Source: Candidatus Peregrinibacteria bacterium CG2_30_44_17
Lineage (GTDB): Bacteria; Patescibacteriota; Gracilibacteria; UBA1369; UBA12470
NCBI GenBank assembly: GCA_001873565.1
Contig: MNZJ01000037.1
Location: 1 to 61,622 of the forward strand
Direction: 5' to 3'
DNA: 61,622 nt
A model generated the notes under the pieces. It made no database searches. It was not told the DNA's origin and worked only from the letters and a program-made list of their open reading frames with translations. Positions 1 through 61,622 of this stretch are shown here, in pieces; within the stretch, counting starts at the first letter, position 1; every line of letters starts with the position of its first letter. A program made the translations under genes and the position numbers.

Positions 1-467
1 TTGATCTCCTGTACACCACCTAGAGACGTTTCCAGCTTATTAATAATCTTCTCGAGTTTCACGGCTTCTTTCTTGGTGTATTTGCTGAATTCGCCGCTAG
101 CCTTCTCATCTTTTAACTGTTTCAGATATTTGATCCTCTGCTTAATGGTCTTGAAGTTTGTAAATAGTCCAGGAACCCACTTCTGAGTTACGTATGGGCA
201 ATTACATCCTTTTGCAGCAGCTTTTACCAGTTCGGTAGCTTGTTGCTTTGTACTTACGAACATGATCGTCTTTCCCTGAGATGCTGATGCATTAAGGAAT
301 TTCACTGCCTCTTCCAGGGCTATTGCGGTTTTGTTCAGGTCGAAAACGTGGATCCCTTGTTTGTCTCCGTAGATGAAAGATTTCATCTTAGGATTCCATT
401 TGCTCGTTGCATGTCCAAAATGAACAGCGTTTTTGAGCATTTCTTTCAGGTCTTTTTCCGTTGGCAT
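1..467 (-). CDS. rpsB: 30S ribosomal protein S2, N-terminal part (cut by window edge)
   Basis: Reading the minus strand from an ATG at 467 gives an open frame to the window edge. It is absent from the ORF track because no stop is inside the window. The translation begins MPTEKDLKEMLKNAVHFGHA and continues with KWNPKMKSFIYG, DKQGIHVFDLNKT and CPYVTQKWVPGLFTNFKTI, the conserved S2 blocks. S2 joins the 30S subunit late and is needed for mRNA and S1 binding. The start has AAGGA six bases upstream of ATG, one of the few clear Shine-Dalgarno sites here. About 155 residues are visible of roughly 230-260 usual. tsf often follows rpsB but would lie outside the window. Confidence 0.95.
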   Translation of the reverse strand, partial: MPTEKDLKEMLKNAVHFGHATSKWNPKMKSFIYGDKQGIHVFDLNKTAIALEEAVKFLNASASQGKTIMFVSTKQQATELVKAAAKGCNCPYVTQKWVPGLFTNFKTIKQRIKYLKQLKDEKASGEFSKYTKKEAVKLEKIINKLETSLGGVQEI

Positions 468-646
468 GTGTCCTTGTGGTTATTGCCTAGATACCGTCTT
501 CTCCTATCGAGGATTCCCTTTTGCGGGCAGGACAATAGGATCGAGTACCAGACTTGGATATAAATGGGCATTTTCGATGAAAACGCCAACGGTCGCATTT
601 TAGTATAATCGCTTCTGGAAGGCAAGTGGAGAAATTGCATTGTGTT

Positions 647-655
647 TGATATAAT
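647..655 (+). promoter_or_regulatory. Extended -10 promoter (TGA-TATAAT) before chorismate mutase
   Basis: TGATATAAT lies 39 bases before the ATG at 695. No good -35 hexamer is seen at the right distance, so this is an extended -10 type. A second TATAAT at 604-609 could be an alternative. Inferred from sequence only. Confidence 0.5.
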
Positions 656-694
656 TTGTGCAATAAGAGTCTTAATATATTTAATTTCATTATT

Positions 695-949
695 ATGATT
701 GATGATTTAAGGGGTCAGATTGACGTTCTTGATAAGAAAATTCTTTCTCTTCTTAAGGAAAGATTTGTGATTGCCCAACAGATTGGCGATCTAAAAAAAG
801 GTAATGATTTGCCTGTGGTTGATGAAGATAGAGAGGCTTTGATATTGAAAAAGCTTGCTGAAGTTTCTATCAAAGAGGGTCTGAATCCGGATTTTGTTTG
901 CTCCGTGTATGAGTTGATCTTCAAGGAATCTCGCAGATTGCAGTGTTGA
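695..949 (+). CDS. Chorismate mutase, AroQ (type II) family, stand-alone
   Basis: An 84-residue all-helical protein starting MIDDLRGQIDVLDKKILSLL. It has the AroQ pattern: R in the first helix, LLKERF, the ...GDLKK segment, then VVDEDREALIL and a C-terminal helix. The family converts chorismate to prephenate for Phe/Tyr synthesis. The track start at 656 adds 13 residues unlike the family; the ATG at 695 puts the family start at residue 1. No Shine-Dalgarno is seen. No other aromatic amino acid gene is in the window, so the enzyme looks orphaned here; it could serve salvage or be a leftover. It is followed 50 bases later by an anti-sigma-type gene with its own promoter. Confidence 0.85.
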   Translation: MIDDLRGQIDVLDKKILSLLKERFVIAQQIGDLKKGNDLPVVDEDREALILKKLAEVSIKEGLNPDFVCSVYELIFKESRRLQC

Positions 950-965
950 CGCAGGTGTTAAAAAT

Positions 966-974
966 TGGTATAAT
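966..974 (+). promoter_or_regulatory. Extended -10 promoter (TGG-TATAAT), decides the next start
   Basis: TGGTATAAT ends at 974. The ATG at 978 proposed by the ORF track would lie at or before the expected transcription start, so the in-frame ATG at 1002 is the better start for the following gene. Confidence 0.5.
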
Positions 975-1001
975 GTAATGATTTATAATCAAATCAGAAA
1001 C

Positions 1002-1583
1002 ATGATAGCTTCCGGTAATCAATCTCAAGTCCAAGTTCCTCAGGCTCAACAGCAGCCGGAGCCGGTTCAGGACTCTACTAAGGAGCCTGTGAAAATCACT
1101 ATTATATTGCCTACTAATGCATATTTCTTGTCCGGCATACGTGATTTTACTTTGACGATGACTAAGAATATGACGGGTTTTTCAGAACAATGGGCTTATC
1201 GTTTTCAGTCAGTTGTGGATGAGCTCTGTAATAATGCTATCGAGCATGGATCTGAGAAAGGTCAGAATGTAACTATTAGCTTTGTTAATATCCCTGATGA
1301 TAGTCTTGAAGTTATAGTTGAAGATAGTGGTACCGGTGCTAGTAAATATACCGCGGCTCAGATGAATAACTTGGTGAAGGAAAGGATTTCAATGATGCAA
1401 GGGCAGTATCTTGGCTTGCGCGGCAGGGGACTACCTAAGATTGTGGCCGAATGGACTGATGAGCTTTTGTTTGAGGATATTGAAGGCGGTGGACTTAGAG
1501 TACGTGTGAAGAAGTATTTACGTAGCAAAGAGGATGCAGTATTATCGTCGTCGGGTGATCCTACCCATGTGATGCTTACGTAA
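1002..1583 (+). CDS. Anti-sigma factor-type serine kinase / GHKL ATPase (RsbW/SpoIIAB-like)
   Basis: About 193 residues. The N-terminal 30 are Gln/Pro-rich and probably disordered. The rest is a HATPase_c_2 domain: N box VVDELCNNAIEHG (Mg-ATP), G1 box VEDSGTG and a G2-like GLRGRGLPKI loop. Proteins of this family bind a sigma factor or other partner and phosphorylate a STAS antagonist on Ser/Thr. The next gene, 34 bases on, is such a STAS protein, so the two likely form a partner-switching module. No sigma factor or PP2C phosphatase is next to them. The ATG at 978 is also in frame, but a -10 box ends three bases before it. A plain histidine-kinase fragment is less likely because no H box or receiver exists. 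Confidence 0.8.
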   Translation: MIASGNQSQVQVPQAQQQPEPVQDSTKEPVKITIILPTNAYFLSGIRDFTLTMTKNMTGFSEQWAYRFQSVVDELCNNAIEHGSEKGQNVTISFVNIPDDSLEVIVEDSGTGASKYTAAQMNNLVKERISMMQGQYLGLRGRGLPKIVAEWTDELLFEDIEGGGLRVRVKKYLRSKEDAVLSSSGDPTHVMLT

Positions 1584-1617
1584 TCACTATGAATAAACAA
1601 ATAACAAATAAACAATT

Positions 1618-1983
1618 ATGACTCAGGCAACAATAACATTTGAGGACGTGCGATCCGATAGTGATAAAAAAGTTAAGATCGTGAAAATCGTCGGTCAGCT
1701 TGACGAAAGCAATGTAGATGAAGAGGCAAAGAAAATTTATGCAGTGATTGAAGGTGCTGGTAGTGGACTTAGTTTGATTTTTGACTTCAGTGATCTTGAG
1801 TACATGAATAGTAAGTCGATCGGATATTTGACTGATTGGTACAGCAAAGTCTCGAGTAGTGGTGGCAAGCTTGTTGTTGCTCAGGCTAAGAGTAACATTG
1901 TCGATATCCTGCAGGTTGTTGGATTGACGCAGCTCGTTACTACTTATCCAAGTGTTGAAGAGGCTAAACTTGCTGTGATGTAG
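1618..1983 (+). CDS. STAS-domain anti-sigma factor antagonist (SpoIIAA/RsbV-like)
   Basis: A 121-residue single STAS domain. It has the beta strands KIVKIVGQLDE and LSLIFDFSDLEYMNS, followed by KSIGYL. The Ser in MNSKSIG sits where the phosphorylated Ser of SpoIIAA (MDSSG) lies. The family binds the cognate GHKL kinase when unphosphorylated and releases the kinase's target. It is next to and in the same direction as such a kinase. The start is preceded by an A-rich leader (aataaacaattATG) without Shine-Dalgarno. A terminator follows 25 bases after the stop, so the two genes make a closed unit. What the switch controls is unknown. Confidence 0.85.
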   Translation: MTQATITFEDVRSDSDKKVKIVKIVGQLDESNVDEEAKKIYAVIEGAGSGLSLIFDFSDLEYMNSKSIGYLTDWYSKVSSSGGKLVVAQAKSNIVDILQVVGLTQLVTTYPSVEEAKLAVM

Positions 1984-2007
1984 TTTGTATTTACGAATCA
2001 TCTTTTG

Positions 2008-2036
2008 AGCCCTGCCTTTTTCGTAGGGCTTTTTTT
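2008..2036 (+). terminator. Intrinsic terminator after the STAS gene
   Basis: AGCCCT / AGGGCT stem with an 11-base loop, followed directly by a run of seven T. It ends the kinase-STAS unit before the glycosyltransferase genes. Confidence 0.8.
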
Positions 2037-2092
2037 GTTTGGTGGATTTTATTCCAAACTTCAGTAAAATAAAGAAGCTTAAATAAAAACAA

Positions 2093-3199
2093 ATGATAGA
2101 TGCTAAGATAGCTTTGGTTGCCGATTGGCTGACCGATCCGGGTGGGGCTGAGAAGGTTGTTTATGCTATGCACAGAATGTTTCCGGAGGCTCCGATTTAT
2201 ACTTCTATCTATGATAAGGATAAGTTGCCGATGTTCGAGGATGCCGATGTTCGTACTTCGTTTATCCAAAAATGGCCTGCGGCCAAGCATCATCATCAAT
2301 GGTATCTCAAGTGGATGCCTGTCGCTTTTGAGCAGTTCGATTTGTCAGAGTACGATATTGTGATCTCCAGTAGTCATTCATGCGCCAAAGGTATTATTAC
2401 GAAGCCTCAGACTATGCATATAAGCTACTGTCATACGCCTATGAGGTATGTCTGGGACGATTGTCACAGATATTTGAAAGATTATCCGTGGCCGAATATG
2501 ATGAAAAAGGTGGCTGCTTACGTGCTTCATGATATACGGCTTTGGGATCGTTTGGCGGCCGATCGTGTCGATTATTTTATTTCTAATTCTGATTATATAG
2601 GGGAGCGTATTTCTAAGTACTACAAGGCTAAATCAGAGACTATATATCCGATTGTTGAGACTGATAACTTCTACTTATCCAGTGACACTGGTAATTTTTA
2701 TCTTGCTGTTGGTCGGCTTATACCTTACAAGCGATTTGATCTGATAGTGGAGGCTTTTAATCATCTTGGCAAACCACTTAAGATTGTTGGGCGTGGTCCT
2801 GAAATGCAGAGACTCAAACGAATGGCTAGGCAGAATATTGAATTCTTGGATTATGTATCGGATGAGCAGTTAAGAGAGCTGCTTTCTACTTGCAAAGCTT
2901 TTGTTTTTCCTCAAGTTGAAGACTTCGGGATTGCACCTGTCGAGGCTATGGCTTCCGGAAGGCCTGTGATTGCTTATGCCGATGGTGGGGCGCTTGAGAC
3001 CGTACAGGACGGAAAGAGCGGAGTTTTCTTTGATACTCAGAGTGCGGATGCGCTTATAAAAGCGGTTTTGCGGTTTGAGAAGAAGAAATTTAATGGTAAA
3101 AGTATTGCAGATAGTGTCGCTGAGTTTGGAAGAGATCGTTTTGAGAGAGAACTTAAGAGTTTTATTTCTAGGAAGTGGAAGAGCTTTAATAGGAAGTAA
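2093..3199 (+). CDS. Glycosyltransferase family 4 (GT-B fold)
   Basis: A 368-residue cytosolic enzyme. The N-terminal Rossmann half starts with KIALVADWLTDPGGAEKVV, including the Gly-rich donor loop typical of mannosyl/rhamnosyl GT4 enzymes. The C-terminal half has AVGRLIPYKRFDL and the EX7E motif in EDFGIAPVEAMASGRPVIA. Such enzymes add sugars to lipid-linked glycans at the inner membrane face. The leader aataaaaacaaATG lacks a Shine-Dalgarno. It is the first of three glycan genes on this strand, with a Wzz-like gene and a second GT4 following. The sugar and acceptor cannot be told from sequence. Confidence 0.88.
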   Translation: MIDAKIALVADWLTDPGGAEKVVYAMHRMFPEAPIYTSIYDKDKLPMFEDADVRTSFIQKWPAAKHHHQWYLKWMPVAFEQFDLSEYDIVISSSHSCAKGIITKPQTMHISYCHTPMRYVWDDCHRYLKDYPWPNMMKKVAAYVLHDIRLWDRLAADRVDYFISNSDYIGERISKYYKAKSETIYPIVETDNFYLSSDTGNFYLAVGRLIPYKRFDLIVEAFNHLGKPLKIVGRGPEMQRLKRMARQNIEFLDYVSDEQLRELLSTCKAFVFPQVEDFGIAPVEAMASGRPVIAYADGGALETVQDGKSGVFFDTQSADALIKAVLRFEKKKFNGKSIADSVAEFGRDRFERELKSFISRKWKSFNRK

Positions 3200-3221
3200 T
3201 GAGCCTTTAATTCAAATTAGC

Positions 3222-4064
3222 ATGGATATACGCAACTATTTTTACTATTTATGGCGAATGAAGTGGAAGGCTGTTTCTGTTGGCATTATTTTTGCTGTTT
3301 GCGGGTTTGTGTATACTTCCGTTTCCAGCATTACTACTTATGAAGGTGTTGTTTTTTTGACTGTCGGTATGGAACAGGCGGAATATCCGCAGGAGGCGGA
3401 AGCTTTTGGCGCACGAGGCGTGACGGAAGCCGATTATTACTTTGCTCAGACTGTTCAAGGATGGACTATGGACCCATCTTTTGCTAACGACGTGATTTCT
3501 CGATTACAGATCGTTAGCGACGATGCTGCGTTGTCTATTTCCGCTAGGCAGCAGGAAAGGCAAAATATTATATTCAGTGTTGTTTCTGGGGATTCCCAGA
3601 CTGCACTTGATGCTTCACAGGCATCCCTTGATGAACTTGATGATAGGCTCATGGGTTATAACGAGACGATGCAAACTTCTTATAAGATTGCTAATCCGGC
3701 AGTCACTTTGCTGACTCACGAACCCAATGTCGTTAGGAATTCGGTTTTGGGGTTACTTGTTGGCATGATCTTCGTTTTTGTTGCGATGCTTTGTTATGAA
3801 TTCCTTGTCGGTATTGTGAGTTTTACTTTTCAGGTCGAAAAAATTCTTGGTAAGCCTTCCATTGATCCTTCTTATATATCAAAAAACGGCTATATACTTG
3901 GTGTTGGCACTGATGTTTCCAAGAAGTACGGACGTGATGTTGTGCATAGCGGAGATATAAAGCATGGCAACTATGTATTTGTTGTCAAAATAGGCACTGC
4001 CTCTGAAAAAGAGCTACAGACTTTGGTAAAAGTAGTTTCTGATTATGAGTGGATCACGGCTTAA
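3222..4064 (+). CDS. Wzz/chain-length-determinant-like membrane protein
   Basis: The ATG at 3222 gives 280 residues starting MDIRNYFYYLWRMKWKAV. The track start at 3075 lies inside the upstream gene and is rejected. A transmembrane helix at about residues 16-36 follows a short basic cytoplasmic tail. Next come an external alpha/beta region with a likely coiled stretch and a second helix near 170-195. The C-terminal region is cytoplasmic and resembles the small remnant domain after TM2 of polysaccharide co-polymerases. No Walker motif of a BY-kinase is seen. The placement between two GT4 genes supports a role in glycan chain assembly. Similarity is by topology and the YYLWRMKWK start, so the call is moderate. 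Confidence 0.6.
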   Translation: MDIRNYFYYLWRMKWKAVSVGIIFAVCGFVYTSVSSITTYEGVVFLTVGMEQAEYPQEAEAFGARGVTEADYYFAQTVQGWTMDPSFANDVISRLQIVSDDAALSISARQQERQNIIFSVVSGDSQTALDASQASLDELDDRLMGYNETMQTSYKIANPAVTLLTHEPNVVRNSVLGLLVGMIFVFVAMLCYEFLVGIVSFTFQVEKILGKPSIDPSYISKNGYILGVGTDVSKKYGRDVVHSGDIKHGNYVFVVKIGTASEKELQTLVKVVSDYEWITA

Positions 4065-4076
4065 CAAGGCTATTTA

Positions 4077-5147
4077 ATGAAAATTGGAATTGATTTAAGG
4101 CCTCTTTTGCATGGCAAGGCGTCAGGTGTTGCTGTTTATACGCACTCCTTGGTCTCGGAGATGATAAAGCATAAAGAACATGAGTTTGTGCTTTTTCTTA
4201 GTGGGAGTAAAAGCGAATATTCACATATCATGGATGATTTCTCCGGAGCGAACATCAAGAAGGTGTTTTGGAAAGTGCCTAACAGGATACTTAATTTTGG
4301 TTTTTGGTTTCTTAATTACCCCAAGGTCGATCTCGGTCTGGATGCGATGTTCCTCCCCGATATGAGGCCGATTAGACTGCCTAAGGGCACGGCGAAAATT
4401 GTTACTTGTCATGACCTTTCGTTCCTGCGGTTTTCTCGATTTTTCTCATGGAAAAGCAGGTTTTGGTACAAGCTAAATAGCCCAAAGAATTATTTTCGGA
4501 CTGCCGACAAGGTCATTTCTGTGTCGAAATTTACCAAGAAAGAGCTGGAAAGGCTCTGCGGAGTTGCAAGTGAGGTTGTTTATGAGGGCGCCAGTATCTC
4601 TGATGAGAGTGATACTGCGGCTGTTTCCGAGAAATACAATTTGCCTGCTCGCTACCTGCTATCTTTGTCTACACTTGAGCCCCGTAAGAATCTTAAGAGA
4701 GTTATAGAAGCATTTCAGAAGGCAAAGGTCGATTGTGATTTGGTTGTGGCTGGTGATTTTGACACATCGGTTTTTTCTAAATTGAAACTGCCATCGAGTG
4801 ATAGAGTGCACTTAATAGGGGAGATTGCCGAGACGGAAAAGAAAGCCTTGTATGGGATGTCGGATGGTCTTGTTTATGTGTCTTTGTATGAGGGTTTTGG
4901 ACTCCCCCCTCTAGAGGCTATGTGGTGTGGTAAGCCTGTCTTAACAAGCAAGGATAGTCCTATGGAAGAGGTTTGTGGCAAGTATGGCGTCTATGTCGAT
5001 CCTTATGACGTTGCTGATATTTCAGCCGGTATAAGAGAGCTTATAACTGCCGATAAAGATCCCAAGGAAATTGCTGAACATGCCAGGAAATTCAGCTGGA
5101 GAGATGCAGCTAAACGCACTTTGGAAATCATTGAAAGTTCGCTGTGA
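4077..5147 (+). CDS. Glycosyltransferase family 4
   Basis: A 356-residue GT-B enzyme starting MKIGIDLRPLLHGKASGVAVYTHSL when read through; the first 20 residues hold the GIDLRPL and G-rich loop typical of mannosyltransferase-like GT4. The C-terminal half has LSTLEPRKNLKRVIEAF and the EX7E motif in EGFGLPPLEAMWCGKPV. It lies 12 bases after the Wzz-like gene and completes the three-gene glycan cluster. It converges with the AI-2E gene, one base separating the stops. Confidence 0.88.
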   Translation: MKIGIDLRPLLHGKASGVAVYTHSLVSEMIKHKEHEFVLFLSGSKSEYSHIMDDFSGANIKKVFWKVPNRILNFGFWFLNYPKVDLGLDAMFLPDMRPIRLPKGTAKIVTCHDLSFLRFSRFFSWKSRFWYKLNSPKNYFRTADKVISVSKFTKKELERLCGVASEVVYEGASISDESDTAAVSEKYNLPARYLLSLSTLEPRKNLKRVIEAFQKAKVDCDLVVAGDFDTSVFSKLKLPSSDRVHLIGEIAETEKKALYGMSDGLVYVSLYEGFGLPPLEAMWCGKPVLTSKDSPMEEVCGKYGVYVDPYDVADISAGIRELITADKDPKEIAEHARKFSWRDAAKRTLEIIESSL

Positions 5148-5148
5148 T

Positions 5149-6372
5149 TTATTTCTCCTTGTCTAAATAGTCTGTCACGAACAAAGACGCTGTTGTTGCG
5201 ACAGGTACGGCTAAGATTATTCCAAGTATACCTAGCATCTGATATCCGATTAAGACAGAGATAATAATAATAACCGGTTTTAGTCCTACTGTTTTTTTCA
5301 TTATCAGTGGAATAAGTACATTGCCTTCCAGTTGCTGAGCCATGATGACGATGCCTATGACCCATAGGACCAGCCATGGGGATTCGTTGAATGCAATCAA
5401 TCCAGCCGGTATGCCTGCAAGGATGGGTCCTATAACAGGGAATAGCTCAGCTATTCCTCCCATCATTGCCAGCGTGATTGCGAAGTCGAGTCCAAGAAGC
5501 GAGAATCCGATCAAGTATAGTGTGAACATGGAAATCATAAGCATCATCATGCCACGTATCCAGTGTCCTATCTTGTCTTTGATCTTCTCTGATTTCTCTA
5601 CGATATACGCGCTGTACTTAGATGGGAATACGGATTTCAGGAACTTGTCTACACTTCCCGCGTCTACTACCAAGAAGAATGTGATGATGAGTACTAGTAT
5701 AGCGTTGAATACGCCATTAAATATCATCTTAAGAGCCACAAATGTATTGCCTGCAATGTTCTGTAATTGCTCGCCAAGTTTCTCGAGAGTGCCTTGCAAA
5801 TTGTTTATAAATGTTTGCTGATCGACAGCTTCCAGTGATGATTGTAAGTAAGGTATTATCTTGTCTGCAAAAGGCAATGTCTCTAATGAGTCGCCGTTGG
5901 TGATGTTTGTTATGAGATGTCCGGCTTTCTTTGCAAGTTCCAGCAGCTGATCTGCAACGATCGGTATAAGATTTGATATGAAGAATCCTACCAGAAACAA
6001 TAATACAGCGTAGATACCTAGTACGCTGATTGCTCTTGGTACTTTTCTGCTCTGTAATTTGTTTACTGCGGGATCAATAGCTGCATACAGCAGTAGCGAT
6101 ACGAAGACGATCAGAATTATACTTCTAATCTCGTATGCCACTTGCATTAACAGATAGATTAGTAGTATCACAAGCGCGGACTTAGCGACGCTAGCTATAG
6201 ATAGATGTACCAGTACAGTATCTTGCTTCTTTGGCTTCGGCAGAGTGGATTCGATCTTCTGGTTATGAGTCTTCTCGTATTCTTCTATTTTACTTAGCGC
6301 ATCTATTTTTGCCCTTATGCTTTTGAGCTTTTTTTGAGAATTTTTAAGCAGATTACTTATTCTGTTTTTCAT
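5149..6372 (-). CDS. AI-2E family (PerM-type) membrane protein
   Basis: A 407-residue protein. The first 55 residues form a charged, likely coiled-coil cytoplasmic extension (LKNSQKKLKSIRAKIDALSK). Two hydrophobic helices follow near 65-110, then one near 120-140, an external region at about 150-215 and a block of helices to the C terminus. That block has the family signature around GLDFAITLAMMGGIAELFPVIGP and ends in LAVPVAATA-like helices. The family includes TqsA and proposed Na+/H+ antiporters, so the substrate is open. The N-terminal coiled extension is longer than in typical members. The start follows the VirB2-like gene by nine bases, so they are probably co-transcribed. Confidence 0.85.
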   Translation of the reverse strand: MKNRISNLLKNSQKKLKSIRAKIDALSKIEEYEKTHNQKIESTLPKPKKQDTVLVHLSIASVAKSALVILLIYLLMQVAYEIRSIILIVFVSLLLYAAIDPAVNKLQSRKVPRAISVLGIYAVLLFLVGFFISNLIPIVADQLLELAKKAGHLITNITNGDSLETLPFADKIIPYLQSSLEAVDQQTFINNLQGTLEKLGEQLQNIAGNTFVALKMIFNGVFNAILVLIITFFLVVDAGSVDKFLKSVFPSKYSAYIVEKSEKIKDKIGHWIRGMMMLMISMFTLYLIGFSLLGLDFAITLAMMGGIAELFPVIGPILAGIPAGLIAFNESPWLVLWVIGIVIMAQQLEGNVLIPLIMKKTVGLKPVIIIISVLIGYQMLGILGIILAVPVATTASLFVTDYLDKEK

Positions 6373-6381
6373 GTTGGTTAT

Positions 6382-6873
6382 TTATGATGTTAGTTGAGTT
6401 TGTATGATGTTTACTATTATCCATGCAAGGCTTGCCAGTGCGAGTCCTATGAGTGCGTACATTACTGCTTTTTTGCCTTTCTCTTTGTCCTCCGTGACGC
6501 CTCCCCATGCATAATAATATCCGCCGACTATGACGAATAGAACGCTGATTAGTCCCGCTACCCCTATGAGAAACTCGATAATGTATGTGATGTAATAAGG
6601 TAGCATCCATAGGTGAATATCGCCGGTTTTGATTCCGCATGACAAAAACTCCTCTCTACATGGATTCTCAGTGCTTAGGGTGCATTCCGTATTTGCCATG
6701 TACGCTGCCCTTTCCGTATCGTCGTTATTCGCACTGCTTATAATCGTCATGCACTCTGCATCTGTGAAGTTTTCCGCTCCTTGTGGCAATATTGTGTCTG
6801 CCGCTAATGCTGTCGGAATAAGCATTGCTATTGAAGCAATCAGAGTTAGTAGAATTGCTGCTGCTTTTTTCAT
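6382..6873 (-). CDS. Small VirB2/TrbC-like membrane protein with signal peptide
   Basis: 163 residues. A signal peptide (MKKAAAILLTLIASIAMLIP, cut near ALAAD) is followed by a roughly 70-residue external part with five cysteines. Two hydrophobic helices come next (about 100-122 and 137-158), linked by a short loop YYYAWGGVTEDKEKGKKAV. That loop and helix pair are like VirB2/TrbC pilins and the related proteins often annotated 'pilin' in CPR genomes. No VirB4 or other type IV secretion genes are near, so a conjugation role is not supported here. The external Cys-rich part is longer than in VirB2. Start: ATG 6873 with leader taaaaatacaaac, no Shine-Dalgarno. Confidence 0.6.
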   Translation of the reverse strand: MKKAAAILLTLIASIAMLIPTALAADTILPQGAENFTDAECMTIISSANNDDTERAAYMANTECTLSTENPCREEFLSCGIKTGDIHLWMLPYYITYIIEFLIGVAGLISVLFVIVGGYYYAWGGVTEDKEKGKKAVMYALIGLALASLAWIIVNIIQTQLTS

Positions 6874-6931
6874 GTTTGTATTTTTAGGACGACGCGCGAC
6901 TTACATATTACATACCTGAGTAGGTGAGTGT

Positions 6932-7507
6932 CTAGTCAAATAGCATTCTTCCGAGCCTTACTATTGTTGCCCCACACTTGATTGCCAGTTGATAATCTTG
7001 GCTCATGCCCATTGAGAGCTCTTTGAGATGGTACTTTTTTTGGAGTTTTTTCATGCGGTTGAACTGGGTGGTGATGGCTAGTTGATCTGATGTGTCCTCT
7101 GCAATCGTCATTAAGCCTTCGAGCTTAAGGGAGGGGAGTGAGCTGACGGTCTCTATCAAAGGCTGGACGTGTTCCTCTAATATGCCACCTTTTTGATTTT
7201 CGCGACTTATGTTGACTTGTATGTATATTCTTTGTGTTTTTCCGAGTTTTTCGGCGGCTTTGTTCACTGCTTTGGCTAGTTTCTCGGAATCGATAGTTTC
7301 GATAACGTCGCATAGATTTACCGCCATAGCGGCTTTGTTGGTTTGCAAATGTCCTATGAAATGTTTTTCCACTCCCGTTAGCTCGGGGAATTTTTCGCAA
7401 GCTTCCTTTATGCGATTTTCGCCGACTATGCTGATGTTGTGTTTGCGAATGATCTTGAGTATTTCTTCCAAAGACCGCCCTTTTGTAACCGCCATTGTTT
7501 TCGTCAT
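6932..7507 (-). CDS. YggS/PROSC-type pyridoxal phosphate homeostasis protein, short N-terminus
   Basis: Starting at ATG 7507 gives 191 residues. The track start at 7693 lies inside der on the other strand and is rejected. Motifs: MAVTKGRSLEEI (the Lys should bind PLP), GENRIKEA, HFIGHLQTNK, NISRENQKGG, LEGLMTI, LSMGMSQDYQLAIKCGATIVRLG. The family binds PLP and buffers its supply. Usual members are about 220-230 residues and carry a roughly 30-residue helix before the Lys strand; here that helix is missing and the protein starts at the first barrel strand. A non-ATG upstream start could restore only about 15 codons before der. It is divergent from der. Confidence 0.85.
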   Translation of the reverse strand: MTKTMAVTKGRSLEEILKIIRKHNISIVGENRIKEACEKFPELTGVEKHFIGHLQTNKAAMAVNLCDVIETIDSEKLAKAVNKAAEKLGKTQRIYIQVNISRENQKGGILEEHVQPLIETVSSLPSLKLEGLMTIAEDTSDQLAITTQFNRMKKLQKKYHLKELSMGMSQDYQLAIKCGATIVRLGRMLFD

Positions 7508-7556
7508 GGTTTTTAGATATGATTCACCACGGTTTGTATCATAACAAAAAATACAG

Positions 7557-8876
7557 ATGTTGCCGATAGTGGCTATCGTAGGGAAGCCGAATACTGGAAA
7601 GTCTACAATATTCAATAGATTGCTTGGAAAGAGGAGGGCTATAGAATCCGATGTTGCAGGTACCACTCGTGATAAATTGATGTCCAAAACCACTATTGGT
7701 GGCGAGAAGATGTATCTTGTCGATACTGGCGGTATCAGGATGGAGAATGAAGATGATATAGAGGAGGATATGCTGGCTCAAGCACATATCGCTATTGATG
7801 GCGCTGACGTGATTTTGTTCGTTGTCGATGGGCAGAAGCCTCTCTCCGGCGAGGATTTCCATGTGGCTGAGATTTTACGCAAATCCGGGAAGCGTACGAT
7901 TCTTGTCGCAAACAAGTGCGATAATCCCGATATTGAGAGTAGGAAATACAATCTCTATGAGCTTGGTTTTGGCGATGCAGTTGCTGTTGCCGCGCTACAC
8001 AAGATAGGTCTTGATGCTTTGAGTGGTATGATCGTGACAGTTCTTGAAGAAGATGGGAAAACAGCGCCTGACGAGAAAGAAAAAGATGCCGACGTTGTAC
8101 GCGTTAGTTTTCTTGGAAAGCCGAATGTAGGAAAGTCTTCATTGCTGAATGCTATTCTGGGTAAGAAGGAGTCAATTGTCTCCGATATCCCCGGTACTAC
8201 TCGTGATACTGTAGAGGCTTATCTGAAGCATGGCGACAAAGAACTCTGTATTGTTGATACGGCCGGAGTTCGGAGGAGAGGCAAAGTGGCCAAAGGTATT
8301 GAGAAATTCAGTGTTCTTAGGAGTTTGCAGGCCATTGAGGATAGTGACGTCTCTGTGCTTGTGCTCGACTACAAAGAGGGTATTACCAGTCAAGATATGC
8401 ATGTTGCTTCTTATATTCTCGAACAGGGCAATGGTCTTATCATCACTGTTAATAAGAGTGATCTTATGGACAATGTCCAAGAGGATTGCAATCGTTTTAT
8501 CAAACATGCAAGATACAAGTTCGATTTTCTAGCTTGGGCTCCGCTTGTCTTTGTTAGTGCTTTGGAAAACAAGGGTACTTCTGAGTTGCTTGACGTGATT
8601 TTTGATTGCAACGAGGAGAGAAAAAGGCGCATTACGGATACGGATCTTTCGATCTGGCTTGAGAAAACTGTTTCTGACCACACTCCCAAGGGCACCAAAT
8701 ACGGCCAGCTTAACAGGATTGATTCTATCACTCAGCATGGTATTCAGCCTCCGAGTTTTACTATCAAGACCAGGTTCCCTGACAAGGTTCATTTTTCTTA
8801 CCGCAGGTATCTGGAGAATCGGCTGCGTGAGGAGTTCGGTTTTAATGGTACTGCTATTAGGATTAGGTTTAAGTAA
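7557..8876 (+). CDS. der: Ribosome-assembly GTPase Der (EngA)
   Basis: 439 residues, the normal length. Two tandem GTPase domains: first GKPNTGKST, VDTGG, ANKCD; second GKPNVGKSS, VDTAG, NKSD. A C-terminal KH-like domain ends VHFSYRRYLENRLREEFGF. Der binds the 50S subunit late in assembly. The start MLPIVAIVGKPN places the P-loop at residue 9 as in the family. It is divergent from the YggS-type gene with 49 bases between starts. Confidence 0.97.
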   Translation: MLPIVAIVGKPNTGKSTIFNRLLGKRRAIESDVAGTTRDKLMSKTTIGGEKMYLVDTGGIRMENEDDIEEDMLAQAHIAIDGADVILFVVDGQKPLSGEDFHVAEILRKSGKRTILVANKCDNPDIESRKYNLYELGFGDAVAVAALHKIGLDALSGMIVTVLEEDGKTAPDEKEKDADVVRVSFLGKPNVGKSSLLNAILGKKESIVSDIPGTTRDTVEAYLKHGDKELCIVDTAGVRRRGKVAKGIEKFSVLRSLQAIEDSDVSVLVLDYKEGITSQDMHVASYILEQGNGLIITVNKSDLMDNVQEDCNRFIKHARYKFDFLAWAPLVFVSALENKGTSELLDVIFDCNEERKRRITDTDLSIWLEKTVSDHTPKGTKYGQLNRIDSITQHGIQPPSFTIKTRFPDKVHFSYRRYLENRLREEFGFNGTAIRIRFK

Positions 8877-8909
8877 ACGACTCTATAAAGTCATTAACAA
8901 TCCGTATAT

Positions 8910-9122
8910 ATGGTTACTACAACTGTTGAAGTCCGAATACCATCTGATGTTGACCAAGCTATGCTTGCGCTTGCCGGGAAGGTTGCTGCAGGTCACCATG
9001 CGGAATTAGATTTCGATACCGATGTTCTCTCCGTTCAAGTTCCCGAGGATAATGTTGAGGGTTACACTGCAGCAATAGCTGCAAGATTCGGCGTTGTCAC
9101 GGCTGCTCCTTCGAGTAATTGA
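8910..9122 (+). CDS. Small protein of unknown function (70 aa)
   Basis: Starts MVTTTVEVRIPSDVDQAMLA, 33 bases after der. It is acidic, with one predicted amphipathic helix (DQAMLALAGKVAAG) flanked by strands and a second short helix (VEGYTAAIAARFG). No known motif is recognised. It is in the same direction as der and is likely co-transcribed. It could be spurious, but the balanced composition and position between real genes favour a real small gene. Confidence 0.5.
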   Translation: MVTTTVEVRIPSDVDQAMLALAGKVAAGHHAELDFDTDVLSVQVPEDNVEGYTAAIAARFGVVTAAPSSN

Positions 9123-9156
9123 TTCCTGTATCCCCGGAACTACAAACTACAATTGG

Positions 9157-10095
9157 CTACACAATATCCTGGATCTTCTTGATCCACCTTTTTTTGTAGT
9201 ACTGTCGTCTGTCGAGGTTGTGGAATTTGAGCATTTTGTCGCTGATTATTATGCTCGCTTCTTTCCCTTCGTTTTCGGTGAACGACTCGAGTTTTTGCTG
9301 CATCCTTTTCATTTGCCATGAACGTAGCTTCTCTTCTATCCTGTCTCCGAATTTGTTGCGAAGCAATTTCTCTTGAAATCTGCGAATCGCGCGTATCCAT
9401 CCTCTGTTGGTGCGGTAATGTCTTTTTTGATAATTGATTGGTGTTGCGAAAAAACTCTCGAGGAATCTGCGGTTATGGTCGATCAGATCTATATATGTTT
9501 GATAATCACCGCAAACCGGCTGCATGGTTTTGAGCCAATAGGCTAGATATATGTCGTGCTCAAACGCAATACTGTCCATATTCAGATTGTCCTCTGTGAG
9601 ATAGAAGCTGAGGCAGAAGCGGCCTTGTATTTTCTGGCCGTGACGGCGGACGCCGAATAGGTGAATCCATATTGTCAGAAGAGTTCTGGCAATGAACATT
9701 CGACCAGGCTTTGTTACTACAACTAAGTCTATATCGGATTTTTTTGTTGGATTGTCGTAGGAAAGATTGTTAGCAACCGCTACCAGTCTTATAAACGGTA
9801 TGATATTAAAAATCTTTCTGAATTTATTTACGCGTTGCCAATATTTTTTTGCAAGCTTGCGTCTCTCATGCATCTTGAAGAAAGCTTCTTCGTTGCCTTT
9901 TAAACAGTAGAGTCCGTCAGAGTAGCTTAACGCTGCGCTATTCTTGAGATATAGTTCGATCTGATGTTCGTCCAGAGGTAGCTTGTAAAGGTACTCTTCC
10001 ACTTCTTCGCGCGACAATGGATAGTCGAACATGTCGAAGAATGCGAATGTTGATAAGATCGCCTGTTTGAAATTTATCTTAGTATTGAGTACCAT
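9157..10095 (-). CDS. Nucleotidyltransferase-like protein with N-terminal winged-helix
   Basis: About 312 residues from the ATG at 10095 (MVLNTKINFKQAILSTFAFF). The track start at 10137 would overlap uvrC on the other strand. Residues 10-75 look like a winged helix (FFDMFDYPLSREEVEEYLYK). Around residue 115, NPTKKSDIDLVVVTKPGRM resembles the DxD-bearing strand of a polymerase-beta-type nucleotidyltransferase fold. The C-terminal 100 residues are very basic and helical (RRFQEKLLRNKFGDRIEEKL). Function unknown; the fold suggests nucleotidyl transfer or a degenerate relative. It is divergent from uvrC with 26 bases between starts. Confidence 0.6.
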   Translation of the reverse strand: MVLNTKINFKQAILSTFAFFDMFDYPLSREEVEEYLYKLPLDEHQIELYLKNSAALSYSDGLYCLKGNEEAFFKMHERRKLAKKYWQRVNKFRKIFNIIPFIRLVAVANNLSYDNPTKKSDIDLVVVTKPGRMFIARTLLTIWIHLFGVRRHGQKIQGRFCLSFYLTEDNLNMDSIAFEHDIYLAYWLKTMQPVCGDYQTYIDLIDHNRRFLESFFATPINYQKRHYRTNRGWIRAIRRFQEKLLRNKFGDRIEEKLRSWQMKRMQQKLESFTENEGKEASIIISDKMLKFHNLDRRQYYKKRWIKKIQDIV

Positions 10096-10121
10096 AGGCG
10101 TAGTCAATTTATTGGTCTTAA

Positions 10122-12257
10122 ATGCTACCAGAAACACAAAAGAAAATACAGAGAATCATTAAGAAGCTTCCCGGCAGGCCCGGTATCTATAAAATGATAG
10201 GCAAGGATGGAGCTGTTCTTTATGTTGGCAAGGCCAAGGATCTCAAGAAACGAGTGCAGACATATTTCAGAGACTCTGCTGATTTAACTGTCAGAATTTC
10301 CAAAATGATTTCGCGTGTTTGGAACGTTGAATACATAACAGTTGATTCGGAACTGGAGTCTCTTATCCTCGAGTCTAATCTGGTTAAAGAGCTTAAGCCT
10401 CGCTACAATGTTATGCTCAAAGATGATAAGAATTTTGTTTATATCAAGGTTTCTGACGAGGATTTCCCTAGAATCAAAATCGTAAGACAGGTTGAAAAAG
10501 ATAATGCTAAATATTACGGACCGAAGACGTCTGCAAAAAAAGTTTGTAAGACTGTAGAAGTTTTGAGGTCTCTATTCCCAATACGCGATTGTGACCTTGG
10601 TATTCGTCATATCAGAGATGATGCAATGAATGGATCAGAAGTTGATGTTTTTAAGAAAACTATTCCGTATCCATGTTTGCAGTATCATATAAAGACATGT
10701 AGTGCCCCTTGTGTTGGCGCTGTCTCAAAAGAAGATTATGCGGAAATGTCTACTGAAATTTGTAGATTCCTTGATGGTAAGTCCAATGGACTTATGGCAA
10801 CTCTCAGAAATGATATGGAAATCGCCGTTTCCGAGAAGCGTTTTGAGGATGCTGCCGGTATTCGTGACAAGATCCAGTCTATCGAGAGTGTGCTCGAGAG
10901 GCAGAAAATTTCGGAATCCGACGATGTGAACCAAGATGTGATCGGGTATTACCTCGGAGTTTCGGAAGTTTTTATCAACTTGTTTGTCATTAGAAGCGGA
11001 AAACTTATTGATAATGAGAACTTTGTATTATCTGTTCCGGATGTTTCTGATTATGACTTGCCTGAAGTTTTTGCAGGATTTCTGCGTGACTATTATGAGA
11101 AGAGCACTTTCTTGCCGGATTCCGTTTTGTTGCCGTTTGCAATAGACGAAGAGCAGCTTCTCTCTGCCATGCTGGGATTTAAGATTTTTTGCCCTAAAAA
11201 AGGGGAGAAACATAAGCTTCTTGCAATGTCGAACAGGAACGCGGAACATTATTACAAGCAGATGCTTGTGAAATGGGAGTCAGACAAAGCCTATGATCCC
11301 GCTAAGGCTCTAATTGAACTTGCAAACGTCTTGGGGATCAAGAAAAAAATCGTAAGAATCGAAGGATATGATATTTCGCATAATTCAGGTGAGTTTACTG
11401 TCGGCGCGATGGTTGCTTTTGACAAAGGCGAGCCTAAAAACAGTGATTATCGTCATTTTAAGATAAAAACCGTCGATGGCATTGATGACTATGCGTCTCT
11501 ATCCGAAGTTATAACGCGCAGGCTGAGGTACCTATTCGCTGATATCCCAGAAGGAATCATAGTAAGACGAGGACTTAAAAAAAACATTCCCGAGATCGAA
11601 AAAATTATTAAGGCTGAGCAGTTATATGGAGGTGATTTGATTATGCGAAACACGGTAATAGTTGAAAAGAAGGAGCAAATCGTTGGTATTGGTCGTTTGC
11701 GATCTCAAACGAAAGACCAAGATACTATTCATTCTCTCTGGGTGTCTCCCAAAATGAGAGGTAATGGAGTTGGTCATGTTATCCTGCGTGAATTGATTTC
11801 CAGGTCTAAAGCTAAGAGAATTTATATAGGTTGTTATATGAAGAACGCGCCTTTTTACGAGAAGTTCGGATTCAGACATGTGAAGAAAGCACCATCTTTT
11901 ATGAATAAGACAATGGATCATTGTGACGGTGATTGCGAGGTTGCCGGGGTTTTTGTTTATGAGAAGAGCAAAGATGCTTCGTTTGGCAAGATGCCTGATA
12001 TCTTGCTCCTTGATGGTGGAAAGGGTCAGCTATCGACGGTTGCGAAGGTTTTGGTGCATTTTGACGTTTCAATTCCGATAGTTGCTATGGATAAAAGCGG
12101 CGAAAAGTTGTGGATTTTGCAGGGCGGAAAGGTTGCTCTCTCCACTCTTGCATCCGATTCTCAGCCATTTTATCTCCTGAAAAGAGTTATCGATGAAGCA
12201 CATAGATTCTCCAATAAACTGCGCGAAGATTTGCAAATTAAAAAATTAACCCAATAA
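10122..12257 (+). CDS. uvrC: UvrC excinuclease subunit with a GNAT domain inserted in the nuclease domain, no HhH
   Basis: 711 residues. Order: GIY-YIG nuclease (PGIYKMIGKDGAVLYVGKAK) at about 17-95; Cys region (HIKTCSAPCVG) at about 185-197; UVR helix pair (EKRFEDAAGIRDKIQSIESV) near 245-265; RNase H-like 3' nuclease from GYDISHNSG near 425. After EVITRRLRYLF, where UvrC normally runs in about 15 residues to the next block, about 140 residues form a GNAT acetyltransferase (SLWVSPKMRGNGVGHVIL; APFYEKFGF). UvrC then resumes with PDILLLDGGKGQLS and ends soon after DEAHRFSN. The two helix-hairpin-helix motifs that normally end UvrC are absent. UvrC makes the dual incision in nucleotide excision repair. 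yqeY starts three bases after the stop. Confidence 0.95.
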   Translation: MLPETQKKIQRIIKKLPGRPGIYKMIGKDGAVLYVGKAKDLKKRVQTYFRDSADLTVRISKMISRVWNVEYITVDSELESLILESNLVKELKPRYNVMLKDDKNFVYIKVSDEDFPRIKIVRQVEKDNAKYYGPKTSAKKVCKTVEVLRSLFPIRDCDLGIRHIRDDAMNGSEVDVFKKTIPYPCLQYHIKTCSAPCVGAVSKEDYAEMSTEICRFLDGKSNGLMATLRNDMEIAVSEKRFEDAAGIRDKIQSIESVLERQKISESDDVNQDVIGYYLGVSEVFINLFVIRSGKLIDNENFVLSVPDVSDYDLPEVFAGFLRDYYEKSTFLPDSVLLPFAIDEEQLLSAMLGFKIFCPKKGEKHKLLAMSNRNAEHYYKQMLVKWESDKAYDPAKALIELANVLGIKKKIVRIEGYDISHNSGEFTVGAMVAFDKGEPKNSDYRHFKIKTVDGIDDYASLSEVITRRLRYLFADIPEGIIVRRGLKKNIPEIEKIIKAEQLYGGDLIMRNTVIVEKKEQIVGIGRLRSQTKDQDTIHSLWVSPKMRGNGVGHVILRELISRSKAKRIYIGCYMKNAPFYEKFGFRHVKKAPSFMNKTMDHCDGDCEVAGVFVYEKSKDASFGKMPDILLLDGGKGQLSTVAKVLVHFDVSIPIVAMDKSGEKLWILQGGKVALSTLASDSQPFYLLKRVIDEAHRFSNKLREDLQIKKLTQ

Positions 12258-12260
12258 AAC

Positions 12261-12704
12261 ATGTTGAAAGACCAGATCGTATCGGATTTGAAACAGGCTA
12301 TGCTGGCCAGGGATGAAATTCGGGTTTCCACTTTGCGTATGCTCAAAGCTGCAATTATGAAGTTCGAGGTTAGTGGTGCCAAAAAAGAGGCAACCGAGGA
12401 AGATGTTATCGACTTGGTAAAGAAAGAGCTGAAAGCCAGGAAGGACTCTTCGGAGCAGTTCCGTAATGGCAATAGGGATGATCTCGCTGACAAAGAAGAC
12501 GCGGAAGCTAAGATACTTGAAGCTTATATGCCTGAGCAGATGAACGAGGAGCAGGTGAGAGCTATCGCTACGGAAGTTGTCTCTAATTTTGGCACTGTCG
12601 GACCTCAAGATTTTGGCAAGGTAATGGGTGCGTGCATGGGTAAGTTAAAAGGGAAGGCAGATGGAGAATTGGTTAACAAAGTTGTGAAGGAACTATTGTC
12701 TTGA
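12261..12704 (+). CDS. GatB/YqeY-domain protein (YqeY)
   Basis: 147 residues, the full YqeY length. Helical N-terminal half MLKDQIVSDLKQAMLARDEIRVSTLRM (quoted in part) with the signature KEELKAR-like KKELKARKDSSEQF. C-terminal domain has YMPEQMNEEQVRAIA and the closing GKVMGACMGKLKGKADGELVN. This tail matches the tRNA-binding tail domain of GatB. Cellular role is not settled; it is thought to act on tRNA or amidotransferase. It follows uvrC by three bases and ends at a bidirectional terminator. Confidence 0.92.
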   Translation: MLKDQIVSDLKQAMLARDEIRVSTLRMLKAAIMKFEVSGAKKEATEEDVIDLVKKELKARKDSSEQFRNGNRDDLADKEDAEAKILEAYMPEQMNEEQVRAIATEVVSNFGTVGPQDFGKVMGACMGKLKGKADGELVNKVVKELLS

Positions 12705-12724
12705 GTATATTGGTGAGTTTAAAA

Positions 12725-12753
12725 AAAAGAGACTTCGTAACGAAGTCTCTTTT
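12725..12753. terminator. Bidirectional intrinsic terminator between yqeY and the pilus operon
   Basis: AAAAGAGACTTCG / CGAAGTCTCTTTT, a perfect 13-bp stem with a three-base loop. It has A- and T-runs on both sides and lies between two convergent genes, so it can stop both yqeY and pilin transcripts. Confidence 0.9.
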
Positions 12754-12777
12754 GAAATTCTATCTGTATCTTGAGCA

Positions 12778-13212
12778 CTAGCGCGTAACTGAGATTGTCT
12801 CAGATAGCTCAGCACTTGGAGCTGCAACTGTTATTCTACTTGTAGTTGCGTCTAGAATGACTGTGTACCCCGTGGCGTAATTAGTACAGTCTGTGTAAGC
12901 TGCTCCAGATCCTGTTGGATCAAAAGGCATCTCAGCTAGATATGTTGGAACTAGGTCGCTACAAATATCTATACCTGCAACACTGATTTCTGTGGCGGTA
13001 CCTGTGATTGCAGCAGGAAATGCGCCTCTGTTGTCTAGAGAGTACTCGTAAACAGCGTCGATAATAGCTTTGACGTCGCTGTCTCTCTGAGTATTGTTGG
13101 CCTGCTTGATTTGCCTAGCCGGATTGACTGCGATAATGACGATTCCTGCAAGGATCGCGATTATCACGATGACGAGGAGTACCTCGATCAGGGTGAAGCC
13201 TTTTTTGTTCAT
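12778..13212 (-). CDS. Type IV major pilin (PilA-like prepilin)
   Basis: 144 residues. A class III signal MNKKG^FTLIEVLLVIVIIAI (canonical Gly -1, Phe +1, Glu +5) is followed by the hydrophobic helix and the NPARQIKQANNTQRDSDVKAI segment common to CPR and Gram-positive major pilins. A C-terminal globular domain has two Cys (DICSDL, DCTNYA) that could form a disulfide loop. It is the last gene of the pilus operon and has the only fully canonical prepilin motif, which supports it being the major subunit. A terminator follows. It is separated from the upstream gene by 93 bases, so it may also have its own promoter. Confidence 0.92.
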   Translation of the reverse strand: MNKKGFTLIEVLLVIVIIAILAGIVIIAVNPARQIKQANNTQRDSDVKAIIDAVYEYSLDNRGAFPAAITGTATEISVAGIDICSDLVPTYLAEMPFDPTGSGAAYTDCTNYATGYTVILDATTSRITVAAPSAELSETISVTR

Positions 13213-13305
13213 GGGCTTGTGGGGTGAAAAAATTTGTTTTTGTATTTAAAGGCGCATAAGAAGTCAGCGCTTTTTGTTAACGCTGCTTAGTCTATAGCAC
13301 TTCAA

Positions 13306-13482
13306 TTACTTAGACAAGTCCAAGTATTTATTCCACTCTATTACGGGAAGGTTGATCTCCACTGCTGCGTCCGATGGGTCCAGCTGGTTATCCCACTTTG
13401 CATAAATAACGGATGAATATACTACTATTACTACGAATAGGATAGTTGTCGTGATTAGATATATGTAGTGCTTATTTAACAT
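13306..13482 (-). CDS. Small single-span protein in the pilus operon (58 aa)
   Basis: Too short for the ORF track. It reads MLNKHYIYLITTTILFVVIV then a short external tail rich in Asp/Trp (AKWDNQLDPSDAAVEINLPV). It begins 11 bases inside the end of pilO, a typical coupled overlap, and lies before the major pilin. One N-terminal transmembrane helix would place the tail outside. The position is where pilP sits in proteobacterial pilMNOP operons, but the protein is too short and lacks a lipobox, so homology to PilP is not claimed. Confidence 0.7.
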   Translation of the reverse strand: MLNKHYIYLITTTILFVVIVVYSSVIYAKWDNQLDPSDAAVEINLPVIEWNKYLDLSK

Positions 13483-14014
13483 AGAGCCGTATTTTTATTT
13501 GAATATTTTCTCCCGCTGTTTCGGAGCTTAGTTCCGTGAAATTTAGTTCGTATATTTTGACATAGTAAGATAAGTTTTCCAGCTCATTCAGGAAGTCTAT
13601 AAGATTCGTTTTACTTCCGAAAAACTCAAGTTGGTAATCCAGAGTGCTGCCTTTGGTCGCAGATTCTTTCTCGTCTATCTCTATCGACTTAAGATCAAGT
13701 GTTACGCCAAGTGCTTCGGCTGTGTTTTCGATGTCCGATATGAACTGAATGTATTCTATCTCCGATGCCGGACGCAACGAATGAGTGTGCGCTATGGCCT
13801 CTTCTGTTCCTTCGGTATATAGTTGCAAGCTTTGTTCGAAATTGGATTGGAGGTTGTCTGTCGCACTCAAAAACGCGTTAAGCTCTTTGATGTCGTGATG
13901 CATCCCAGACAATGAATAGCCTATGAATAGCACGATAAATGCGCTTACGAATGTTAGTACAAGACTGAGTTTAAAAACTCTCTTTGCTGGATTTGATGGT
14001 TCAGTTAGAAGCAT
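13472..14014 (-). CDS. pilO: PilO-like type IV pilus assembly protein
   Basis: 180 residues: cytoplasmic start, one transmembrane helix (LSLVLTFVSAFIVLFIGYSL), a coiled-coil (about 40-75), then a ferredoxin-like alpha/beta domain. This domain includes EIEYIQFISDIENTAEALGV and LDYQLEFFGSKTNLIDFLNEL, the typical PilO core. PilO pairs with PilN in the inner-membrane platform that links PilM to the pilus. It overlaps the end of the pilM-pilN gene by 14 bases. Confidence 0.8.
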   Translation of the reverse strand: MLLTEPSNPAKRVFKLSLVLTFVSAFIVLFIGYSLSGMHHDIKELNAFLSATDNLQSNFEQSLQLYTEGTEEAIAHTHSLRPASEIEYIQFISDIENTAEALGVTLDLKSIEIDEKESATKGSTLDYQLEFFGSKTNLIDFLNELENLSYYVKIYELNFTELSSETAGENIQIKIRLYVK

Positions 14015-15635
14015 ACTCCGGTAGGCTTGAAAATATTAATGTGATGTTAACTTGAAAAGGTATACTCGACTTGGTGTCAAAGCTTGATAGTGGCATCTCC
14101 GCAGCATCAATGAACTCTGAGTTATCCAGATTGTCTTGCATTTCCAGTAGGGAACTCCTTTCGTCCGCTATTCCGCTAATTGATACAGACATATCAGAGT
14201 CTTTGTATTTGAATGAGTTGATGGTTATTCCTTCCGGCATTAGTTCGTATATCATTGTTATTGTTTGTGGTAGTGAAAATAGTCCGTTGTCTATATTGCT
14301 GAGTGTTATGACTTCTGTGTTAAAAGCTTCCAAGTCTTCTTTTACATCTTGGTACCTTGTTCCGTACAAGGTCAGTTCTATGTTTGATTTTTTAACTTCC
14401 AGGCTTTCTCTTTCGAAACTGGAAGTCAGATGCTTGTAAAATACGAATCCTGCAATCGACAAGCTGATTATAGCCATTGCCAATGAGCCTGCTATTATCG
14501 CTACCTCGATTTTTTTGCTTAGGAATTGTCTTTTGAGCCAGCTTGGGATTAAGTTTATGTTGCTACCTTCTTTTGATTTGAGCGCGTCGAGCGCGACCCC
14601 TATTGCATTTGTGAAATAGATTGAATATGGCGCTTTGCTTGCGCTTCCTTTTTGAATGAATCTGTCGTCTTCTATGAGTAGTCCTTTTTTTGGGTCGCCA
14701 ATTATTATGTTGCGTTTACCGAACTGCTTCTTTGCAATTTCATAAAAGCCAGGAAGGTTAGAGAATTCTCCTGTAAGAATGATGTTTTGTACTTTTTCTT
14801 TCTTTGTTTCCTGTTTTGCTAAAATTATATCTGTCGCCATTTTGTATTTGGAGTTCACAAACTCTCTTATCTTCTCCGAGAATTTGGGGTCTTCCTTGTG
14901 GTTCTCCCACTTTGCGAATAGCTCATCTTTGCTCACCTTGAACTCGCTACTTATGTCGTCAATAAGATGTGATGTCCCTTCATTCGAACTTATGAAATGT
15001 TTTATATGACCGTGTTTGATCGTCAAATAATTAGTCGATAGTGCTCCTACTTCTATGATCAAGCTTTTCCCTTCTTGAGGTATTTGACTCTCCAAGGCGT
15101 ATTTTAATGCTTCCACATGTACTCCATATAGCATTGGTTTGATTCCTATTGCGTCCAGTGTCTTTGTGTACTTGTCGGCAACGGCTTTTTCTACAGCGGC
15201 GAACATTATGTATTGATACTGTTTCGAGTCTCCATTCGAATCATCTCTGTCCAGTATTGCGAAATCCCAATACAGATCTTTCATCGGGTAGGGTATGACG
15301 ATTTCGGCTTCGTATGGCAGTGCTCTGCTTATATCTTTTTTACTGAGTGCTGCAGGAAATGCGAAGATATGCGTGAAGATTATTCGTGGTGGCAGGATGA
15401 TGGCAACAGCTTTTGTGTCTACTTTTGATGGATTTGCATTGCGAATCAAGGCTTTCAGTATTGTTTTGAAATCCTCTTCGTTCTGTATAGCGCCGTCTTT
15501 TATTACGCCTTCCGGTATAACGACTCTGTTGTATGCTCTAAGAGTTGTATCTCCGTTGGATTGCCGTAATTCCACTAGCTGTACTAGGTGGTCATGCAGG
15601 TCTATGCCGACTACTGTTTTTGGTATGATTTTCAT
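14001..15635 (-). CDS. PilM-PilN fusion, type IV pilus platform protein
   Basis: 544 residues from ATG 15635, which has GGAAGGA upstream; the track start at 15692 adds 19 residues unlike PilM. Residues 1 to about 350 are PilM, an actin-like ATPase: TVVGIDLHDHLVQLVEL, KVDTKAVAIILPPRIIFTH, SLIIEVGALSTNYLTI, NIILTGEFSNLPGF. From about 365, NLIPSWLKRQFLSKKIEV is the conserved PilN start that in other bacteria binds PilM. It is followed by a transmembrane helix, a coil and a PilN-like domain (LPQTITMIYELMPEGITIN). The two are normally separate and interact through just this peptide, so fusion is functionally sensible. No stop or frameshift separates them. Confidence 0.88.
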   Translation of the reverse strand: MKIIPKTVVGIDLHDHLVQLVELRQSNGDTTLRAYNRVVIPEGVIKDGAIQNEEDFKTILKALIRNANPSKVDTKAVAIILPPRIIFTHIFAFPAALSKKDISRALPYEAEIVIPYPMKDLYWDFAILDRDDSNGDSKQYQYIMFAAVEKAVADKYTKTLDAIGIKPMLYGVHVEALKYALESQIPQEGKSLIIEVGALSTNYLTIKHGHIKHFISSNEGTSHLIDDISSEFKVSKDELFAKWENHKEDPKFSEKIREFVNSKYKMATDIILAKQETKKEKVQNIILTGEFSNLPGFYEIAKKQFGKRNIIIGDPKKGLLIEDDRFIQKGSASKAPYSIYFTNAIGVALDALKSKEGSNINLIPSWLKRQFLSKKIEVAIIAGSLAMAIISLSIAGFVFYKHLTSSFERESLEVKKSNIELTLYGTRYQDVKEDLEAFNTEVITLSNIDNGLFSLPQTITMIYELMPEGITINSFKYKDSDMSVSISGIADERSSLLEMQDNLDNSEFIDAAEMPLSSFDTKSSIPFQVNITLIFSSLPEYASN

Positions 15636-15676
15636 TTTTGTTTTGTCGTCCTTCCGATAGTTGAGTTTATTGATAT

Positions 15677-16792
15677 TTAGGTCTCTTGCCAAGAGGTTAA
15701 CTGTGCGTTCCTTGCCTCACCATTACTTGTGATGTCGATTATGCCTTCGTAATTCTGTTCATAATCAAGATATTCTACTTTTATGGCAATGGTATGTACG
15801 CCTTCTTCCGACCCCGAGCTGCTCTCACTGCCTTCTGCACCTGCAATTCCCTGGATTTGCAGCGAGCTAACGTTGATCGTTACCGAGTCTCCCCACAGGT
15901 AGCCGTCTACAGATATTGTGCTTCCCGTGAGCTCTAAGTCTCCTGCTGCTCTGATTATGCCTTCCAATGTGACACTGCTTCCGTTGATATAAACTAATCC
16001 GTCTGTGTATATAAGTAGGTTCCCCTCTGCCGCAGCTATAGATATGCCGCTTCCGTTTATTTCTACGGATCCATTTAGGCTGATTAATGTCAATGTTTTG
16101 TCAAAAATGCTCGTATTTATCTCTATATCGCCGTTATTGACATATATGATGCTGCCATCAGGGGTTACTGATCCGTTTACCTTGAGGTTGCCGCCTGCCT
16201 GTGTCAATGTGACATCGCTGGTGTAGTACGTTCCTGCTGCCACCGCCATGTCGTAATATGTGCTGATCGATGTCGGCAGGGATGGACTAATTTGCGTTGT
16301 TACTTGTGATCCGGATATCGTTACGTTTGTCCCTGTTATGCTGCTGTCATCTACGTATGTTGCCATTTCGGTGGCAGAGATATCCGTGCCATTAATGTTT
16401 AAGTCGTCGTTAGCATGTACTCCTTCTAGCTGTATGCTGGTTCCGTTTATGACGACGTCTTCTTCCGCGAACACTTCTTTGCCATTTATCCCGGTGCTGC
16501 CTGTAGATCCTTCTGCCGATACGCTTATAACGCATCTTAGGTCGGTGCTGAATTCCATGGTCTCGCCTGTGAAGCCTGTGCCGCTTTCTATGCGTGTGAT
16601 TGCTTCTTCCAGGCAAGCTTCGGCTGCGTAATATGACGATCTGTCAGCGTCGCTATTTGATTGCTGTTGATACGATGAGACGCTTGATTCTGATATTGCC
16701 AGTACCATTATCAGCGTGAAGCCAGATATGATTAGCAGGCTGATTAATGCTATAGATCCTCTTTTTGATTGTATTTGTTTTCTTATACTCAT
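15677..16792 (-). CDS. PilX/GspK-like minor pilin with a repetitive beta-rich domain
   Basis: 371 residues. The N-terminus SKRG^SIALISLLIISGF has Gly -1 and lacks Glu5, as in PilX/GspK. Next comes the SSYYAAEACLEEAITRIESG segment, the usual 'AE(A/S)' hallmark of this class. From about 110 to 320 are many short repeats built around (V/I)xINGS/T (DVVINGTSI, DLNINGTDI, VEINGSGI, VYINGSSV), suggesting a right-handed beta-solenoid. A short C-terminal domain follows. PilX/GspK sits in the pilus tip complex. It overlaps the PilW-like gene by four bases (ATGA). Confidence 0.75.
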   Translation of the reverse strand: MSIRKQIQSKRGSIALISLLIISGFTLIMVLAISESSVSSYQQQSNSDADRSSYYAAEACLEEAITRIESGTGFTGETMEFSTDLRCVISVSAEGSTGSTGINGKEVFAEEDVVINGTSIQLEGVHANDDLNINGTDISATEMATYVDDSSITGTNVTISGSQVTTQISPSLPTSISTYYDMAVAAGTYYTSDVTLTQAGGNLKVNGSVTPDGSIIYVNNGDIEINTSIFDKTLTLISLNGSVEINGSGISIAAAEGNLLIYTDGLVYINGSSVTLEGIIRAAGDLELTGSTISVDGYLWGDSVTINVSSLQIQGIAGAEGSESSSGSEEGVHTIAIKVEYLDYEQNYEGIIDITSNGEARNAQLTSWQET

Positions 16793-17310
16793 AAAGTTCT
16801 TAATGAAAGTGTCAGATTGATTGTGCTTGTGCGTTGTAAATTAGCTACTTCTGCTGAAACAGGTGCAATTTGTATTGTCGCTATGATTTGATCTGGTGAT
16901 TTATTGTATGTGACTCTGTGAAAGTTTGCTTTTTCGATCTTCGTGTCGTTTGTGTTTATCTGTATTGGATCTGCGCTACCTTCTTTGATAAAAATGTTTC
17001 CGTCTTCTATGTAGAATTTGGTAGGGGATTTTGATACGTCGTTCATGTTTAATGAAAGGATTCCGTTGTCGTTGTCGAAAACGCTACTTGTTTCGTCAAT
17101 TCCACTTGAGGTGTATATGCTTGTCTTGATTTTGTCTGCGATGAACTCCTTGTTTGCCTGAAATTCTTGGACCTCCTCGGACACCGCCGTTAATCCGGTT
17201 ATTTGGAAGGCGAATGTTATTGCTACGGCAAGGAATATCGCTAATATCGTGAAATATATGATGATTTCAATAAGCGACGATCCCGAATTGTTTGTTTTCG
17301 TTCTCTGCAT
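16789..17310 (-). CDS. PilW/PilJ-like minor prepilin
   Basis: 173 residues. NNSG^SSLIEIIIYFTILAIF has Gly -1 and Glu +5, with Ser instead of Phe at +1. The helix continues into AFQITGLTAVSEEVQEFQANKEFI, then a beta-rich domain. It lies three bases after the propeller pilin and overlaps the PilX-like gene. The order FimT-V-W-X matches the minor pilin operons of other bacteria, which supports a tip-priming role. Confidence 0.75.
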   Translation of the reverse strand: MQRTKTNNSGSSLIEIIIYFTILAIFLAVAITFAFQITGLTAVSEEVQEFQANKEFIADKIKTSIYTSSGIDETSSVFDNDNGILSLNMNDVSKSPTKFYIEDGNIFIKEGSADPIQINTNDTKIEKANFHRVTYNKSPDQIIATIQIAPVSAEVANLQRTSTINLTLSLRTL

Positions 17311-17313
17311 TAC

Positions 17314-19161
17314 CTATGGAGTATAGTTAATTCGTACTTCTTCTATGGTTGGCGTCTCTATCCCGTCAGATGTGACTATTACTCTGAACTGGATATACCG
17401 GATTCCGGATGCACTTGCGTTAGTCTCTATCTGAGTTGGCGATGATTCGTAGTATGTTGATGCTGTTCCGTCATTACCGACCCATGTTGCTGACGATACT
17501 CCTGCCTGCGTGCTTGATGTGCGTATTTGCAGAGTAACTGTTCCCCCCGTTGTGGCTGTTGTATCCCATTCTATGAAGTTGTATCTGGTTTCCTCACTGC
17601 TGGTATCCAATACGTCCGATGTGAATGTTCCATAGGTGCTGTATCCCGGATCTATGGTCTCCAGAATGATAAGACCTTTGTTGTTAACGTCTATCGTGAC
17701 GTAGACGTTCCCGCTGTATGTGTATACTCCCGTACCTTTGCCGCCTATGTCCGCGGAGTACGCGATATAAGGGGATACTGGATTTGATATGTTGATTATA
17801 TCGAGTCCTGGATTGTCATTGTCTATAGCTGCATATAAATAGTCGCCGTCAATAGCCATGTCTTTGATCTTGTCGTTGGTATCCATTGACCCCAGTAGTA
17901 CTGGATTCTCCGGGTCTGATATATTCACTGCCTGCAGTGAGCTGTCGTCGTCTTCGGTTCCTACGTATGCGACTACTCCATTTATTGCTATTGAGATCGC
18001 CTCGTCTCCTACGTTGAGTGATGCGACTTCCAATGGACTTAGAGGGTTCGATATATCGACTACTCTAAGCTGATTTGATGAACTATCTACCCCTACGTAT
18101 GCGTAGTTCCCGTTTATAGTGATTACATTGGTTTCGGCGCTAAAATTCAACGTTGTCTCTTGTACGGGTGTTTCTGGATTGTTTAAATTGAATACAAGAA
18201 AACTATTGGAGGACTTGTTTGTCCCCATAAATAGGTAGCTGCCAGATACTGCTGGTTGGTTGCCGTACGCGCTTAGGTTTTGATTGTCTATCAATGCAGG
18301 GTTCTCGGGGTCGGATATATCGACGATTGCTAAGCTGCCATTTGTATCTTGCACTCCAATATAAAGATAATTCCCATTTATGGTGAGGTATCTGCCTTTG
18401 TTCCCGATGTCTAATGTGGCTACCACTGTTGGCAGTTCCGGGTTGCTAATGTCTACTACTGCCAAGCCTTCGGTGCTTTTGTTGCTGGCTACATATGCGT
18501 AATTTCCTGATACTACTACGTCATTGCCGTGTTCTCCGATGTCAGAAGATGCTATGAATGTGCTAAGCTCCTCTATTAGAGATAATTGTATTGCGCAGTC
18601 GTCATCCGGTGGTGCTGGAGTTTCTATAGTCTCGGTATTGCTGAATGTTCCGGCTACAAATTCGGTGCACGTTGTTTGGAACCAGTCATTGCCTCGCCAA
18701 TCTGCAAGGTATGTCGTCATCGATACCGATTTTGGCAGGATACTGTGCCAGTTCCATGTGACCTCTGATGTTATTTTTTTGATTTCTTCATCCAAAGTAC
18801 CGGTTGTAGCGATATTTCCTTCGCTATCTCGATATACATCTTCGATGGTGACTGTTCTCAGGTAGTACCCGTCTATATCCTCTGGGGCTGCCGTCAAACT
18901 CCATGTATCGCTCGTAAAGTTGAGTCCGAATTCGCCTGCTTCCAGTAGTAAGAAATCGCGATCTCTGATATTCCTGATCGCTTCGATGCCTTCTTCGGCG
19001 TATGCAAGTGCTTCGTTGTTTGTTTGCACCTTTGAGCTGCGGTCCATACTGCTTACTCCAAGCGTAAATATGCCAGTAGCAAATATGGTGAATATCGTCA
19101 TTGCGATGAGTATCTCGATGAGAGAGAAAGCTCTGCTTGTTTTAGTAGGTGATAACTCCAA
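17314..19161 (-). CDS. PilV-like minor pilin carrying a seven-repeat LVIVD beta-propeller
   Basis: 615 residues. A prepilin N-terminus SRA^FSLIEILIAMTIFTIF (Ala -1, Glu +5) and the PilV-type EEGIEAIRNIRDRDF are followed by a short beta domain to about 170. Then come seven LVIVD-type repeats: LAVVDISNPELP, LAIVDISDPENP, FLVFNLNNPETP, LRVVDISNPLSP, LQAVNISDPENP, LDIINISNPVSP and LIILETIDPG, each about 42-46 residues apart and preceded by a GNYxYVG-like strand. The C-terminal 110 residues look like a beta-sandwich. A minor pilin with a propeller at the fibre tip would be an adhesin. It overlaps the FimT-like gene by 20 bases. Confidence 0.85.
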   Translation of the reverse strand: MELSPTKTSRAFSLIEILIAMTIFTIFATGIFTLGVSSMDRSSKVQTNNEALAYAEEGIEAIRNIRDRDFLLLEAGEFGLNFTSDTWSLTAAPEDIDGYYLRTVTIEDVYRDSEGNIATTGTLDEEIKKITSEVTWNWHSILPKSVSMTTYLADWRGNDWFQTTCTEFVAGTFSNTETIETPAPPDDDCAIQLSLIEELSTFIASSDIGEHGNDVVVSGNYAYVASNKSTEGLAVVDISNPELPTVVATLDIGNKGRYLTINGNYLYIGVQDTNGSLAIVDISDPENPALIDNQNLSAYGNQPAVSGSYLFMGTNKSSNSFLVFNLNNPETPVQETTLNFSAETNVITINGNYAYVGVDSSSNQLRVVDISNPLSPLEVASLNVGDEAISIAINGVVAYVGTEDDDSSLQAVNISDPENPVLLGSMDTNDKIKDMAIDGDYLYAAIDNDNPGLDIINISNPVSPYIAYSADIGGKGTGVYTYSGNVYVTIDVNNKGLIILETIDPGYSTYGTFTSDVLDTSSEETRYNFIEWDTTATTGGTVTLQIRTSSTQAGVSSATWVGNDGTASTYYESSPTQIETNASASGIRYIQFRVIVTSDGIETPTIEEVRINYTP

Positions 19162-19591
19162 GTTGATTTATCGTTATTGTTGATGTTGTGCTTATTTGCT
19201 GGGAATAGAGGTCTACACTTCCATACTGGTCTGTTGCTCCTTCCGGAGATGTGAAGATTATGTCTGTGCCTCCTCCGTTGAGCGTTATGTTTGTGAACTG
19301 CAACGTGCTTGGTAATTCGTTGACAACGTTGCCTGTGCCGTCCACGATGTAGCTGTCTCCTGAAAACGTCGTGTATGAGTTGCTCTCTATATGAACCCCA
19401 TGACTGCCTGCGTCTTTGCCTGCCATTGCGTCACTTTGTGCAAGCCTGAGAGCGGATATGAAATTGTTTCTTTGTCCATTTAAATCGGATCTTACTATTG
19501 TCGTTTGAGAGTAAAGTATTGATAAGCCCAACATCAAACTCATTAGTGTGATTACCAGCATTATCTCTATTATTGTGATCGCTTTTTTCAT
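19142..19591 (-). CDS. FimT/GspH-like minor prepilin
   Basis: 149 residues starting MKKA^ITIIEIMLVITLMSLM, with Ala -1 and Glu +5. The FimT/GspH signature follows: SALRLAQSDAMAGKD (cf. 'LRxARSEAI'), then a beta-rich globular domain. Its first base is the last base of the pilC stop region (1-nt overlap), showing co-translation. Acts with the V/W/X-like proteins in pilus initiation. Confidence 0.78.
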   Translation of the reverse strand: MKKAITIIEIMLVITLMSLMLGLSILYSQTTIVRSDLNGQRNNFISALRLAQSDAMAGKDAGSHGVHIESNSYTTFSGDSYIVDGTGNVVNELPSTLQFTNITLNGGGTDIIFTSPEGATDQYGSVDLYSQQISTTSTITINQLGVITY

Positions 19592-20799
19592 TATCTGCTG
19601 AGTAGGTTAGGCAATTGATATATCGGTAAAATCACTGATATTGCGACTCCTCCAACCAACATCCCCATGAAAATCAGGAGGATCGGCTCGAGTAGTACCG
19701 AGAGATTCTTTGTCATGTGATCTACATTTTGTTCGTACATCGATGCTAAGTGGTCTGTTGTCGATTCGAGGCTTCCTGTTTTTTCTCCTACGAAGAGCAT
19801 TCTTGTGGTCAGAACTGGGAAAATCTTTTCATGACCTGAAAAAGATTCTCCTATGCGACCTCCTTTTTCTATCATTTGAGCAGCCTGTGTTATTACCTTC
19901 TTGTATGGCTTGCTTGTTATCATCTGTTCGGTTATTTGTAGCGACTTTGTGATTGGTACGCCAGCTTGTAATAGAGAGTTGAATATTCTGGAAAATCTTG
20001 CGAGATTGATGTATTTGATAAGTTTTCCGAATATTGGAAGCTTGAGGAGTATTTGATCTCGGATGTTTTTTAGATGCTTTGAACGTATCATGAATGCTGA
20101 TAGCCCAGCGGCTCCTAATAGCAGCAGCATTGTGATAAACGGATTGTTTGTTACAAAATTACTTGTTCCAATAAGAATACGCGTTGGCAATGGCAATACT
20201 ACGTCAAATGACGTGAATATTTCCGCTATTTTCGGAAGTACAAAAACAACGATGCCTGCTGTTAATGTTAGCGTTATACATACTATAAATGCTGGATATA
20301 CGAATGCTGACACTACGCGCTTTCTAAGGTCGTAATCTTTCTCCAGTTGCTTATCAAGATATCCGAGGGTTTTTTCGAGTGTTCCGCTTTCTTCTCCCAC
20401 TGCTATCATGTTTATAAATACATCAGAAAAAATCCATTTGTACTCTTGTAAGCTTTTGGAGAGGGTTTGTCCGGATTGAATCATTTGCAAGATGTTCTCG
20501 TACATCCTCCTTGTGTTCTTGTTGGCGGCTTGGTCTTTCAATATATCGATTGCCTCAGTAATGGTAATTCCAACTTTAAGCATTGTTGATAAATGTTTTG
20601 TGAAGGTCATTTTTTCAACAAAGCTTAGTTTTGGTTTTTGCCAGAAATAGTCGTGCGTCTGAGACTCCTCTGTTATCGATATAATCACGTTGTTTTCTTC
20701 CCGCAATGCATCAGCAACATCTTGCTGGCTTGCTGCATTCATGCTGCCTTTTTTGGTAGCTCCTTTTTCGTTACTGATTACGTAGGTGAATTTTCTCAT
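19591..20799 (-). CDS. pilC: Type IV pilus inner-membrane platform protein PilC/GspF
   Basis: 402 residues, normal length. It has a short N-terminal domain (ISNEKGATKKGSMNAASQQDV) and two homologous GspF domains with helices. Signatures are FTKHLSTMLKVGITITEAI and FSRIFNSLLQAGVPITKSLQ, GEESGTLEKTL and GEKTGSLESTT. It spans the membrane and couples the ATPase to pilin extraction. It lies 15 bases after pilB; leader tataaaaacaaATG. Confidence 0.95.
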   Translation of the reverse strand: MRKFTYVISNEKGATKKGSMNAASQQDVADALREENNVIISITEESQTHDYFWQKPKLSFVEKMTFTKHLSTMLKVGITITEAIDILKDQAANKNTRRMYENILQMIQSGQTLSKSLQEYKWIFSDVFINMIAVGEESGTLEKTLGYLDKQLEKDYDLRKRVVSAFVYPAFIVCITLTLTAGIVVFVLPKIAEIFTSFDVVLPLPTRILIGTSNFVTNNPFITMLLLLGAAGLSAFMIRSKHLKNIRDQILLKLPIFGKLIKYINLARFSRIFNSLLQAGVPITKSLQITEQMITSKPYKKVITQAAQMIEKGGRIGESFSGHEKIFPVLTTRMLFVGEKTGSLESTTDHLASMYEQNVDHMTKNLSVLLEPILLIFMGMLVGGVAISVILPIYQLPNLLSR

Positions 20800-20814
20800 T
20801 TGTTTTTATACTGA

Positions 20815-22515
20815 CTAGTCATGCATCACTCTGAGAACTTCTTCGAGAGTTGTCTCTCCAGCGAGAACTTTTTCTATGCCGTCTATAAACATTTTCTGCA
20901 TTCCGCTTTTTGTTGCTAAGTTTTCCATCTCTTCCAGTGTTGTGTTTGGTGATATGTTCTTCTTTATCTCGTCCGATATGTCCATTACTTCTGCTACACA
21001 TGTGCGTCCTTTGAACCCGGTATTGTTGCAGTGTTCGCATCCGTCGCCTTTGTAGAGGGTGAAAACCTCGCCTTTGTTTATCTGCTTGATCTCTTCTACC
21101 ATTGCATCGAGCTCTTGTTCTTCGAAATTCGCCAAGAAGTCTGCGAGTTGTTTTATAGACATTCCGTACGAAGCCTTGCAGTGTTTGCATATTTGCCTGA
21201 CAAGCCTCTGAGCGATAATCATTTCCAGTGTTGCCGCAACCAAAAAGCTTTCGACCCCCATCTCCATTAGCCTTGGTATTGTTGAAACGGCATCGTTCGT
21301 ATGAAGTGTCGCAAGCACTAAATGTCCTGTAAGTGCTGCATTAATAGCTACGGTGGCTGTCTCCTGGTCACGGATTTCTCCTACCATGATTATATCGGGA
21401 TCTTGTCTGACCAGTGATCTAAGTCCATTCGCGAAAGTCAGGTCAGCCTTGGGATTCACTTGGGTTTGATTCACTCCTTCCAGCCTGTATTCTATAGGGT
21501 CTTCGATTGTTGATATGTTGACTTCGCTGGAGTTAAGCATCCTCAGTACGGTATACAGAGTTGTTGTTTTGCCTGATCCTGTTGGCCCTGTGGTGAGAAG
21601 GATGCCATGTGTTTTTGATATGTTCCTTTCTATGATCTTTAAGTTGTGCTCTGAGTAGCCTAGTGTAGCCAGCTTTAATGAATTGCTATCAGATCTTAGG
21701 AGACGCATAACTATTTTTTCTCCGTCATATGTTGGCAATATTGATACACGCAGTGTTATTTCGTTGTTCTCTAAATCTATTTCGAATCTTCCGTCTTGAG
21801 AGGCCCTGTGTTCGTCAGTTCTAAGGTTGGAGAGAACTTTAATCCTCGTGGTAACTAGCTCAGCTATCTCTATCGGCAGTTCTGCAATAGTGTTGAGCAG
21901 GCCGTCGATTCGATTCCTTATTATGAGATAGTTCTTGTGTGGTTCTATGTGTATATCTGATGCGCCGTTTTGGAATGCAAAGAGTATGATTGTGTCGACG
22001 ATTTTTGATGCGTCTTCAAGCGACTCGATTTTTTTAGAGTCACTCATCGCTCCTTCAAGGAGCTTGTTGAATTTCTCGTTAACATCTCTGCTGTAGACCT
22101 TAAGTGCCAGTTGAATGTCGTTCTTTGTCGCGTAATGTGGCTCAATTGAGAGTCCTGTTTTGTTTTCGATAAAATCTATGATCTCTATATTTTGAGGGTC
22201 GTTCATCGCAACTTTCAAGATATTCTCTTCTCGCGCGAAAGGAATAATGCGTTGATGTTGAGCAAGTTTATGAGGAACGATAGGCAGCAATGTGTCTTTG
22301 ATCGTCACGTCTGACAGCTTGATGTATGGAACACCATAAACTTCGGCTACTATTTGTCCCAGTTTGTCGTCGGCTACTTTGCCTTTTTCCAACAAAAGTT
22401 CGCCAAGTGATATGTTTTTCTTCGAGCTGACGTCCAGCAATGCTTTGATCTTATCTTCCGCAAGGACGCCGTGCTTTACGAGTGCCGCAGCCAGATCTTC
22501 GTTCTTTATTGGCAT
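20815..22515 (-). CDS. pilB: Type IV pilus assembly ATPase PilB/GspE
   Basis: 566 residues. N-terminal MshEN-type domain (LLEKGKVADDKLGQIVAEVYGVPYI), then the secretion ATPase core: GASDIHIEPH, Walker A GPTGSGKTTTLYT, Asp box STIEDPIEYRLEGVNQTQVN, Walker B-type RSLVRQDPDIIMVGEIRD and the His box GHLVLATLHTNDA. A tetracysteine zinc site (CKHCKAS and CEHCNNTGFKG) is typical of the extension ATPase. First gene of the pilus operon, preceded by an extended -10 promoter and an A-rich leader. No pilT retraction ATPase is in the window. Confidence 0.96.
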   Translation of the reverse strand: MPIKNEDLAAALVKHGVLAEDKIKALLDVSSKKNISLGELLLEKGKVADDKLGQIVAEVYGVPYIKLSDVTIKDTLLPIVPHKLAQHQRIIPFAREENILKVAMNDPQNIEIIDFIENKTGLSIEPHYATKNDIQLALKVYSRDVNEKFNKLLEGAMSDSKKIESLEDASKIVDTIILFAFQNGASDIHIEPHKNYLIIRNRIDGLLNTIAELPIEIAELVTTRIKVLSNLRTDEHRASQDGRFEIDLENNEITLRVSILPTYDGEKIVMRLLRSDSNSLKLATLGYSEHNLKIIERNISKTHGILLTTGPTGSGKTTTLYTVLRMLNSSEVNISTIEDPIEYRLEGVNQTQVNPKADLTFANGLRSLVRQDPDIIMVGEIRDQETATVAINAALTGHLVLATLHTNDAVSTIPRLMEMGVESFLVAATLEMIIAQRLVRQICKHCKASYGMSIKQLADFLANFEEQELDAMVEEIKQINKGEVFTLYKGDGCEHCNNTGFKGRTCVAEVMDISDEIKKNISPNTTLEEMENLATKSGMQKMFIDGIEKVLAGETTLEEVLRVMHD

Positions 22516-22536
22516 ATTTGTTTTTTAAATCTTATT

Positions 22537-22545
22537 ATTTTACCA
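22537..22545 (-). promoter_or_regulatory. Extended -10 (TGG-TAAAAT) for the pilus operon
   Basis: On the minus strand TGGTAAAAT lies 21 bases before the pilB ATG. The expected -35 position (about 22560-22565) falls on a palindrome shared with the divergent promoter. Confidence 0.45.
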
Positions 22546-22554
22546 TATTCTATC

Positions 22555-22569
22555 AGGTTTAGCAAACCT
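22555..22569. promoter_or_regulatory. Perfect palindrome between divergent pilB and lipid kinase promoters
   Basis: AGGTTTAGCAAACCT, six-base arms around a three-base centre. It covers the expected -35 positions of both divergent promoters (about 22558-22565). It could be an operator for one regulator acting on both units. No T-run follows, so it is not a terminator. Confidence 0.4.
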
Positions 22570-22577
22570 CTTGAGTG

Positions 22578-22586
22578 TGGTATGAT
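22578..22586 (+). promoter_or_regulatory. Extended -10 (TGG-TATGAT) for the lipid kinase gene
   Basis: TGGTATGAT ends 11 bases before the ATG at 22598, giving a very short leader. Confidence 0.45.
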
Positions 22587-22597
22587 TTATTTAACTT

Positions 22598-23494
22598 ATG
22601 AAAAAAGTATTCGTCGTCTACAATCCGGTTTCCGGTCTGCGTAAAATGAGAAATCTCAGACCTGTTATAGAGAAAAGGCTTATTAAGCTTGGTTGTGAGT
22701 ACGAGGTTTACGAAACTCAAAAAGAGAATAATGATTTCTCCGGTATGCTCATGTCGGATTATGATGTGATCTTGGCTGTTGGAGGTGATGGAACCGTTGC
22801 TGATGTTGCGGATTACGTGGTTAAGCATGACATTAAGGCGTCGCTTGGTATTGTTGGTACCGGATCTACTAATCTACTGGCTTTGTCATTAAAAATTCCT
22901 GTTGTGAATAGTTCCGCTGCCGTTGATTTTGCCGTAAACAACGAGGGCAAGGCGATGGATGTGGGACTTGCGAATGGTCGTGTTTTTCTTATTGCAGCAG
23001 GTAAGGGATACGATAATGTTTTTATGACCGGAGCTACGCGCGAGATGAAGAGGAAGATCGGTTTTCTTGCTTACGTTTGGAGTTTTTTTACGACTTATTT
23101 GGCGCATCCAAAGTGCAAGTATCAAATCGAAATTGACGGCTACTCTCATGAGGTTGAGGCCAAAACCGTCCTTGTGTTCAATTTCTTGCGTCTTTCCGAA
23201 AAGAAGCTTGGTCCCGGGTTTAAGCCTGATGATGGTGTTTTTGAAGTTGTAGCTATGAATCCTACGAGTCTTTGGAGTCTTATCCGAATCGGACTTTTTC
23301 TTCTGCTAAGAAAAGAAAAACACACGCATCCTAAGATTACATTCTTTGAAGCCCGATCCAGCGTTAAGATTCATTCCGATGCGGATAGGGGATACCAAAT
23401 TGATGGCGATGTTCTTGATGACACAGGCGATCTTGATATTACAGTTATGAAGCGGCGTCTAAATGTTGTTTATTGCTCGACCTCTTCTAAGTAG
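22598..23494 (+). CDS. Diacylglycerol/lipid kinase-family protein (YegS/DgkB-like)
   Basis: 298 residues. The DAGK catalytic domain starts MKKVFVVYNPVSG. It carries the GGDGT nucleotide loop (ILAVGGDGTVADVA), the GIVGTGSTNLLALSLKIP motif and the C-terminal QIDGDVLDD strand near 265-275. Members phosphorylate diacylglycerol, sphingosine-like lipids or polyprenols; the substrate is not readable here. It could recycle lipid products of envelope synthesis. The 3' end overlaps the convergent zinc-ribbon gene by 25 bases. Confidence 0.9.
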   Translation: MKKVFVVYNPVSGLRKMRNLRPVIEKRLIKLGCEYEVYETQKENNDFSGMLMSDYDVILAVGGDGTVADVADYVVKHDIKASLGIVGTGSTNLLALSLKIPVVNSSAAVDFAVNNEGKAMDVGLANGRVFLIAAGKGYDNVFMTGATREMKRKIGFLAYVWSFFTTYLAHPKCKYQIEIDGYSHEVEAKTVLVFNFLRLSEKKLGPGFKPDDGVFEVVAMNPTSLWSLIRIGLFLLLRKEKHTHPKITFFEARSSVKIHSDADRGYQIDGDVLDDTGDLDITVMKRRLNVVYCSTSSK

Positions 23495-25125
23495 CATTTC
23501 TCGCAGTATACGATCTCTGGTCTTGTTGTATCGTAAGTACTCTGTATTCCTACGTTGCATTTTCCGCAATGACGATTCCAGAGGTACTTTGGATTTTTCT
23601 TCGCCATTCTTCTTTTGTGCCGGCACTTCCAGCATTCGCGCGGCAATGCAACTCCCATCTTGCGGTAGAATTCTAGCTCCTGATCTATGATTCTATGGTT
23701 TCCTCCGCAGGTAGGGCAGATTATGATTTGTTTGGTGATGTCGTCTTTGGTCTCTTTGATGTCATCTGGTAGCTTCTCTGCAGTTATTGCGTTTTCCGAG
23801 GCCGGCTTGCATTCTGCGTCGTGCCATTTGAATCCTCTTTCCAGGGCTTGTTCTTTTGTTAATGGTACGTACTCTTGAGCGACGCTTTCGTTGTATGCAA
23901 AAGGTGATATTTCAGTTGGAAAGAACTGACCATACTCGCCTGTTTCCTCCATATGCTTTATGATTCGCTTACTGAGCACCTCGTATTCTTCCTTTGAATA
24001 TTGTTTGTTAAGGATGCAGTACTGTTTGCCTCTGAGAGCTATACATCCAAATAGATTCTTGCTGTTTAAACATAATTCCGAGTATTGCATGTCGCAGCAT
24101 GCTTCCCACGAGTTCATTGTGAATTTACAGTTCTGCATTTTGTATGCGCTTGAAACCATCTCGTAGCAAAGCTCACTCCCGGCTCCTACGAAATCCCAAT
24201 CGTATGAATCTTTGACGTTGAACAGTTGATTTCCGAATTTGACGTCTTCTAAGTCACGACTATCGAAGCAGTATTTTGCGTTTTTTGAATTCGTCAAATA
24301 GTCGCCAATACAATTGTCGCAGTTCACAGTATCCAGTAGTTTCCTTGGGTGTTTCAATATCGATTCATTGGATCTGCGTATGCCTTCTGTGATGCCTGCG
24401 TGTGACGAGACGTTCATCTCTTTTTTTGCTTGCTCAAACTCTTCTTTGGAAACTTTTTGATTGAAAACGTAGTACTCCTTATTTCTGAGATTAGCTGATC
24501 CAATGCAGTTATGGCAATTACGCATATTGTAGCAAAAATATAATTCGCTTGAAGAGCTGCATCGTTGTGAAAAGAAGCACCTAGTGCATTTTTTTGCGTC
24601 CAATGTTTCGTAGCACTGAGTTGAGTCCTCTGTCATGTCAAAATCAACGCAGTTGAAATTGCGCACGCTAAATCTGCCGTAATACGAATCCTCATTATAA
24701 TCAGCTGTAAACAGGAGGTATGAGTTTTTGTTTCTATATGCATAGTTGGCGTAGTCGGAATTTTCATTTCCTATGGAGTTTAGGGCCATTCTTGGCACTG
24801 AGCGCTGTAGATTTGCGAATTGTTCGAAGAATGGTCTATTGAAGTCGAAATCCAATCCGTACTCCATTGGATCCCATTTGTCTGACCACCATTCTTTGGG
24901 ACTGTAAACCTTATATGGCTTGTCTCGTGAATACATAGATATCATCTCCTCTCCGGACAGGTCAGATTTCCTTTTGTATAGGAACAGTTCGTTCCTAAAC
25001 GCTAATCTCCTCATTTGCCTACACGTTGGGCACCATGTAGGTTGAGGTACCTGCATTTTGTCGTAAAATACTAAGTCCTCTGACTCTATTTGGAATGGCT
25101 GTGTGCAGTTTGAGCAGGTCGTCAT
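23470..25125 (-). CDS. Large cysteine-rich zinc-ribbon protein of unknown function
   Basis: 551 residues with about 40 Cys by eye. The N-terminus has CSNC...CPTCRQMRRLAFRN. The C-terminus has CPTCGG...CWKCRHKRRMAKKN followed by CGKC...CEKC. The two ends share the pattern (F)Y-x-KM-x-V-x2-P-x3-C-x2-CR-x2-RR, so they look like copies of one zinc-ribbon module. The centre has many Cys/Tyr/Asn-rich short units (YFCYNMRNCHNCIGS, YCFDSRDLEDV). It also has two copies of a module ending LR-x-K-x-Y-x3-N-x3-SKEE(F/Y)E. No enzyme motif is seen. It is cytosolic. It is probably an RNA- or protein-binding scaffold, but that is a guess. Confidence 0.75.
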   Translation of the reverse strand: MTTCSNCTQPFQIESEDLVFYDKMQVPQPTWCPTCRQMRRLAFRNELFLYKRKSDLSGEEMISMYSRDKPYKVYSPKEWWSDKWDPMEYGLDFDFNRPFFEQFANLQRSVPRMALNSIGNENSDYANYAYRNKNSYLLFTADYNEDSYYGRFSVRNFNCVDFDMTEDSTQCYETLDAKKCTRCFFSQRCSSSSELYFCYNMRNCHNCIGSANLRNKEYYVFNQKVSKEEFEQAKKEMNVSSHAGITEGIRRSNESILKHPRKLLDTVNCDNCIGDYLTNSKNAKYCFDSRDLEDVKFGNQLFNVKDSYDWDFVGAGSELCYEMVSSAYKMQNCKFTMNSWEACCDMQYSELCLNSKNLFGCIALRGKQYCILNKQYSKEEYEVLSKRIIKHMEETGEYGQFFPTEISPFAYNESVAQEYVPLTKEQALERGFKWHDAECKPASENAITAEKLPDDIKETKDDITKQIIICPTCGGNHRIIDQELEFYRKMGVALPRECWKCRHKRRMAKKNPKYLWNRHCGKCNVGIQSTYDTTRPEIVYCEKCYLEEVEQ

Positions 25126-25232
25126 GGTTGATTGTTTTAATTGTACCTCATTGTAATGCCCAGACAGCGGATAGTCAAAACCTATATAACGAGACCGTTC
25201 TTGGCGAGTTCGCGTCGCTGATTTTACTTCTG

Positions 25233-25262
25233 TTGGACTATGATCAACGCATGTGATATACT
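25233..25262 (+). promoter_or_regulatory. Promoter of the TrmB-type regulator (TTGGAC-18-TATACT, TGA extension)
   Basis: TTGGAC at 25233-25238 and TGA-TATACT ending at 25262, 27 bases before the ATG at 25290. Confidence 0.55.
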
Positions 25263-25263
25263 G

Positions 25264-25282
25264 TTGTCAGGAATATTGACAA
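25264..25282. promoter_or_regulatory. Inverted repeat at the transcription start, candidate autoregulatory operator
   Basis: TTGTCA and TGACAA arms separated by seven bases. It begins two bases after the -10 box, covers the expected transcription start and ends seven bases before the ATG. The position suits repression of the gene by its own product. Confidence 0.5.
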
Positions 25283-25289
25283 TGACCTT

Positions 25290-26093
25290 ATGGATCTCCG
25301 CAAGATGCTTAATAAAATCGGGCTAACTGACAAAGAGGCCAAAGTGTATTTGACTCTCCTGGAGCTTCAGGAAACTATTCCTAGCGTTATATCCAGAAGG
25401 TCCGGGATTAAACGTCCTACGACTTATGTAATTCTAGAGCAGCTACAAAAAAGAGGCTTATGTAGTCATGTTCGAAAGGGTAGGACTCTCTACTATAGAG
25501 CCCTTAATCCGCATGCTCTTCTGGAAGATCAATACAATAAATATTCTGAGTTAGAGAAGGCTATGCCTGAGCTGGTCTCTCTTCATGAGAAATATGTTGT
25601 CACTCCTCAAATGACTGTGTATGAAGGAGCTGAAGGAGTTATTAAGATTATGAATGATACACTGAACACTTCTACCGGTCTTTTGTGCTGGGCTGATGTG
25701 ACTGTTGCTGTTGATGGTTTGTCAGCGGACTTCTATGAATCTTATATAAAGACTAAGGTTGAAAGAGGTGTCTGGTTAAAAGGTGTTTTTTGTTATGATT
25801 CTGCGGCTTTGCGATTCAAGAAGAAGGGGAGAGAGGAATTGAGAGAGGTTTATCTTGTCCCAAAGGAGAAATTCCCTTTTAAAAATGAGATAAATATCTA
25901 CGACGACAAGGTGGCCATTGTGTCGTATGAGGAGAAGGTTGGTGTGATTATTCAAAACAAGACTATTGCTGATACTCAAAGAGCCATCTTTGACCTTGGT
26001 TTTGAGTATGCACGAATGATTGAGCAGGATGTTTTGACCGACAAAGATCTTGAGTATCTAGGGGGAGATAGATTTGTCGCTATGGCGCCGTGA
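25290..26093 (+). CDS. TrmB-family HTH transcriptional regulator
   Basis: 267 residues. The N-terminal winged helix has LNKIGLTDKEAKVYLTLLEL, a recognition helix region ISRRSGIKRPTTYVILEQL and wing LCSHVRKGRTLYYRALNP, the TrmB/'sugar-specific' pattern common in archaea. A coiled linker (about 75-100) and a C-terminal sensor domain (VYEGAEGVIKIMNDTLN, GVWLKGVFCYDSAALRFKKK) follow. Its ligand is unknown. A palindrome at the promoter suggests autoregulation. It is alone in its unit, so targets elsewhere are likely. Confidence 0.82.
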   Translation: MDLRKMLNKIGLTDKEAKVYLTLLELQETIPSVISRRSGIKRPTTYVILEQLQKRGLCSHVRKGRTLYYRALNPHALLEDQYNKYSELEKAMPELVSLHEKYVVTPQMTVYEGAEGVIKIMNDTLNTSTGLLCWADVTVAVDGLSADFYESYIKTKVERGVWLKGVFCYDSAALRFKKKGREELREVYLVPKEKFPFKNEINIYDDKVAIVSYEEKVGVIIQNKTIADTQRAIFDLGFEYARMIEQDVLTDKDLEYLGGDRFVAMAP

Positions 26094-26215
26094 TGACGCA
26101 TTATAGCCGAACTACCATAAAACGGCAGTAAATCCCGAGTGCTAGTTTGCGATATGGCTTTGTTATCAAAAGCCTTAAATAGCTCGGCTATATCTGTTTT
26201 CTTGTGTGGGCTTGC

Positions 26216-26247
26216 AAAAAGCATCTTGTTATTTGCAAGATACTTTT
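26216..26247 (-). terminator. Intrinsic terminator after tRNA-Asp
   Basis: On the minus strand AAAAGTATCTTG / CAAGATGCTTTTT forms a 12-bp stem with one G-U pair and a seven-base loop, followed by T. It lies eight bases after the tRNA 3' end. Confidence 0.75.
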
Positions 26248-26254
26248 ATTTGAA

Positions 26255-26331
26255 TGGCGGAACGGACGGGACTCGAACCCGCGACCTCCTGCGTGACAGG
26301 CAGGCGTTCTAACCAACTGAACTACCGCTCC
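26255..26331 (-). tRNA. tRNA-Asp (GUC)
   Basis: 77 nt with encoded CCA. Acceptor arm GGAGCGG/CCGTTCC (one G-U), D arm GTTCAGTTGGTTAGAAC, anticodon arm CCTGCCTGTCACGCAGG with GTC anticodon, T arm CGGGTTCGAGTCCCG. All arms close. Confidence 0.97.
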
Positions 26332-26348
26332 GCGTTTGTTGCCTGCAA

Positions 26349-26377
26349 AATTTACATTACAAGGGAAGTCTTTGCAA
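26349..26377 (-). promoter_or_regulatory. Promoter of tRNA-Asp (TTGCAA-17-TAAATT)
   Basis: On the minus strand TTGCAA (26372-26377) and TAAATT (26349-26354) are 17 bases apart, with the tRNA starting 17 bases after the -10. Confidence 0.55.
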
Positions 26378-26396
26378 TGTTAATTTTTCAAATTAT

Positions 26397-26424
26397 TTGT
26401 AATTTAAATGTTTGCTAGTACAAT
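26397..26424 (+). promoter_or_regulatory. Promoter of the tRNA-Leu locus (TTGTAA-16-TACAAT)
   Basis: The -10 ends 11 bases before the partial tRNA copy at 26436, not before the complete tRNA 179 bases further on. This suggests the original tRNA started at 26436. Confidence 0.5.
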
Positions 26425-26433
26425 GCTTTTTGT

Positions 26434-26458
26434 ATGCCGAAGTGGCGGAATTGGTTAG
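26434..26458 (+). repeat. Partial 5' duplicate of tRNA-Leu
   Basis: The first 22 bases of the duplicate (26434-26455) match 26601-26622 exactly, covering the acceptor 5' strand and the D arm up to AATTGGT. Then it breaks off (extra T, TAGAA) into an inverted-repeat segment. It cannot form a tRNA itself. Confidence 0.85.
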
Positions 26459-26459
26459 A

Positions 26460-26536
26460 ATTTTGATCAATTGATTCGCTCACGGCTTCGTCCCTTTACT
26501 TGGGACTGCAGAAGTTCTCTCATCAATTGTCAAAAT
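26460..26536. repeat. Inverted repeat hairpin element inserted at the tRNA-Leu locus
   Basis: Left arm ATTTTGATCAATTGAT (26460-26475) and right arm ATCAATTGTCAAAAT (26522-26536) pair over 15 bp with one bulged base. Inside is a second hairpin GTCCC-TTTACTT-GGGAC (26490-26506) flanked by CTTC/GAAG. It lies between the two tRNA-Leu 5' copies. Confidence 0.7.
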
Positions 26537-26602
26537 CTCTTAAATTGATGACTGTGCAGATTGATGAGGCAATGTATACACAACAAAAAAAATTATTAAT
26601 AT

Positions 26603-26689
26603 GCCGAAGTGGCGGAATTGGTAGACGCGCACGACTCAAAATCGTGTTCTCGCAAGGGAGTGAGGGTTCGATTCCCTCCTTCGGCACCA
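26603..26689 (+). tRNA. tRNA-Leu (CAA)
   Basis: 87 nt with encoded CCA. Acceptor GCCGAAG/CTTCGGC, anticodon arm CACGA-CTCAAAA-TCGTG with CAA anticodon (reads UUG), a long variable arm (TTCTCGCAAGGGAG region) as expected for class II tRNA, and T arm AGGGTTCGATTCCCT. Discriminator A. Confidence 0.96.
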
Positions 26690-26717
26690 CGCTCTTTATA
26701 CCTTAACAACCATAATT

Positions 26718-27461
26718 ATGAGCGAAAAAAAACAGCAAGGGGGGGCTATTTGGATGCTAAGTACATTTGCACTTATAGGTGTTTTGATAGGACTTGGCAT
26801 ATCCTCTTTGAACGGATCGCCTGATGAGAGTGCAACGCCTACTCCGTCTGGCGTTCAAGATTCCGAGCAGTCAGCTTACGTGGCTCCCGGTATTGATGAT
26901 GATGCTATGCTTGGCGATGAGAATGCCCCTGTAACTATGATCCTTTTTAGCGATTATCAGTGTCCTTATTGTCAGTCATTCGAGACAGAGACAATGCCTT
27001 TTATTATAGAAGACTTCGTCGATACGGGTCTTGTTAGAGTCGTTTTTCGGGATTACCCTCTTTCTAGTCACGAGTACGCTCATGTTGCCGCAGAGGCTGC
27101 TGAATGTGTCGGCGATGATGATGATTTGTATTGGGCATACCATGATCTTCTTGTAGCCAATGCTGAAGAGTGGGAGTCTTACGATGGCGATCATTTTGAT
27201 CTGTTTTCGCAATACGCCGCTAATCTTGGCGTGGATCAGGACGCTTATTACGAGTGTCTTTCTTCCGGTTCTTACTATGACGAGGTCGATTCCGATGCTG
27301 AAGACGGATGGGCTTCAGGCGTACGAGGTACTCCTACGGTTTTTGTAAACGGCGAAATGGTCGTCGGTGCATTGCCTTACGAAGACTACGTTACATCTGA
27401 TGGCGTTACTCATGAAGGCTACGAGTCTATAATCACTAGAGTCCTGGAGGCGACCAAATAG
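26718..27461 (+). CDS. DsbA-family thiol oxidoreductase, membrane-anchored
   Basis: 247 residues. N-terminal anchor helix (WMLSTFALIGVLIGLGI, about 12-31), a Ser/Pro/Thr linker, then a thioredoxin-like domain. The active site is SDYQCPYCQSFE (CPYC) and the cis-Pro loop is GVRGTPTVFVNG. An inserted helical domain between them is very acidic. It faces outside the cytoplasm and would form or shuffle disulfides, fitting the Cys pairs in the exported pilin and VirB2-like protein. It starts 28 bases after tRNA-Leu and ends at a terminator. Confidence 0.92.
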   Translation: MSEKKQQGGAIWMLSTFALIGVLIGLGISSLNGSPDESATPTPSGVQDSEQSAYVAPGIDDDAMLGDENAPVTMILFSDYQCPYCQSFETETMPFIIEDFVDTGLVRVVFRDYPLSSHEYAHVAAEAAECVGDDDDLYWAYHDLLVANAEEWESYDGDHFDLFSQYAANLGVDQDAYYECLSSGSYYDEVDSDAEDGWASGVRGTPTVFVNGEMVVGALPYEDYVTSDGVTHEGYESIITRVLEATK

Positions 27462-27493
27462 GGCTCTTTATGGATATTCCTGTTCCTATTATG

Positions 27494-27525
27494 ACGCGGA
27501 ACTGATAAAATTGGTTCCGCGTTTT
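27494..27525 (+). terminator. Intrinsic terminator after the DsbA-family gene
   Basis: CGCGGAAC / GTTCCGCG eight-bp stem, an 11-base loop, followed by TTTTGGTTTT. Confidence 0.8.
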
Positions 27526-27547
27526 GGTTTTAATGACGGATTACTAA

Positions 27548-28918
<1,371 letters not shown>

Positions 28919-29467
28919 ATGAAATTAATTCTCGGCCTTGGAAATCCTGGCAGCAAGTATGACGGAACTCGCCACAATGTCGGGTTTGGTTTTCTTGATC
29001 TCTTGAGAAGCGACCTTGGGCTTGATGAGTTCAAGACTAAGGCCAAACTTAAAGCATCTGTCTCGGAAGGGAATATCAATGATGAGAAGCTAATTCTGGC
29101 TAAGCCGGAGACTTTTATGAATCTCTCTGGTGAAGCGTTGGTTGCCTTAAAAAGCTTCTACAAGCTTGATTACGCTGACATCCTTGTTGTTTATGATGAT
29201 TACGACCTGCCGCTTTCCGAGATTAGGTATAGGGACAATGGGTCTGCCGGAACTCACAATGGCATGAGGTCATGTATAGAGCTCCTTGGCAGTGGCGATT
29301 TTCCGCGTTTGCGCATTGGTATCAATCCTGGATTCCCTGTGTCAGATCTTAGCAATTATGTTTTAGGACGTTTTACAGATGTGGAGTTGCCTAAAGTAAG
29401 AGATGCTCTGGATCAAGCTTTGCATGATGTAAAAAAAATGCTTGCAATTTCAGGAGAAAATGAGTAG
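28919..29467 (+). CDS. pth: Peptidyl-tRNA hydrolase
   Basis: 182 residues: LILGLGNPGSKYDGTRHNVGF with the catalytic His in RHNVG (quoted blocks are conserved), PETFMNLSGEAL with the substrate Asn, VYDDYDLPLSEIRYRDNGS and the GTHNGMRS loop. It recycles tRNA from drop-off peptidyl-tRNA. It is immediately downstream of obg and 39 bases before rplU. Confidence 0.96.
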   Translation: MKLILGLGNPGSKYDGTRHNVGFGFLDLLRSDLGLDEFKTKAKLKASVSEGNINDEKLILAKPETFMNLSGEALVALKSFYKLDYADILVVYDDYDLPLSEIRYRDNGSAGTHNGMRSCIELLGSGDFPRLRIGINPGFPVSDLSNYVLGRFTDVELPKVRDALDQALHDVKKMLAISGENE

Positions 29468-29506
29468 TTTAGTGAAGCTAATTTTCCGGATTTTAATATT
29501 TTTTAT

Positions 29507-29908
29507 ATGTTTGCAGTAATAGAGATCGGCGGTAAGCAGTACCAAGTTGAGGAGAAGGAAGAGCTCCTTATCGAGAAAATTGACGCCACAGAGGGTCAAA
29601 ATCTTACAGTTAAGACCGTTGTTTTGTTTGCAAAGAGTGATTCTGATGTCGAGGTTGGTATGCCTTACGTTCAAGGTGCTACTGTCGAGCTCAAAGTCCT
29701 AGAGGAGGTCAAAGGTGATAAGATCAGGGTTTTTAAAATGAAGGCTAAGAAGAGATATGCTCGAACTCAAGGTCACAGACAGAAATACTGGAATGTTAAG
29801 GTGCTAAAAATCACAAAAGTTGCCGGCAAGAAACCTGCTGCTCCAAAGGAGGACGACAAAGCTACTGAGGAAAAGCCTGCCAAGAAGAAAGCTGCTCCTA
29901 AGAAGTAA
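29507..29908 (+). CDS. rplU: 50S ribosomal protein L21 with Lys/Ala-rich tail
   Basis: 133 residues. MFAVIEIGGKQYQVEEKEEL is the canonical start, followed by VGMPYVQGATVELKVLEE and KRYARTQGHRQKYWNVKV. The last ~28 residues (KKPAAPKEDDKATEEKPA...) are a charged, low-complexity extension beyond the usual ~103 residues. In many bacteria rplU is next to rpmA and obg; here rpmA is absent and obg and pth lie upstream. Confidence 0.95.
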   Translation: MFAVIEIGGKQYQVEEKEELLIEKIDATEGQNLTVKTVVLFAKSDSDVEVGMPYVQGATVELKVLEEVKGDKIRVFKMKAKKRYARTQGHRQKYWNVKVLKITKVAGKKPAAPKEDDKATEEKPAKKKAAPKK

Positions 29909-29928
29909 ATAGCGGACGTCTTATTTTC

Positions 29929-30846
29929 CTAGGGAGTCCTTAGCTTCTTGATTACTTCTGCTAGTTCTTGCGGGAGCTTCGCTTTGAACGTGTGCTGTCG
30001 CCCGTTTTTATATTTGAACGTGATCTGTGAGGCGTGTAGGAACTGCCTGGTGAGTCCTAATTTCTCGAACTGTGCGTTTATTTTTGATTTGCCATATTTG
30101 TCATCCCCAATAACAGGGCTACCTATGCTAGAGAGGTGTACTCTGATTTGATGAGTTCTGCCTGTCTTGAGATCTACTTCCAGTAATGTTGCCGCTTCGA
30201 ATACTTCAATTGGTGAGAATTCCGTTATAGCCATTTTCCCTTGTCTCAAGATAGTCATATCTTTACGTTTGTTTGGATTTCGTCCAATTGGTGCCTCGAT
30301 TCGTCCTTTGTGATCTACAATTCCGCTTACCAAGGTGGTGTATAGTTTTGTGACACTTCGCTCTTCTATTTGCTTTGCTATGTTCAGGTGTGCTGCGTCG
30401 TTTTTTGCTATTACAATTATTCCTGATGTGTCCTTGTCTAGTCTGTGCACAATGCCTGGTCTTATCGGGTCGTCTTTTTTGCTTAGATTCTCTTTGAGAT
30501 GGTACAGTATTGCATTTACGAGAGTTTTTTCATTGTGGCCCGGGGCAGGGTGTACGACGGTTCCGGCTGGCTTGTTAATGATCAAATAATCCTTGTCTTC
30601 GTGGATAATATCCAAGTCTATTTTTTGTGGTTTGAGATGTGTCGGCTGGGGCTTGCTTAATATTATCTCTATTTCTTCATCTTGCTTGACCGGATAGTTC
30701 GGCTTGAAAGCTTCTTTGCCATTCACCTTCACTAATCCATCATGAATAGCTTTTTGGACTTTTTGACGCGTAAGCTGCTCGACTTGCCCAGTCAAGATCT
30801 TGTCTAGGCGTCCTGCTGACAATGATTTGAATATTACTTTTTTCAT
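29929..30846 (-). CDS. RluA/RluD-family 23S rRNA pseudouridine synthase
   Basis: 305 residues. N-terminal S4 domain (GRLDKILTGQVEQLTRQKVQ), then the catalytic domain with the HRLDKDTSGIIVIAK motif (catalytic Asp). TGRTHQIRVHLSSIGSPVIG and DDKYG close the core. The length and S4 domain favour RluD (sites 1911/1915/1917 of helix 69 in E. coli), though RluC-type specificity cannot be ruled out. A TATAAT lies six bases before the ATG (30853-30858), so the mRNA may be leaderless. A MITE-like element starts 21 bases upstream. Confidence 0.92.
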   Translation of the reverse strand: MKKVIFKSLSAGRLDKILTGQVEQLTRQKVQKAIHDGLVKVNGKEAFKPNYPVKQDEEIEIILSKPQPTHLKPQKIDLDIIHEDKDYLIINKPAGTVVHPAPGHNEKTLVNAILYHLKENLSKKDDPIRPGIVHRLDKDTSGIIVIAKNDAAHLNIAKQIEERSVTKLYTTLVSGIVDHKGRIEAPIGRNPNKRKDMTILRQGKMAITEFSPIEVFEAATLLEVDLKTGRTHQIRVHLSSIGSPVIGDDKYGKSKINAQFEKLGLTRQFLHASQITFKYKNGRQHTFKAKLPQELAEVIKKLRTP

Positions 30847-30867
30847 GCTTTTATTATATACTCTAAT

Positions 30868-31030
30868 GAGACCTCTACGGAAGTCAATTAACTACTGCAA
30901 AATGATAAATTTGGCTGCAAATCCTTCAAAGCTCCTATCCGTATCTAAACTGATACGCCGTTGTCGCTTCTTGGTATTTTCGCACGAATTTATCGTTTTT
31001 CGCTACGTTACTGACTTCCGCAGAGGTCTC
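30868..31030. mobile_element. MITE-like element, copy 1 (163 bp)
   Basis: Terminal inverted repeats GAGACCTCTACGGAAGTCA and TGACTTCCGCAGAGGTCTC match at 18 of 19 positions. It is flanked by TAAT on both sides, a possible target duplication. It has no coding capacity. The interior matches the copy at 55.7 kb (for example AACTACTGCAAAAT, TTCAAAGCTCCT, CCGTTGTCGCTT, TTTTTCGCTACGTTACTGAC). The ends resemble those of IS5-type elements (GAGACCT...GCAAA), a weak similarity. It fills the gap between divergent rluD-like and tyrS genes. Confidence 0.8.
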
Positions 31031-31062
31031 TAATCTTAAATTTCCCCTAATATAAAATACTT

Positions 31063-32256
31063 ATGACTGACGATCAATTCAAAAGCCTGCTTGATAAGGG
31101 TACTGTCGATGTTATTGTGCGTGATGATTTGGAGACCAAGCTCAAGTCTGGCAAGAAACTGCGAATCAAGCTTGGCATAGATCCGTCAGGTGCCGACCTG
31201 CATATAGGTCATATGGTTGTAATCAAAAAACTTAAGGAGTTTCAGGATCTTGGGCATCATATTCTGCTTCTGTTTGGCAATTTCACAGGGCAGATAGGGG
31301 ATCCTACAGGTAAAACGGAGACCAGGAAGCCCAAGACCCAAGAAGAGCTCGAGAAGAATGCCGAGCATTATATTGACCAAGTAAGTAAAATCCTTGATGT
31401 CGATAAGATTGAGGTTGTTTGGAATGCTGATTGGCTTTCTCCACTGACTTTTGCGGATGTTATTAAATTGTCAGCGCATTTCACCGTAGCTCAAATGCTG
31501 GAAAGAGATATGTTTCAAGACAGGATCAAAAACAGCCAGCCTATCTCTATGCATGAGTTCCTATATCCTCTGATGCAGGGATATGACTCTGTTGCATTAA
31601 AAGCTGATGTAGAAATAGGCGGCACTGATCAGACTTTTAATCTGTTGGCTGGACGCACTTTGCAAAAAGCTTACGGGCAAGTGCCACAGAATATCATCAC
31701 TGTTCCTATTCTTGAAGGTCTGGATGGCAAGATCAAGATGGGTAAGAGTGAGGGGAATTATATCGGCGTCAACGAGGCTTCAAATGAGATGTATGGGAAA
31801 GTGATGTCGATTCCTGATAATCTTATCCTGAAATATTTTGAGTTGGCTACCAATGTCACTCTTGAAGAACTCGATTCTTTGAAATCGCAAATAGAATCAG
31901 GTGCAAACCCTAGAGATTTGAAAATGAGGCTTGGGCGTGAGATTGTCGCTTTGTATCACAATGAGTCGGCTGCCAAAGCTGCAGAAGAAGAGTTCGTTAA
32001 TGTTTTCCGCAACAAAGAGTTGCCGGAAGAGATAGAGGAAGTTTGTCTGAGCACCGAATCGTGGAATGTTATCGATCTTATATCTGAGTGTAAGATGGTT
32101 TCGTCTAAGAGTGAAGGTCGTAGGATGATAGATGGAGACGCCGTTAAAATCGATGGAGACAAGGTTTTTTCTATCGAAGACAATGTCACTCTTTCTAAAG
32201 AAGGCAAGCTTATTCAAGTAGGGAAGAGGCGTTTCTTGCTTGTCAAATTGGGTTAG
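31063..32256 (+). CDS. tyrS: Tyrosyl-tRNA synthetase
   Basis: 397 residues. HIGH motif in GIDPSGADLHIGHMVVIKKL, FGNFTGQIGDPTGK, the Tyr-binding YPLMQGYDSVALKADVEIGG region and KMSKS as KIKMGKSEGN. A C-terminal S4 domain (ISECKMVSSKSEGRRMIDGD) binds tRNA. It belongs to the TyrRS subgroup with HIGH rather than HFGH. It starts 33 bases after the MITE-like element, so its promoter is inside or at the edge of that element. Confidence 0.97.
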   Translation: MTDDQFKSLLDKGTVDVIVRDDLETKLKSGKKLRIKLGIDPSGADLHIGHMVVIKKLKEFQDLGHHILLLFGNFTGQIGDPTGKTETRKPKTQEELEKNAEHYIDQVSKILDVDKIEVVWNADWLSPLTFADVIKLSAHFTVAQMLERDMFQDRIKNSQPISMHEFLYPLMQGYDSVALKADVEIGGTDQTFNLLAGRTLQKAYGQVPQNIITVPILEGLDGKIKMGKSEGNYIGVNEASNEMYGKVMSIPDNLILKYFELATNVTLEELDSLKSQIESGANPRDLKMRLGREIVALYHNESAAKAAEEEFVNVFRNKELPEEIEEVCLSTESWNVIDLISECKMVSSKSEGRRMIDGDAVKIDGDKVFSIEDNVTLSKEGKLIQVGKRRFLLVKLG

Positions 32257-32297
32257 ACGGGTCATAATCAGAGTACCTTTTGACCTCTTAATCAGAT

Positions 32298-34046
32298 TTG
32301 CATATGTTCCACGAATCTTCTGGTAACAAGAAGATAGCTCTGGTGGATCTTGTATCGCTAAAGACTCTTCGACGGATGCAAGATAATTTGGCAAGCGCGC
32401 TAGGTGTAGCTCTTTGTATATATGACGTGTCTACGCATGAGCCGATTATGAAGCGTACTAACATGAGTACTTTTTGCGATAAAGCTCGTGGTCGTTTTGA
32501 TTTTGCCGAGTCGTGTGGCGTTACAGAGAAGGATTTTGAGCAAAAATGTGTAAAGTTCAGAAAACCTTTTGTATTCCAGTGTCATGCTGGCTTGTATGGT
32601 TTTACTGTGCCAATCGTTGTTAATGGATCTGTAGTTGCGTATTTCAAAGGCGGACAGGTTAGGCTGTCTAATCCAGACATAGAGCAGTGCAAGCATAATG
32701 CCGAGAAATACGGTATGGACTTTGATGAGTACCTTGAGGACTATTTAGCTTTGCCTTTGTTTAGTGAAGAGAAATTGGATGCGATGGTTGAACTTATCTC
32801 TGTAGTGTCCAATACGATTTCACATCTAGCTTTGTCTGGGCAGCTTGCCGAGAGTAAAGCTACTGAGCTTGTGCATCTAAACGACTTGCTTGAAAAAGAA
32901 GTGATGAATAAAACGGATGAACTTATGATGTCTGAGAAGCGTTATAGGTCTATCTTTGATAGAGCCTTGGATATTATCTACACCGTTGATGCAGATGGAA
33001 CTATCTCAAATATCAACAATGTGGTCACTCAAGTTCTCGGTTATGCGAAAGATGAGGTCATTGGTCACTCTTTCAAAGATTTTGTATGGGATGAAGATGT
33101 GCAAGTACCACTCGGTTCTTTTTTGGAGCTCAAATCTAGAGCAAGGACTGAGATCAAGGGGCTTCGTTTTAGACTCAAGTCCAAAGCTGGCAAACCTCTT
33201 TTCTTCGAGCTTAATAGCAGGGCTACGTATGATAGCGACGGCGATTTGAAGTATATAGATGGCATTATGCGTGATATCGATAGATCTCTGAAAACCGAGA
33301 ACGACCTAATGATGGTAAAAGAGAAGTATAAAGAACTTTTTGATTCCATGCGCGATGGTGTTTATATGACAGATGAGAAAGGATTTATTAGGGCTTTCAA
33401 CAAGGGTGCTCTGCGTATTCTTGGCTATGACGGAGTGGAGGAAATATTGGGTATGCCTATAACTGATATGTATACGGATTCTGATGACAGAAAAGATTTT
33501 TTGGCGAAGCTTGCAGAGCAAGGCTATGTTGAGGATTATTTGGTCCGTCTTAAGAAGAAAGATGGCACCTCTATATATGTTGAAGCCACTTCCAATGAGT
33601 TGCATGACAAGGATGGTAGGAGGAAGGGTGTTGAGGGCGTATTCCGGGATGTTACTGAAAAAATGGAACTAAAGAAGCAGTTTGAACTCATGCAGAGTTA
33701 TATAACTAATATGATTGAGCATGCTGGTTATGGAATTGTGGGGGTAGGTGCTGACAGAAAAGTCTTTGTGTGGAACAAGGGTGCGCAGGATGTGTTCGGA
33801 TACGAAGCTAAAGATGCGATAGGCCGAGACATAACTTCTCTGGTACCACGAGCTTTTAGGCAGCACAGGTCTCATCTTCTGAAGCGTGTGCTTGATGGTG
33901 AGGTTGTCAAAGACGTAAAAGGAGAGAGAGTCACGAAAGATGGTCAGCGCATCAATATTTCTGTTATGTTGTCGCCGATAAAGGATGCCGGTGGTAGTGT
34001 CATTGGTATATCTGCTATCTCACGAAAGGATTCTGACAAGCAGTAA
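32298..34046 (+). CDS. PocR-PAS-PAS-PAS sensor protein without output domain
   Basis: 582 residues, no membrane segment. Residues ~10-180: PocR ligand domain (LVSLKTLRRMQDNLASALGV, ESCGVTEKDFEQ, CHAGLYGFTVPIVVNGSVVA). A coiled linker follows (~180-212). Then three PAS domains with PAC parts: ~213 (YRSIFDRALDIIYTVDADGT), ~335 (YKELFDSMRDGVYMTDEKGF), ~457 (IEHAGYGIVGVGADRKVFVW). The protein ends right after the third PAC with no kinase, GGDEF or HTH. PocR domains bind small molecules such as hydrocarbon derivatives. It lies 41 bases after tyrS, with recG following. Confidence 0.85.
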   Translation: MHMFHESSGNKKIALVDLVSLKTLRRMQDNLASALGVALCIYDVSTHEPIMKRTNMSTFCDKARGRFDFAESCGVTEKDFEQKCVKFRKPFVFQCHAGLYGFTVPIVVNGSVVAYFKGGQVRLSNPDIEQCKHNAEKYGMDFDEYLEDYLALPLFSEEKLDAMVELISVVSNTISHLALSGQLAESKATELVHLNDLLEKEVMNKTDELMMSEKRYRSIFDRALDIIYTVDADGTISNINNVVTQVLGYAKDEVIGHSFKDFVWDEDVQVPLGSFLELKSRARTEIKGLRFRLKSKAGKPLFFELNSRATYDSDGDLKYIDGIMRDIDRSLKTENDLMMVKEKYKELFDSMRDGVYMTDEKGFIRAFNKGALRILGYDGVEEILGMPITDMYTDSDDRKDFLAKLAEQGYVEDYLVRLKKKDGTSIYVEATSNELHDKDGRRKGVEGVFRDVTEKMELKKQFELMQSYITNMIEHAGYGIVGVGADRKVFVWNKGAQDVFGYEAKDAIGRDITSLVPRAFRQHRSHLLKRVLDGEVVKDVKGERVTKDGQRINISVMLSPIKDAGGSVIGISAISRKDSDKQ

Positions 34047-34086
34047 GACTTTTGTCTTTTTGTTTAAAATGAGTTTTTTTTGTAGT

Positions 34087-36057
34087 ATGTTGATGTCTAT
34101 GCTTGATACTAAATTAAAAGAAGTTCTAAGTACTACGAAAAAGCATCTTTCTATGCTGTCGTCTCTTGGCATCGAAACTGTTCGAGACCTCTTGCTTTAT
34201 TATCCTCGTGCTTATACGGATGAAAGAGAAAGTACGCAGATAATCGACATGAAACTTGCTGATACGAATGTTGTTCAGGGCAGGCTTACTTCGTTCAAAA
34301 TGAGAAAGGGGAGGAATGGCATGTACATTGGAGAGGGGATTATCTCCGATGACACAGGTAGTATCCCCGTTATCTGGTTTAATCAGAAATATCTTGAGGG
34401 AGTTTTGAGAATTGGATCCAGGTACTATTTTTCTGGCAAATTGAAATACGACCGTGGTCGTAGTGTTTTTCATGGGCCTAAAGTTGAGCCTATATCTGAG
34501 GACGTCCTACATACTGGCAGGATTGTTCCTGTTTACCATGAGACCATGGGGCTGACTTCAAAATGGCTAAGGAGCAAGATCTACTCTGTTCTGCATTATT
34601 CTAAGGAATTCAGCGATGATTTGCCTGCTGCTATCAGGACAGAACTTGGTCTGGTTGAGTTGCCTTATGCTATCTCTCATATCCATTTCCCGCCGGACGA
34701 AAGTTCTCTTGAGAAAGCTCGCCGGAGATTGTCTTTTGATGAGCTTTTTTATTTGCAGCTCAAGTACATGAGAATGCGCAAGGCATGGAGGGATGGGTCT
34801 AACTCCCTAGTAATAGAACGTGCTGATGATGACATGAAGTCCTTCGTCGAGAAGCTGGGTTTCTCCCTAACACAAGCCCAGAGACGTACCTTGATAGAGA
34901 TCCTGTCGGACATGGGTAGGGGAGTGCCTATGTTGCGTCTTGTGCAGGGAGATGTCGGTTCTGGAAAAACTGTTATTGCAGCTTTGGCGGCCTTGAATGT
35001 TGTAAAAAATGGTTATCAAGTTGCATTCATGGTGCCAACTGAGGTGCTTGCGAAGCAGCATTTCCAGAAGCTACAGCCTCAATTTGAGAGACTTGGCATA
35101 ACAGCCGAAATTCTGGTGAGTGGGGTAGGTGATAAGCAGGCGATCTATGATCGGCTCAAGTCCGGTGAAATTGGAGTGGTGATTGGTACTCATGCTTTGA
35201 TACAGGAAAAGGTTGAGTTTCAAAATCTTGGACTAGCCATCGTTGATGAGCAGCATCGTTTTGGCGTTGAGCAGCGCAAAAAACTCGCCAGTCATGGTAC
35301 TCCGCACCTTCTTTCTATGACTGCAACTCCTATTCCACGGACTCTCGCTATGATTGTTTATGGCGATCTTGATATATCGATCATCGACGAGCTGCCTCCC
35401 GGTCGCAAAGAAATCATTACACGGATCGTAGAAGACAAGAAACGTGTTGATGCTTACAGATGGATCCGTGAGCAGATTGAAAGTGGTGACCAAGCTTACG
35501 TAATATGTCCTTTGGTTGATGATTCTGATGCTTTGGCCGAAGTTAAATCCGTAAAAGCTGAGTTTGAAAGATTGAACGAAGGTGCTTTCAAAGGCCTTGC
35601 AGTTGGACTCCTGCATGGAAAAATGTCTTCTCAAGAGAAGGATTCGATTATGAAATCTTTCAAAGATGGTGATATTAAGGTGCTGGTTTCCACTTCTGTT
35701 ATAGAAGTGGGAGTCGATGTTGCTAATGCAACAATCATGATGATTGAAGGAGCTGAAAGGTTTGGCTTGGCTCAGCTACATCAGTTCCGTGGACGTGTTG
35801 GGCGAGGAGGCAAACAGTCTTATTGCTTCCTGTTGCCATCCAAATTCACTCCTGAAGGAGTCACACGTTTGATGGCGCTTACCAGGCACCATAGCGGGTT
35901 TGACTTGGCTGATATTGATCTCAGTATGCGTGGACCTGGTGAAATATACGGGACACGTCAAAGCGGCATACCTGATCTCAAGATAGCTTCTTTTGCTGAC
36001 AGCGAACTTATTAAGCTGTCACGAGATATGGCTATGAGGGTTGTCGAGGGACAATAG
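34087..36057 (+). CDS. recG: ATP-dependent DNA helicase RecG
   Basis: About 656 residues from ATG 34087 (34093 and 34099 are also possible). The track start at 33985 lies inside the upstream gene. N-terminal wedge/OB domain (LGIETVRDLLLYYPRAYTDE), helicase motifs GDVGSGKTVIA (Walker A), DEQHRFGVEQR (II), SMTATPIPRTLA (III), then TSVIEVGVDVANATIM and QFRGRVGRGG (VI). The TRG-like region follows (MRGPGEIYGTRQSG). RecG remodels stalled replication forks. The C-terminus is about 20-30 residues shorter than in E. coli. Confidence 0.95.
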   Translation: MLMSMLDTKLKEVLSTTKKHLSMLSSLGIETVRDLLLYYPRAYTDERESTQIIDMKLADTNVVQGRLTSFKMRKGRNGMYIGEGIISDDTGSIPVIWFNQKYLEGVLRIGSRYYFSGKLKYDRGRSVFHGPKVEPISEDVLHTGRIVPVYHETMGLTSKWLRSKIYSVLHYSKEFSDDLPAAIRTELGLVELPYAISHIHFPPDESSLEKARRRLSFDELFYLQLKYMRMRKAWRDGSNSLVIERADDDMKSFVEKLGFSLTQAQRRTLIEILSDMGRGVPMLRLVQGDVGSGKTVIAALAALNVVKNGYQVAFMVPTEVLAKQHFQKLQPQFERLGITAEILVSGVGDKQAIYDRLKSGEIGVVIGTHALIQEKVEFQNLGLAIVDEQHRFGVEQRKKLASHGTPHLLSMTATPIPRTLAMIVYGDLDISIIDELPPGRKEIITRIVEDKKRVDAYRWIREQIESGDQAYVICPLVDDSDALAEVKSVKAEFERLNEGAFKGLAVGLLHGKMSSQEKDSIMKSFKDGDIKVLVSTSVIEVGVDVANATIMMIEGAERFGLAQLHQFRGRVGRGGKQSYCFLLPSKFTPEGVTRLMALTRHHSGFDLADIDLSMRGPGEIYGTRQSGIPDLKIASFADSELIKLSRDMAMRVVEGQ

Positions 36058-36648
36058 ACTTTTCGAATTACACGCCTTGAGTCAAGGTGTCAAGCTTTTG
36101 GTATTTCTGATTTTCATTTTTTTTTAAATTTTTTCTTGTGGTTCTTGTGTTTAACAAAATCCATGCAAATGCATGTAATAAACTGGTTTTTACAAAGTTG
36201 TAATTTGATGGGTAGTCATTGTGAAACGCTTGAAATATTTATGTCTAAAATATGACTTAGACGTATCAAATGCCATGAAAAAACACACAGAGCCTTAAAT
36301 CGACAGTTTTGAGCTTTATGGCTTGTACAAGGGGTTTAGGGCAGGGCGCTAGTGTTCGTATTAGCTAGTAAGTGTATGTATTGCGGATGCCTGATGATTG
36401 TCTGAGACGGTACAGGCCTAAGGTTTGCACAAGATATATTGTGCGGGATTAAGTATGTCGCCCCACCTTCGAATAGATATGACTGATTTTCCTCGTTGTC
36501 ACCTGCTTTCGCAAGTATCGTCATTTCGGCTGCAACTTACCTAGCCCTCTCTCTTTGAATTAGAAAATCACTCCCTTATTCGTCAAACCGTGCCAGGTTG
36601 TTAGATCTGTTAATTTCTGGTATAATGATATGAATTAACTTAAGTTCT
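36058..36648. other. 590-bp intergenic region without a convincing gene
   Basis: A weak hairpin (36072-36090, ACGCCTT/AAGGTGT) lies after recG. From about 36300 to 36540 composition changes to more GC with several hairpins, for example GCACAA-GATATA-TTGTGC and GCCTG...CAGGC. A small RNA is possible. A minus-strand ORF of 62 codons (36336-36524) has no recognisable family. I checked for tmRNA, RNase P and SRP RNA landmarks and did not find them. Confidence 0.6.
36598..36626 (+). promoter_or_regulatory. Strong sigma70-type promoter of the giant gene (TTGTTA-17-TATAAT)
   Basis: TTGTTA at 36598-36603 and TATAAT at 36621-36626 are exactly 17 bases apart, with TGG before the -10. The ATG follows 22 bases later. 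Confidence 0.7.
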
Positions 36649-39600
36649 ATGGGAGGTGCGCAAGGTAACAACAATCCGGCGAAAGGGCTTGAGGCAGCTC
36701 CGGAAGCTGCTCACGAAGCTTTGTCTCCTACGCAGGAGATGGCTACCTTGGCGATGGAGGTTCTCGAAGGAAAAAGCTTGCATTCGCCAGCTTCGAAAAA
36801 AATAGATTCTATTAGTCTTTCTGAGGCTGTTGAGTCTCAAGTTGAGAACTTGAAGCATTTGTATCTGGGTGCCATACTGCTACTTACGTACTTAAAGCAC
36901 TCTGGTAAGCTCGGTACTGGATCTTTTTCCTTAAGTACATTCAGGAATTTATCGGTTCCCAGTTCTGATCTGTCTCCTGAGCAGTTCTCAGCTTTCAAAA
37001 AGCTTAGAGAGATGGCTACAGGCAAAGATTCTGTGGTTTCTTCCTTCTGGAATAGCGAAATCATGAGTCATCTCAGTGATGCGGTCTCTACTGTGTCTGT
37101 TGCCACAACCGCTGCTGTCGACGTTATTACCGGGAAAGAAGATCGAGATGTGCCCGATGGAGAAAGAAGTATGTATGATAAAACCAGAGATTTCGCCAAT
37201 GAACATCCTGTTATTGCAGGCACCGTTGCGCTTGCCGGGGCTATGGCTGTTGGATATGGACTTTTTAAGCTTTGCTCTGCAGCGAAAGAGAAGCTTGGCG
37301 GTAAGAGCAGTTCCCCATCGAGTAGTGCGGAAAGTACGGGTGAGTCTGTATGGAAATGGACTAAGCGTCTTGCGCTTATGCTTGGTGGTACGTGGATTGC
37401 AGGACAGATTTTGGGCCTCGAGGAAGTGCAAAAATGGCTAAAGAAAAAAGGTCTCGATGTTAATGCTAATAGATTCAGCAAGGCGCTTGTGCTGTTTGCT
37501 GATTTTAATGTCTTGGAAGGTATAGAGACTCTCAAACGCGGTGTTCGCGATTCCGAAGAAGAGCGGAGGCATACTGATTTCTCCAATGAATTCGGACTTA
37601 ATAATAGTATCAGTGTTTGGGTTTGCGCTGATGAAAACTGTAAGGATTTGCTTGATATGACTGACGACAGTCATACTTATTCGATTGCGGCTCCTGCGGC
37701 GTTGGCAAATATCCCTTTTATTGGTGCTATATTTACTAACGAAGAACAACTCGAGGATGAACGCAAATTGCGCAAAGGTCTCTCCGGTATGCGTTCTCAA
37801 ATCGAAAAAATACCCGGATGGGGAAAAATGAGTATAGATGAAGTATTGAAACAGCTAGCCAAGAGTGGCGCGGTTGCAGCCCCTGAAGGTCCTAGGGCGC
37901 AGAGGGAGATGTCGGATGCCGAAAGGGCTGTAATTGCTAAGCAAGAAGAGGCCCTTGTGAATCAGCCATCTACGCAGTTCGATAGGCTACTTGCCAGTAT
38001 TGATACCAATCAATCTATCTCTCGCGAAGAGAAGATGGAATTGCTCGCAATGATTGGCGGTCCCGAATCGGAGAATTCCCTACTTAGTGATTTGCACTTC
38101 ATGGAAGATGCAATTCCCGGGATGTGGGATACTTGGAAGAGCAAAGCTTTTGATGTTACGGCTGGAGCCGGCAGTTTGTATGGTGAAGGACAGGCTGGAC
38201 AAGCAATGATTCAGGCTTTTGGCCTGGATATAGAAGATAGGGAGGAGATGGCTGATTTGGTTAAGGCGAGAAAAATGCTCGATGAGAGCCTTGGATCAGA
38301 GATGGAAAGAAGTGAACTTGAGATGGTTAGAGGACTTATACTGGAAGCCGAAGGTTTCCGTGACTTTGTCGAAGGCGTAGGGTCTGGCGATAAATTCGAT
38401 GCAGGTGACCTTACTAAATTCCGATCCTATAAGAAAAAATTTACAGGGCCTGATGGAATTTTCAAACAGGTAAAGCTAGCGAGACAAAGAGCTAGTAACA
38501 CTGAATTCATGGATCAACGTCTTGAATTCGGCAAATGGACTGTCGGAGACCAAGGACAAGCTATGTTGGATTTGTACATGTATTCCCTATTCGGATATAC
38601 GTTGGAGGCTTTTGTCTCGGCTGAGTCGACCGATGCCGACAAAGGAGTTGGCCTTGCACTGACTGTCGGTACTATTACCGGCACCTCTGCCGCTTTGTAT
38701 GCCGTTAGGCATCCTATTGTAGCAGCCAAATCTACTGTTCTTCCGTGGAGGGCTGCCGGATGGAGCAAAGCTAAGTTCCACGAGGCCGTACTGAGCAGTA
38801 TGGCTAGCAGGCTTGAAGCCGGTGCGTATACTGCCAAAGAAGCCAAAGACGCTATTAAATTTTGCGAAAAAATAGAGGATACATATAGTCTGGCAAAAAC
38901 TGGCAGTTATCATATGGTTAGCAAGGAGTCCGGAAAGCCGGTACGTCAACTTGCCACCACCCTAAGGGAAAGATTTGATGCGAGAATTGCAAGTGGCGGC
39001 AACGAGTTCGGCAGAGTTGCAGAAGCTGATAGACTTAGAAGGGCTCTTCGGGCTGGCAGCGCTGAGCATGTTGATTTGGTTGTCAGGCAGATTTCTGAAT
39101 ATACCGGTGTTTCCGATGATGTTATCAGACGTTCTGTAGAAATAGAACTTCAAGCAGGCCACATTGATGACGTTGTAGATGCTATGATGGAAGCACGAAG
39201 AGCATCAGAGGCCGCTGATCAAATTGACGATATAAGTCGAGCTGCCGCTGCAAGGCAGCAACTTGCTGCTATTGGTACATACTTCACTAGGAATGCTGCT
39301 GAGGGTACCGAGATGCTTGTCAGAAACAGAGCATTGGTTCAACTGCTTGCAGGTAATGGAGTAGAGGTGTCGTCTGACGTTGCTATGAGGCTTTCCAGAA
39401 CGTCTCCTTCGCTACTTGGCGCTGTTGATGATCCAACTTTGATTGCTGTCGAAATTGAGAAGCTTAGATCTACGATGAAAGTCAGTGATGCTTCTGAGAT
39501 TGCTTCCAAGGCTAACATGGCTATGAAGGCCGAGAGAGCGCTGCTCGTTCTCAATGTCGTTGTTGATATTTTTACGATAGGGATGTCTCTATACAGGATC

Positions 39601-42315
39601 AAAGACCTCGAAGAAATGATAGCCAATGCCAGTAATCCCGCGATCAGGGATATTTATGCAAACAAACTTTTGCGAGAGCATGCGAATATCGCTTTGTCCG
39701 GTGCCTCGCTTGTAGTCGGGGTTTCTGCGATTGCTTTGCAGAGCAGTGCTGTGGTTGGGGCGCTTGGATCTGTGATCGGATCTGCTGCTGCCGCTTCCGC
39801 TGCCTCCGCTTCTACCGGCGTGGGTCTTGTCTTAATCCCTGTTATCATAGTTGCCGGTGGGGTCATGCATGTTCAAGATGTCATGGACGAAGGTCGTATC
39901 GAAATTGCTCGAGAGAAGGAAGACTGGAAACAGCTCTCCCCTGCCGATTTATATAGGCAATGGGTCACGATGGTAGGAACTAACGATAGCGAAGAACTTA
40001 TCGCTTTCTTTAACTGGAAGAATGTTTGTGCCGGATTCACCGGTATTTCCTATATGGTCGGTGGATACGATGAAAGAGACAAGAGGATGGAAGCTTTTAG
40101 ACAGGAAAAAGTCGTTACGAGGAGGGAGATCGTAGAAGCTCTTACCGAAAAGCAGCTTAAACTATTTGGCGGAGCTGGGGATTTGCTCCTTTCCAGCTAT
40201 GCTATGCAGTACATGGAGGCTACTTTGGGACAAGATTTTGATGCAGGTACTATAGAAATGGCTCGTGAGTCTGTTCAAAACGCAGCGTCTTATGCGCGCA
40301 TGATGGCTGCCCGTGAACATGCAGCCGTAAGGAGAGAGTTCTTTGCCGGCGATACTTCCGAGTATCTTGGGTCTGATTATGCCGTATCATCTCATCAGAC
40401 AAGGTTAACCGCCTTACAAGTGAGTATTTTACCTCCCGCCGCTAGACGTGACTACGAAATGCTTCTTGCTATGACGCCTTACGCGGATATGGTCCCTGAT
40501 GCTACAGTCTTTGACAGTAATGCTGCGGTATTACCTGCTGATTATGATGCTGAGATCGATACTGCTACTGGACTTGATTCCGTGCTTGGTGACTTTGGAG
40601 TTCGCGTCAAGACGCATGCCGAGGCGAGACTTAGATCCGCCGAACATAAACCTGTTTTCGAGAGACTTTTACGGGTTTCCGACTACGTTGTTTTGCAGAA
40701 AATGAATGCAATACAGACTGTATACTCTACAACTGGATCTTACCCTCCAAATGCCGTGATACTTCTGCCGACATTGGAGCTCTATGCTCAGTACAAAGGT
40801 CTTTCTTCGGGCTTTGACGTGAGTTATCCATCTTCAGTTGAAGCTCTAGACAAGTGGTGTTTTGATCTACTGGTTGACCATGCCGTTCCTGCCGGCGATT
40901 TGACGGCTAGAAAAGCAATGATGATTAGGACTGATGAAGAAGTTATGGCTGAGAATGGGGTTTTTGATGATAAATTCCTGTATGTATTACATAGAATTGC
41001 AGTAGAAGTTTTTGGGTATTCAGGCAGTGCCGACGAAGAGTCTATCAAGAGGCTCTACAGTAGTGCTAATGCCAATGTTTTTGGTATCTATTGGGATGGA
41101 GCGCAGTGGGTAGTGCAAGAGGGTGGCATGGAGTCTGATAACGAGCTCCCCCGTGATACCAACCCAGACCAGCTAATATCTCAGCTTCTTATCGAACTTG
41201 AAAATCACGGAGACGATCTATTTGAAGAGACCGGAGACAGCATGTGGGTTTCCAGCAGATCGGAAGAGGACCGAGAGTTTTTCCGAAGGAGTGAGGCCAT
41301 TGCCGCCAAGTATAGAGAGGTAATCATGGCCGCTTCCGAGCGTTACGCGACGGAATCAATAGCCGCTCTCTCTGGTTTTGATGCGGAGGCTACAGCTTAC
41401 ATACAAGAACACGCTACCTGCGATGCTTACGTTGTTTTGCCAGGTTATTTAATTGCAAAAGGCATACAAGCTGGCAAACAAGATCTTGGACTTTTCTCCT
41501 ATAGATATGAAAATGGTGCTGTTGTTTGCTATCAAATGTATGAAGGTTCCGAACTCACGGCTCCTATTGGGAATAAAGTGTCTCGCCTTGAGTCTTTCGA
41601 AGTCGCTGACGCCACAAAGCAATATACTGATGCGATGTATGCCGACTTGGCTCAGGTTCGTGAGACTGTACGCATTTCGGATGACGAGTTTGATATACCC
41701 GCGTCTGTAGATCTTCTTATTGATTCTAAGCGATTAGAAGTTGATACTTTTGTCGCTGGTCTTGCAAGTTTTCCAGAGGCGCAACAAGAGACTATGGCTA
41801 TTTCAAAAGCTTCTGAAATCGATGAATTCAGAAGAGTTGTTGAGCTAAGCGTTCTTACAGAAGCTGCCAGTGGAAGCTTTTGGGCTTTTAGGTGGTCTGA
41901 CGATGTAGATAGTGAGACTGTAGATGAATCTATCCAAGGCAACTTGGCGATGCATCAGACATTCAACTACCACCCTGTTTTGAGAGAGCAGTGGGAGAGC
42001 CTGAGGGACGTTTCCGCCAGTATTAGTAATAACGTTGCCGGAGAGAAGCATTCTGCCGAATATATGCTTTATTTCGACCAGGCCATGTCACTAGCACTTG
42101 TGAAGTCAATAGCTTTGAATCGCAATGTAGATACTGGGAAAATGGAGGTGCAAAGCTGGAAAGGTCTTGATATGGAGCAGTTTGATAGGAATATCGCCGA
42201 AGTTCTTTTGTACGACGAATGGATGAAGGAGTACAAAGGCGAAGACAGTGGCAGTACGTCTGCTGATTTCCGATTCGAGTTCAAAGAGAGCTGCATGGAG
42301 GCTCTGGCTGGCTAA
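36649..42315 (+). CDS. Giant protein of unknown family (1888 aa)
   Basis: One uninterrupted frame, MGGAQGNNNPAKGLEAAPEA onward, with a strong promoter. No signal peptide. Hydrophobic segments: ~185-207 (IAGTVALAGAMAVGYGLF), ~238-256 (LALMLGGTWIAGQILGL), ~668-687, ~964-982 (ALLVLNVVVDIFTIGMSLY) and a long Ala/Gly/Ser-rich stretch ~1013-1072 (GSAAAASAASASTGVGLVLI). Most of the rest is predicted helical and acidic. The C-terminal ~800 residues have no membrane segment. No catalytic motif, repeat or known domain is recognised. The long Gly/Ala hydrophobic stretch is like those in pore-forming or membrane-inserting proteins, a guess only. It ends four bases inside the convergent Elp3 gene. Confidence 0.85.
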   Translation: MGGAQGNNNPAKGLEAAPEAAHEALSPTQEMATLAMEVLEGKSLHSPASKKIDSISLSEAVESQVENLKHLYLGAILLLTYLKHSGKLGTGSFSLSTFRNLSVPSSDLSPEQFSAFKKLREMATGKDSVVSSFWNSEIMSHLSDAVSTVSVATTAAVDVITGKEDRDVPDGERSMYDKTRDFANEHPVIAGTVALAGAMAVGYGLFKLCSAAKEKLGGKSSSPSSSAESTGESVWKWTKRLALMLGGTWIAGQILGLEEVQKWLKKKGLDVNANRFSKALVLFADFNVLEGIETLKRGVRDSEEERRHTDFSNEFGLNNSISVWVCADENCKDLLDMTDDSHTYSIAAPAALANIPFIGAIFTNEEQLEDERKLRKGLSGMRSQIEKIPGWGKMSIDEVLKQLAKSGAVAAPEGPRAQREMSDAERAVIAKQEEALVNQPSTQFDRLLASIDTNQSISREEKMELLAMIGGPESENSLLSDLHFMEDAIPGMWDTWKSKAFDVTAGAGSLYGEGQAGQAMIQAFGLDIEDREEMADLVKARKMLDESLGSEMERSELEMVRGLILEAEGFRDFVEGVGSGDKFDAGDLTKFRSYKKKFTGPDGIFKQVKLARQRASNTEFMDQRLEFGKWTVGDQGQAMLDLYMYSLFGYTLEAFVSAESTDADKGVGLALTVGTITGTSAALYAVRHPIVAAKSTVLPWRAAGWSKAKFHEAVLSSMASRLEAGAYTAKEAKDAIKFCEKIEDTYSLAKTGSYHMVSKESGKPVRQLATTLRERFDARIASGGNEFGRVAEADRLRRALRAGSAEHVDLVVRQISEYTGVSDDVIRRSVEIELQAGHIDDVVDAMMEARRASEAADQIDDISRAAAARQQLAAIGTYFTRNAAEGTEMLVRNRALVQLLAGNGVEVSSDVAMRLSRTSPSLLGAVDDPTLIAVEIEKLRSTMKVSDASEIASKANMAMKAERALLVLNVVVDIFTIGMSLYRIKDLEEMIANASNPAIRDIYANKLLREHANIALSGASLVVGVSAIALQSSAVVGALGSVIGSAAAASAASASTGVGLVLIPVIIVAGGVMHVQDVMDEGRIEIAREKEDWKQLSPADLYRQWVTMVGTNDSEELIAFFNWKNVCAGFTGISYMVGGYDERDKRMEAFRQEKVVTRREIVEALTEKQLKLFGGAGDLLLSSYAMQYMEATLGQDFDAGTIEMARESVQNAASYARMMAAREHAAVRREFFAGDTSEYLGSDYAVSSHQTRLTALQVSILPPAARRDYEMLLAMTPYADMVPDATVFDSNAAVLPADYDAEIDTATGLDSVLGDFGVRVKTHAEARLRSAEHKPVFERLLRVSDYVVLQKMNAIQTVYSTTGSYPPNAVILLPTLELYAQYKGLSSGFDVSYPSSVEALDKWCFDLLVDHAVPAGDLTARKAMMIRTDEEVMAENGVFDDKFLYVLHRIAVEVFGYSGSADEESIKRLYSSANANVFGIYWDGAQWVVQEGGMESDNELPRDTNPDQLISQLLIELENHGDDLFEETGDSMWVSSRSEEDREFFRRSEAIAAKYREVIMAASERYATESIAALSGFDAEATAYIQEHATCDAYVVLPGYLIAKGIQAGKQDLGLFSYRYENGAVVCYQMYEGSELTAPIGNKVSRLESFEVADATKQYTDAMYADLAQVRETVRISDDEFDIPASVDLLIDSKRLEVDTFVAGLASFPEAQQETMAISKASEIDEFRRVVELSVLTEAASGSFWAFRWSDDVDSETVDESIQGNLAMHQTFNYHPVLREQWESLRDVSASISNNVAGEKHSAEYMLYFDQAMSLALVKSIALNRNVDTGKMEVQSWKGLDMEQFDRNIAEVLLYDEWMKEYKGEDSGSTSADFRFEFKESCMEALAG

Positions 42316-43853
42316 AGCGGTTTAGACATATAAGTCCCATCTCTTTCGTATCCAAGTTTTTTGTAATATGCTCTTGTGCCGACACTACTGATTACAGCTA
42401 TTTTTTTGTATCCAGCTGTTTTCGATAGATTCTCGGCTTCTGCGATTAGCTTTCTACCAAGTCCTATGTGTTGGGCCTCGCCCGTACTCTTCTTTGATAT
42501 CCTCAGTTGACTGCCGTAAGTGTGGACTTCTCTGATTATCGCGATTTGGCCGTCTATTTCTTTGACTACTTGGTCTGGTGATGGGAAGCGTAGTCGCAAC
42601 ATTGAGCACAAGCTCCTTCCTTGATCGTATGACAGAAAAAATTCCTTGCCTCCCGATGCGTCATACTCCAGTTTATGAAACTTGAGTTTCTCCGCGATGA
42701 TATCGGTATCTTTGATTTCTCTGCATCTTATGCACTTGCACTCTACTTTGTATTTCCGTTCGATTTCCTGCCTCATATTGGTGATCTTGCTGCCTTCTAT
42801 AATGCTCTCTCCGGGGATGTCCCTAATTAAGCGCTCTATCCGCACATACTCTGGAATAGTTCTTTTAATTTTCACGAGCAGCTCTTCCAGTTCTTGATCG
42901 GAGTAGCTTTTGTATGTTTTTTTCTTCACCCATCCTTCAAGTTCGCTAAAAGGAGTCACCGTGCATGGATAAACTTTTAAATAATCCGGCCTAAAGTCAG
43001 GATTTGCAAAAAGCTCCTTGAACATTTGTAAGTCTTTCGCAGGCGTACTACCTGGTAAATTCGGCATCATATGCAGGCATATCTTGAGCCCTGCGTCTTT
43101 GCATAGACGAATGGCCTGTGCCGCATCTTCTTTGTAGTGTCCTCTTTTTACATAGTCCAGTATCGTATTGTCGAGATGTTGGACTCCGAGCTGTATCTTC
43201 GTGCAGCCTAGTTTTCGGAGCCATCTGACCTCGTCCTTTGTTACATGATCTGGACGCGTTTCGAGGCTGAGTCCAACTACTCTGTGTTCTGCGTTTTCAT
43301 TGTTTTTTTGTGCTTTTTCCAGCGAAAGCTCTTTCTTGCCACCATTGAGTGCGTTGAAGCATTGCCTTACGAACGCCTGTTGGTATCTACGAGGGTAAAA
43401 TGAGAATGTGCCTCCCAATACGATCAGCTCTATCTTGTCTGTCGGATGCCCCTGATTTTTTAGACTTGTAAGCCTTTTTTCAATTTGTTTCCCCGGGTCA
43501 AAATTGTTTAACAGAGCTCTCATTGCCGCCGGTTCGTTGGACAGATAGCTCTTTGGCATCCCCTTCTCCGTAGGGCAAAATACGCATTTCCCCGGGCATG
43601 GATAAGGTTTTGTCAGCACTGTTATTATTGATACTCCTGACATCGACCTGACTTGTCTCTTCTGGAAAAGTTTCTTTAGGTGATCCTCTCTTGGAAGATC
43701 GCTAGCATTATAGAACTTATTAAGCTCGTAATTTGAAACAGAATGCTTGCCGTGCTTTTTGGCGAGTCGATTTTTAATCTTCTGTAGCTTCTCCGGTGTA
43801 TCTATGTTCTTCTTGCTCGCTTCTTTGATGATTTCCTCTAAGAGTTCTTTCAT
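42312..43853 (-). CDS. Elp3-like radical SAM / acetyltransferase (tRNA U34 carboxymethyl synthase)
   Basis: 513 residues. The radical SAM cluster motif is CPGKCVFCPTEKGMPKSYLS, followed by NEPAAMRA, LGGTFSFYPRRYQ and SLETRPDHVTKDEVRWLRKL. The Zn-type CKCIRCREI lies near 370. The C-terminal GNAT domain has GEAQHIGLGRKLIAEAE and AYYKKLGYERDG. This matches single-subunit Elp3 of archaea and some bacteria, which adds a carboxymethyl-type group to U34 of tRNA using SAM and acetyl-CoA. Divergent, 49 bases away, is a Trm9-like methyltransferase that could act on the product. Confidence 0.93.
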   Translation of the reverse strand: MKELLEEIIKEASKKNIDTPEKLQKIKNRLAKKHGKHSVSNYELNKFYNASDLPREDHLKKLFQKRQVRSMSGVSIITVLTKPYPCPGKCVFCPTEKGMPKSYLSNEPAAMRALLNNFDPGKQIEKRLTSLKNQGHPTDKIELIVLGGTFSFYPRRYQQAFVRQCFNALNGGKKELSLEKAQKNNENAEHRVVGLSLETRPDHVTKDEVRWLRKLGCTKIQLGVQHLDNTILDYVKRGHYKEDAAQAIRLCKDAGLKICLHMMPNLPGSTPAKDLQMFKELFANPDFRPDYLKVYPCTVTPFSELEGWVKKKTYKSYSDQELEELLVKIKRTIPEYVRIERLIRDIPGESIIEGSKITNMRQEIERKYKVECKCIRCREIKDTDIIAEKLKFHKLEYDASGGKEFFLSYDQGRSLCSMLRLRFPSPDQVVKEIDGQIAIIREVHTYGSQLRISKKSTGEAQHIGLGRKLIAEAENLSKTAGYKKIAVISSVGTRAYYKKLGYERDGTYMSKPL

Positions 43854-43861
43854 GTTTCAGG

Positions 43862-43867
43862 TATAAT
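43862..43867 (+). promoter_or_regulatory. -10 box (TATAAT) of the Trm9-like gene
   Basis: TATAAT lies nine bases upstream of the elp3 start on the other strand and 36 bases before the ATG at 43903. Confidence 0.45.
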
Positions 43868-43902
43868 GGTGAGGTCTTTTTTCGCGAATTTAAATCTATC
43901 TT

Positions 43903-44577
43903 ATGAGAGAGTCTACCGCAAGGGAGCTTCTTGCCAAGGTCAAAAACGATTATACCGAGATTGCTGGTGAGTTTGACGCTACGAGGCAGGGAAACTGGAA
44001 GGATTTTGAGGTTTTTGATGAGTACTTGGCAGACGGGATGAAAATTCTTGATATCGGATGTGGTAATGGCAGGCTGAAGGAGTATATCGATGGCAAAGTC
44101 AGAGCCAAGTATTTCGGTACGGACAATAACGATACTTTTATTGAGATGGCAAAGAAACGTGGTGACTTTTTTAAGGTCGGAGATTTTCTAAGTCTCCCCT
44201 ACCCTGACAACGAATTTGATCTCGTCTTGTCTGTTGCCGCTTTTCATCACTTGCCTACTCGAAAATTGCAGCTTCATGGACTTGCCGAAGTATCTAGAAT
44301 CATGAAGCCCGGAGCTAATGGCGTTTTTTTGGTATGGAACCTATGGCAGAGGCGGCATGTAAAGCTCTTTTTCGAGAGCTGCTTGCGTTTTTTTGCTTCC
44401 TTTGGTAAATATTGCCTACACGATTTCTTTGTCCCATGGGGCAAAAAGACTGAAAGATATTATTATGCATTTACAAAAAGATCGCTTAGAAAACTTTTCG
44501 CCAAGAGTAATCTTAAGGTTTGCGAGCTAGATCTTTCTCCCAGTAAGAATAACTATTACGTCGTATTCACAAAATGA
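43903..44577 (+). CDS. Trm9/ALKBH8-like SAM-dependent methyltransferase
   Basis: 224 residues. The start YTEIAGEFDATRQGNW is the Trm9-type N-terminal motif (IA-x2-F-x2-TR-x3-W). SAM motif I is ILDIGCGNGRLKEYI, with FGTDNND, GDFLSLPYPDNEFDLVLSVAAFHHL and RIMKPGA. The C-terminal part, DFFVPWGKK then RYYYAFTKRSLRKLF and KNNYYVVFTK, also fits Trm9. In eukaryotes Trm9 methylates cm5U34 to mcm5U34. Its position beside elp3 supports the same substrate. Eukaryotic Trm9 needs Trm112, which is not seen here. It overlaps the next gene by four bases (ATGA). Confidence 0.75.
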   Translation: MRESTARELLAKVKNDYTEIAGEFDATRQGNWKDFEVFDEYLADGMKILDIGCGNGRLKEYIDGKVRAKYFGTDNNDTFIEMAKKRGDFFKVGDFLSLPYPDNEFDLVLSVAAFHHLPTRKLQLHGLAEVSRIMKPGANGVFLVWNLWQRRHVKLFFESCLRFFASFGKYCLHDFFVPWGKKTERYYYAFTKRSLRKLFAKSNLKVCELDLSPSKNNYYVVFTK

Positions 44578-45401
44578 ACAAAAAAGAACGAGTTAAGGTA
44601 ATGGGGGTAAACTTCGATCCTGTCACTTATCGCGAGGCTCTCGATAGAATCTTCTTTATGCTCAAGGATGGCAAGCAACATCAGGTTGTGACTCCTAACC
44701 CCGAGATCTTGCTTAAGGCGCAAAGCGACGCTAAATATCGTACTATTTTGAATAGAGCGAGTTTGAGTGTCCCTGATGGCACCGGTATTATCTGGGCTGC
44801 TAGCTTGGAAGGCAGTCTCAGCATCAAAAAAGGGCTTTGGCATATGCTTCTTATGCTGGTCAAACCTAGCAAAGTGAAACGGATCTTGCCGGAGAGAGTA
44901 ACAGGTGCGGATTTGATGAGGGATGTACTCAATATGGCTTCTAAAAATGGAAATAATTACCGCATTTTTCTTCTTGGTGCTCGAGATGGAGCTGGCAAAC
45001 AAATTCAATCCTCTTATCGTTTCAAAGATAAGAATTGCCAGATTGTTGGCGCTCATGAGGGCTCTCCTAATCCGTCGGAAGATGCCAACATAGTTTCCGA
45101 AATCAATGAGTCTGGGGCTGACATACTCTTTGTAGCCTACGGCTCTCCTCAACAGGAGAAATGGATCCATAGGAATATGAAGAATATACCAAGCGTGAAG
45201 GTTGCTATTGGTGTCGGAGGTGCTTTTGATTTCCTTGCTGGCAACGTAAAAAGAGCTCCAAAGTTCTGGCGCAATGCAGGCTTAGAGTGGCTCTGGAGGC
45301 TTATCAATCAACCTAGGCGTGTTCAACGAATATGGAACGCTGTTTTTGTGTTCCCTTATCTCTTGGTTGTAAGAAGTATCAATATTAAGTTCGTAAAATA
45401 G
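44574..45401 (+). CDS. WecG/TagA/CpsF-family glycosyltransferase (GT26)
   Basis: 275 residues. Signatures: VTPNPEILLKAQSDAKYRTI, SVPDGTGIIWAA, LLGARDGAG and the conserved FVAYGSPQQEKWIHRN, then GVGGAFDFLAGNVKRAPKFW and GLEWLWRLINQPRR. The family transfers ManNAc or its uronate onto undecaprenyl-PP-GlcNAc in teichoic acid or common-antigen synthesis. TagA is active as a membrane-associated monomer with its C-terminal tail (EWLWRL region). It is coupled by overlap to the methyltransferase gene. Confidence 0.92.
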   Translation: MNKKERVKVMGVNFDPVTYREALDRIFFMLKDGKQHQVVTPNPEILLKAQSDAKYRTILNRASLSVPDGTGIIWAASLEGSLSIKKGLWHMLLMLVKPSKVKRILPERVTGADLMRDVLNMASKNGNNYRIFLLGARDGAGKQIQSSYRFKDKNCQIVGAHEGSPNPSEDANIVSEINESGADILFVAYGSPQQEKWIHRNMKNIPSVKVAIGVGGAFDFLAGNVKRAPKFWRNAGLEWLWRLINQPRRVQRIWNAVFVFPYLLVVRSINIKFVK

Positions 45402-45408
45402 CTTTTTG

Positions 45409-45699
45409 CTATTTCTTTCGAGGATTCTTTTTCGGCCTATCTGCTTCCATCCTTTCCTCTATCTTCTCCTCGACGATCTTAATGATTGGGCCAATGTGCT
45501 TGCTTAAACTTCTTGCTGCGTTTATCGGCTTCATTACGTATGTGTTTACTTTTTCTGCCGTGTCTTTCGCGGATGCCACGACCTTGTTGGCATCTCTAAG
45601 TATGAGGATTAGGTAAATAAGTGTTATACATCCGAAAATTGCTAATAGAGCTATCGCTATGGCTATTGTGATATAAAGCAAATCAAGTGGAGTTAGCAT
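45409..45699 (-). CDS. Small single-span protein, DUF948-like (96 aa)
   Basis: N-terminal helix (LYITIAIAIALLAIFGCITLIYL) followed by an amphipathic helical tail (RDANKVVASAKDTAEKVNTYV) and a basic end (DRPKKNPRKK). The layout is like DUF948/YtxG-type general stress or membrane-scaffold proteins. No enzyme motif. Leader taaacaaaaaccaaaATG, no Shine-Dalgarno. Confidence 0.65.
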   Translation of the reverse strand: MLTPLDLLYITIAIAIALLAIFGCITLIYLILILRDANKVVASAKDTAEKVNTYVMKPINAARSLSKHIGPIIKIVEEKIEERMEADRPKKNPRKK

Positions 45700-45773
45700 T
45701 TTGGTTTTTGTTTAAAGTCTTTATCTAGGAAATAGTATAAAGGAGCAAGCATTCGAGGGCAAGAAGCAGAATG

Positions 45774-47204
45774 TTATTTTATTAGTTTCTTGATGGTGTC
45801 TGCTACAATTCCAGGGTTGGCTTGTCCTTTTGAGAGCTGCATTACTTTGCCAATAAGCGATCCGATTGCTCTGTCTTTACCGTTTTTGATATCCTCTACC
45901 GCCTCTGGGTTTTCTTCTATGACCTTATTGCATAATCCTTCAATCAGCCCTGTGTCTGAAACTTGTTTTAGCCCCTTTCTTTCTACTATTGCGGATGGGG
46001 GCGTCCCTTCCTTGTACATTTCTTCGAACACTTCGCCTTTGGCTACGTTGTTTGATATCTCGCCCGAATCAATAAGCTTTATTAGTTCTGCGAGCATAGC
46101 CGGGGTGATTTTTGACTGCGTAATTCCTACTTGGTCTTCGTTGAGATGTTTGAGTAACACTGTTGTTGTGAAAGCATTTGCCGACTTTGGATTACCTGAG
46201 ATCTTTGCTGCTTCCTCGAAAAAATCTGACAGTTCCGGTGCCTCTGTTAGCTGCCTTGCATCCTCTTGAGCGAGTCCGTACTCCGACACGAATCTTTGTT
46301 TCCTACTCAGAGGCAATTCCGGAATTTCTCTCTTTAATTTCTCGATATCTTCTGCCGTAATTGTCATTGGTGGCAAATCAGGCTCTGGGAAGTACCTGTA
46401 ATCCTGCGCTTCTTCTTTTGTTCGTTGAGATACAGTGACCTCGTTTTTCACATCAAAACCTCGCGTCTCCTGGACTACTACCTCCCCTGACTCGAGAGCC
46501 TCGACTTGTCTTTTGAACTCATATTCGAGTGCTTTTTCCAAAAACCTGAATGAGTTTAGGTTCTTTACTTCAACTTTGGTTCCGAATTTTGTCTCGCCCT
46601 TCTTGCGTATGGATATATTGATATCAAATCTCATCATTCCCTTCTCCATATCGCAATCAGATGAGCCGACGTATCTGAGTATTTTTTGCATCTCTCGGGC
46701 GTATGCAGATGCTTCTTTTGTTGAATAAATTTCCGGATCCGAAACTATCTCCATTAGAGGGGTGCCAGACCTGTTGTAATCACATAGCGTTCCTCCTGCT
46801 TCGTGTGTAAGTTTGCCTGCGTCGTCCTCGAGATGCAGTCTTGTTATCCCGACTCTCTTCATGCGTCCGTCAACTTCGAAATCTATGTATCCGTTCGCCG
46901 ATACGGGCTTGTCGTACTGAGATATCTGATAACCTTTCGGCAAGTCAGGGTAGAAATAGTTTTTTCTGTCGAATTTTGAAAAGAGTGGAATGTTGCAATT
47001 AAGTGCTACCGCCGCCTTGAGCCCTTTTAAGTAAGCTTCCTTGTTGACTGTCGGCAGCGTTCCTGGGAAACCCATGCAAATTGGGCAAGTGTTTACATTC
47101 GGCTCCTTGCGAAACGAATCGTTGTCGCATGAGCAGAACATCTTTGTTCTAGTGTTGATCTGTGCGTGGATTTCAAGTCCGATGATTGGCTCGTACTGTG
47201 TCAT
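45774..47204 (-). CDS. gatB: Asp-tRNA(Asn)/Glu-tRNA(Gln) amidotransferase subunit B
   Basis: 476 residues, full length. EPIIGLEIHAQINTRTKMFC, CPICMGFPGTLPTVNKEA, KNYFYPDLPKGYQISQYD, HLEDDAGKLTHE and YNRSGTPLMEIVSDPE are the kinase-like GatB core with its Zn Cys (CSC...CPIC). The YqeY-type tail ends IGKVMQLSKGQANPGIVADT. GatB with GatA and GatC (not in this window) corrects mischarged tRNA, suggesting no GlnRS and/or AsnRS. Confidence 0.97.
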   Translation of the reverse strand: MTQYEPIIGLEIHAQINTRTKMFCSCDNDSFRKEPNVNTCPICMGFPGTLPTVNKEAYLKGLKAAVALNCNIPLFSKFDRKNYFYPDLPKGYQISQYDKPVSANGYIDFEVDGRMKRVGITRLHLEDDAGKLTHEAGGTLCDYNRSGTPLMEIVSDPEIYSTKEASAYAREMQKILRYVGSSDCDMEKGMMRFDINISIRKKGETKFGTKVEVKNLNSFRFLEKALEYEFKRQVEALESGEVVVQETRGFDVKNEVTVSQRTKEEAQDYRYFPEPDLPPMTITAEDIEKLKREIPELPLSRKQRFVSEYGLAQEDARQLTEAPELSDFFEEAAKISGNPKSANAFTTTVLLKHLNEDQVGITQSKITPAMLAELIKLIDSGEISNNVAKGEVFEEMYKEGTPPSAIVERKGLKQVSDTGLIEGLCNKVIEENPEAVEDIKNGKDRAIGSLIGKVMQLSKGQANPGIVADTIKKLIK

Positions 47205-47234
47205 CTGTAGGATATAGGAATTAGTCAGTAGGAT

Positions 47235-47795
47235 TTAGTCTGTAATCCGATTGTAGACTTTTGTTAGCTTCTGTCCAAAAGTTTTTTTATCAAAATTGTT
47301 GATTACCTTGATGTCGTATCTTATTTTGCTCAGGTTTTTGAAACTATCTATCTTTTGTAGGTACTGCGTTCGTATTCTTTTTATTCTCTGGTCTCTCGGC
47401 GCGGCAATGAGTATTATTTTGTCACAAAGCCTAAGGAACTTGTCTACCGGAGCACCTATCTCTACAAAAACCACTTTGGTCTGAGCTTTGTCTATAGCTT
47501 TCTGTGTCTCGGATAATACCAACGGGTGGATGATTTTTTCCAGAATTCGCAACTTCTTCTCGTCTTTGGAAACGAAGATGCCAAGGCGCGCTTTGTCTAC
47601 AGCTCCTTCTTTCATGAACTCTTCTCCGAAGAATGTCTCTATCTTTTTAGATCCCATGCCTCCTTTTTCGTATAGTGTTGCAACTATCTCATCGCAATCT
47701 ATGAATGCTGATCCTTGCCACTGAAAAAAATGTCCAGCGAAAGATTTGCCAGATGCGACGCCACCTATTATGCCGATGATTTGTTTGTTTTTCAT
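47235..47795 (-). CDS. coaE: Dephospho-CoA kinase-like protein
   Basis: 186 residues. P-loop IGIIGGVASGKSFAGHFF, then FIDCDEIVATLYEKGG (the D of the CoaE DAD region), VDKARLGIFVSKDEKKLRILEKIIHP with HP as in CoaE, and RDQRIKRIRTQY. The normal product phosphorylates dephospho-CoA to CoA. The usual DxIVHxLL stretch is altered, so another P-loop nucleotide kinase role is possible. Its start overlaps the PH-domain gene stop by four bases (ATGA). Confidence 0.82.
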   Translation of the reverse strand: MKNKQIIGIIGGVASGKSFAGHFFQWQGSAFIDCDEIVATLYEKGGMGSKKIETFFGEEFMKEGAVDKARLGIFVSKDEKKLRILEKIIHPLVLSETQKAIDKAQTKVVFVEIGAPVDKFLRLCDKIILIAAPRDQRIKRIRTQYLQKIDSFKNLSKIRYDIKVINNFDKKTFGQKLTKVYNRITD

Positions 47796-48358
47796 TGCCC
47801 TCGTCTATTTTCCTGAACCATTTGAACTAAAAGGTCTTTCAATGCGGTTTGATCTTTGTAGTTTTTCGCTTTTACGAACTTCTCCTGATATTTAAGGACT
47901 TCTCTTCCTACGGTCTTTGGGAATGATACGTCTCCTAGCGTCACGACTGTTCCAGTTCCAAGCCTCTCTATCATAATATCGCCGTAATTCATTATTGTGC
48001 CCCAGAACCCTTGAATCTGGTAAGTCACCCCTTCTATCGTGTGGTACTCTATCCTGGTCGAGGATTTGTTGAAAAAACCATCCCACTGCAAGTCTATGAT
48101 GCCAAGATTTGTTATTATCCATGCATCCATGTACCAATCAAGTAGCTCGTATAGAAACAGTAGGATTCCTACTGCGAGCCAGCCCATCCATATCACAAAA
48201 AACGGTGGCATAATGAGGTTGAACCCGAGAGGAAGAACTATCCCAAGCACCAATGCTTTGAAAAAAGACGCGTAGTTTATGAATGGATGAGTGTGTGCGA
48301 CAAAATATATCTTCTCCCCCTGATTCAGATAACTTCTAAAAAAAATATTTGCTAGCAT
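47792..48358 (-). CDS. Bacterial PH-domain membrane protein
   Basis: 188 residues. A cytoplasmic start (EKIYFVAHTHPFINYASFFK) is followed by two transmembrane helices (about 33-50 and 55-72). A bacterial PH domain (YMDAWIITNLGIIDLQWDGFFN ... IEYHTIEGVTYQIQG ... YGDIMIERLGTG) comes next, then a helical tail. Family role is unknown (YdbS/YdbT-like). It is followed by coaE with ATGA overlap. Confidence 0.75.
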   Translation of the reverse strand: MLANIFFRSYLNQGEKIYFVAHTHPFINYASFFKALVLGIVLPLGFNLIMPPFFVIWMGWLAVGILLFLYELLDWYMDAWIITNLGIIDLQWDGFFNKSSTRIEYHTIEGVTYQIQGFWGTIMNYGDIMIERLGTGTVVTLGDVSFPKTVGREVLKYQEKFVKAKNYKDQTALKDLLVQMVQENRRGQ

Positions 48359-48472
48359 TTTGGGTGTTGATTTCTGTACTTATCTGAAATTTACCTAAAA
48401 AAGATCATCTTGTAAATGCTTCGCTCACCATGTAGATTACTCTTTGCTTTTTAACTAAACATAAAAACACAA

Positions 48473-49210
48473 ATGGACTCTGAGTTGAAAGAAGAAGATG
48501 ATAGCAGTAAGGATGTAGACGAGGTGTATTATGATGGTTCTTCCAAGTTAGCATATGTCGCCAAAAGCACTCTTTGGTTTTTTGTCGACGTAGCTATCAA
48601 TGCTGCGATTATCATCGCTCTCGTATTCATAATAAGAGGCGTTATATTCTCTCCTTTTCAGGTGAGTGGGCCGTCTATGTGTGACACTCTGAATAATTTT
48701 AGTGACAACTGCGTTCATGGCAATGGCGAATATATTATCGTAAACAAATTCTCTTATTTTAGTTTCTTTGGATGGTCTTTCTCTGATTACGAGAGAGGCG
48801 ATATCATAGTTTTTCATCCGCCTGAAGGTGATGATGGCGAGTTTTACATCAAGAGAATCATAGGCTTGCCTGGAGAGACCGTTGAACTCATTGATGGCGA
48901 AGTCTACATATACAACGAGGACTATCCTGATGGATTTAAGCTGGATGAACAGTATCTCAATGAAGGGAATTACGGAAAAACATATCCGTTTACGACAACT
49001 TTGACCGAATTCTACGTAGAGGACGGAACGTATTTTGTTATGGGTGACAACAGGCGCGCAAGTAGTGATTCGCGAAGATGCTTTGGAAATGTCGACTGCA
49101 ACGCCGAACTGGCACTTCTTGATAGAGATCTTATCCAAGGAAAAGGCTGGCTCATTCTGTGGCCACTTGATAGACTGAGGATCCTGCCTAGCTACGATTA
49201 CGGTATGTAG
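48473..49210 (+). CDS. lepB: Signal peptidase I
   Basis: 245 residues. A cytoplasmic acidic N-terminus and one transmembrane helix (~35-58) precede the Ser active site SGPSMCDTL, the Lys block FYIKRIIGLPGETVEL and the MGDNRRASSDSR box. It removes signal peptides from exported proteins such as the VirB2-like and DsbA-like ones. Leader acataaaaacacaaATG is A-rich with no Shine-Dalgarno. Confidence 0.95.
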   Translation: MDSELKEEDDSSKDVDEVYYDGSSKLAYVAKSTLWFFVDVAINAAIIIALVFIIRGVIFSPFQVSGPSMCDTLNNFSDNCVHGNGEYIIVNKFSYFSFFGWSFSDYERGDIIVFHPPEGDDGEFYIKRIIGLPGETVELIDGEVYIYNEDYPDGFKLDEQYLNEGNYGKTYPFTTTLTEFYVEDGTYFVMGDNRRASSDSRRCFGNVDCNAELALLDRDLIQGKGWLILWPLDRLRILPSYDYGM

Positions 49211-49218
49211 GTTTGGCC

Positions 49219-49611
49219 CTAATAATTCTTGCTTGTAACGTATGATTCAAGCAAGACTATTATTGCTACTACCAAGAGTCCGTTCCACCACGTCAATACG
49301 CCGAGCACTAGAAATGCCAGACAGATTATCGTGCATAGTGATAGCAGCAGTCCCTGCCTGATTGATGTATTGATGTATCCTATGCTGATTTCGTTTTTTG
49401 TAACCCATTTTCGCAAATAGAATCCTAGCAGCGTAAACGAGCATGTTAGCGTTATAAGCAGACTCAAGAAAAACAGAGCTAATGCAAGCCCTGTGGACTC
49501 ATATGGGTCGAGTTTCATCACTACTACCAGCCATCCTGCCAGGCTTATACCGCCAGCTATCATTAGCGGCTGTATGTATCTTTTTTCCGGGTTGAAAGGT
49601 TCAACGTTCAT
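49219..49611 (-). CDS. Four-helix membrane protein of unknown function (130 aa)
   Basis: Hydrophobic segments at about 16-32, 40-62, 86-106 and 108-125 with a basic loop between helices 2 and 3 (YLRKWVTKNEISIGYINTSIR). No family motif recognised. It overlaps the end of the uracil-DNA glycosylase gene by 11 bases. Confidence 0.7.
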   Translation of the reverse strand: MNVEPFNPEKRYIQPLMIAGGISLAGWLVVVMKLDPYESTGLALALFFLSLLITLTCSFTLLGFYLRKWVTKNEISIGYINTSIRQGLLLSLCTIICLAFLVLGVLTWWNGLLVVAIIVLLESYVTSKNY

Positions 49612-50191
49612 TGAGGTTTTCTTTTTTTATTTTTTGTAAGAGCACAGGGATATTCTTCATGTCTTCTATGAGTATCTCTCTGTACGACCCATTATACAAC
49701 GCTACGGCCGGATGGTACATCGGATAATAAACTTGCTTGCCTCCGTCGATGCCTTTGTATCTCTTTGCTTTGCCATGGGCCTCGGATATTTTTAGTCCAG
49801 GCAGGAATCTTCCCATGGAGTGTCTGCCGAGCGTGACAATCAATATCGGCTTAATAGCTCTGATTTGCGCCTCTAGGTATGGCCAACATGCTGCTATCTC
49901 TTCCGGCAAAGGATCTCTGTTGTTTGGTGGCCTGCATTTTACGACATTGGCTATATAAACATCTTCGCGTTTTAAGTCGACAGTGCTCAGCAAATGATCT
50001 AAGAATTTCCCTGCTGCTCCTACAAAAGGTCGTCCTTGCAAATCCTCGTCTTTTCCAGGTCCTTCGCCTATAAACATAATCTCCGCATGGGGGTTGCCCT
50101 CGCCAGGCACGCCGTTAGTCCTGCCTTCGTGCAGCGGGCATTTTGTACACTTTTTACATTGATCCTCTATGTCTCTAAGAGTTGTCGTCAT
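49601..50191 (-). CDS. Type 4/5 uracil-DNA glycosylase (Fe-S family)
   Basis: 196 residues. An N-terminal CKKCTKCPL pair for the 4Fe-4S cluster, motif [19 protein letters not shown] (catalytic acidic residue and active-site loop), [15 protein letters not shown] with a third cluster Cys, and CWPYLEAQI with the fourth. The C-terminal [15 protein letters not shown] carries the catalytic His loop. It removes uracil from DNA. Starts 17 bases inside the upstream membrane gene. Confidence 0.93.
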
Positions 50192-51161
50192 TCGTTCTGG
50201 TTAATACAAAACCAATTATCAGCATTATTGCGCCGGCTACAGTCAGTATTATTCCATGCATCTCTACTCTATCCGTAAGAAGTTTTATGAATGTCATCGC
50301 CGTAACCAAGCTTTTTTCTAACGTTTCAACCGATACTTCCGGAGTCTCTTGCGCTATTTTTAGAAGTAGCATTTTCATTGTGCCGTCTATTGTAAGATTT
50401 ATTATTGCCAATGGCAATCCACTCCAGAATAGAGCGTTACCAACCCACTTAAGCACAGAGGCAAGAGGTCTCCATATAATCAGGCCTATTAGTGTAACCA
50501 GCAAGAAGTATATTGCGAGTATGCCTATTCGTAGCCGCTTATTGTTCTGAACGAGCAATTGTATGGTGTTTCTCGCTTTTTCTGGCAGCACCGTCAAATC
50601 TATCTCTGTTTTCTCCGGCATGCTTGCGAAAACATCTGGGTCTACAGCCAGTCCTCCGAGTAGATCTGCGCGATCCAAGTCCGACGGTATACATGTGATC
50701 ATTTCGCCACCTTCGATATCAAAATCTGCCATACTTTTTTCAGGGCACTCTTCCATTTCGGATACCATGTCTCCGAGTATGGCCTCCGCTACTTGCGGCA
50801 TATTTTCTTTTATGACAGAAAGATCCACAGTAATGACATCAGGCAAAGGTTCTTGCATTAGTTGATCTATGACGTCTTGCGTTAAGTCTATTGCTGCGTC
50901 TTTTGGCAAGATCTCTTCTATTTGAGAGGCTATCTTCTGAGGATCTATCAAGGAGCTGCCGTCTGTGTTTTCCGTTTTGATTATGTCACCTATATTGGCT
51001 GCTATATATTCCGCCAAAGTATCGTAGATCTCGGATATTACATCTTCATCCGTATAGAAGTCCGGATTCACGTATGTTTCCAGTGCCGCGTAAACAAAAC
51101 TGATTACCGGCACTACGAGTAGTACTAAGAATAGTATGAATCCTGCCAAAAGTTTCCTCAT
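50175..51161 (-). CDS. Membrane protein with large external domain (328 aa)
   Basis: Signal/anchor helix at 5-27 (FILFLVLLVVPVISFVYAAL), an external acidic domain to about 205 (DVISEIYDTLAEYIAANIGD) with two Cys (EECPEK, ITCIP), then transmembrane helices near 213-233, 240-265 and 305-323. No known family recognised. The external domain's alternating acidic helices and Leu-rich strands give no enzyme motif. First gene of a unit with uracil-DNA glycosylase and the 130-aa protein. Confidence 0.7.
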   Translation of the reverse strand: MRKLLAGFILFLVLLVVPVISFVYAALETYVNPDFYTDEDVISEIYDTLAEYIAANIGDIIKTENTDGSSLIDPQKIASQIEEILPKDAAIDLTQDVIDQLMQEPLPDVITVDLSVIKENMPQVAEAILGDMVSEMEECPEKSMADFDIEGGEMITCIPSDLDRADLLGGLAVDPDVFASMPEKTEIDLTVLPEKARNTIQLLVQNNKRLRIGILAIYFLLVTLIGLIIWRPLASVLKWVGNALFWSGLPLAIINLTIDGTMKMLLLKIAQETPEVSVETLEKSLVTAMTFIKLLTDRVEMHGIILTVAGAIMLIIGFVLTRTNDDNS

Positions 51162-51204
51162 GTTTTTTGTTTTTATATGCGCCTTCCCAATTTATCAAAT
51201 ACAG

Positions 51205-51213
51205 TGTTAAAAT
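51205..51213 (+). promoter_or_regulatory. Extended -10 (TGT-TAAAAT) for fmt
   Basis: TGTTAAAAT ends 23 bases before the fmt ATG. Confidence 0.4.
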
Positions 51214-51236
51214 TGAAGGTGTAATTTATAAGCTTT

Positions 51237-52172
51237 ATGAATAAGATTCACGTTGTTTTCATGGGTACGCCCGAATTCGCAGTTCCTGTGCTGCAGGGGC
51301 TATGCGAAGATCCACGCATAGAAGTTGACATGGTTGTTACTCAGCCGGACAGACCTGCGAATCGAGGGAAGATTCTAACTTCTCCCCCGGTTAAAGTCCT
51401 TGCTGAAAAACTATCACTCACTATTGTGCAGCCTGATAATGTCAATGGAGATGACGTCATCAGAATGATCGCAGGCGTTGCGCCTGATTTTATCATAGTA
51501 GTTGCTTACGGACAGATACTCAGTACTAAGATATTGGCACTTGCAAAGAAAGAGGTTCTCAATTTGCATGCGTCGCTACTGCCTAAATACAGAGGGGCAT
51601 CCCCTATCCAAGCCGCTATTCTCGCTGGAGAAAAAAAGACAGGTGTGTCTATTATGGGTGTTCGCAAGAAGATGGACTCTGGGCCTGTTTACAGAAGCTC
51701 CAGCACTTCAGCTGATGACAAGAACTTCATTGAACTATCCGAGGAACTAACCGAAATTGGTACGAAAACGCTAGTCAAAGTTATCAAGGAGTTTAGCAAG
51801 CTTGTTCCGTCAGAGCAGGATCATTCCAAAGCGACTTACTGCAAGAAGGTTGATAAAACCGACGGGCTCATTTCTTTTTCCGAGATGGATTCGAATGAAA
51901 TCTTTAGAAGATTTAAGGCTTTTTACGGATGGCCCGGCGTGTTTGCCGAGTGGCATGAAAAGCGCATACTTCTATCTGGAATTTCTATCAGTGACGTACA
52001 GTGCGGCAATCAATCCGGCGCCGTTTGCCGCATCGATGACAATGTATACGTCATGGCAAAAAACTCTTCTTCTATTGAGCTAAAGAGCGTTAAGCTCGAA
52101 GGGAAGAAAGAGCTTCCTATTTCTGAATTCCTCCGAGGACATCGTGACTTTGTCGGCTCGCGACTTGCATAG
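51237..52172 (+). CDS. fmt: Methionyl-tRNA formyltransferase
   Basis: 311 residues. VVFMGTPEFAVPVLQGL, the folate site Asn-His region NLHASLLPKYRGASPIQAA and SIMGVRKKMDSGPVY, then FKAFYGWPGVFAEWH of the C-terminal tRNA-binding domain. It makes initiator fMet-tRNA. Its 3' end overlaps the convergent Wzy-like gene by 56 bases. Confidence 0.97.
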   Translation: MNKIHVVFMGTPEFAVPVLQGLCEDPRIEVDMVVTQPDRPANRGKILTSPPVKVLAEKLSLTIVQPDNVNGDDVIRMIAGVAPDFIIVVAYGQILSTKILALAKKEVLNLHASLLPKYRGASPIQAAILAGEKKTGVSIMGVRKKMDSGPVYRSSSTSADDKNFIELSEELTEIGTKTLVKVIKEFSKLVPSEQDHSKATYCKKVDKTDGLISFSEMDSNEIFRRFKAFYGWPGVFAEWHEKRILLSGISISDVQCGNQSGAVCRIDDNVYVMAKNSSSIELKSVKLEGKKELPISEFLRGHRDFVGSRLA

Positions 52173-53319
52173 ACAGAAGCAACACTGCCAATATTTGTCC
52201 CTGAGTCGTTGTGTACATGTAGTGATCTACCAGCCCTATTACAGCTAAGGCTAATATTGAGTACTTGATTCTCTTGCTTTTGCCACTTAGAAGTACGTTG
52301 AATAGAATGAATAGTATTACTGATATCCCTATAATTCCCAGTTCCGCTGTCGCTAGCAAATACACATTATGAACAGGCTGATATTCCCACGGCGATATCT
52401 TGTCATCCGAGTAATCCTGTACGTAGTTGGTGAAATTTGCGAATCCTACTCCCATAGGATTGTCCAATATCATCTCTACGGCTGGCTGCAGCTGACTCAA
52501 TCTGGCCTCTATTTCTGTCGTACTCAGGAAATGAGTCTTCAAATAAGGTAATGCTACTACTACGGGGATAACGCAGATTCCTATAAGGATTGTCATCATC
52601 CTCTTGCTAGATGATATTTTTTTGATATTAAAAATCGCATATATAAAACCGACGAGTATCAAAGCTCCTATTCCCGACCTGGAAAATGTTAAAGTTAGTC
52701 CGACGATGCAAAGCGCTATAAGTGGCAGCCGTTTTTTGAATTTCATGTTCAGTATTATAGCTACCACCATGAAGCCCGCTAAGATGTTTGGATGAGGCAT
52801 TGTGCCGTAACTCCTTATGATTTTATCTTCACCCATGTCGATTTTGGCGATGCCGGAAGATGCTAAATTCGGCTCTCCAAGCAGTGATAGACCCAAGCTA
52901 TCTTGACTCACAAATTGCCCTATGGAGGCTGCCGCCTGCAATGCCATCGATATCATAAATACTCCCGATATCCTGCTTTTTTTTGCGATTCCATTCTTGA
53001 TAAGTATGTATAACAAGAAGAGTGTCGCGATCTTAAAAACCACCCACTCTATCGCAACTGATGAGTGAAAAGCTATGAGTGCTCCAAGGATACAAAGCAG
53101 TCCCAGATGCATTCTGTTCCCTGTATTGATCTTCTTCTGAAACGGCAAGAAGAGTACTGCGCTTAGTATGACTAGTATGTCGCTTAAATATATTGCTGCG
53201 TTATTAAACTGATTCGCTTGTCCTGCCAAATATATATCAGGCTGAGAAACGATAGTGAAAATTTGCAGGGGCAGTATGAAAATCGCGAACAAAAATATCG
53301 CTTCGGCTATATCCTCCAT
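52117..53319 (-). CDS. O-antigen ligase/polymerase-type membrane protein (Wzy/WaaL family)
   Basis: About 400 residues from ATG 53319, which has AAGGAGAG upstream inside the end of the preceding gene; the track start at 53373 overlaps that gene more. About 10-11 transmembrane helices. The large external loop carries the family-typical GVGFANFTNYV and YQPVHNVYLLATAELG (His-Asn). The family joins glycan units or transfers glycan to a carrier. It is near GT2 and the SBP lipoprotein. Overlaps fmt by 56 bases. Confidence 0.85.
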   Translation of the reverse strand: MEDIAEAIFLFAIFILPLQIFTIVSQPDIYLAGQANQFNNAAIYLSDILVILSAVLFLPFQKKINTGNRMHLGLLCILGALIAFHSSVAIEWVVFKIATLFLLYILIKNGIAKKSRISGVFMISMALQAAASIGQFVSQDSLGLSLLGEPNLASSGIAKIDMGEDKIIRSYGTMPHPNILAGFMVVAIILNMKFKKRLPLIALCIVGLTLTFSRSGIGALILVGFIYAIFNIKKISSSKRMMTILIGICVIPVVVALPYLKTHFLSTTEIEARLSQLQPAVEMILDNPMGVGFANFTNYVQDYSDDKISPWEYQPVHNVYLLATAELGIIGISVILFILFNVLLSGKSKRIKYSILALAVIGLVDHYMYTTTQGQILAVLLLSMQVASRQSHDVLGGIQK

Positions 53320-53329
53320 TTTGATTTTT

Positions 53330-54754
53330 TTACTCTCCTTCCGTACCAGAGAGACTAGGGAAAAGCCCTTCATCGGGTATGATTGCGTTAATTTGTTGCT
53401 CTACTGTGCTGAGGGCTGAGCTTACTTTGACTGTCGAAAGTATTGATGAGACAGCCTCTTCGATAATCTCTGCGTATTTTTGCGCATCGGCTATAGGTAT
53501 TGTTTCCGCATATCCAACTTGAGTCGCGAATACGCCATAAATCGGATCTTTCATCTCTTCCTCAAGCAAGTCTCTTCTTGATGACGGCTTGTGAGTCTCT
53601 TCGAAGTAATACTGCCCGACTTCTTGTGATGCTAAATACTCTATAAAAGCCCACGCTTCGTCCGGATAGTCCGATGTTCTGGAAACCGTATATGCGAAGT
53701 AATTTGCATACACATTCCTCTTGTCCGTACTTGTGTCGGGGTCGTAGACCTGTGGTATTTCCACTACCTTGATTGCATTCGGATCTATAGTGTCTCCGCC
53801 TGTCTTCTTCTCTGTTTCTATCAAGTTTAACAAGTCTTCGTACAGATAAGAATAACCGAAAATCATTGACACTTTACCTTCTATAAAAGATTGTAACTCC
53901 TTCTCGCTGCTATCTGCATCCGAGATGTACTCATTCCAGCAATAATTCTTGTTACTTGGAATAGCAAACGACGTGTATAAGTCAAAAGCTTCTTCTCCTG
54001 GTGACGTGATGCCTCCAGAGGCGCTAACCTCTGTATCGGCGATGGTCGAAGCCGTGTAGCTGTTGTTATACAAAGGTGCTTTGTACTGCAATAACAATGT
54101 ATAGAGTATGTCTGTTGCCCTAAGGATGTTGTCGGTACGTCCCATTGCAATCCCAGCCACCTCAAATCTCTCGAAGCTGTTGTCTGACTTAGTGAGCTTG
54201 TACACGTCATCAAGCAGTTCGCTCCATGTATTTGCGGGCTTTCCTCTCGATGGTACGGCGTCTTCGTACTGATTTTTGTTGTAGTAAAGAGCTATCGTGT
54301 CCACGTACATAGGCATGCCGAAAATCACATAGTTAGTTGCGTCATATTGTCTTAGAAAATCGTCCGAAACTACGCTTACGAACGTATTATCAAACTCCGT
54401 CGCAGTTTCTAGGTCTACCAAGTATGGATTTACCTTTTTGTAATGTTCGTATATCCAGCTATTTTGCATCATGAAGATGTCCGGACCTTTCCCCTCCGCT
54501 AATTCATTGATGATGAGGTCCAGATATGCCTCGGGGTCTGTGAACTGTTTATACGTTATGTTGACGTTCGTGTGAGAGCTTTCGTATTCCTGTATTAGTG
54601 GCTTGTAAATATCGGAATCATCAAAAAGTCCGTACATGACAAGGTCAACCGCCTCCGAACTACTTTTGGTAGATGTCGTATCCTTTTTAAGGCATCCTGA
54701 AAACATCGTCAAAATCACTGTAATAATTACAATAAATGCTATGTTTTTTCGCAT
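53330..54754 (-). CDS. ABC-type extracellular solute-binding lipoprotein (sugar family 1)
   Basis: 474 residues. Lipoprotein signal MRKNIAFIVIITVILTMFSGC with lipobox FSGC. The mature protein follows the family 1 binding pattern: LVMYGLFDDSDIYKPLIQEY, GPDIFMMQNSWIYEHYK, GMPMYVDTIALYYNKNQY (conserved YYN), PANTWSELLDD. It would bind sugars outside the membrane. No permease or ATPase genes are next to it, so transport partners are elsewhere or missing. It overlaps the Wzy-like gene start region. Confidence 0.87.
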   Translation of the reverse strand: MRKNIAFIVIITVILTMFSGCLKKDTTSTKSSSEAVDLVMYGLFDDSDIYKPLIQEYESSHTNVNITYKQFTDPEAYLDLIINELAEGKGPDIFMMQNSWIYEHYKKVNPYLVDLETATEFDNTFVSVVSDDFLRQYDATNYVIFGMPMYVDTIALYYNKNQYEDAVPSRGKPANTWSELLDDVYKLTKSDNSFERFEVAGIAMGRTDNILRATDILYTLLLQYKAPLYNNSYTASTIADTEVSASGGITSPGEEAFDLYTSFAIPSNKNYCWNEYISDADSSEKELQSFIEGKVSMIFGYSYLYEDLLNLIETEKKTGGDTIDPNAIKVVEIPQVYDPDTSTDKRNVYANYFAYTVSRTSDYPDEAWAFIEYLASQEVGQYYFEETHKPSSRRDLLEEEMKDPIYGVFATQVGYAETIPIADAQKYAEIIEEAVSSILSTVKVSSALSTVEQQINAIIPDEGLFPSLSGTEGE

Positions 54755-54786
54755 ATTTTGTTTTTTATTTTTAATCTTTGATGGGA

Positions 54787-55671
54787 TTATACCTGCCGCA
54801 GTCCACAGAGCAAATACCTTTTTGAAAGCGCGTAGTAATAAAAGTTCTTTCTATACTTCTTAGCCAGCATAAGTACGGGCTTCCGCGATATCAGCCATAG
54901 CGCTGTTTTCTTCCATAAAGGCGGTAGTTTTTTCAGTTCCGGATGTTTTTTGTGGAAGATTTTTGACGATTTGCCGATCGACCGCATCCGATCCGCCAAA
55001 GACTTCTCGTCTATCATATGGTGATGGTAGCCTACAGCATTTTTATTGTAATAAAGCTTCATGTTCTCTTCTTTTGCGAGTCTGTATCCAAGCTCTATAT
55101 CTTCCCATCCGTACGAATGGAAGTCCTGATCAAACTTGTGTTTTTCCAGTAGCTTTTTCTTGATTGAGATGTTCGAGGTGTAAAAGAAATTGTAATCCGC
55201 TTCCTCCTTCCCCTCGAGAAGATCGTATGCAAACTGAGTGCCTCCGTCTTTTCCACTTGTGAGCCATCTCATAAAATCCGTCACTTCTACTTCCGGATGC
55301 CACAGCACCAAACCGAGCACTGCTATCCTCTTCTCCGGATGTTTTTTGTGCATAAGCATATGTCCCTGTACCGCGGTTCTTTCGAGAAGAATGTCGTCGC
55401 CTATAAACAGGATGATGTCTCCTGTAGCGTGCTTAAGCCCATTATTTCTTGCGTTGCCCTGTCCTTGATTTTTCTGATATACGTATTTGAAATGGGGGAA
55501 TCTAAAACTCCAACTTGTTGAAATCTCTTGTGTCTTATCGCTGCTGCCGTCGTCAACAACGATTACTTGGAAGTCCTGAAAAGTTTGTTCGCTTAAATGT
55601 TCGAGGCAGCGACCGAGTATTTCGGCTCTATTGTGAGTTGGTATGATTATTGTAAGCATTGGATCTATCAT
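54787..55671 (-). CDS. Glycosyltransferase family 2 (GT-A)
   Basis: 294 residues. LTIIIPTHNRAEILGRCLEHL, the VVDDGSSDKTQEI donor motif, FIGDDILLERTAVQGHM (DxD-type), and YGWEDIELGYRLAKEEN of the acceptor region. It transfers a sugar to a glycan carrier. A MITE-like element starts 17 bases upstream of its ATG, so its promoter lies at the element edge. Confidence 0.9.
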   Translation of the reverse strand: MIDPMLTIIIPTHNRAEILGRCLEHLSEQTFQDFQVIVVDDGSSDKTQEISTSWSFRFPHFKYVYQKNQGQGNARNNGLKHATGDIILFIGDDILLERTAVQGHMLMHKKHPEKRIAVLGLVLWHPEVEVTDFMRWLTSGKDGGTQFAYDLLEGKEEADYNFFYTSNISIKKKLLEKHKFDQDFHSYGWEDIELGYRLAKEENMKLYYNKNAVGYHHHMIDEKSLADRMRSIGKSSKIFHKKHPELKKLPPLWKKTALWLISRKPVLMLAKKYRKNFYYYALSKRYLLCGLRQV

Positions 55672-55687
55672 CTGTTTGATTCTAATA

Positions 55688-55885
55688 GAGCCATTCTTCC
55701 AAAGTCAATCAACTACTGCAAAATGGGGAAATCTGCTGCGAATTCTTCAAAGCTCCTCAATGGGAATTTGCTCAGGTTTCGCCACTACCTTATCCGTATC
55801 TAACCTGATGCGCCGTTGTCGCTTTTTAGAATTTTCGCGCAACTTTATCATTTTTCGCTACGTTACTGACCTTTGCAGAGGTCTC
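55688..55885. mobile_element. MITE-like element, copy 2 (198 bp)
   Basis: Same orientation and sequence family as the copy at 30.87 kb, but with about 33 extra bases (CAATGGGAATTTGCTCAGGT...) after TTCAAAGCTCCT. Ends are less perfect (GAGCCATTCTTCCAAAGTCA against TGACCTTTGCAGAGGTCTC), but flanks TCTAATA/TATTAGA extend the palindrome to 55681-55892. No coding capacity. Confidence 0.8.
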
Positions 55886-55891
55886 TATTAG

Positions 55892-55921
55892 AAAAAGGGT
55901 CTTATGTAAAAGACCCTTTTT
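55892..55921. terminator. Intrinsic terminator after ssb
   Basis: AAAAAGGGTCTT / AAGACCCTTTTT with a short loop, A- and T-runs on both sides. It lies 42 bases after the ssb stop on the minus strand and directly beside the MITE-like element. Confidence 0.75.
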
Positions 55922-55962
55922 CATCCCTACCGTACTTCGCTTTAATCGACTGTACGTAATTA

Positions 55963-56334
55963 TTACTCTTTGTCCTCTGCAGACGTAGCCTCTATCTCGT
56001 CTTTCTTAATCTTCAGGAAGATTACGCGACTCGCTTTCACCTCAGTGATAGAGCGCTTACCACCCTCTTTATCTTCATAGCCCCTGTACTGAATTTCGCC
56101 CTCCAGCATAACCAGGCTGCCTTTTGTTAAATGCTTTGCGCATATGTCGCCAAGCTGTCTCCATGCTACAATCCTATGAAATTGAGCCTGATCCTCTATC
56201 TCGCCTGTCTCATGCGCTACCGCTTTGTTTGTTGCGACTGAGAATTTGGTCAGAGTGTGGCCGTGTTCCGTCTTTTTGCTCTCGGGATTGGCCGTGAGAT
56301 GCCCGAGCAGCATCACTTTGTTTAGGTACTGCAT
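55963..56334 (-). CDS. ssb: Single-stranded DNA-binding protein
   Basis: 123 residues. OB fold: MQYLNKVMLLGHLTANPESK, TLTKFSVATNKAV, AQFHRIVAWRQLGDICAKHL, GSLVMLEGEIQYRGYEDKEG. It is short and ends in ATSAEDKE, acidic but without the usual D-D-I-P-F tip that recruits partner proteins. It coats ssDNA in replication and repair. Confidence 0.93.
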   Translation of the reverse strand: MQYLNKVMLLGHLTANPESKKTEHGHTLTKFSVATNKAVAHETGEIEDQAQFHRIVAWRQLGDICAKHLTKGSLVMLEGEIQYRGYEDKEGGKRSITEVKASRVIFLKIKKDEIEATSAEDKE

Positions 56335-56338
56335 CTTT

Positions 56339-56545
56339 TTATTTGGTTAGGAAATACAGCACTTTCTGTTTTAGCAAAGTGATATTAAAAAAAGATGAAA
56401 AAACATCCTGGGAGCTGTTAACGTAACCAGCTTCTAATATCCGAATCTTTGGTAACTTTTTCCAAGTCTGGATGATCTGCCTCCCAAATTCCGATCTGGC
56501 TCCCACCACATTTCGCGGCCCAGTACTAGGGCTGCTCTCTTGCAT
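56339..56545 (-). CDS. Doubtful 68-aa ORF upstream of ssb
   Basis: MQESSPSTGPRNVVGARSEF onward, basic, no motif. Supporting it: AGGAG seven bases before ATG and a four-base gap to ssb. Against it: odd composition, overlap with hairpins and a competing frame. It does not resemble ribosomal protein S6, the usual gene before ssb. Confidence 0.2.
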   Translation of the reverse strand: MQESSPSTGPRNVVGARSEFGRQIIQTWKKLPKIRILEAGYVNSSQDVFSSFFNITLLKQKVLYFLTK

Positions 56546-56700
56546 GTTTCTCCTCTCTGGTCTGTTATGGCTCTGTGCATAGCTTTTGGAGGAACTAAGC
56601 GTTCAAGATGAGGTGGAAAGCTTCCGGTAGCCGCATAGTGTAGTTTTTAGTATCGGCAGTGTATTTTATTATATCAATGCCTTTAGGGCAAGGTTGTTTA

Positions 56701-56728
56701 TTGACGCCAATCCTGTATAGGCTATACT
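56701..56728 (+). promoter_or_regulatory. Promoter of the hydrolase gene (TTGACG-16-TATACT)
   Basis: A near-consensus -35 and a good -10, 24 bases before the ATG at 56753. Confidence 0.6.
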
Positions 56729-56752
56729 TTTACGCCTTAACTTACTTATATT

Positions 56753-57885
56753 ATGAGTTTTTCACAGGCGACAGGATTGCATGATCAGTGGCAAGGCACG
56801 GTTGGACGAACATTTGATGTTGGTACTCCCGACAATGGCAAAGAAAAGCCGATGCAGCGTCACTATCTGGAAGGAAAAGGAGATTTTGATTTCGATGATC
56901 AGCAGTATAGCTTCCATGTCTCGTATTTAGATCTGCCTGAGCCAAATCAGTCTATGCCTGTACCTGCAAGCAGGGTTATTACCGAAGTTGCGCCTGATCT
57001 AAATTCACCACATGACATCGTTGTTCCTGTCTTAATGGGCTGGGGTGAAACTTCCGCTCAAATGGAGGGATCGATGCTTAAATGTTTACTTAGGAGCCTT
57101 AAGAAGAATGGATACGCCAACCCTCAAGTTATTGGAGTTAACTGTGTCGGCAAAGGTACGCCAGCATATTTGTACGCGGATAATCAGAGCGAAATAGGAC
57201 TTGATGATGCGAGGGCTTTGGCAAAATACCTACACAAAACGGTCACCTTGGAGGCAACGTGTGCCTTGTAGGGCATTCTATGGGTAATCTGGCCGCATGT
57301 GCATTTTGGGAGCAGCTTAATGGTGCCAAAGAGGTAGAATCCGAGCGAGCGACTACTAATGTAAAGGTCAATAGACTCCTTGCGATGATGCCTGCTACAG
57401 ATCAAAGACTTGGTCTGATTCGTCCTGGATTTTTGTCGGCTGTAATGAGTCAAGTGTTGCCTGCGATTTATAAAGTTCTTATTGATCACACTGGTCTCGA
57501 TTTGGATTATGATGATTTTAAACGAATTATGTTCGAAGGGTCTATTCTAAATCAACGTACAGACTGGGTCCGTATAGTTCCAGATTCTGCCAAGAGGTTT
57601 TTGGAAGCGACTTTGATCTGGAACAGAAGGTTTGGTGATCTGTTCAAAGCGGCTGCTTCCGATCAAGATTTGGAAGTGCACATCTTTGGCGGAGGGAATG
57701 ACACTCTCATACCTCGCTCTATGCTCAAAGACTACCAATCTTATCTTGGCGATCAGGGCATCACTGCCGATATAACTTACGGCGAAAAGTTCTCACATTC
57801 GATACCGTTTGATATGAGCTTAGCTCAAGAGGAAGAGATGGGTGCTTTCTTTGATAAAGCGTTTCCCACCAAGCAGCCAGAGTAA
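56753..57885 (+). pseudogene. Alpha/beta hydrolase interrupted by a single-base frameshift
   Basis: Frame 1 (56753-57271, 172 codons) and frame 2 (into 57885) join if one A is added to CACAAAACGG near 57233-57240, giving H-K-N-G-H-L-G-G-N-V-C-L-V-G-H-S-M-G. The full product would be about 377 residues. GHSMG is the nucleophile elbow (Ser); DTLIPRSM has the likely Asp and EKFSHSIPF the His. The N-terminal 90 residues (QGTVGRTFDVGTPDN) are not typical of hydrolases. The substrate is unknown. The promoter and both halves are otherwise intact, so the break is recent, an assembly error in an A-run, or a slippage site. Confidence 0.75.
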
Positions 57886-57924
57886 CTTGCTTTGAATCTT
57901 CTTTTCAGATAACTTCTTCTTGCT

Positions 57925-58473
57925 ATGTTTACAGGTATTATTAAATCTATCGGGAAGGTTGTCGAATCGAAAGCTGGCTATCTTGAAGTCCAGCATGACT
58001 TAAGGACTATTCCCGGCGATAGCATTGCTGTAAATGGCGTATGCTTAACTGTTAACAGAGATGGCTGCTTCGATGTCATGGACGAGACCTTGGGTTGTAC
58101 AAACATCGGCAGTCTCAAAACTGGAGACACTGTCAATCTAGAACCCGGAATGTCGCTTGCAGACAAGATTGATGGGCATCTGGTTTCTGGTCATGTCGAT
58201 TTCGTTTCTGAGGTAGTGTCTTTTGATGGCACGGTCCTTGAGGTCGTATTTCCCGCTGATTATGCGCGATTTTTTGCCGCCAAAGGGTCTGTCGCCATCA
58301 ACGGCGTTAGTCTTACGGTCACAGATGTTTCCGAGAACACTCTCTCGGTTTCTCTCGTCGGTTTTACGCTTGATCATACGAATCTCGGCTCGCTAACAGC
58401 CGGCTGCAAGGTCAATGTTGAAGTTGATTTAATTGCCAGATATCTTGACCGTATAGTTTCTTTAAAAAAATAA
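57925..58473 (+). CDS. ribE: Riboflavin synthase
   Basis: 182 residues in two similar barrels. The first starts MFTGIIKSIGKVVESKAG with SIAVNGVCLTV; the second has DGHLVSGHVDFVSEV, SVAINGVSLTVTDV and FTLDHTNLGSL. This enzyme converts two 6,7-dimethyl-8-ribityllumazine into riboflavin. It is 20 residues shorter than usual. ribH follows two bases later. Confidence 0.94.
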   Translation: MFTGIIKSIGKVVESKAGYLEVQHDLRTIPGDSIAVNGVCLTVNRDGCFDVMDETLGCTNIGSLKTGDTVNLEPGMSLADKIDGHLVSGHVDFVSEVVSFDGTVLEVVFPADYARFFAAKGSVAINGVSLTVTDVSENTLSVSLVGFTLDHTNLGSLTAGCKVNVEVDLIARYLDRIVSLKK

Positions 58474-58475
58474 CC

Positions 58476-58856
58476 ATGATAGGAGTCGTTGTTGCCGAGT
58501 TTAATGATTTCATTACAGACAAACTTCTCTCCGAGTGCGAACGTGGACTCAATAAGCTTGGTCTTAAGTATGAAGTTGCGAAAGTCCCTGGCGCATTCGA
58601 AGTTCCTCTTGCCGCAAAGAAGATGTCAGAAAAGTGCGACATTGTTATCGCACTCGGCTGCGTTATAGAAGGAGGAACTAACCACTATGATATGGTTTGC
58701 CGTGCATGCACCGATGGTATTATGCAAGTGCAGCTCGAAACAGGCATCCCTATCGTTTTTGAAGTTCTTATGGTAAAAAAGATGGAGGATGCGGCAAAGC
58801 GTGTTTCGAAAGGATATGATGCCGCTAAAGTAGCTCATAAACTTCTACAGAAATGA
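58476..58856 (+). CDS. ribH: 6,7-dimethyl-8-ribityllumazine synthase, short form
   Basis: 126 residues (usual ~155). AEFNDFITDKLLSECERGL, VPGAFEVPLAAKKM, GCVIEGGTNHYDMVCRA (with the catalytic His) and GIPIVFEVLMVKKMEDAAKR. The usual linker after the AxxR helix (GTKAGNKG-like) is shortened to VSKGYDAA. It catalyses the step before riboflavin synthase. It overlaps pgk by four bases (ATGA). ribA/ribB/ribD genes are absent from this window. Confidence 0.93.
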   Translation: MIGVVVAEFNDFITDKLLSECERGLNKLGLKYEVAKVPGAFEVPLAAKKMSEKCDIVIALGCVIEGGTNHYDMVCRACTDGIMQVQLETGIPIVFEVLMVKKMEDAAKRVSKGYDAAKVAHKLLQK

Positions 58857-60031
58857 AAACTCTCCACGATTTAGACCCTAAAGACAAACGTGTTCTTGTC
58901 AGGGTGGATTTCAACGTTCCAATGGATAAGAATCGTGAAATCACAGACGACACGCGTATTAAGGCTGCCCTGCCTACTATAGAGTACCTCGCTGAGCGCT
59001 GTGCAAAGGTTATCATAATGTCTCACAGGGGACGCCCCAAGGGTCAACGCGTTGATGATCTCAGGCTGGATAAAGTTGCCGCAAGACTCGCCTCTTTGAC
59101 GAAATTCCCTGTTTCCGATGTTCACGACTGTATAGGTCCTGACGTTGAGGCTGCCGTCTCGTCGATGGAGCCTGGTGAAATATTACTCCTTGAGAATACT
59201 CGTTTTCACCATGGCGAAGAGATGAATGATGCCGAATTCACTAAGCAAATAGCCAAACTAGGCGACGCTTTCGTTAGTGATGCGTTTGGTGCGGTACATC
59301 GTGCTCATGCAACAACCGCTGGACTTGCCGATTTTCTCCCCGCCTATGCCGGTTTACTTCTTGAGCGCGAGATAGAGGTGCTTTCCTCTATACTCAAGGC
59401 TCCGAAGAAGCCCGTTGTGCTTATCATGGGTGGTGCCAAGATATATACAAAGATTGGCATACTCAAGAATTTCATAGACAAAGGCGATGCTTTCCTCATT
59501 GGTGGAGGACTTGCCAATACATTTCTTTATGCAGCCGGCTACAACGTAGGAGAATCGCTGTATGAGTCTGCGAAACGTGATATTGCCTGCGAGATCATGC
59601 TAGAGGCCGAGAAAGATATGGATCAATTTATTTTGCCCACTGATGTAGTAGTGGCTTCTCAAGCGTCGGAAACGGCAGAGACATTGACGATCCCTGTTTC
59701 TGATCTAGAAGGAGACATGAAAATATTCGATATTGGCAAAGAGACTATCACTCGCTTCTGTGACATTATTGCAAGAGCAGGTACTGTCATCTGGAATGGT
59801 CCTGTTGGTCTTTATGAAATGGCTCCATTCTCCGAAGGGACAAGAAGAATTGCCGAGGCTGTTGCTGACTGCGAAGGCACGACAATTATAGGTGGTGGAG
59901 ATACTATCGATGCTATTAATAAATTCGGTATAGCTCCAGAAAGATTTACACATATTTCAACAGGTGGAGGAGCTATGCTCGAACTACTCGAAGGCAAGAA
60001 GTTGCCTGGGATCGAAGTTCTTTCAAGATAA
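58853..60031 (+). CDS. pgk: Phosphoglycerate kinase
   Basis: 392 residues, normal. RVLVRVDFNVPMDKNREITDD, SHRGRPKG, LLENTRFHHGEE, DAFGAVHRAHATT, GGAKIYTKIGILKNFI, then WNGPVGLYEMAPFSEGT and GGGDTIDAI. Glycolytic ATP-forming step. It is translationally coupled to ribH and ends five bases before the convergent ruvX. Confidence 0.97.
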   Translation: MKTLHDLDPKDKRVLVRVDFNVPMDKNREITDDTRIKAALPTIEYLAERCAKVIIMSHRGRPKGQRVDDLRLDKVAARLASLTKFPVSDVHDCIGPDVEAAVSSMEPGEILLLENTRFHHGEEMNDAEFTKQIAKLGDAFVSDAFGAVHRAHATTAGLADFLPAYAGLLLEREIEVLSSILKAPKKPVVLIMGGAKIYTKIGILKNFIDKGDAFLIGGGLANTFLYAAGYNVGESLYESAKRDIACEIMLEAEKDMDQFILPTDVVVASQASETAETLTIPVSDLEGDMKIFDIGKETITRFCDIIARAGTVIWNGPVGLYEMAPFSEGTRRIAEAVADCEGTTIIGGGDTIDAINKFGIAPERFTHISTGGGAMLELLEGKKLPGIEVLSR

Positions 60032-60036
60032 TCCGT

Positions 60037-60453
60037 TTACTTTTCATTATTCTTTCGATCTATCCACGCTTGCAATATGATTTGGGCTGCTATTTCGTCG
60101 ATCTCAGAAAACTTCTTGAGCCCTTTGTCTATCAGAGCTCGTTCCGCCTGAATCGTACTTAAGCGTTCGTCAAAAGTCTCTATCGTGGCTCTAGGCATGT
60201 GGGTTTGCAGTCTCTCTATAAACCTCTTAGTTGCCTCTGTTTGAGGAGTCTCGTCGCCCTGCATGTTAGTTGGCAATCCTATGACTATAGTTTTTATACT
60301 CTCTTCAGTACATATTTTCTCGATCTCGCTCAACAAAGTTGCTTCCTTCTTAAAAGAGAAAGTCGTGCGTGGAAAAGCTATGCCGGAGTCGGTGTCGCCG
60401 ATAGCGACTCCCGTTCGACGTTTCCCATAGTCTAAGCCTAGAATTTTTGGCAT
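60037..60453 (-). CDS. ruvX: YqgF/RuvX-type nuclease
   Basis: 138 residues: MPKILGLDYGKRRTGVAIGD with the first Asp, IVIGLPTNMQGDETPQTEA, FDERLSTIQAERALI and the closing DEIAAQIILQAWID. RNase H fold; in E. coli it processes the 16S rRNA 5' end, with Holliday-junction activity also proposed. It starts seven bases after the rplI stop. Confidence 0.94.
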   Translation of the reverse strand: MPKILGLDYGKRRTGVAIGDTDSGIAFPRTTFSFKKEATLLSEIEKICTEESIKTIVIGLPTNMQGDETPQTEATKRFIERLQTHMPRATIETFDERLSTIQAERALIDKGLKKFSEIDEIAAQIILQAWIDRKNNEK

Positions 60454-60460
60454 TATTTAT

Positions 60461-60910
60461 TTAGCTTAAAGCCCCCTCTACAACTACTGTAAGAGTAGCT
60501 GTGTGGCCACCTGGCAGCATCACTTTTATTTCGTACTCACCTACTTCTTTAAAATGATCCATCTTGATATTACTTTCGGCTAATTCAACCTTTAGCTGTT
60601 CTTTGATTGCCGCTATTACTTCTTTCTCCGTTACGGATGCGTAAAGCTTGCCTTTCTCGGAAGCCTTGTGTGTTACATTTACTGTTGCTCCCGATAATTT
60701 TTTCTCTACACTTGATGCGTTCTTCTCCAACTCTTCGAGACGCAATCCTTCTTCTGCTCGAATTTTGTTGATTGCTGCCATTCTGCTCTCTGTAGCATTT
60801 ACTGCGAGTCCTTTTGGCATTAAAAAATTGTGGAAGTATCCTGATTTTACGGTTTTAACTTCGTTTCTGTGTGCTACTCCAGGAACGTCTTGCGTGAATA
60901 TTACTTGCAT
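60461..60910 (-). CDS. rplI: 50S ribosomal protein L9
   Basis: 149 residues: MQVIFTQDVPGVAHRNEVKT, GYFHNFLMPKGLAVNAT, then the helix and the C-terminal domain with GKLYASVTEKEVIAAI and YEIKVMLPGGHTATLTV. L9 is missing from several CPR groups, so its presence narrows placement. Leader ctaaaaaacATG. Confidence 0.96.
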   Translation of the reverse strand: MQVIFTQDVPGVAHRNEVKTVKSGYFHNFLMPKGLAVNATESRMAAINKIRAEEGLRLEELEKNASSVEKKLSGATVNVTHKASEKGKLYASVTEKEVIAAIKEQLKVELAESNIKMDHFKEVGEYEIKVMLPGGHTATLTVVVEGALS

Positions 60911-60949
60911 GTTTTTTAGGGTTTAGGGTTGTAGGGTTTTTGCTGATAT

Positions 60950-61622
60950 TTATTCGAAGTACCAATCTGCTATTGTTGCGAATCTGTCTGATGGGAATCT
61001 GATGTCTTCTATTACTACTCCCTGTACTCTTTCATCAACCAAGAAATAGTAACTTGGTGTGTATAGGAATACCGCTGGAATATCTTCTTCTATCGTTTCG
61101 GCCAGAGACTTAAGTAGCTCATCCTTCTCATCCGCATCAAATGTGCTTCTGATCCTCTCTATATACGCATCTGCATTCGGATTCCTGTAGTTTGAAAGAT
61201 TCAGTCCGTATTCTGTGGCCTGACTCGAATGCCAGTAAGAATAAGTGTCGAGATTATATCCTAAGTTCTGACCATATAAAAGCAAATCGTACTCTCTGTT
61301 TTGGATTTTTGATTGCAATGTCTCGTTATCATAACCTTCCACTACTACATCAATGCCAACCGCTGCTAACTGGCTCTTGATTATATCTACCGTCATGGAC
61401 GTTATTTCCTCCTGTTTTGAGCCTTCGTCGAAGACTCTGCGCAGCAATGTCAGAGTAAGTTTTTCGCCGTTTTTGTACCTAAAGCCGTCCTCGTCATCCA
61501 GATACCATCCTTCACCGTACAAAGCTCCCATAGCTTGCTCCTGATCAGCCTGATGTATCCACTCGTCCTGATTAAGCTCCAGCAGCGGAGTGTCTATAGT
61601 CTTCGTGTATCCTATCTGGTCT
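60950..61622 (-). CDS. Family 5 (oligopeptide-type) extracellular solute-binding protein, C-terminal part
   Basis: The frame is open through the window edge; the track's start at 61531 is an internal Met. The visible ~223 residues include KLTLTLLRRVFDEGSKQEEI and the family-5 segment VDIIKSQLAAVGIDVVVEGYD, DLLLYGQNLGYNLDTYSYWHS, and the ending IEEDIPAVFLYTPSYYFLVD. This is the C-terminal lobe of DppA/OppA-type proteins. The N-terminus lies outside the window. Confidence 0.85.
   Translation of the reverse strand, partial: DQIGYTKTIDTPLLELNQDEWIHQADQEQAMGALYGEGWYLDDEDGFRYKNGEKLTLTLLRRVFDEGSKQEEITSMTVDIIKSQLAAVGIDVVVEGYDNETLQSKIQNREYDLLLYGQNLGYNLDTYSYWHSSQATEYGLNLSNYRNPNADAYIERIRSTFDADEKDELLKSLAETIEEDIPAVFLYTPSYYFLVDERVQGVVIEDIRFPSDRFATIADWYFE

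What the first reader, a model, noticed from the sequence alone, without database searches (positions are those of the whole stretch)
10122..12257. UvrC with a GNAT acetyltransferase domain inside its nuclease domain and no helix-hairpin-helix end
Seen: about 140 residues with a GNAT CoA loop (RGNGVGHVIL) and FYEKFGF sit between EVITRRLRYLF and PDILLLDGGKGQLS, blocks normally about 15 residues apart in UvrC. The C-terminal (HhH)2 region is absent. The frame is continuous and the UvrC catalytic blocks are kept. Inferred: the inserted domain is active, or replaces the HhH in binding DNA or a partner. A link between acetyl-CoA and excision repair would be new to me.
Basis: partly seen in the sequence, partly recalled or inferred. 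Interest (0 to 1): 0.82.

Follow-up and report, generated by a model that had tools for sequence, protein, structure and literature searches.

The report
UvrC repair nuclease with inserted acetyltransferase
In a whole class of tiny-genome bacteria the DNA-repair nuclease UvrC carries a complete acetyltransferase-type domain spliced into the middle of its second cutting domain; it is real, ancient, often worn down, and sometimes replaced by quite different domains, which has not been described in the papers I could search.

Summary
Window 10122-12257 encodes a 711-aa UvrC with both nuclease domains and the RNase H catalytic residues kept, a 152-residue GNAT domain (residues 473-624) between RNase H helix and catalytic strand, and no C-terminal (HhH)2. 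It is no chimera: UvrC genes of the order's sampled families, and most lineages of the class (probably Gracilibacteria, Patescibacteria), have an insert at this site. AlphaFold gives a confident separate GNAT (Z 17.6 to N-acetylglutamate synthase) inside an intact UvrC RNase H fold (Z 23.1). New here: (1) the CoA site is kept in about two thirds of GNAT inserts (including the window) but lost many times (about 14 state changes), often with the catalytic-type Tyr, while the scaffold and a KxKRxY strand persist; (2) inserts evolve about twice as fast as the core yet under purifying selection, and have been exchanged between UvrC genes; (3) the same site also holds unrelated domains (other GNATs; DUF559 nuclease, serine hydrolase and nucleotidyltransferase in one genome each); (4) GNAT state and HhH loss are not associated, so 'replaces the HhH' is not supported. 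Most likely: an accessory, basic, acetyl-CoA-binding domain on a permissive loop, helpful but not essential to incision. Activity untested.

The parts
10122..12257 (+). uvrC gene, 711 aa, with inserted GNAT domain and no (HhH)2
10179..10409 (+). GIY-YIG nuclease domain (3' incision), residues 20-96
   Evidence: Pfam PF01541 1.7e-7; 1yd6 Z 17.6
10794..10889 (+). UVR motif (UvrB contact), residues 225-256
   Evidence: Pfam PF02151
10929..11261 (+). UvrC_RNaseH (RNase H-like) domain, residues 270-380
   Evidence: Pfam PF22920 1.5e-22
11325..11537 (+). catalytic RNase H nuclease domain (5' incision), first part, residues 402-472, with D417 (DISH)
   Evidence: PF08459; UvrC 8b0q Z 23.1 over 392-705
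11538..11993 (+). inserted GNAT domain, residues 473-624
   Evidence: Pfam, AlphaFold, 2r8v Z 17.6 and 5yge Z 16.9 over 473-617
11757..11774 (+). acetyl-CoA pyrophosphate loop RGNGVG, residues 546-551
11808..11825 (+). KAKRIY strand (residues 563-568), the element best kept even in eroded inserts (Y568 in 97%)
11856..11858 (+). Tyr 579 of FYEKFGF, position of the GNAT general acid by analogy
11994..12221 (+). catalytic RNase H nuclease domain, second part, residues 625-700, with D631 (DGGKGQ) and H694 (EAHRF)
12255..12257 (+). stop codon, 15 residues after EAHRF: no (HhH)2; yqeY (12261-12704) starts 3 bases later

Best explanation
A UvrC nuclease in which a GNAT domain of the N-acetylglutamate-synthase/ElaA type was inserted, before most of this class diversified, into a permissive loop of the 5'-incision RNase H domain (position, predicted fold and distribution shown; age inferred from the distribution on the core tree). 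It folds as a separate basic module in the 5'-incision domain and leaves the nuclease fold and catalytic residues intact (shown by sequence and predicted model). I think it acts as an accessory binding or regulatory domain of the incision complex, touching DNA or a protein partner through a surface that includes the conserved KxKRxY strand, and that in lineages with an intact site, including this one, it binds acetyl-CoA, which tunes rather than enables incision (inferred). Where that use is lost the CoA site erodes but the scaffold stays.
For: Insert at one site across the order's sampled families and most of the class. Predicted fold is GNAT, 479-600 mostly at pLDDT 82-92 (Z 17.6). P-loop R/G and Tyr tend to be kept or lost together: 47 both kept, 15 both lost, 14 mixed; independent pairs 6.2 the same way against 0.2, median p 0.03, so the site seems to be under selection where kept. 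Purifying selection on the insert: dN/dS about 0.04-0.25 in close pairs with intact GNAT. In all inserts, eroded ones included, the best kept columns are not the CoA site but Y568 (97%), GF (95/91%), P591 (90%), with basic KxKR at 61-73%. Eroded insert L045 is still predicted as GNAT (GCN5 Z 10.2). Inserts are basic, net about +10, charge per residue about twice that of the core. Own genome has Pta, so acetyl-CoA metabolism is likely.
Against: No biochemical evidence of any kind. Repeated loss of the CoA site (about 14 state changes) and absence of any insert in the stop-recoded lineages show that neither CoA binding nor the insert is needed for UvrC as such. Replacement by unrelated domains at the same site argues for a merely permissive loop. 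Relative domain orientation is not reliable (pTM 0.56). The eroded-insert model was made with an alignment that contained intact GNATs, which favours the GNAT fold.
Confidence: 0.48

Rival explanations
1. Near-neutral passenger: the helix-to-catalytic-strand loop of UvrC tolerates any folded domain; the GNAT got in once, cannot easily be cut out cleanly, drifts, and is now and then exchanged or replaced.
For: The same site holds other GNATs, a DUF559 nuclease, a serine hydrolase and a nucleotidyltransferase; about 14 changes of CoA-loop state; dN mostly 1.5-2.5 times that of the core; module exchange.
Against: dN/dS well under 1 in inserts; linked retention of P-loop and Tyr in about two thirds of inserts; non-CoA columns kept at 90-97% across the class. 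Folding constraint alone could explain part of this.
Confidence: 0.27
2. Active acetyltransferase: the domain acetylates UvrC, UvrB or another protein, or a small amine, and so couples acetyl-CoA level to excision repair.
For: Complete P-loop RGNGVG and Tyr 579 in the window; closest folds are active enzymes, NAGS and ArgA; Pta present.
Against: CoA loop lost in about a third of inserts; no substrate or partner gene identified; nothing tested.
Confidence: 0.18
3. The GNAT takes over DNA binding from the lost (HhH)2.
For: The window's family has GNAT and no HhH; inserts of HhH-less GNAT UvrCs are a little more basic (0.077 against 0.056 charge per residue, not corrected for kinship).
Against: 27 GNAT UvrCs keep HhH; eroded inserts occur with and without HhH; no association in independent pairs, though few pairs are informative; a recoded lineage (f25) lacks both insert and HhH.
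Confidence: 0.05
4. Assembly chimera or annotation artefact.
For: None found.
Against: An insert at the same site in about 85 other assemblies.
Confidence: 0.01

Closest known systems
UvrC (TIGR00194; structures 2NRT, 8B0Q, 1YD6)
   Same: GIY-YIG, UVR, RNase H nuclease domain and catalytic D, D, H; Z 23.1 to 8b0q with the alignment running around the insert
   Different: 152-residue GNAT between RNase H helix and the strand of the second catalytic Asp; (HhH)2 missing
GNAT domain of N-acetylglutamate synthase / ArgA (2R8V, 5YGE, Rv2747 5YO2)
   Same: best solved GNAT folds (Z 17.6, 16.9); P-loop and Tyr; sequence hits PRK07922 and PRK07757
   Different: inside a nuclease; glutamate-binding residues not checked; about 20% identity
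ElaA (5Z6N)
   Same: best sequence-profile match in the PDB, 8.3e-11, with the same VYLG...FYQSFGF pattern
   Different: stand-alone protein
Excinuclease Cho
   Same: weak match of the N-terminal part only; also a UvrC relative without (HhH)2 (own knowledge)
   Different: this protein keeps the RNase H half and the UVR motif

Membership tests
UvrC | equivalog model TIGR00194 over cut-off | tested here: met
   453.5 bits against 285.45
UvrC | GIY-YIG domain, UVR motif, RNase H D/D/H residues | tested here: met
   columns D417, D631, H694 invariant in A1
UvrC | C-terminal (HhH)2 | tested here: not met
   no Pfam match, protein ends 15 residues after EAHRF; relatives show it is an accessory feature that comes and goes (10 changes on the tree), so this does not unseat membership
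UvrC | UvrA and UvrB partners in the genome | tested here: inconclusive
   UvrA found; UvrB not over cut-off in this assembly but found in most relatives, both other genera of the family included: probable gap
GNAT superfamily | Pfam GNAT model over gathering score | tested here: met
   Acetyltransf_7 43.6 bits against 27
GNAT superfamily | fold | tested here: met
   predicted model, 2r8v Z 17.6 over 476-617
GNAT superfamily | Q/R-x-x-G-x-G/A CoA loop | tested here: met
   RGNGVG 546-551
GNAT superfamily | acetyl-CoA binding and transfer | not testable with these tools
   needs purified protein
ArgA / NAGS | NCBIfam equivalog score | tested here: not met
   PRK07922 35.8 bits against cut-off 180: a relative, not a member

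The most novel reading that the evidence does not exclude
The UvrC loop is a landing site on which bacteria of this class mount, exchange and replace whole enzyme domains, and the ancestral GNAT gates 5' incision by acetyl-CoA, so excision repair is tied to metabolic state.
Probability: 0.15. Interest if true: 0.85.

Novelty: new variant of a known kind. Interest (0 to 1): 0.62.

Why it matters
UvrC is a widely conserved repair nuclease, and no domain insertion in its catalytic core turned up in the papers I could search. A class-wide, old GNAT insert, worn down many times, exchanged between genes and replaced by unrelated domains at the same point, gives a natural experiment on what the loop in the 5'-incision domain tolerates and on how UvrC is regulated. 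Proteins with intact, eroded and no insert can be compared directly in a standard incision assay.

Tried and rejected
Chimera: rejected (insert at this site in about 85 other assemblies). HhH replacement: tested with independent pairs, no association. UvrB loss with a rewired pathway: rejected, relatives have UvrB and the window genome is fragmented. A close stand-alone source of the GNAT in the same or related genomes: in the 25 genomes searched the best stand-alone hits reach only about 43 bits against up to 177 for inserts, so the donor was not found. Naming the organism: one genome-contig scan returned only distant UvrCs, so the class name is inferred from TGA recoding in sister lineages. 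Insert outside the phylum: 47 genomes of the phylum of L033 (a Myxococcales record) show no insert at this site by the length of the PF08459 match (one, G318, has about 80 residues at another position in a fragment); other phyla were not tested. Papers: no hit for UvrC with GNAT and acetyltransferase domain, nor for UvrC with Patescibacteria or Peregrinibacteria; UvrC with candidate phyla radiation gives one paper that only names uvrC as a neighbour gene.

Full report
What is there. Window 10122-12257 (+) is one open frame of 711 codons. It is a UvrC by the equivalog model (453 bits, cut-off 285) with GIY-YIG, UVR and both RNase H-like domains. Catalytic residues of the RNase H half are present: D417 in DISH, D631 in DGGKGQ, H694 in EAHRF. 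Between the helix ...EVITRRLRYLF and PDILLLDGGKGQ lie 152 residues (473-624) that match GNAT models above their gathering scores. In UvrCs without insert the same gap is mostly 2-23 residues. The protein ends 15 residues after EAHRF, so the (HhH)2 is missing, and yqeY starts three bases after the stop.

Fold. AlphaFold with 58 sequences gives mean pLDDT 85; blocks over 479-600 lie mostly at 82-92. VIA-align places UvrC C-terminal halves on 392-705 around the insert (8b0q Z 23.1) and N-acetylglutamate synthase (2r8v Z 17.6) and ArgA (5yge Z 16.9) on the insert. By sequence profile the best solved relatives include ElaA (8e-11) and ArgA Rv2747 (8e-8). Domain orientation is not reliable (pTM 0.56).

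Distribution. In the relatives search 56 of 59 genomes match the query, and UvrCs from the order's sampled families carry an insert at this site. In the class, inserts occur in most families; the lineages whose UvrC needs TGA read as an amino acid have none, and families f18 and f28 have none. Outside the class one family of the phylum (f48, locus L155) has the same GNAT type, and a sample of another phylum (that of a Myxococcales record) has none at this site. On a tree of the UvrC core without the insert the GNAT-type insert lies in many deep lineages; inserts cluster largely by family in their own tree, which fits an old insertion inherited mostly vertically.

What happens to the insert. 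Of 129 tree rows, 52 have a recognisable GNAT with CoA loop, 32 an eroded insert (about 100-178 aa), 9 something else, 36 none. I assigned these states by hand; the rows are not a random sample. Among 76 alignable inserts, P-loop and Tyr are both kept in 47, both lost in 15, mixed in 14 (Fisher 1e-6, not corrected for kinship); with kinship, pairs agree 6.2 to 0.2, median p 0.03; the tree needs at least 14 changes of P-loop state. So the CoA site is probably selected where kept and dispensable elsewhere. Across all inserts, eroded ones included, the best kept columns of the GNAT part are Y568 of KAKRIY (97%), GF (95 and 91%) and P591 (90%), not the P-loop Arg (62%). The eroded insert of L045 still models as GNAT (Z 10.2 to GCN5), although its alignment held intact GNATs. 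Inserts have dN mostly 1.5-2.5 times that of the core, yet dN/dS is about 0.04-0.25 in close pairs with intact GNAT; dS is saturated in most pairs, so only the close ones count.

Exchange and replacement. In family f24 the insert tree rejects core clades (AU p 0.002, 0.0005, 2e-6) and the core rejects the insert clade L102+L130 (2e-22) (groups were chosen after seeing identities). So insert modules, or pieces of the core, have been exchanged. L127/L128 show the same pattern (core 80%, insert 35% identity). In family f21, nested among members with 9-32 residue loops, the site holds another GNAT type (4 genomes), a third GNAT (L124), a DUF559 nuclease (L098, 7.6e-35) and a nucleotidyltransferase (L117); L122 (f23) has a serine hydrolase. 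L081 has two GNAT copies in tandem, one with a worn loop. The non-GNAT cases are single genomes.

HhH. GNAT inserts occur with HhH in 27 and without in 25 rows, eroded ones in 19 and 13; independent pairs show no association, though few pairs are informative. The idea that the GNAT replaces the HhH is therefore not supported, though inserts are basic (net about +10) and slightly more so without HhH. A review states that (HhH)2 is needed for ssDNA binding and 5' incision in studied UvrCs (PMC7835731), so how HhH-less UvrCs manage is open.

Mechanism. Shown: position, predicted fold, wide distribution, selection, erosion, exchange, replacement. Inferred: a basic accessory domain in the 5'-incision half which contacts DNA or a partner, with acetyl-CoA as a ligand in lineages such as this one. 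An active acetyltransferase and a near-neutral passenger remain real rivals. The genome has phosphotransacetylase, UvrA and, by relatives, presumably UvrB.

Noticed in passing
L098:991-1506, L122:1877-2482, L117:2414-2926: UvrCs with a DUF559 nuclease, a serine hydrolase and an aminoglycoside-adenylyltransferase-like domain at the same loop; one genome each.
   Followed up: partly
L081:1975-2910: UvrC with two GNAT copies in tandem at the site, one with a worn CoA loop.
   Followed up: partly
L072, L158, L160, L161 (other classes of the phylum): 38-65 residue low-complexity inserts at the same loop that look like translated repeat DNA, a sign that the loop is permissive.
   Followed up: no
L157:1502-1864: 121-residue Lys/Glu-rich, coil-like insert at the same site in family f35.
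   Followed up: no
L051-L064, L066, L136-L142: UvrC genes of sister lineages with in-frame TGA, continuous under code 25; none has an insert of more than 20 residues at the site.
   Followed up: partly
G000 (whole genome): No UvrB over cut-off in the 97% complete assembly although UvrA and UvrC are there; relatives have it, so probably a gap.
   Followed up: yes
window 11808-11825: KAKRIY (Y568) is the most conserved part of the insert across the class although it is not the CoA loop; reason unknown.
   Followed up: partly
window 9157-10137 (-): 326-aa protein without Pfam or NCBIfam match, with a SDIDLVVV motif like that of nucleotidyltransferases, divergent to uvrC and overlapping its start by 16 bases as listed.
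   Followed up: no
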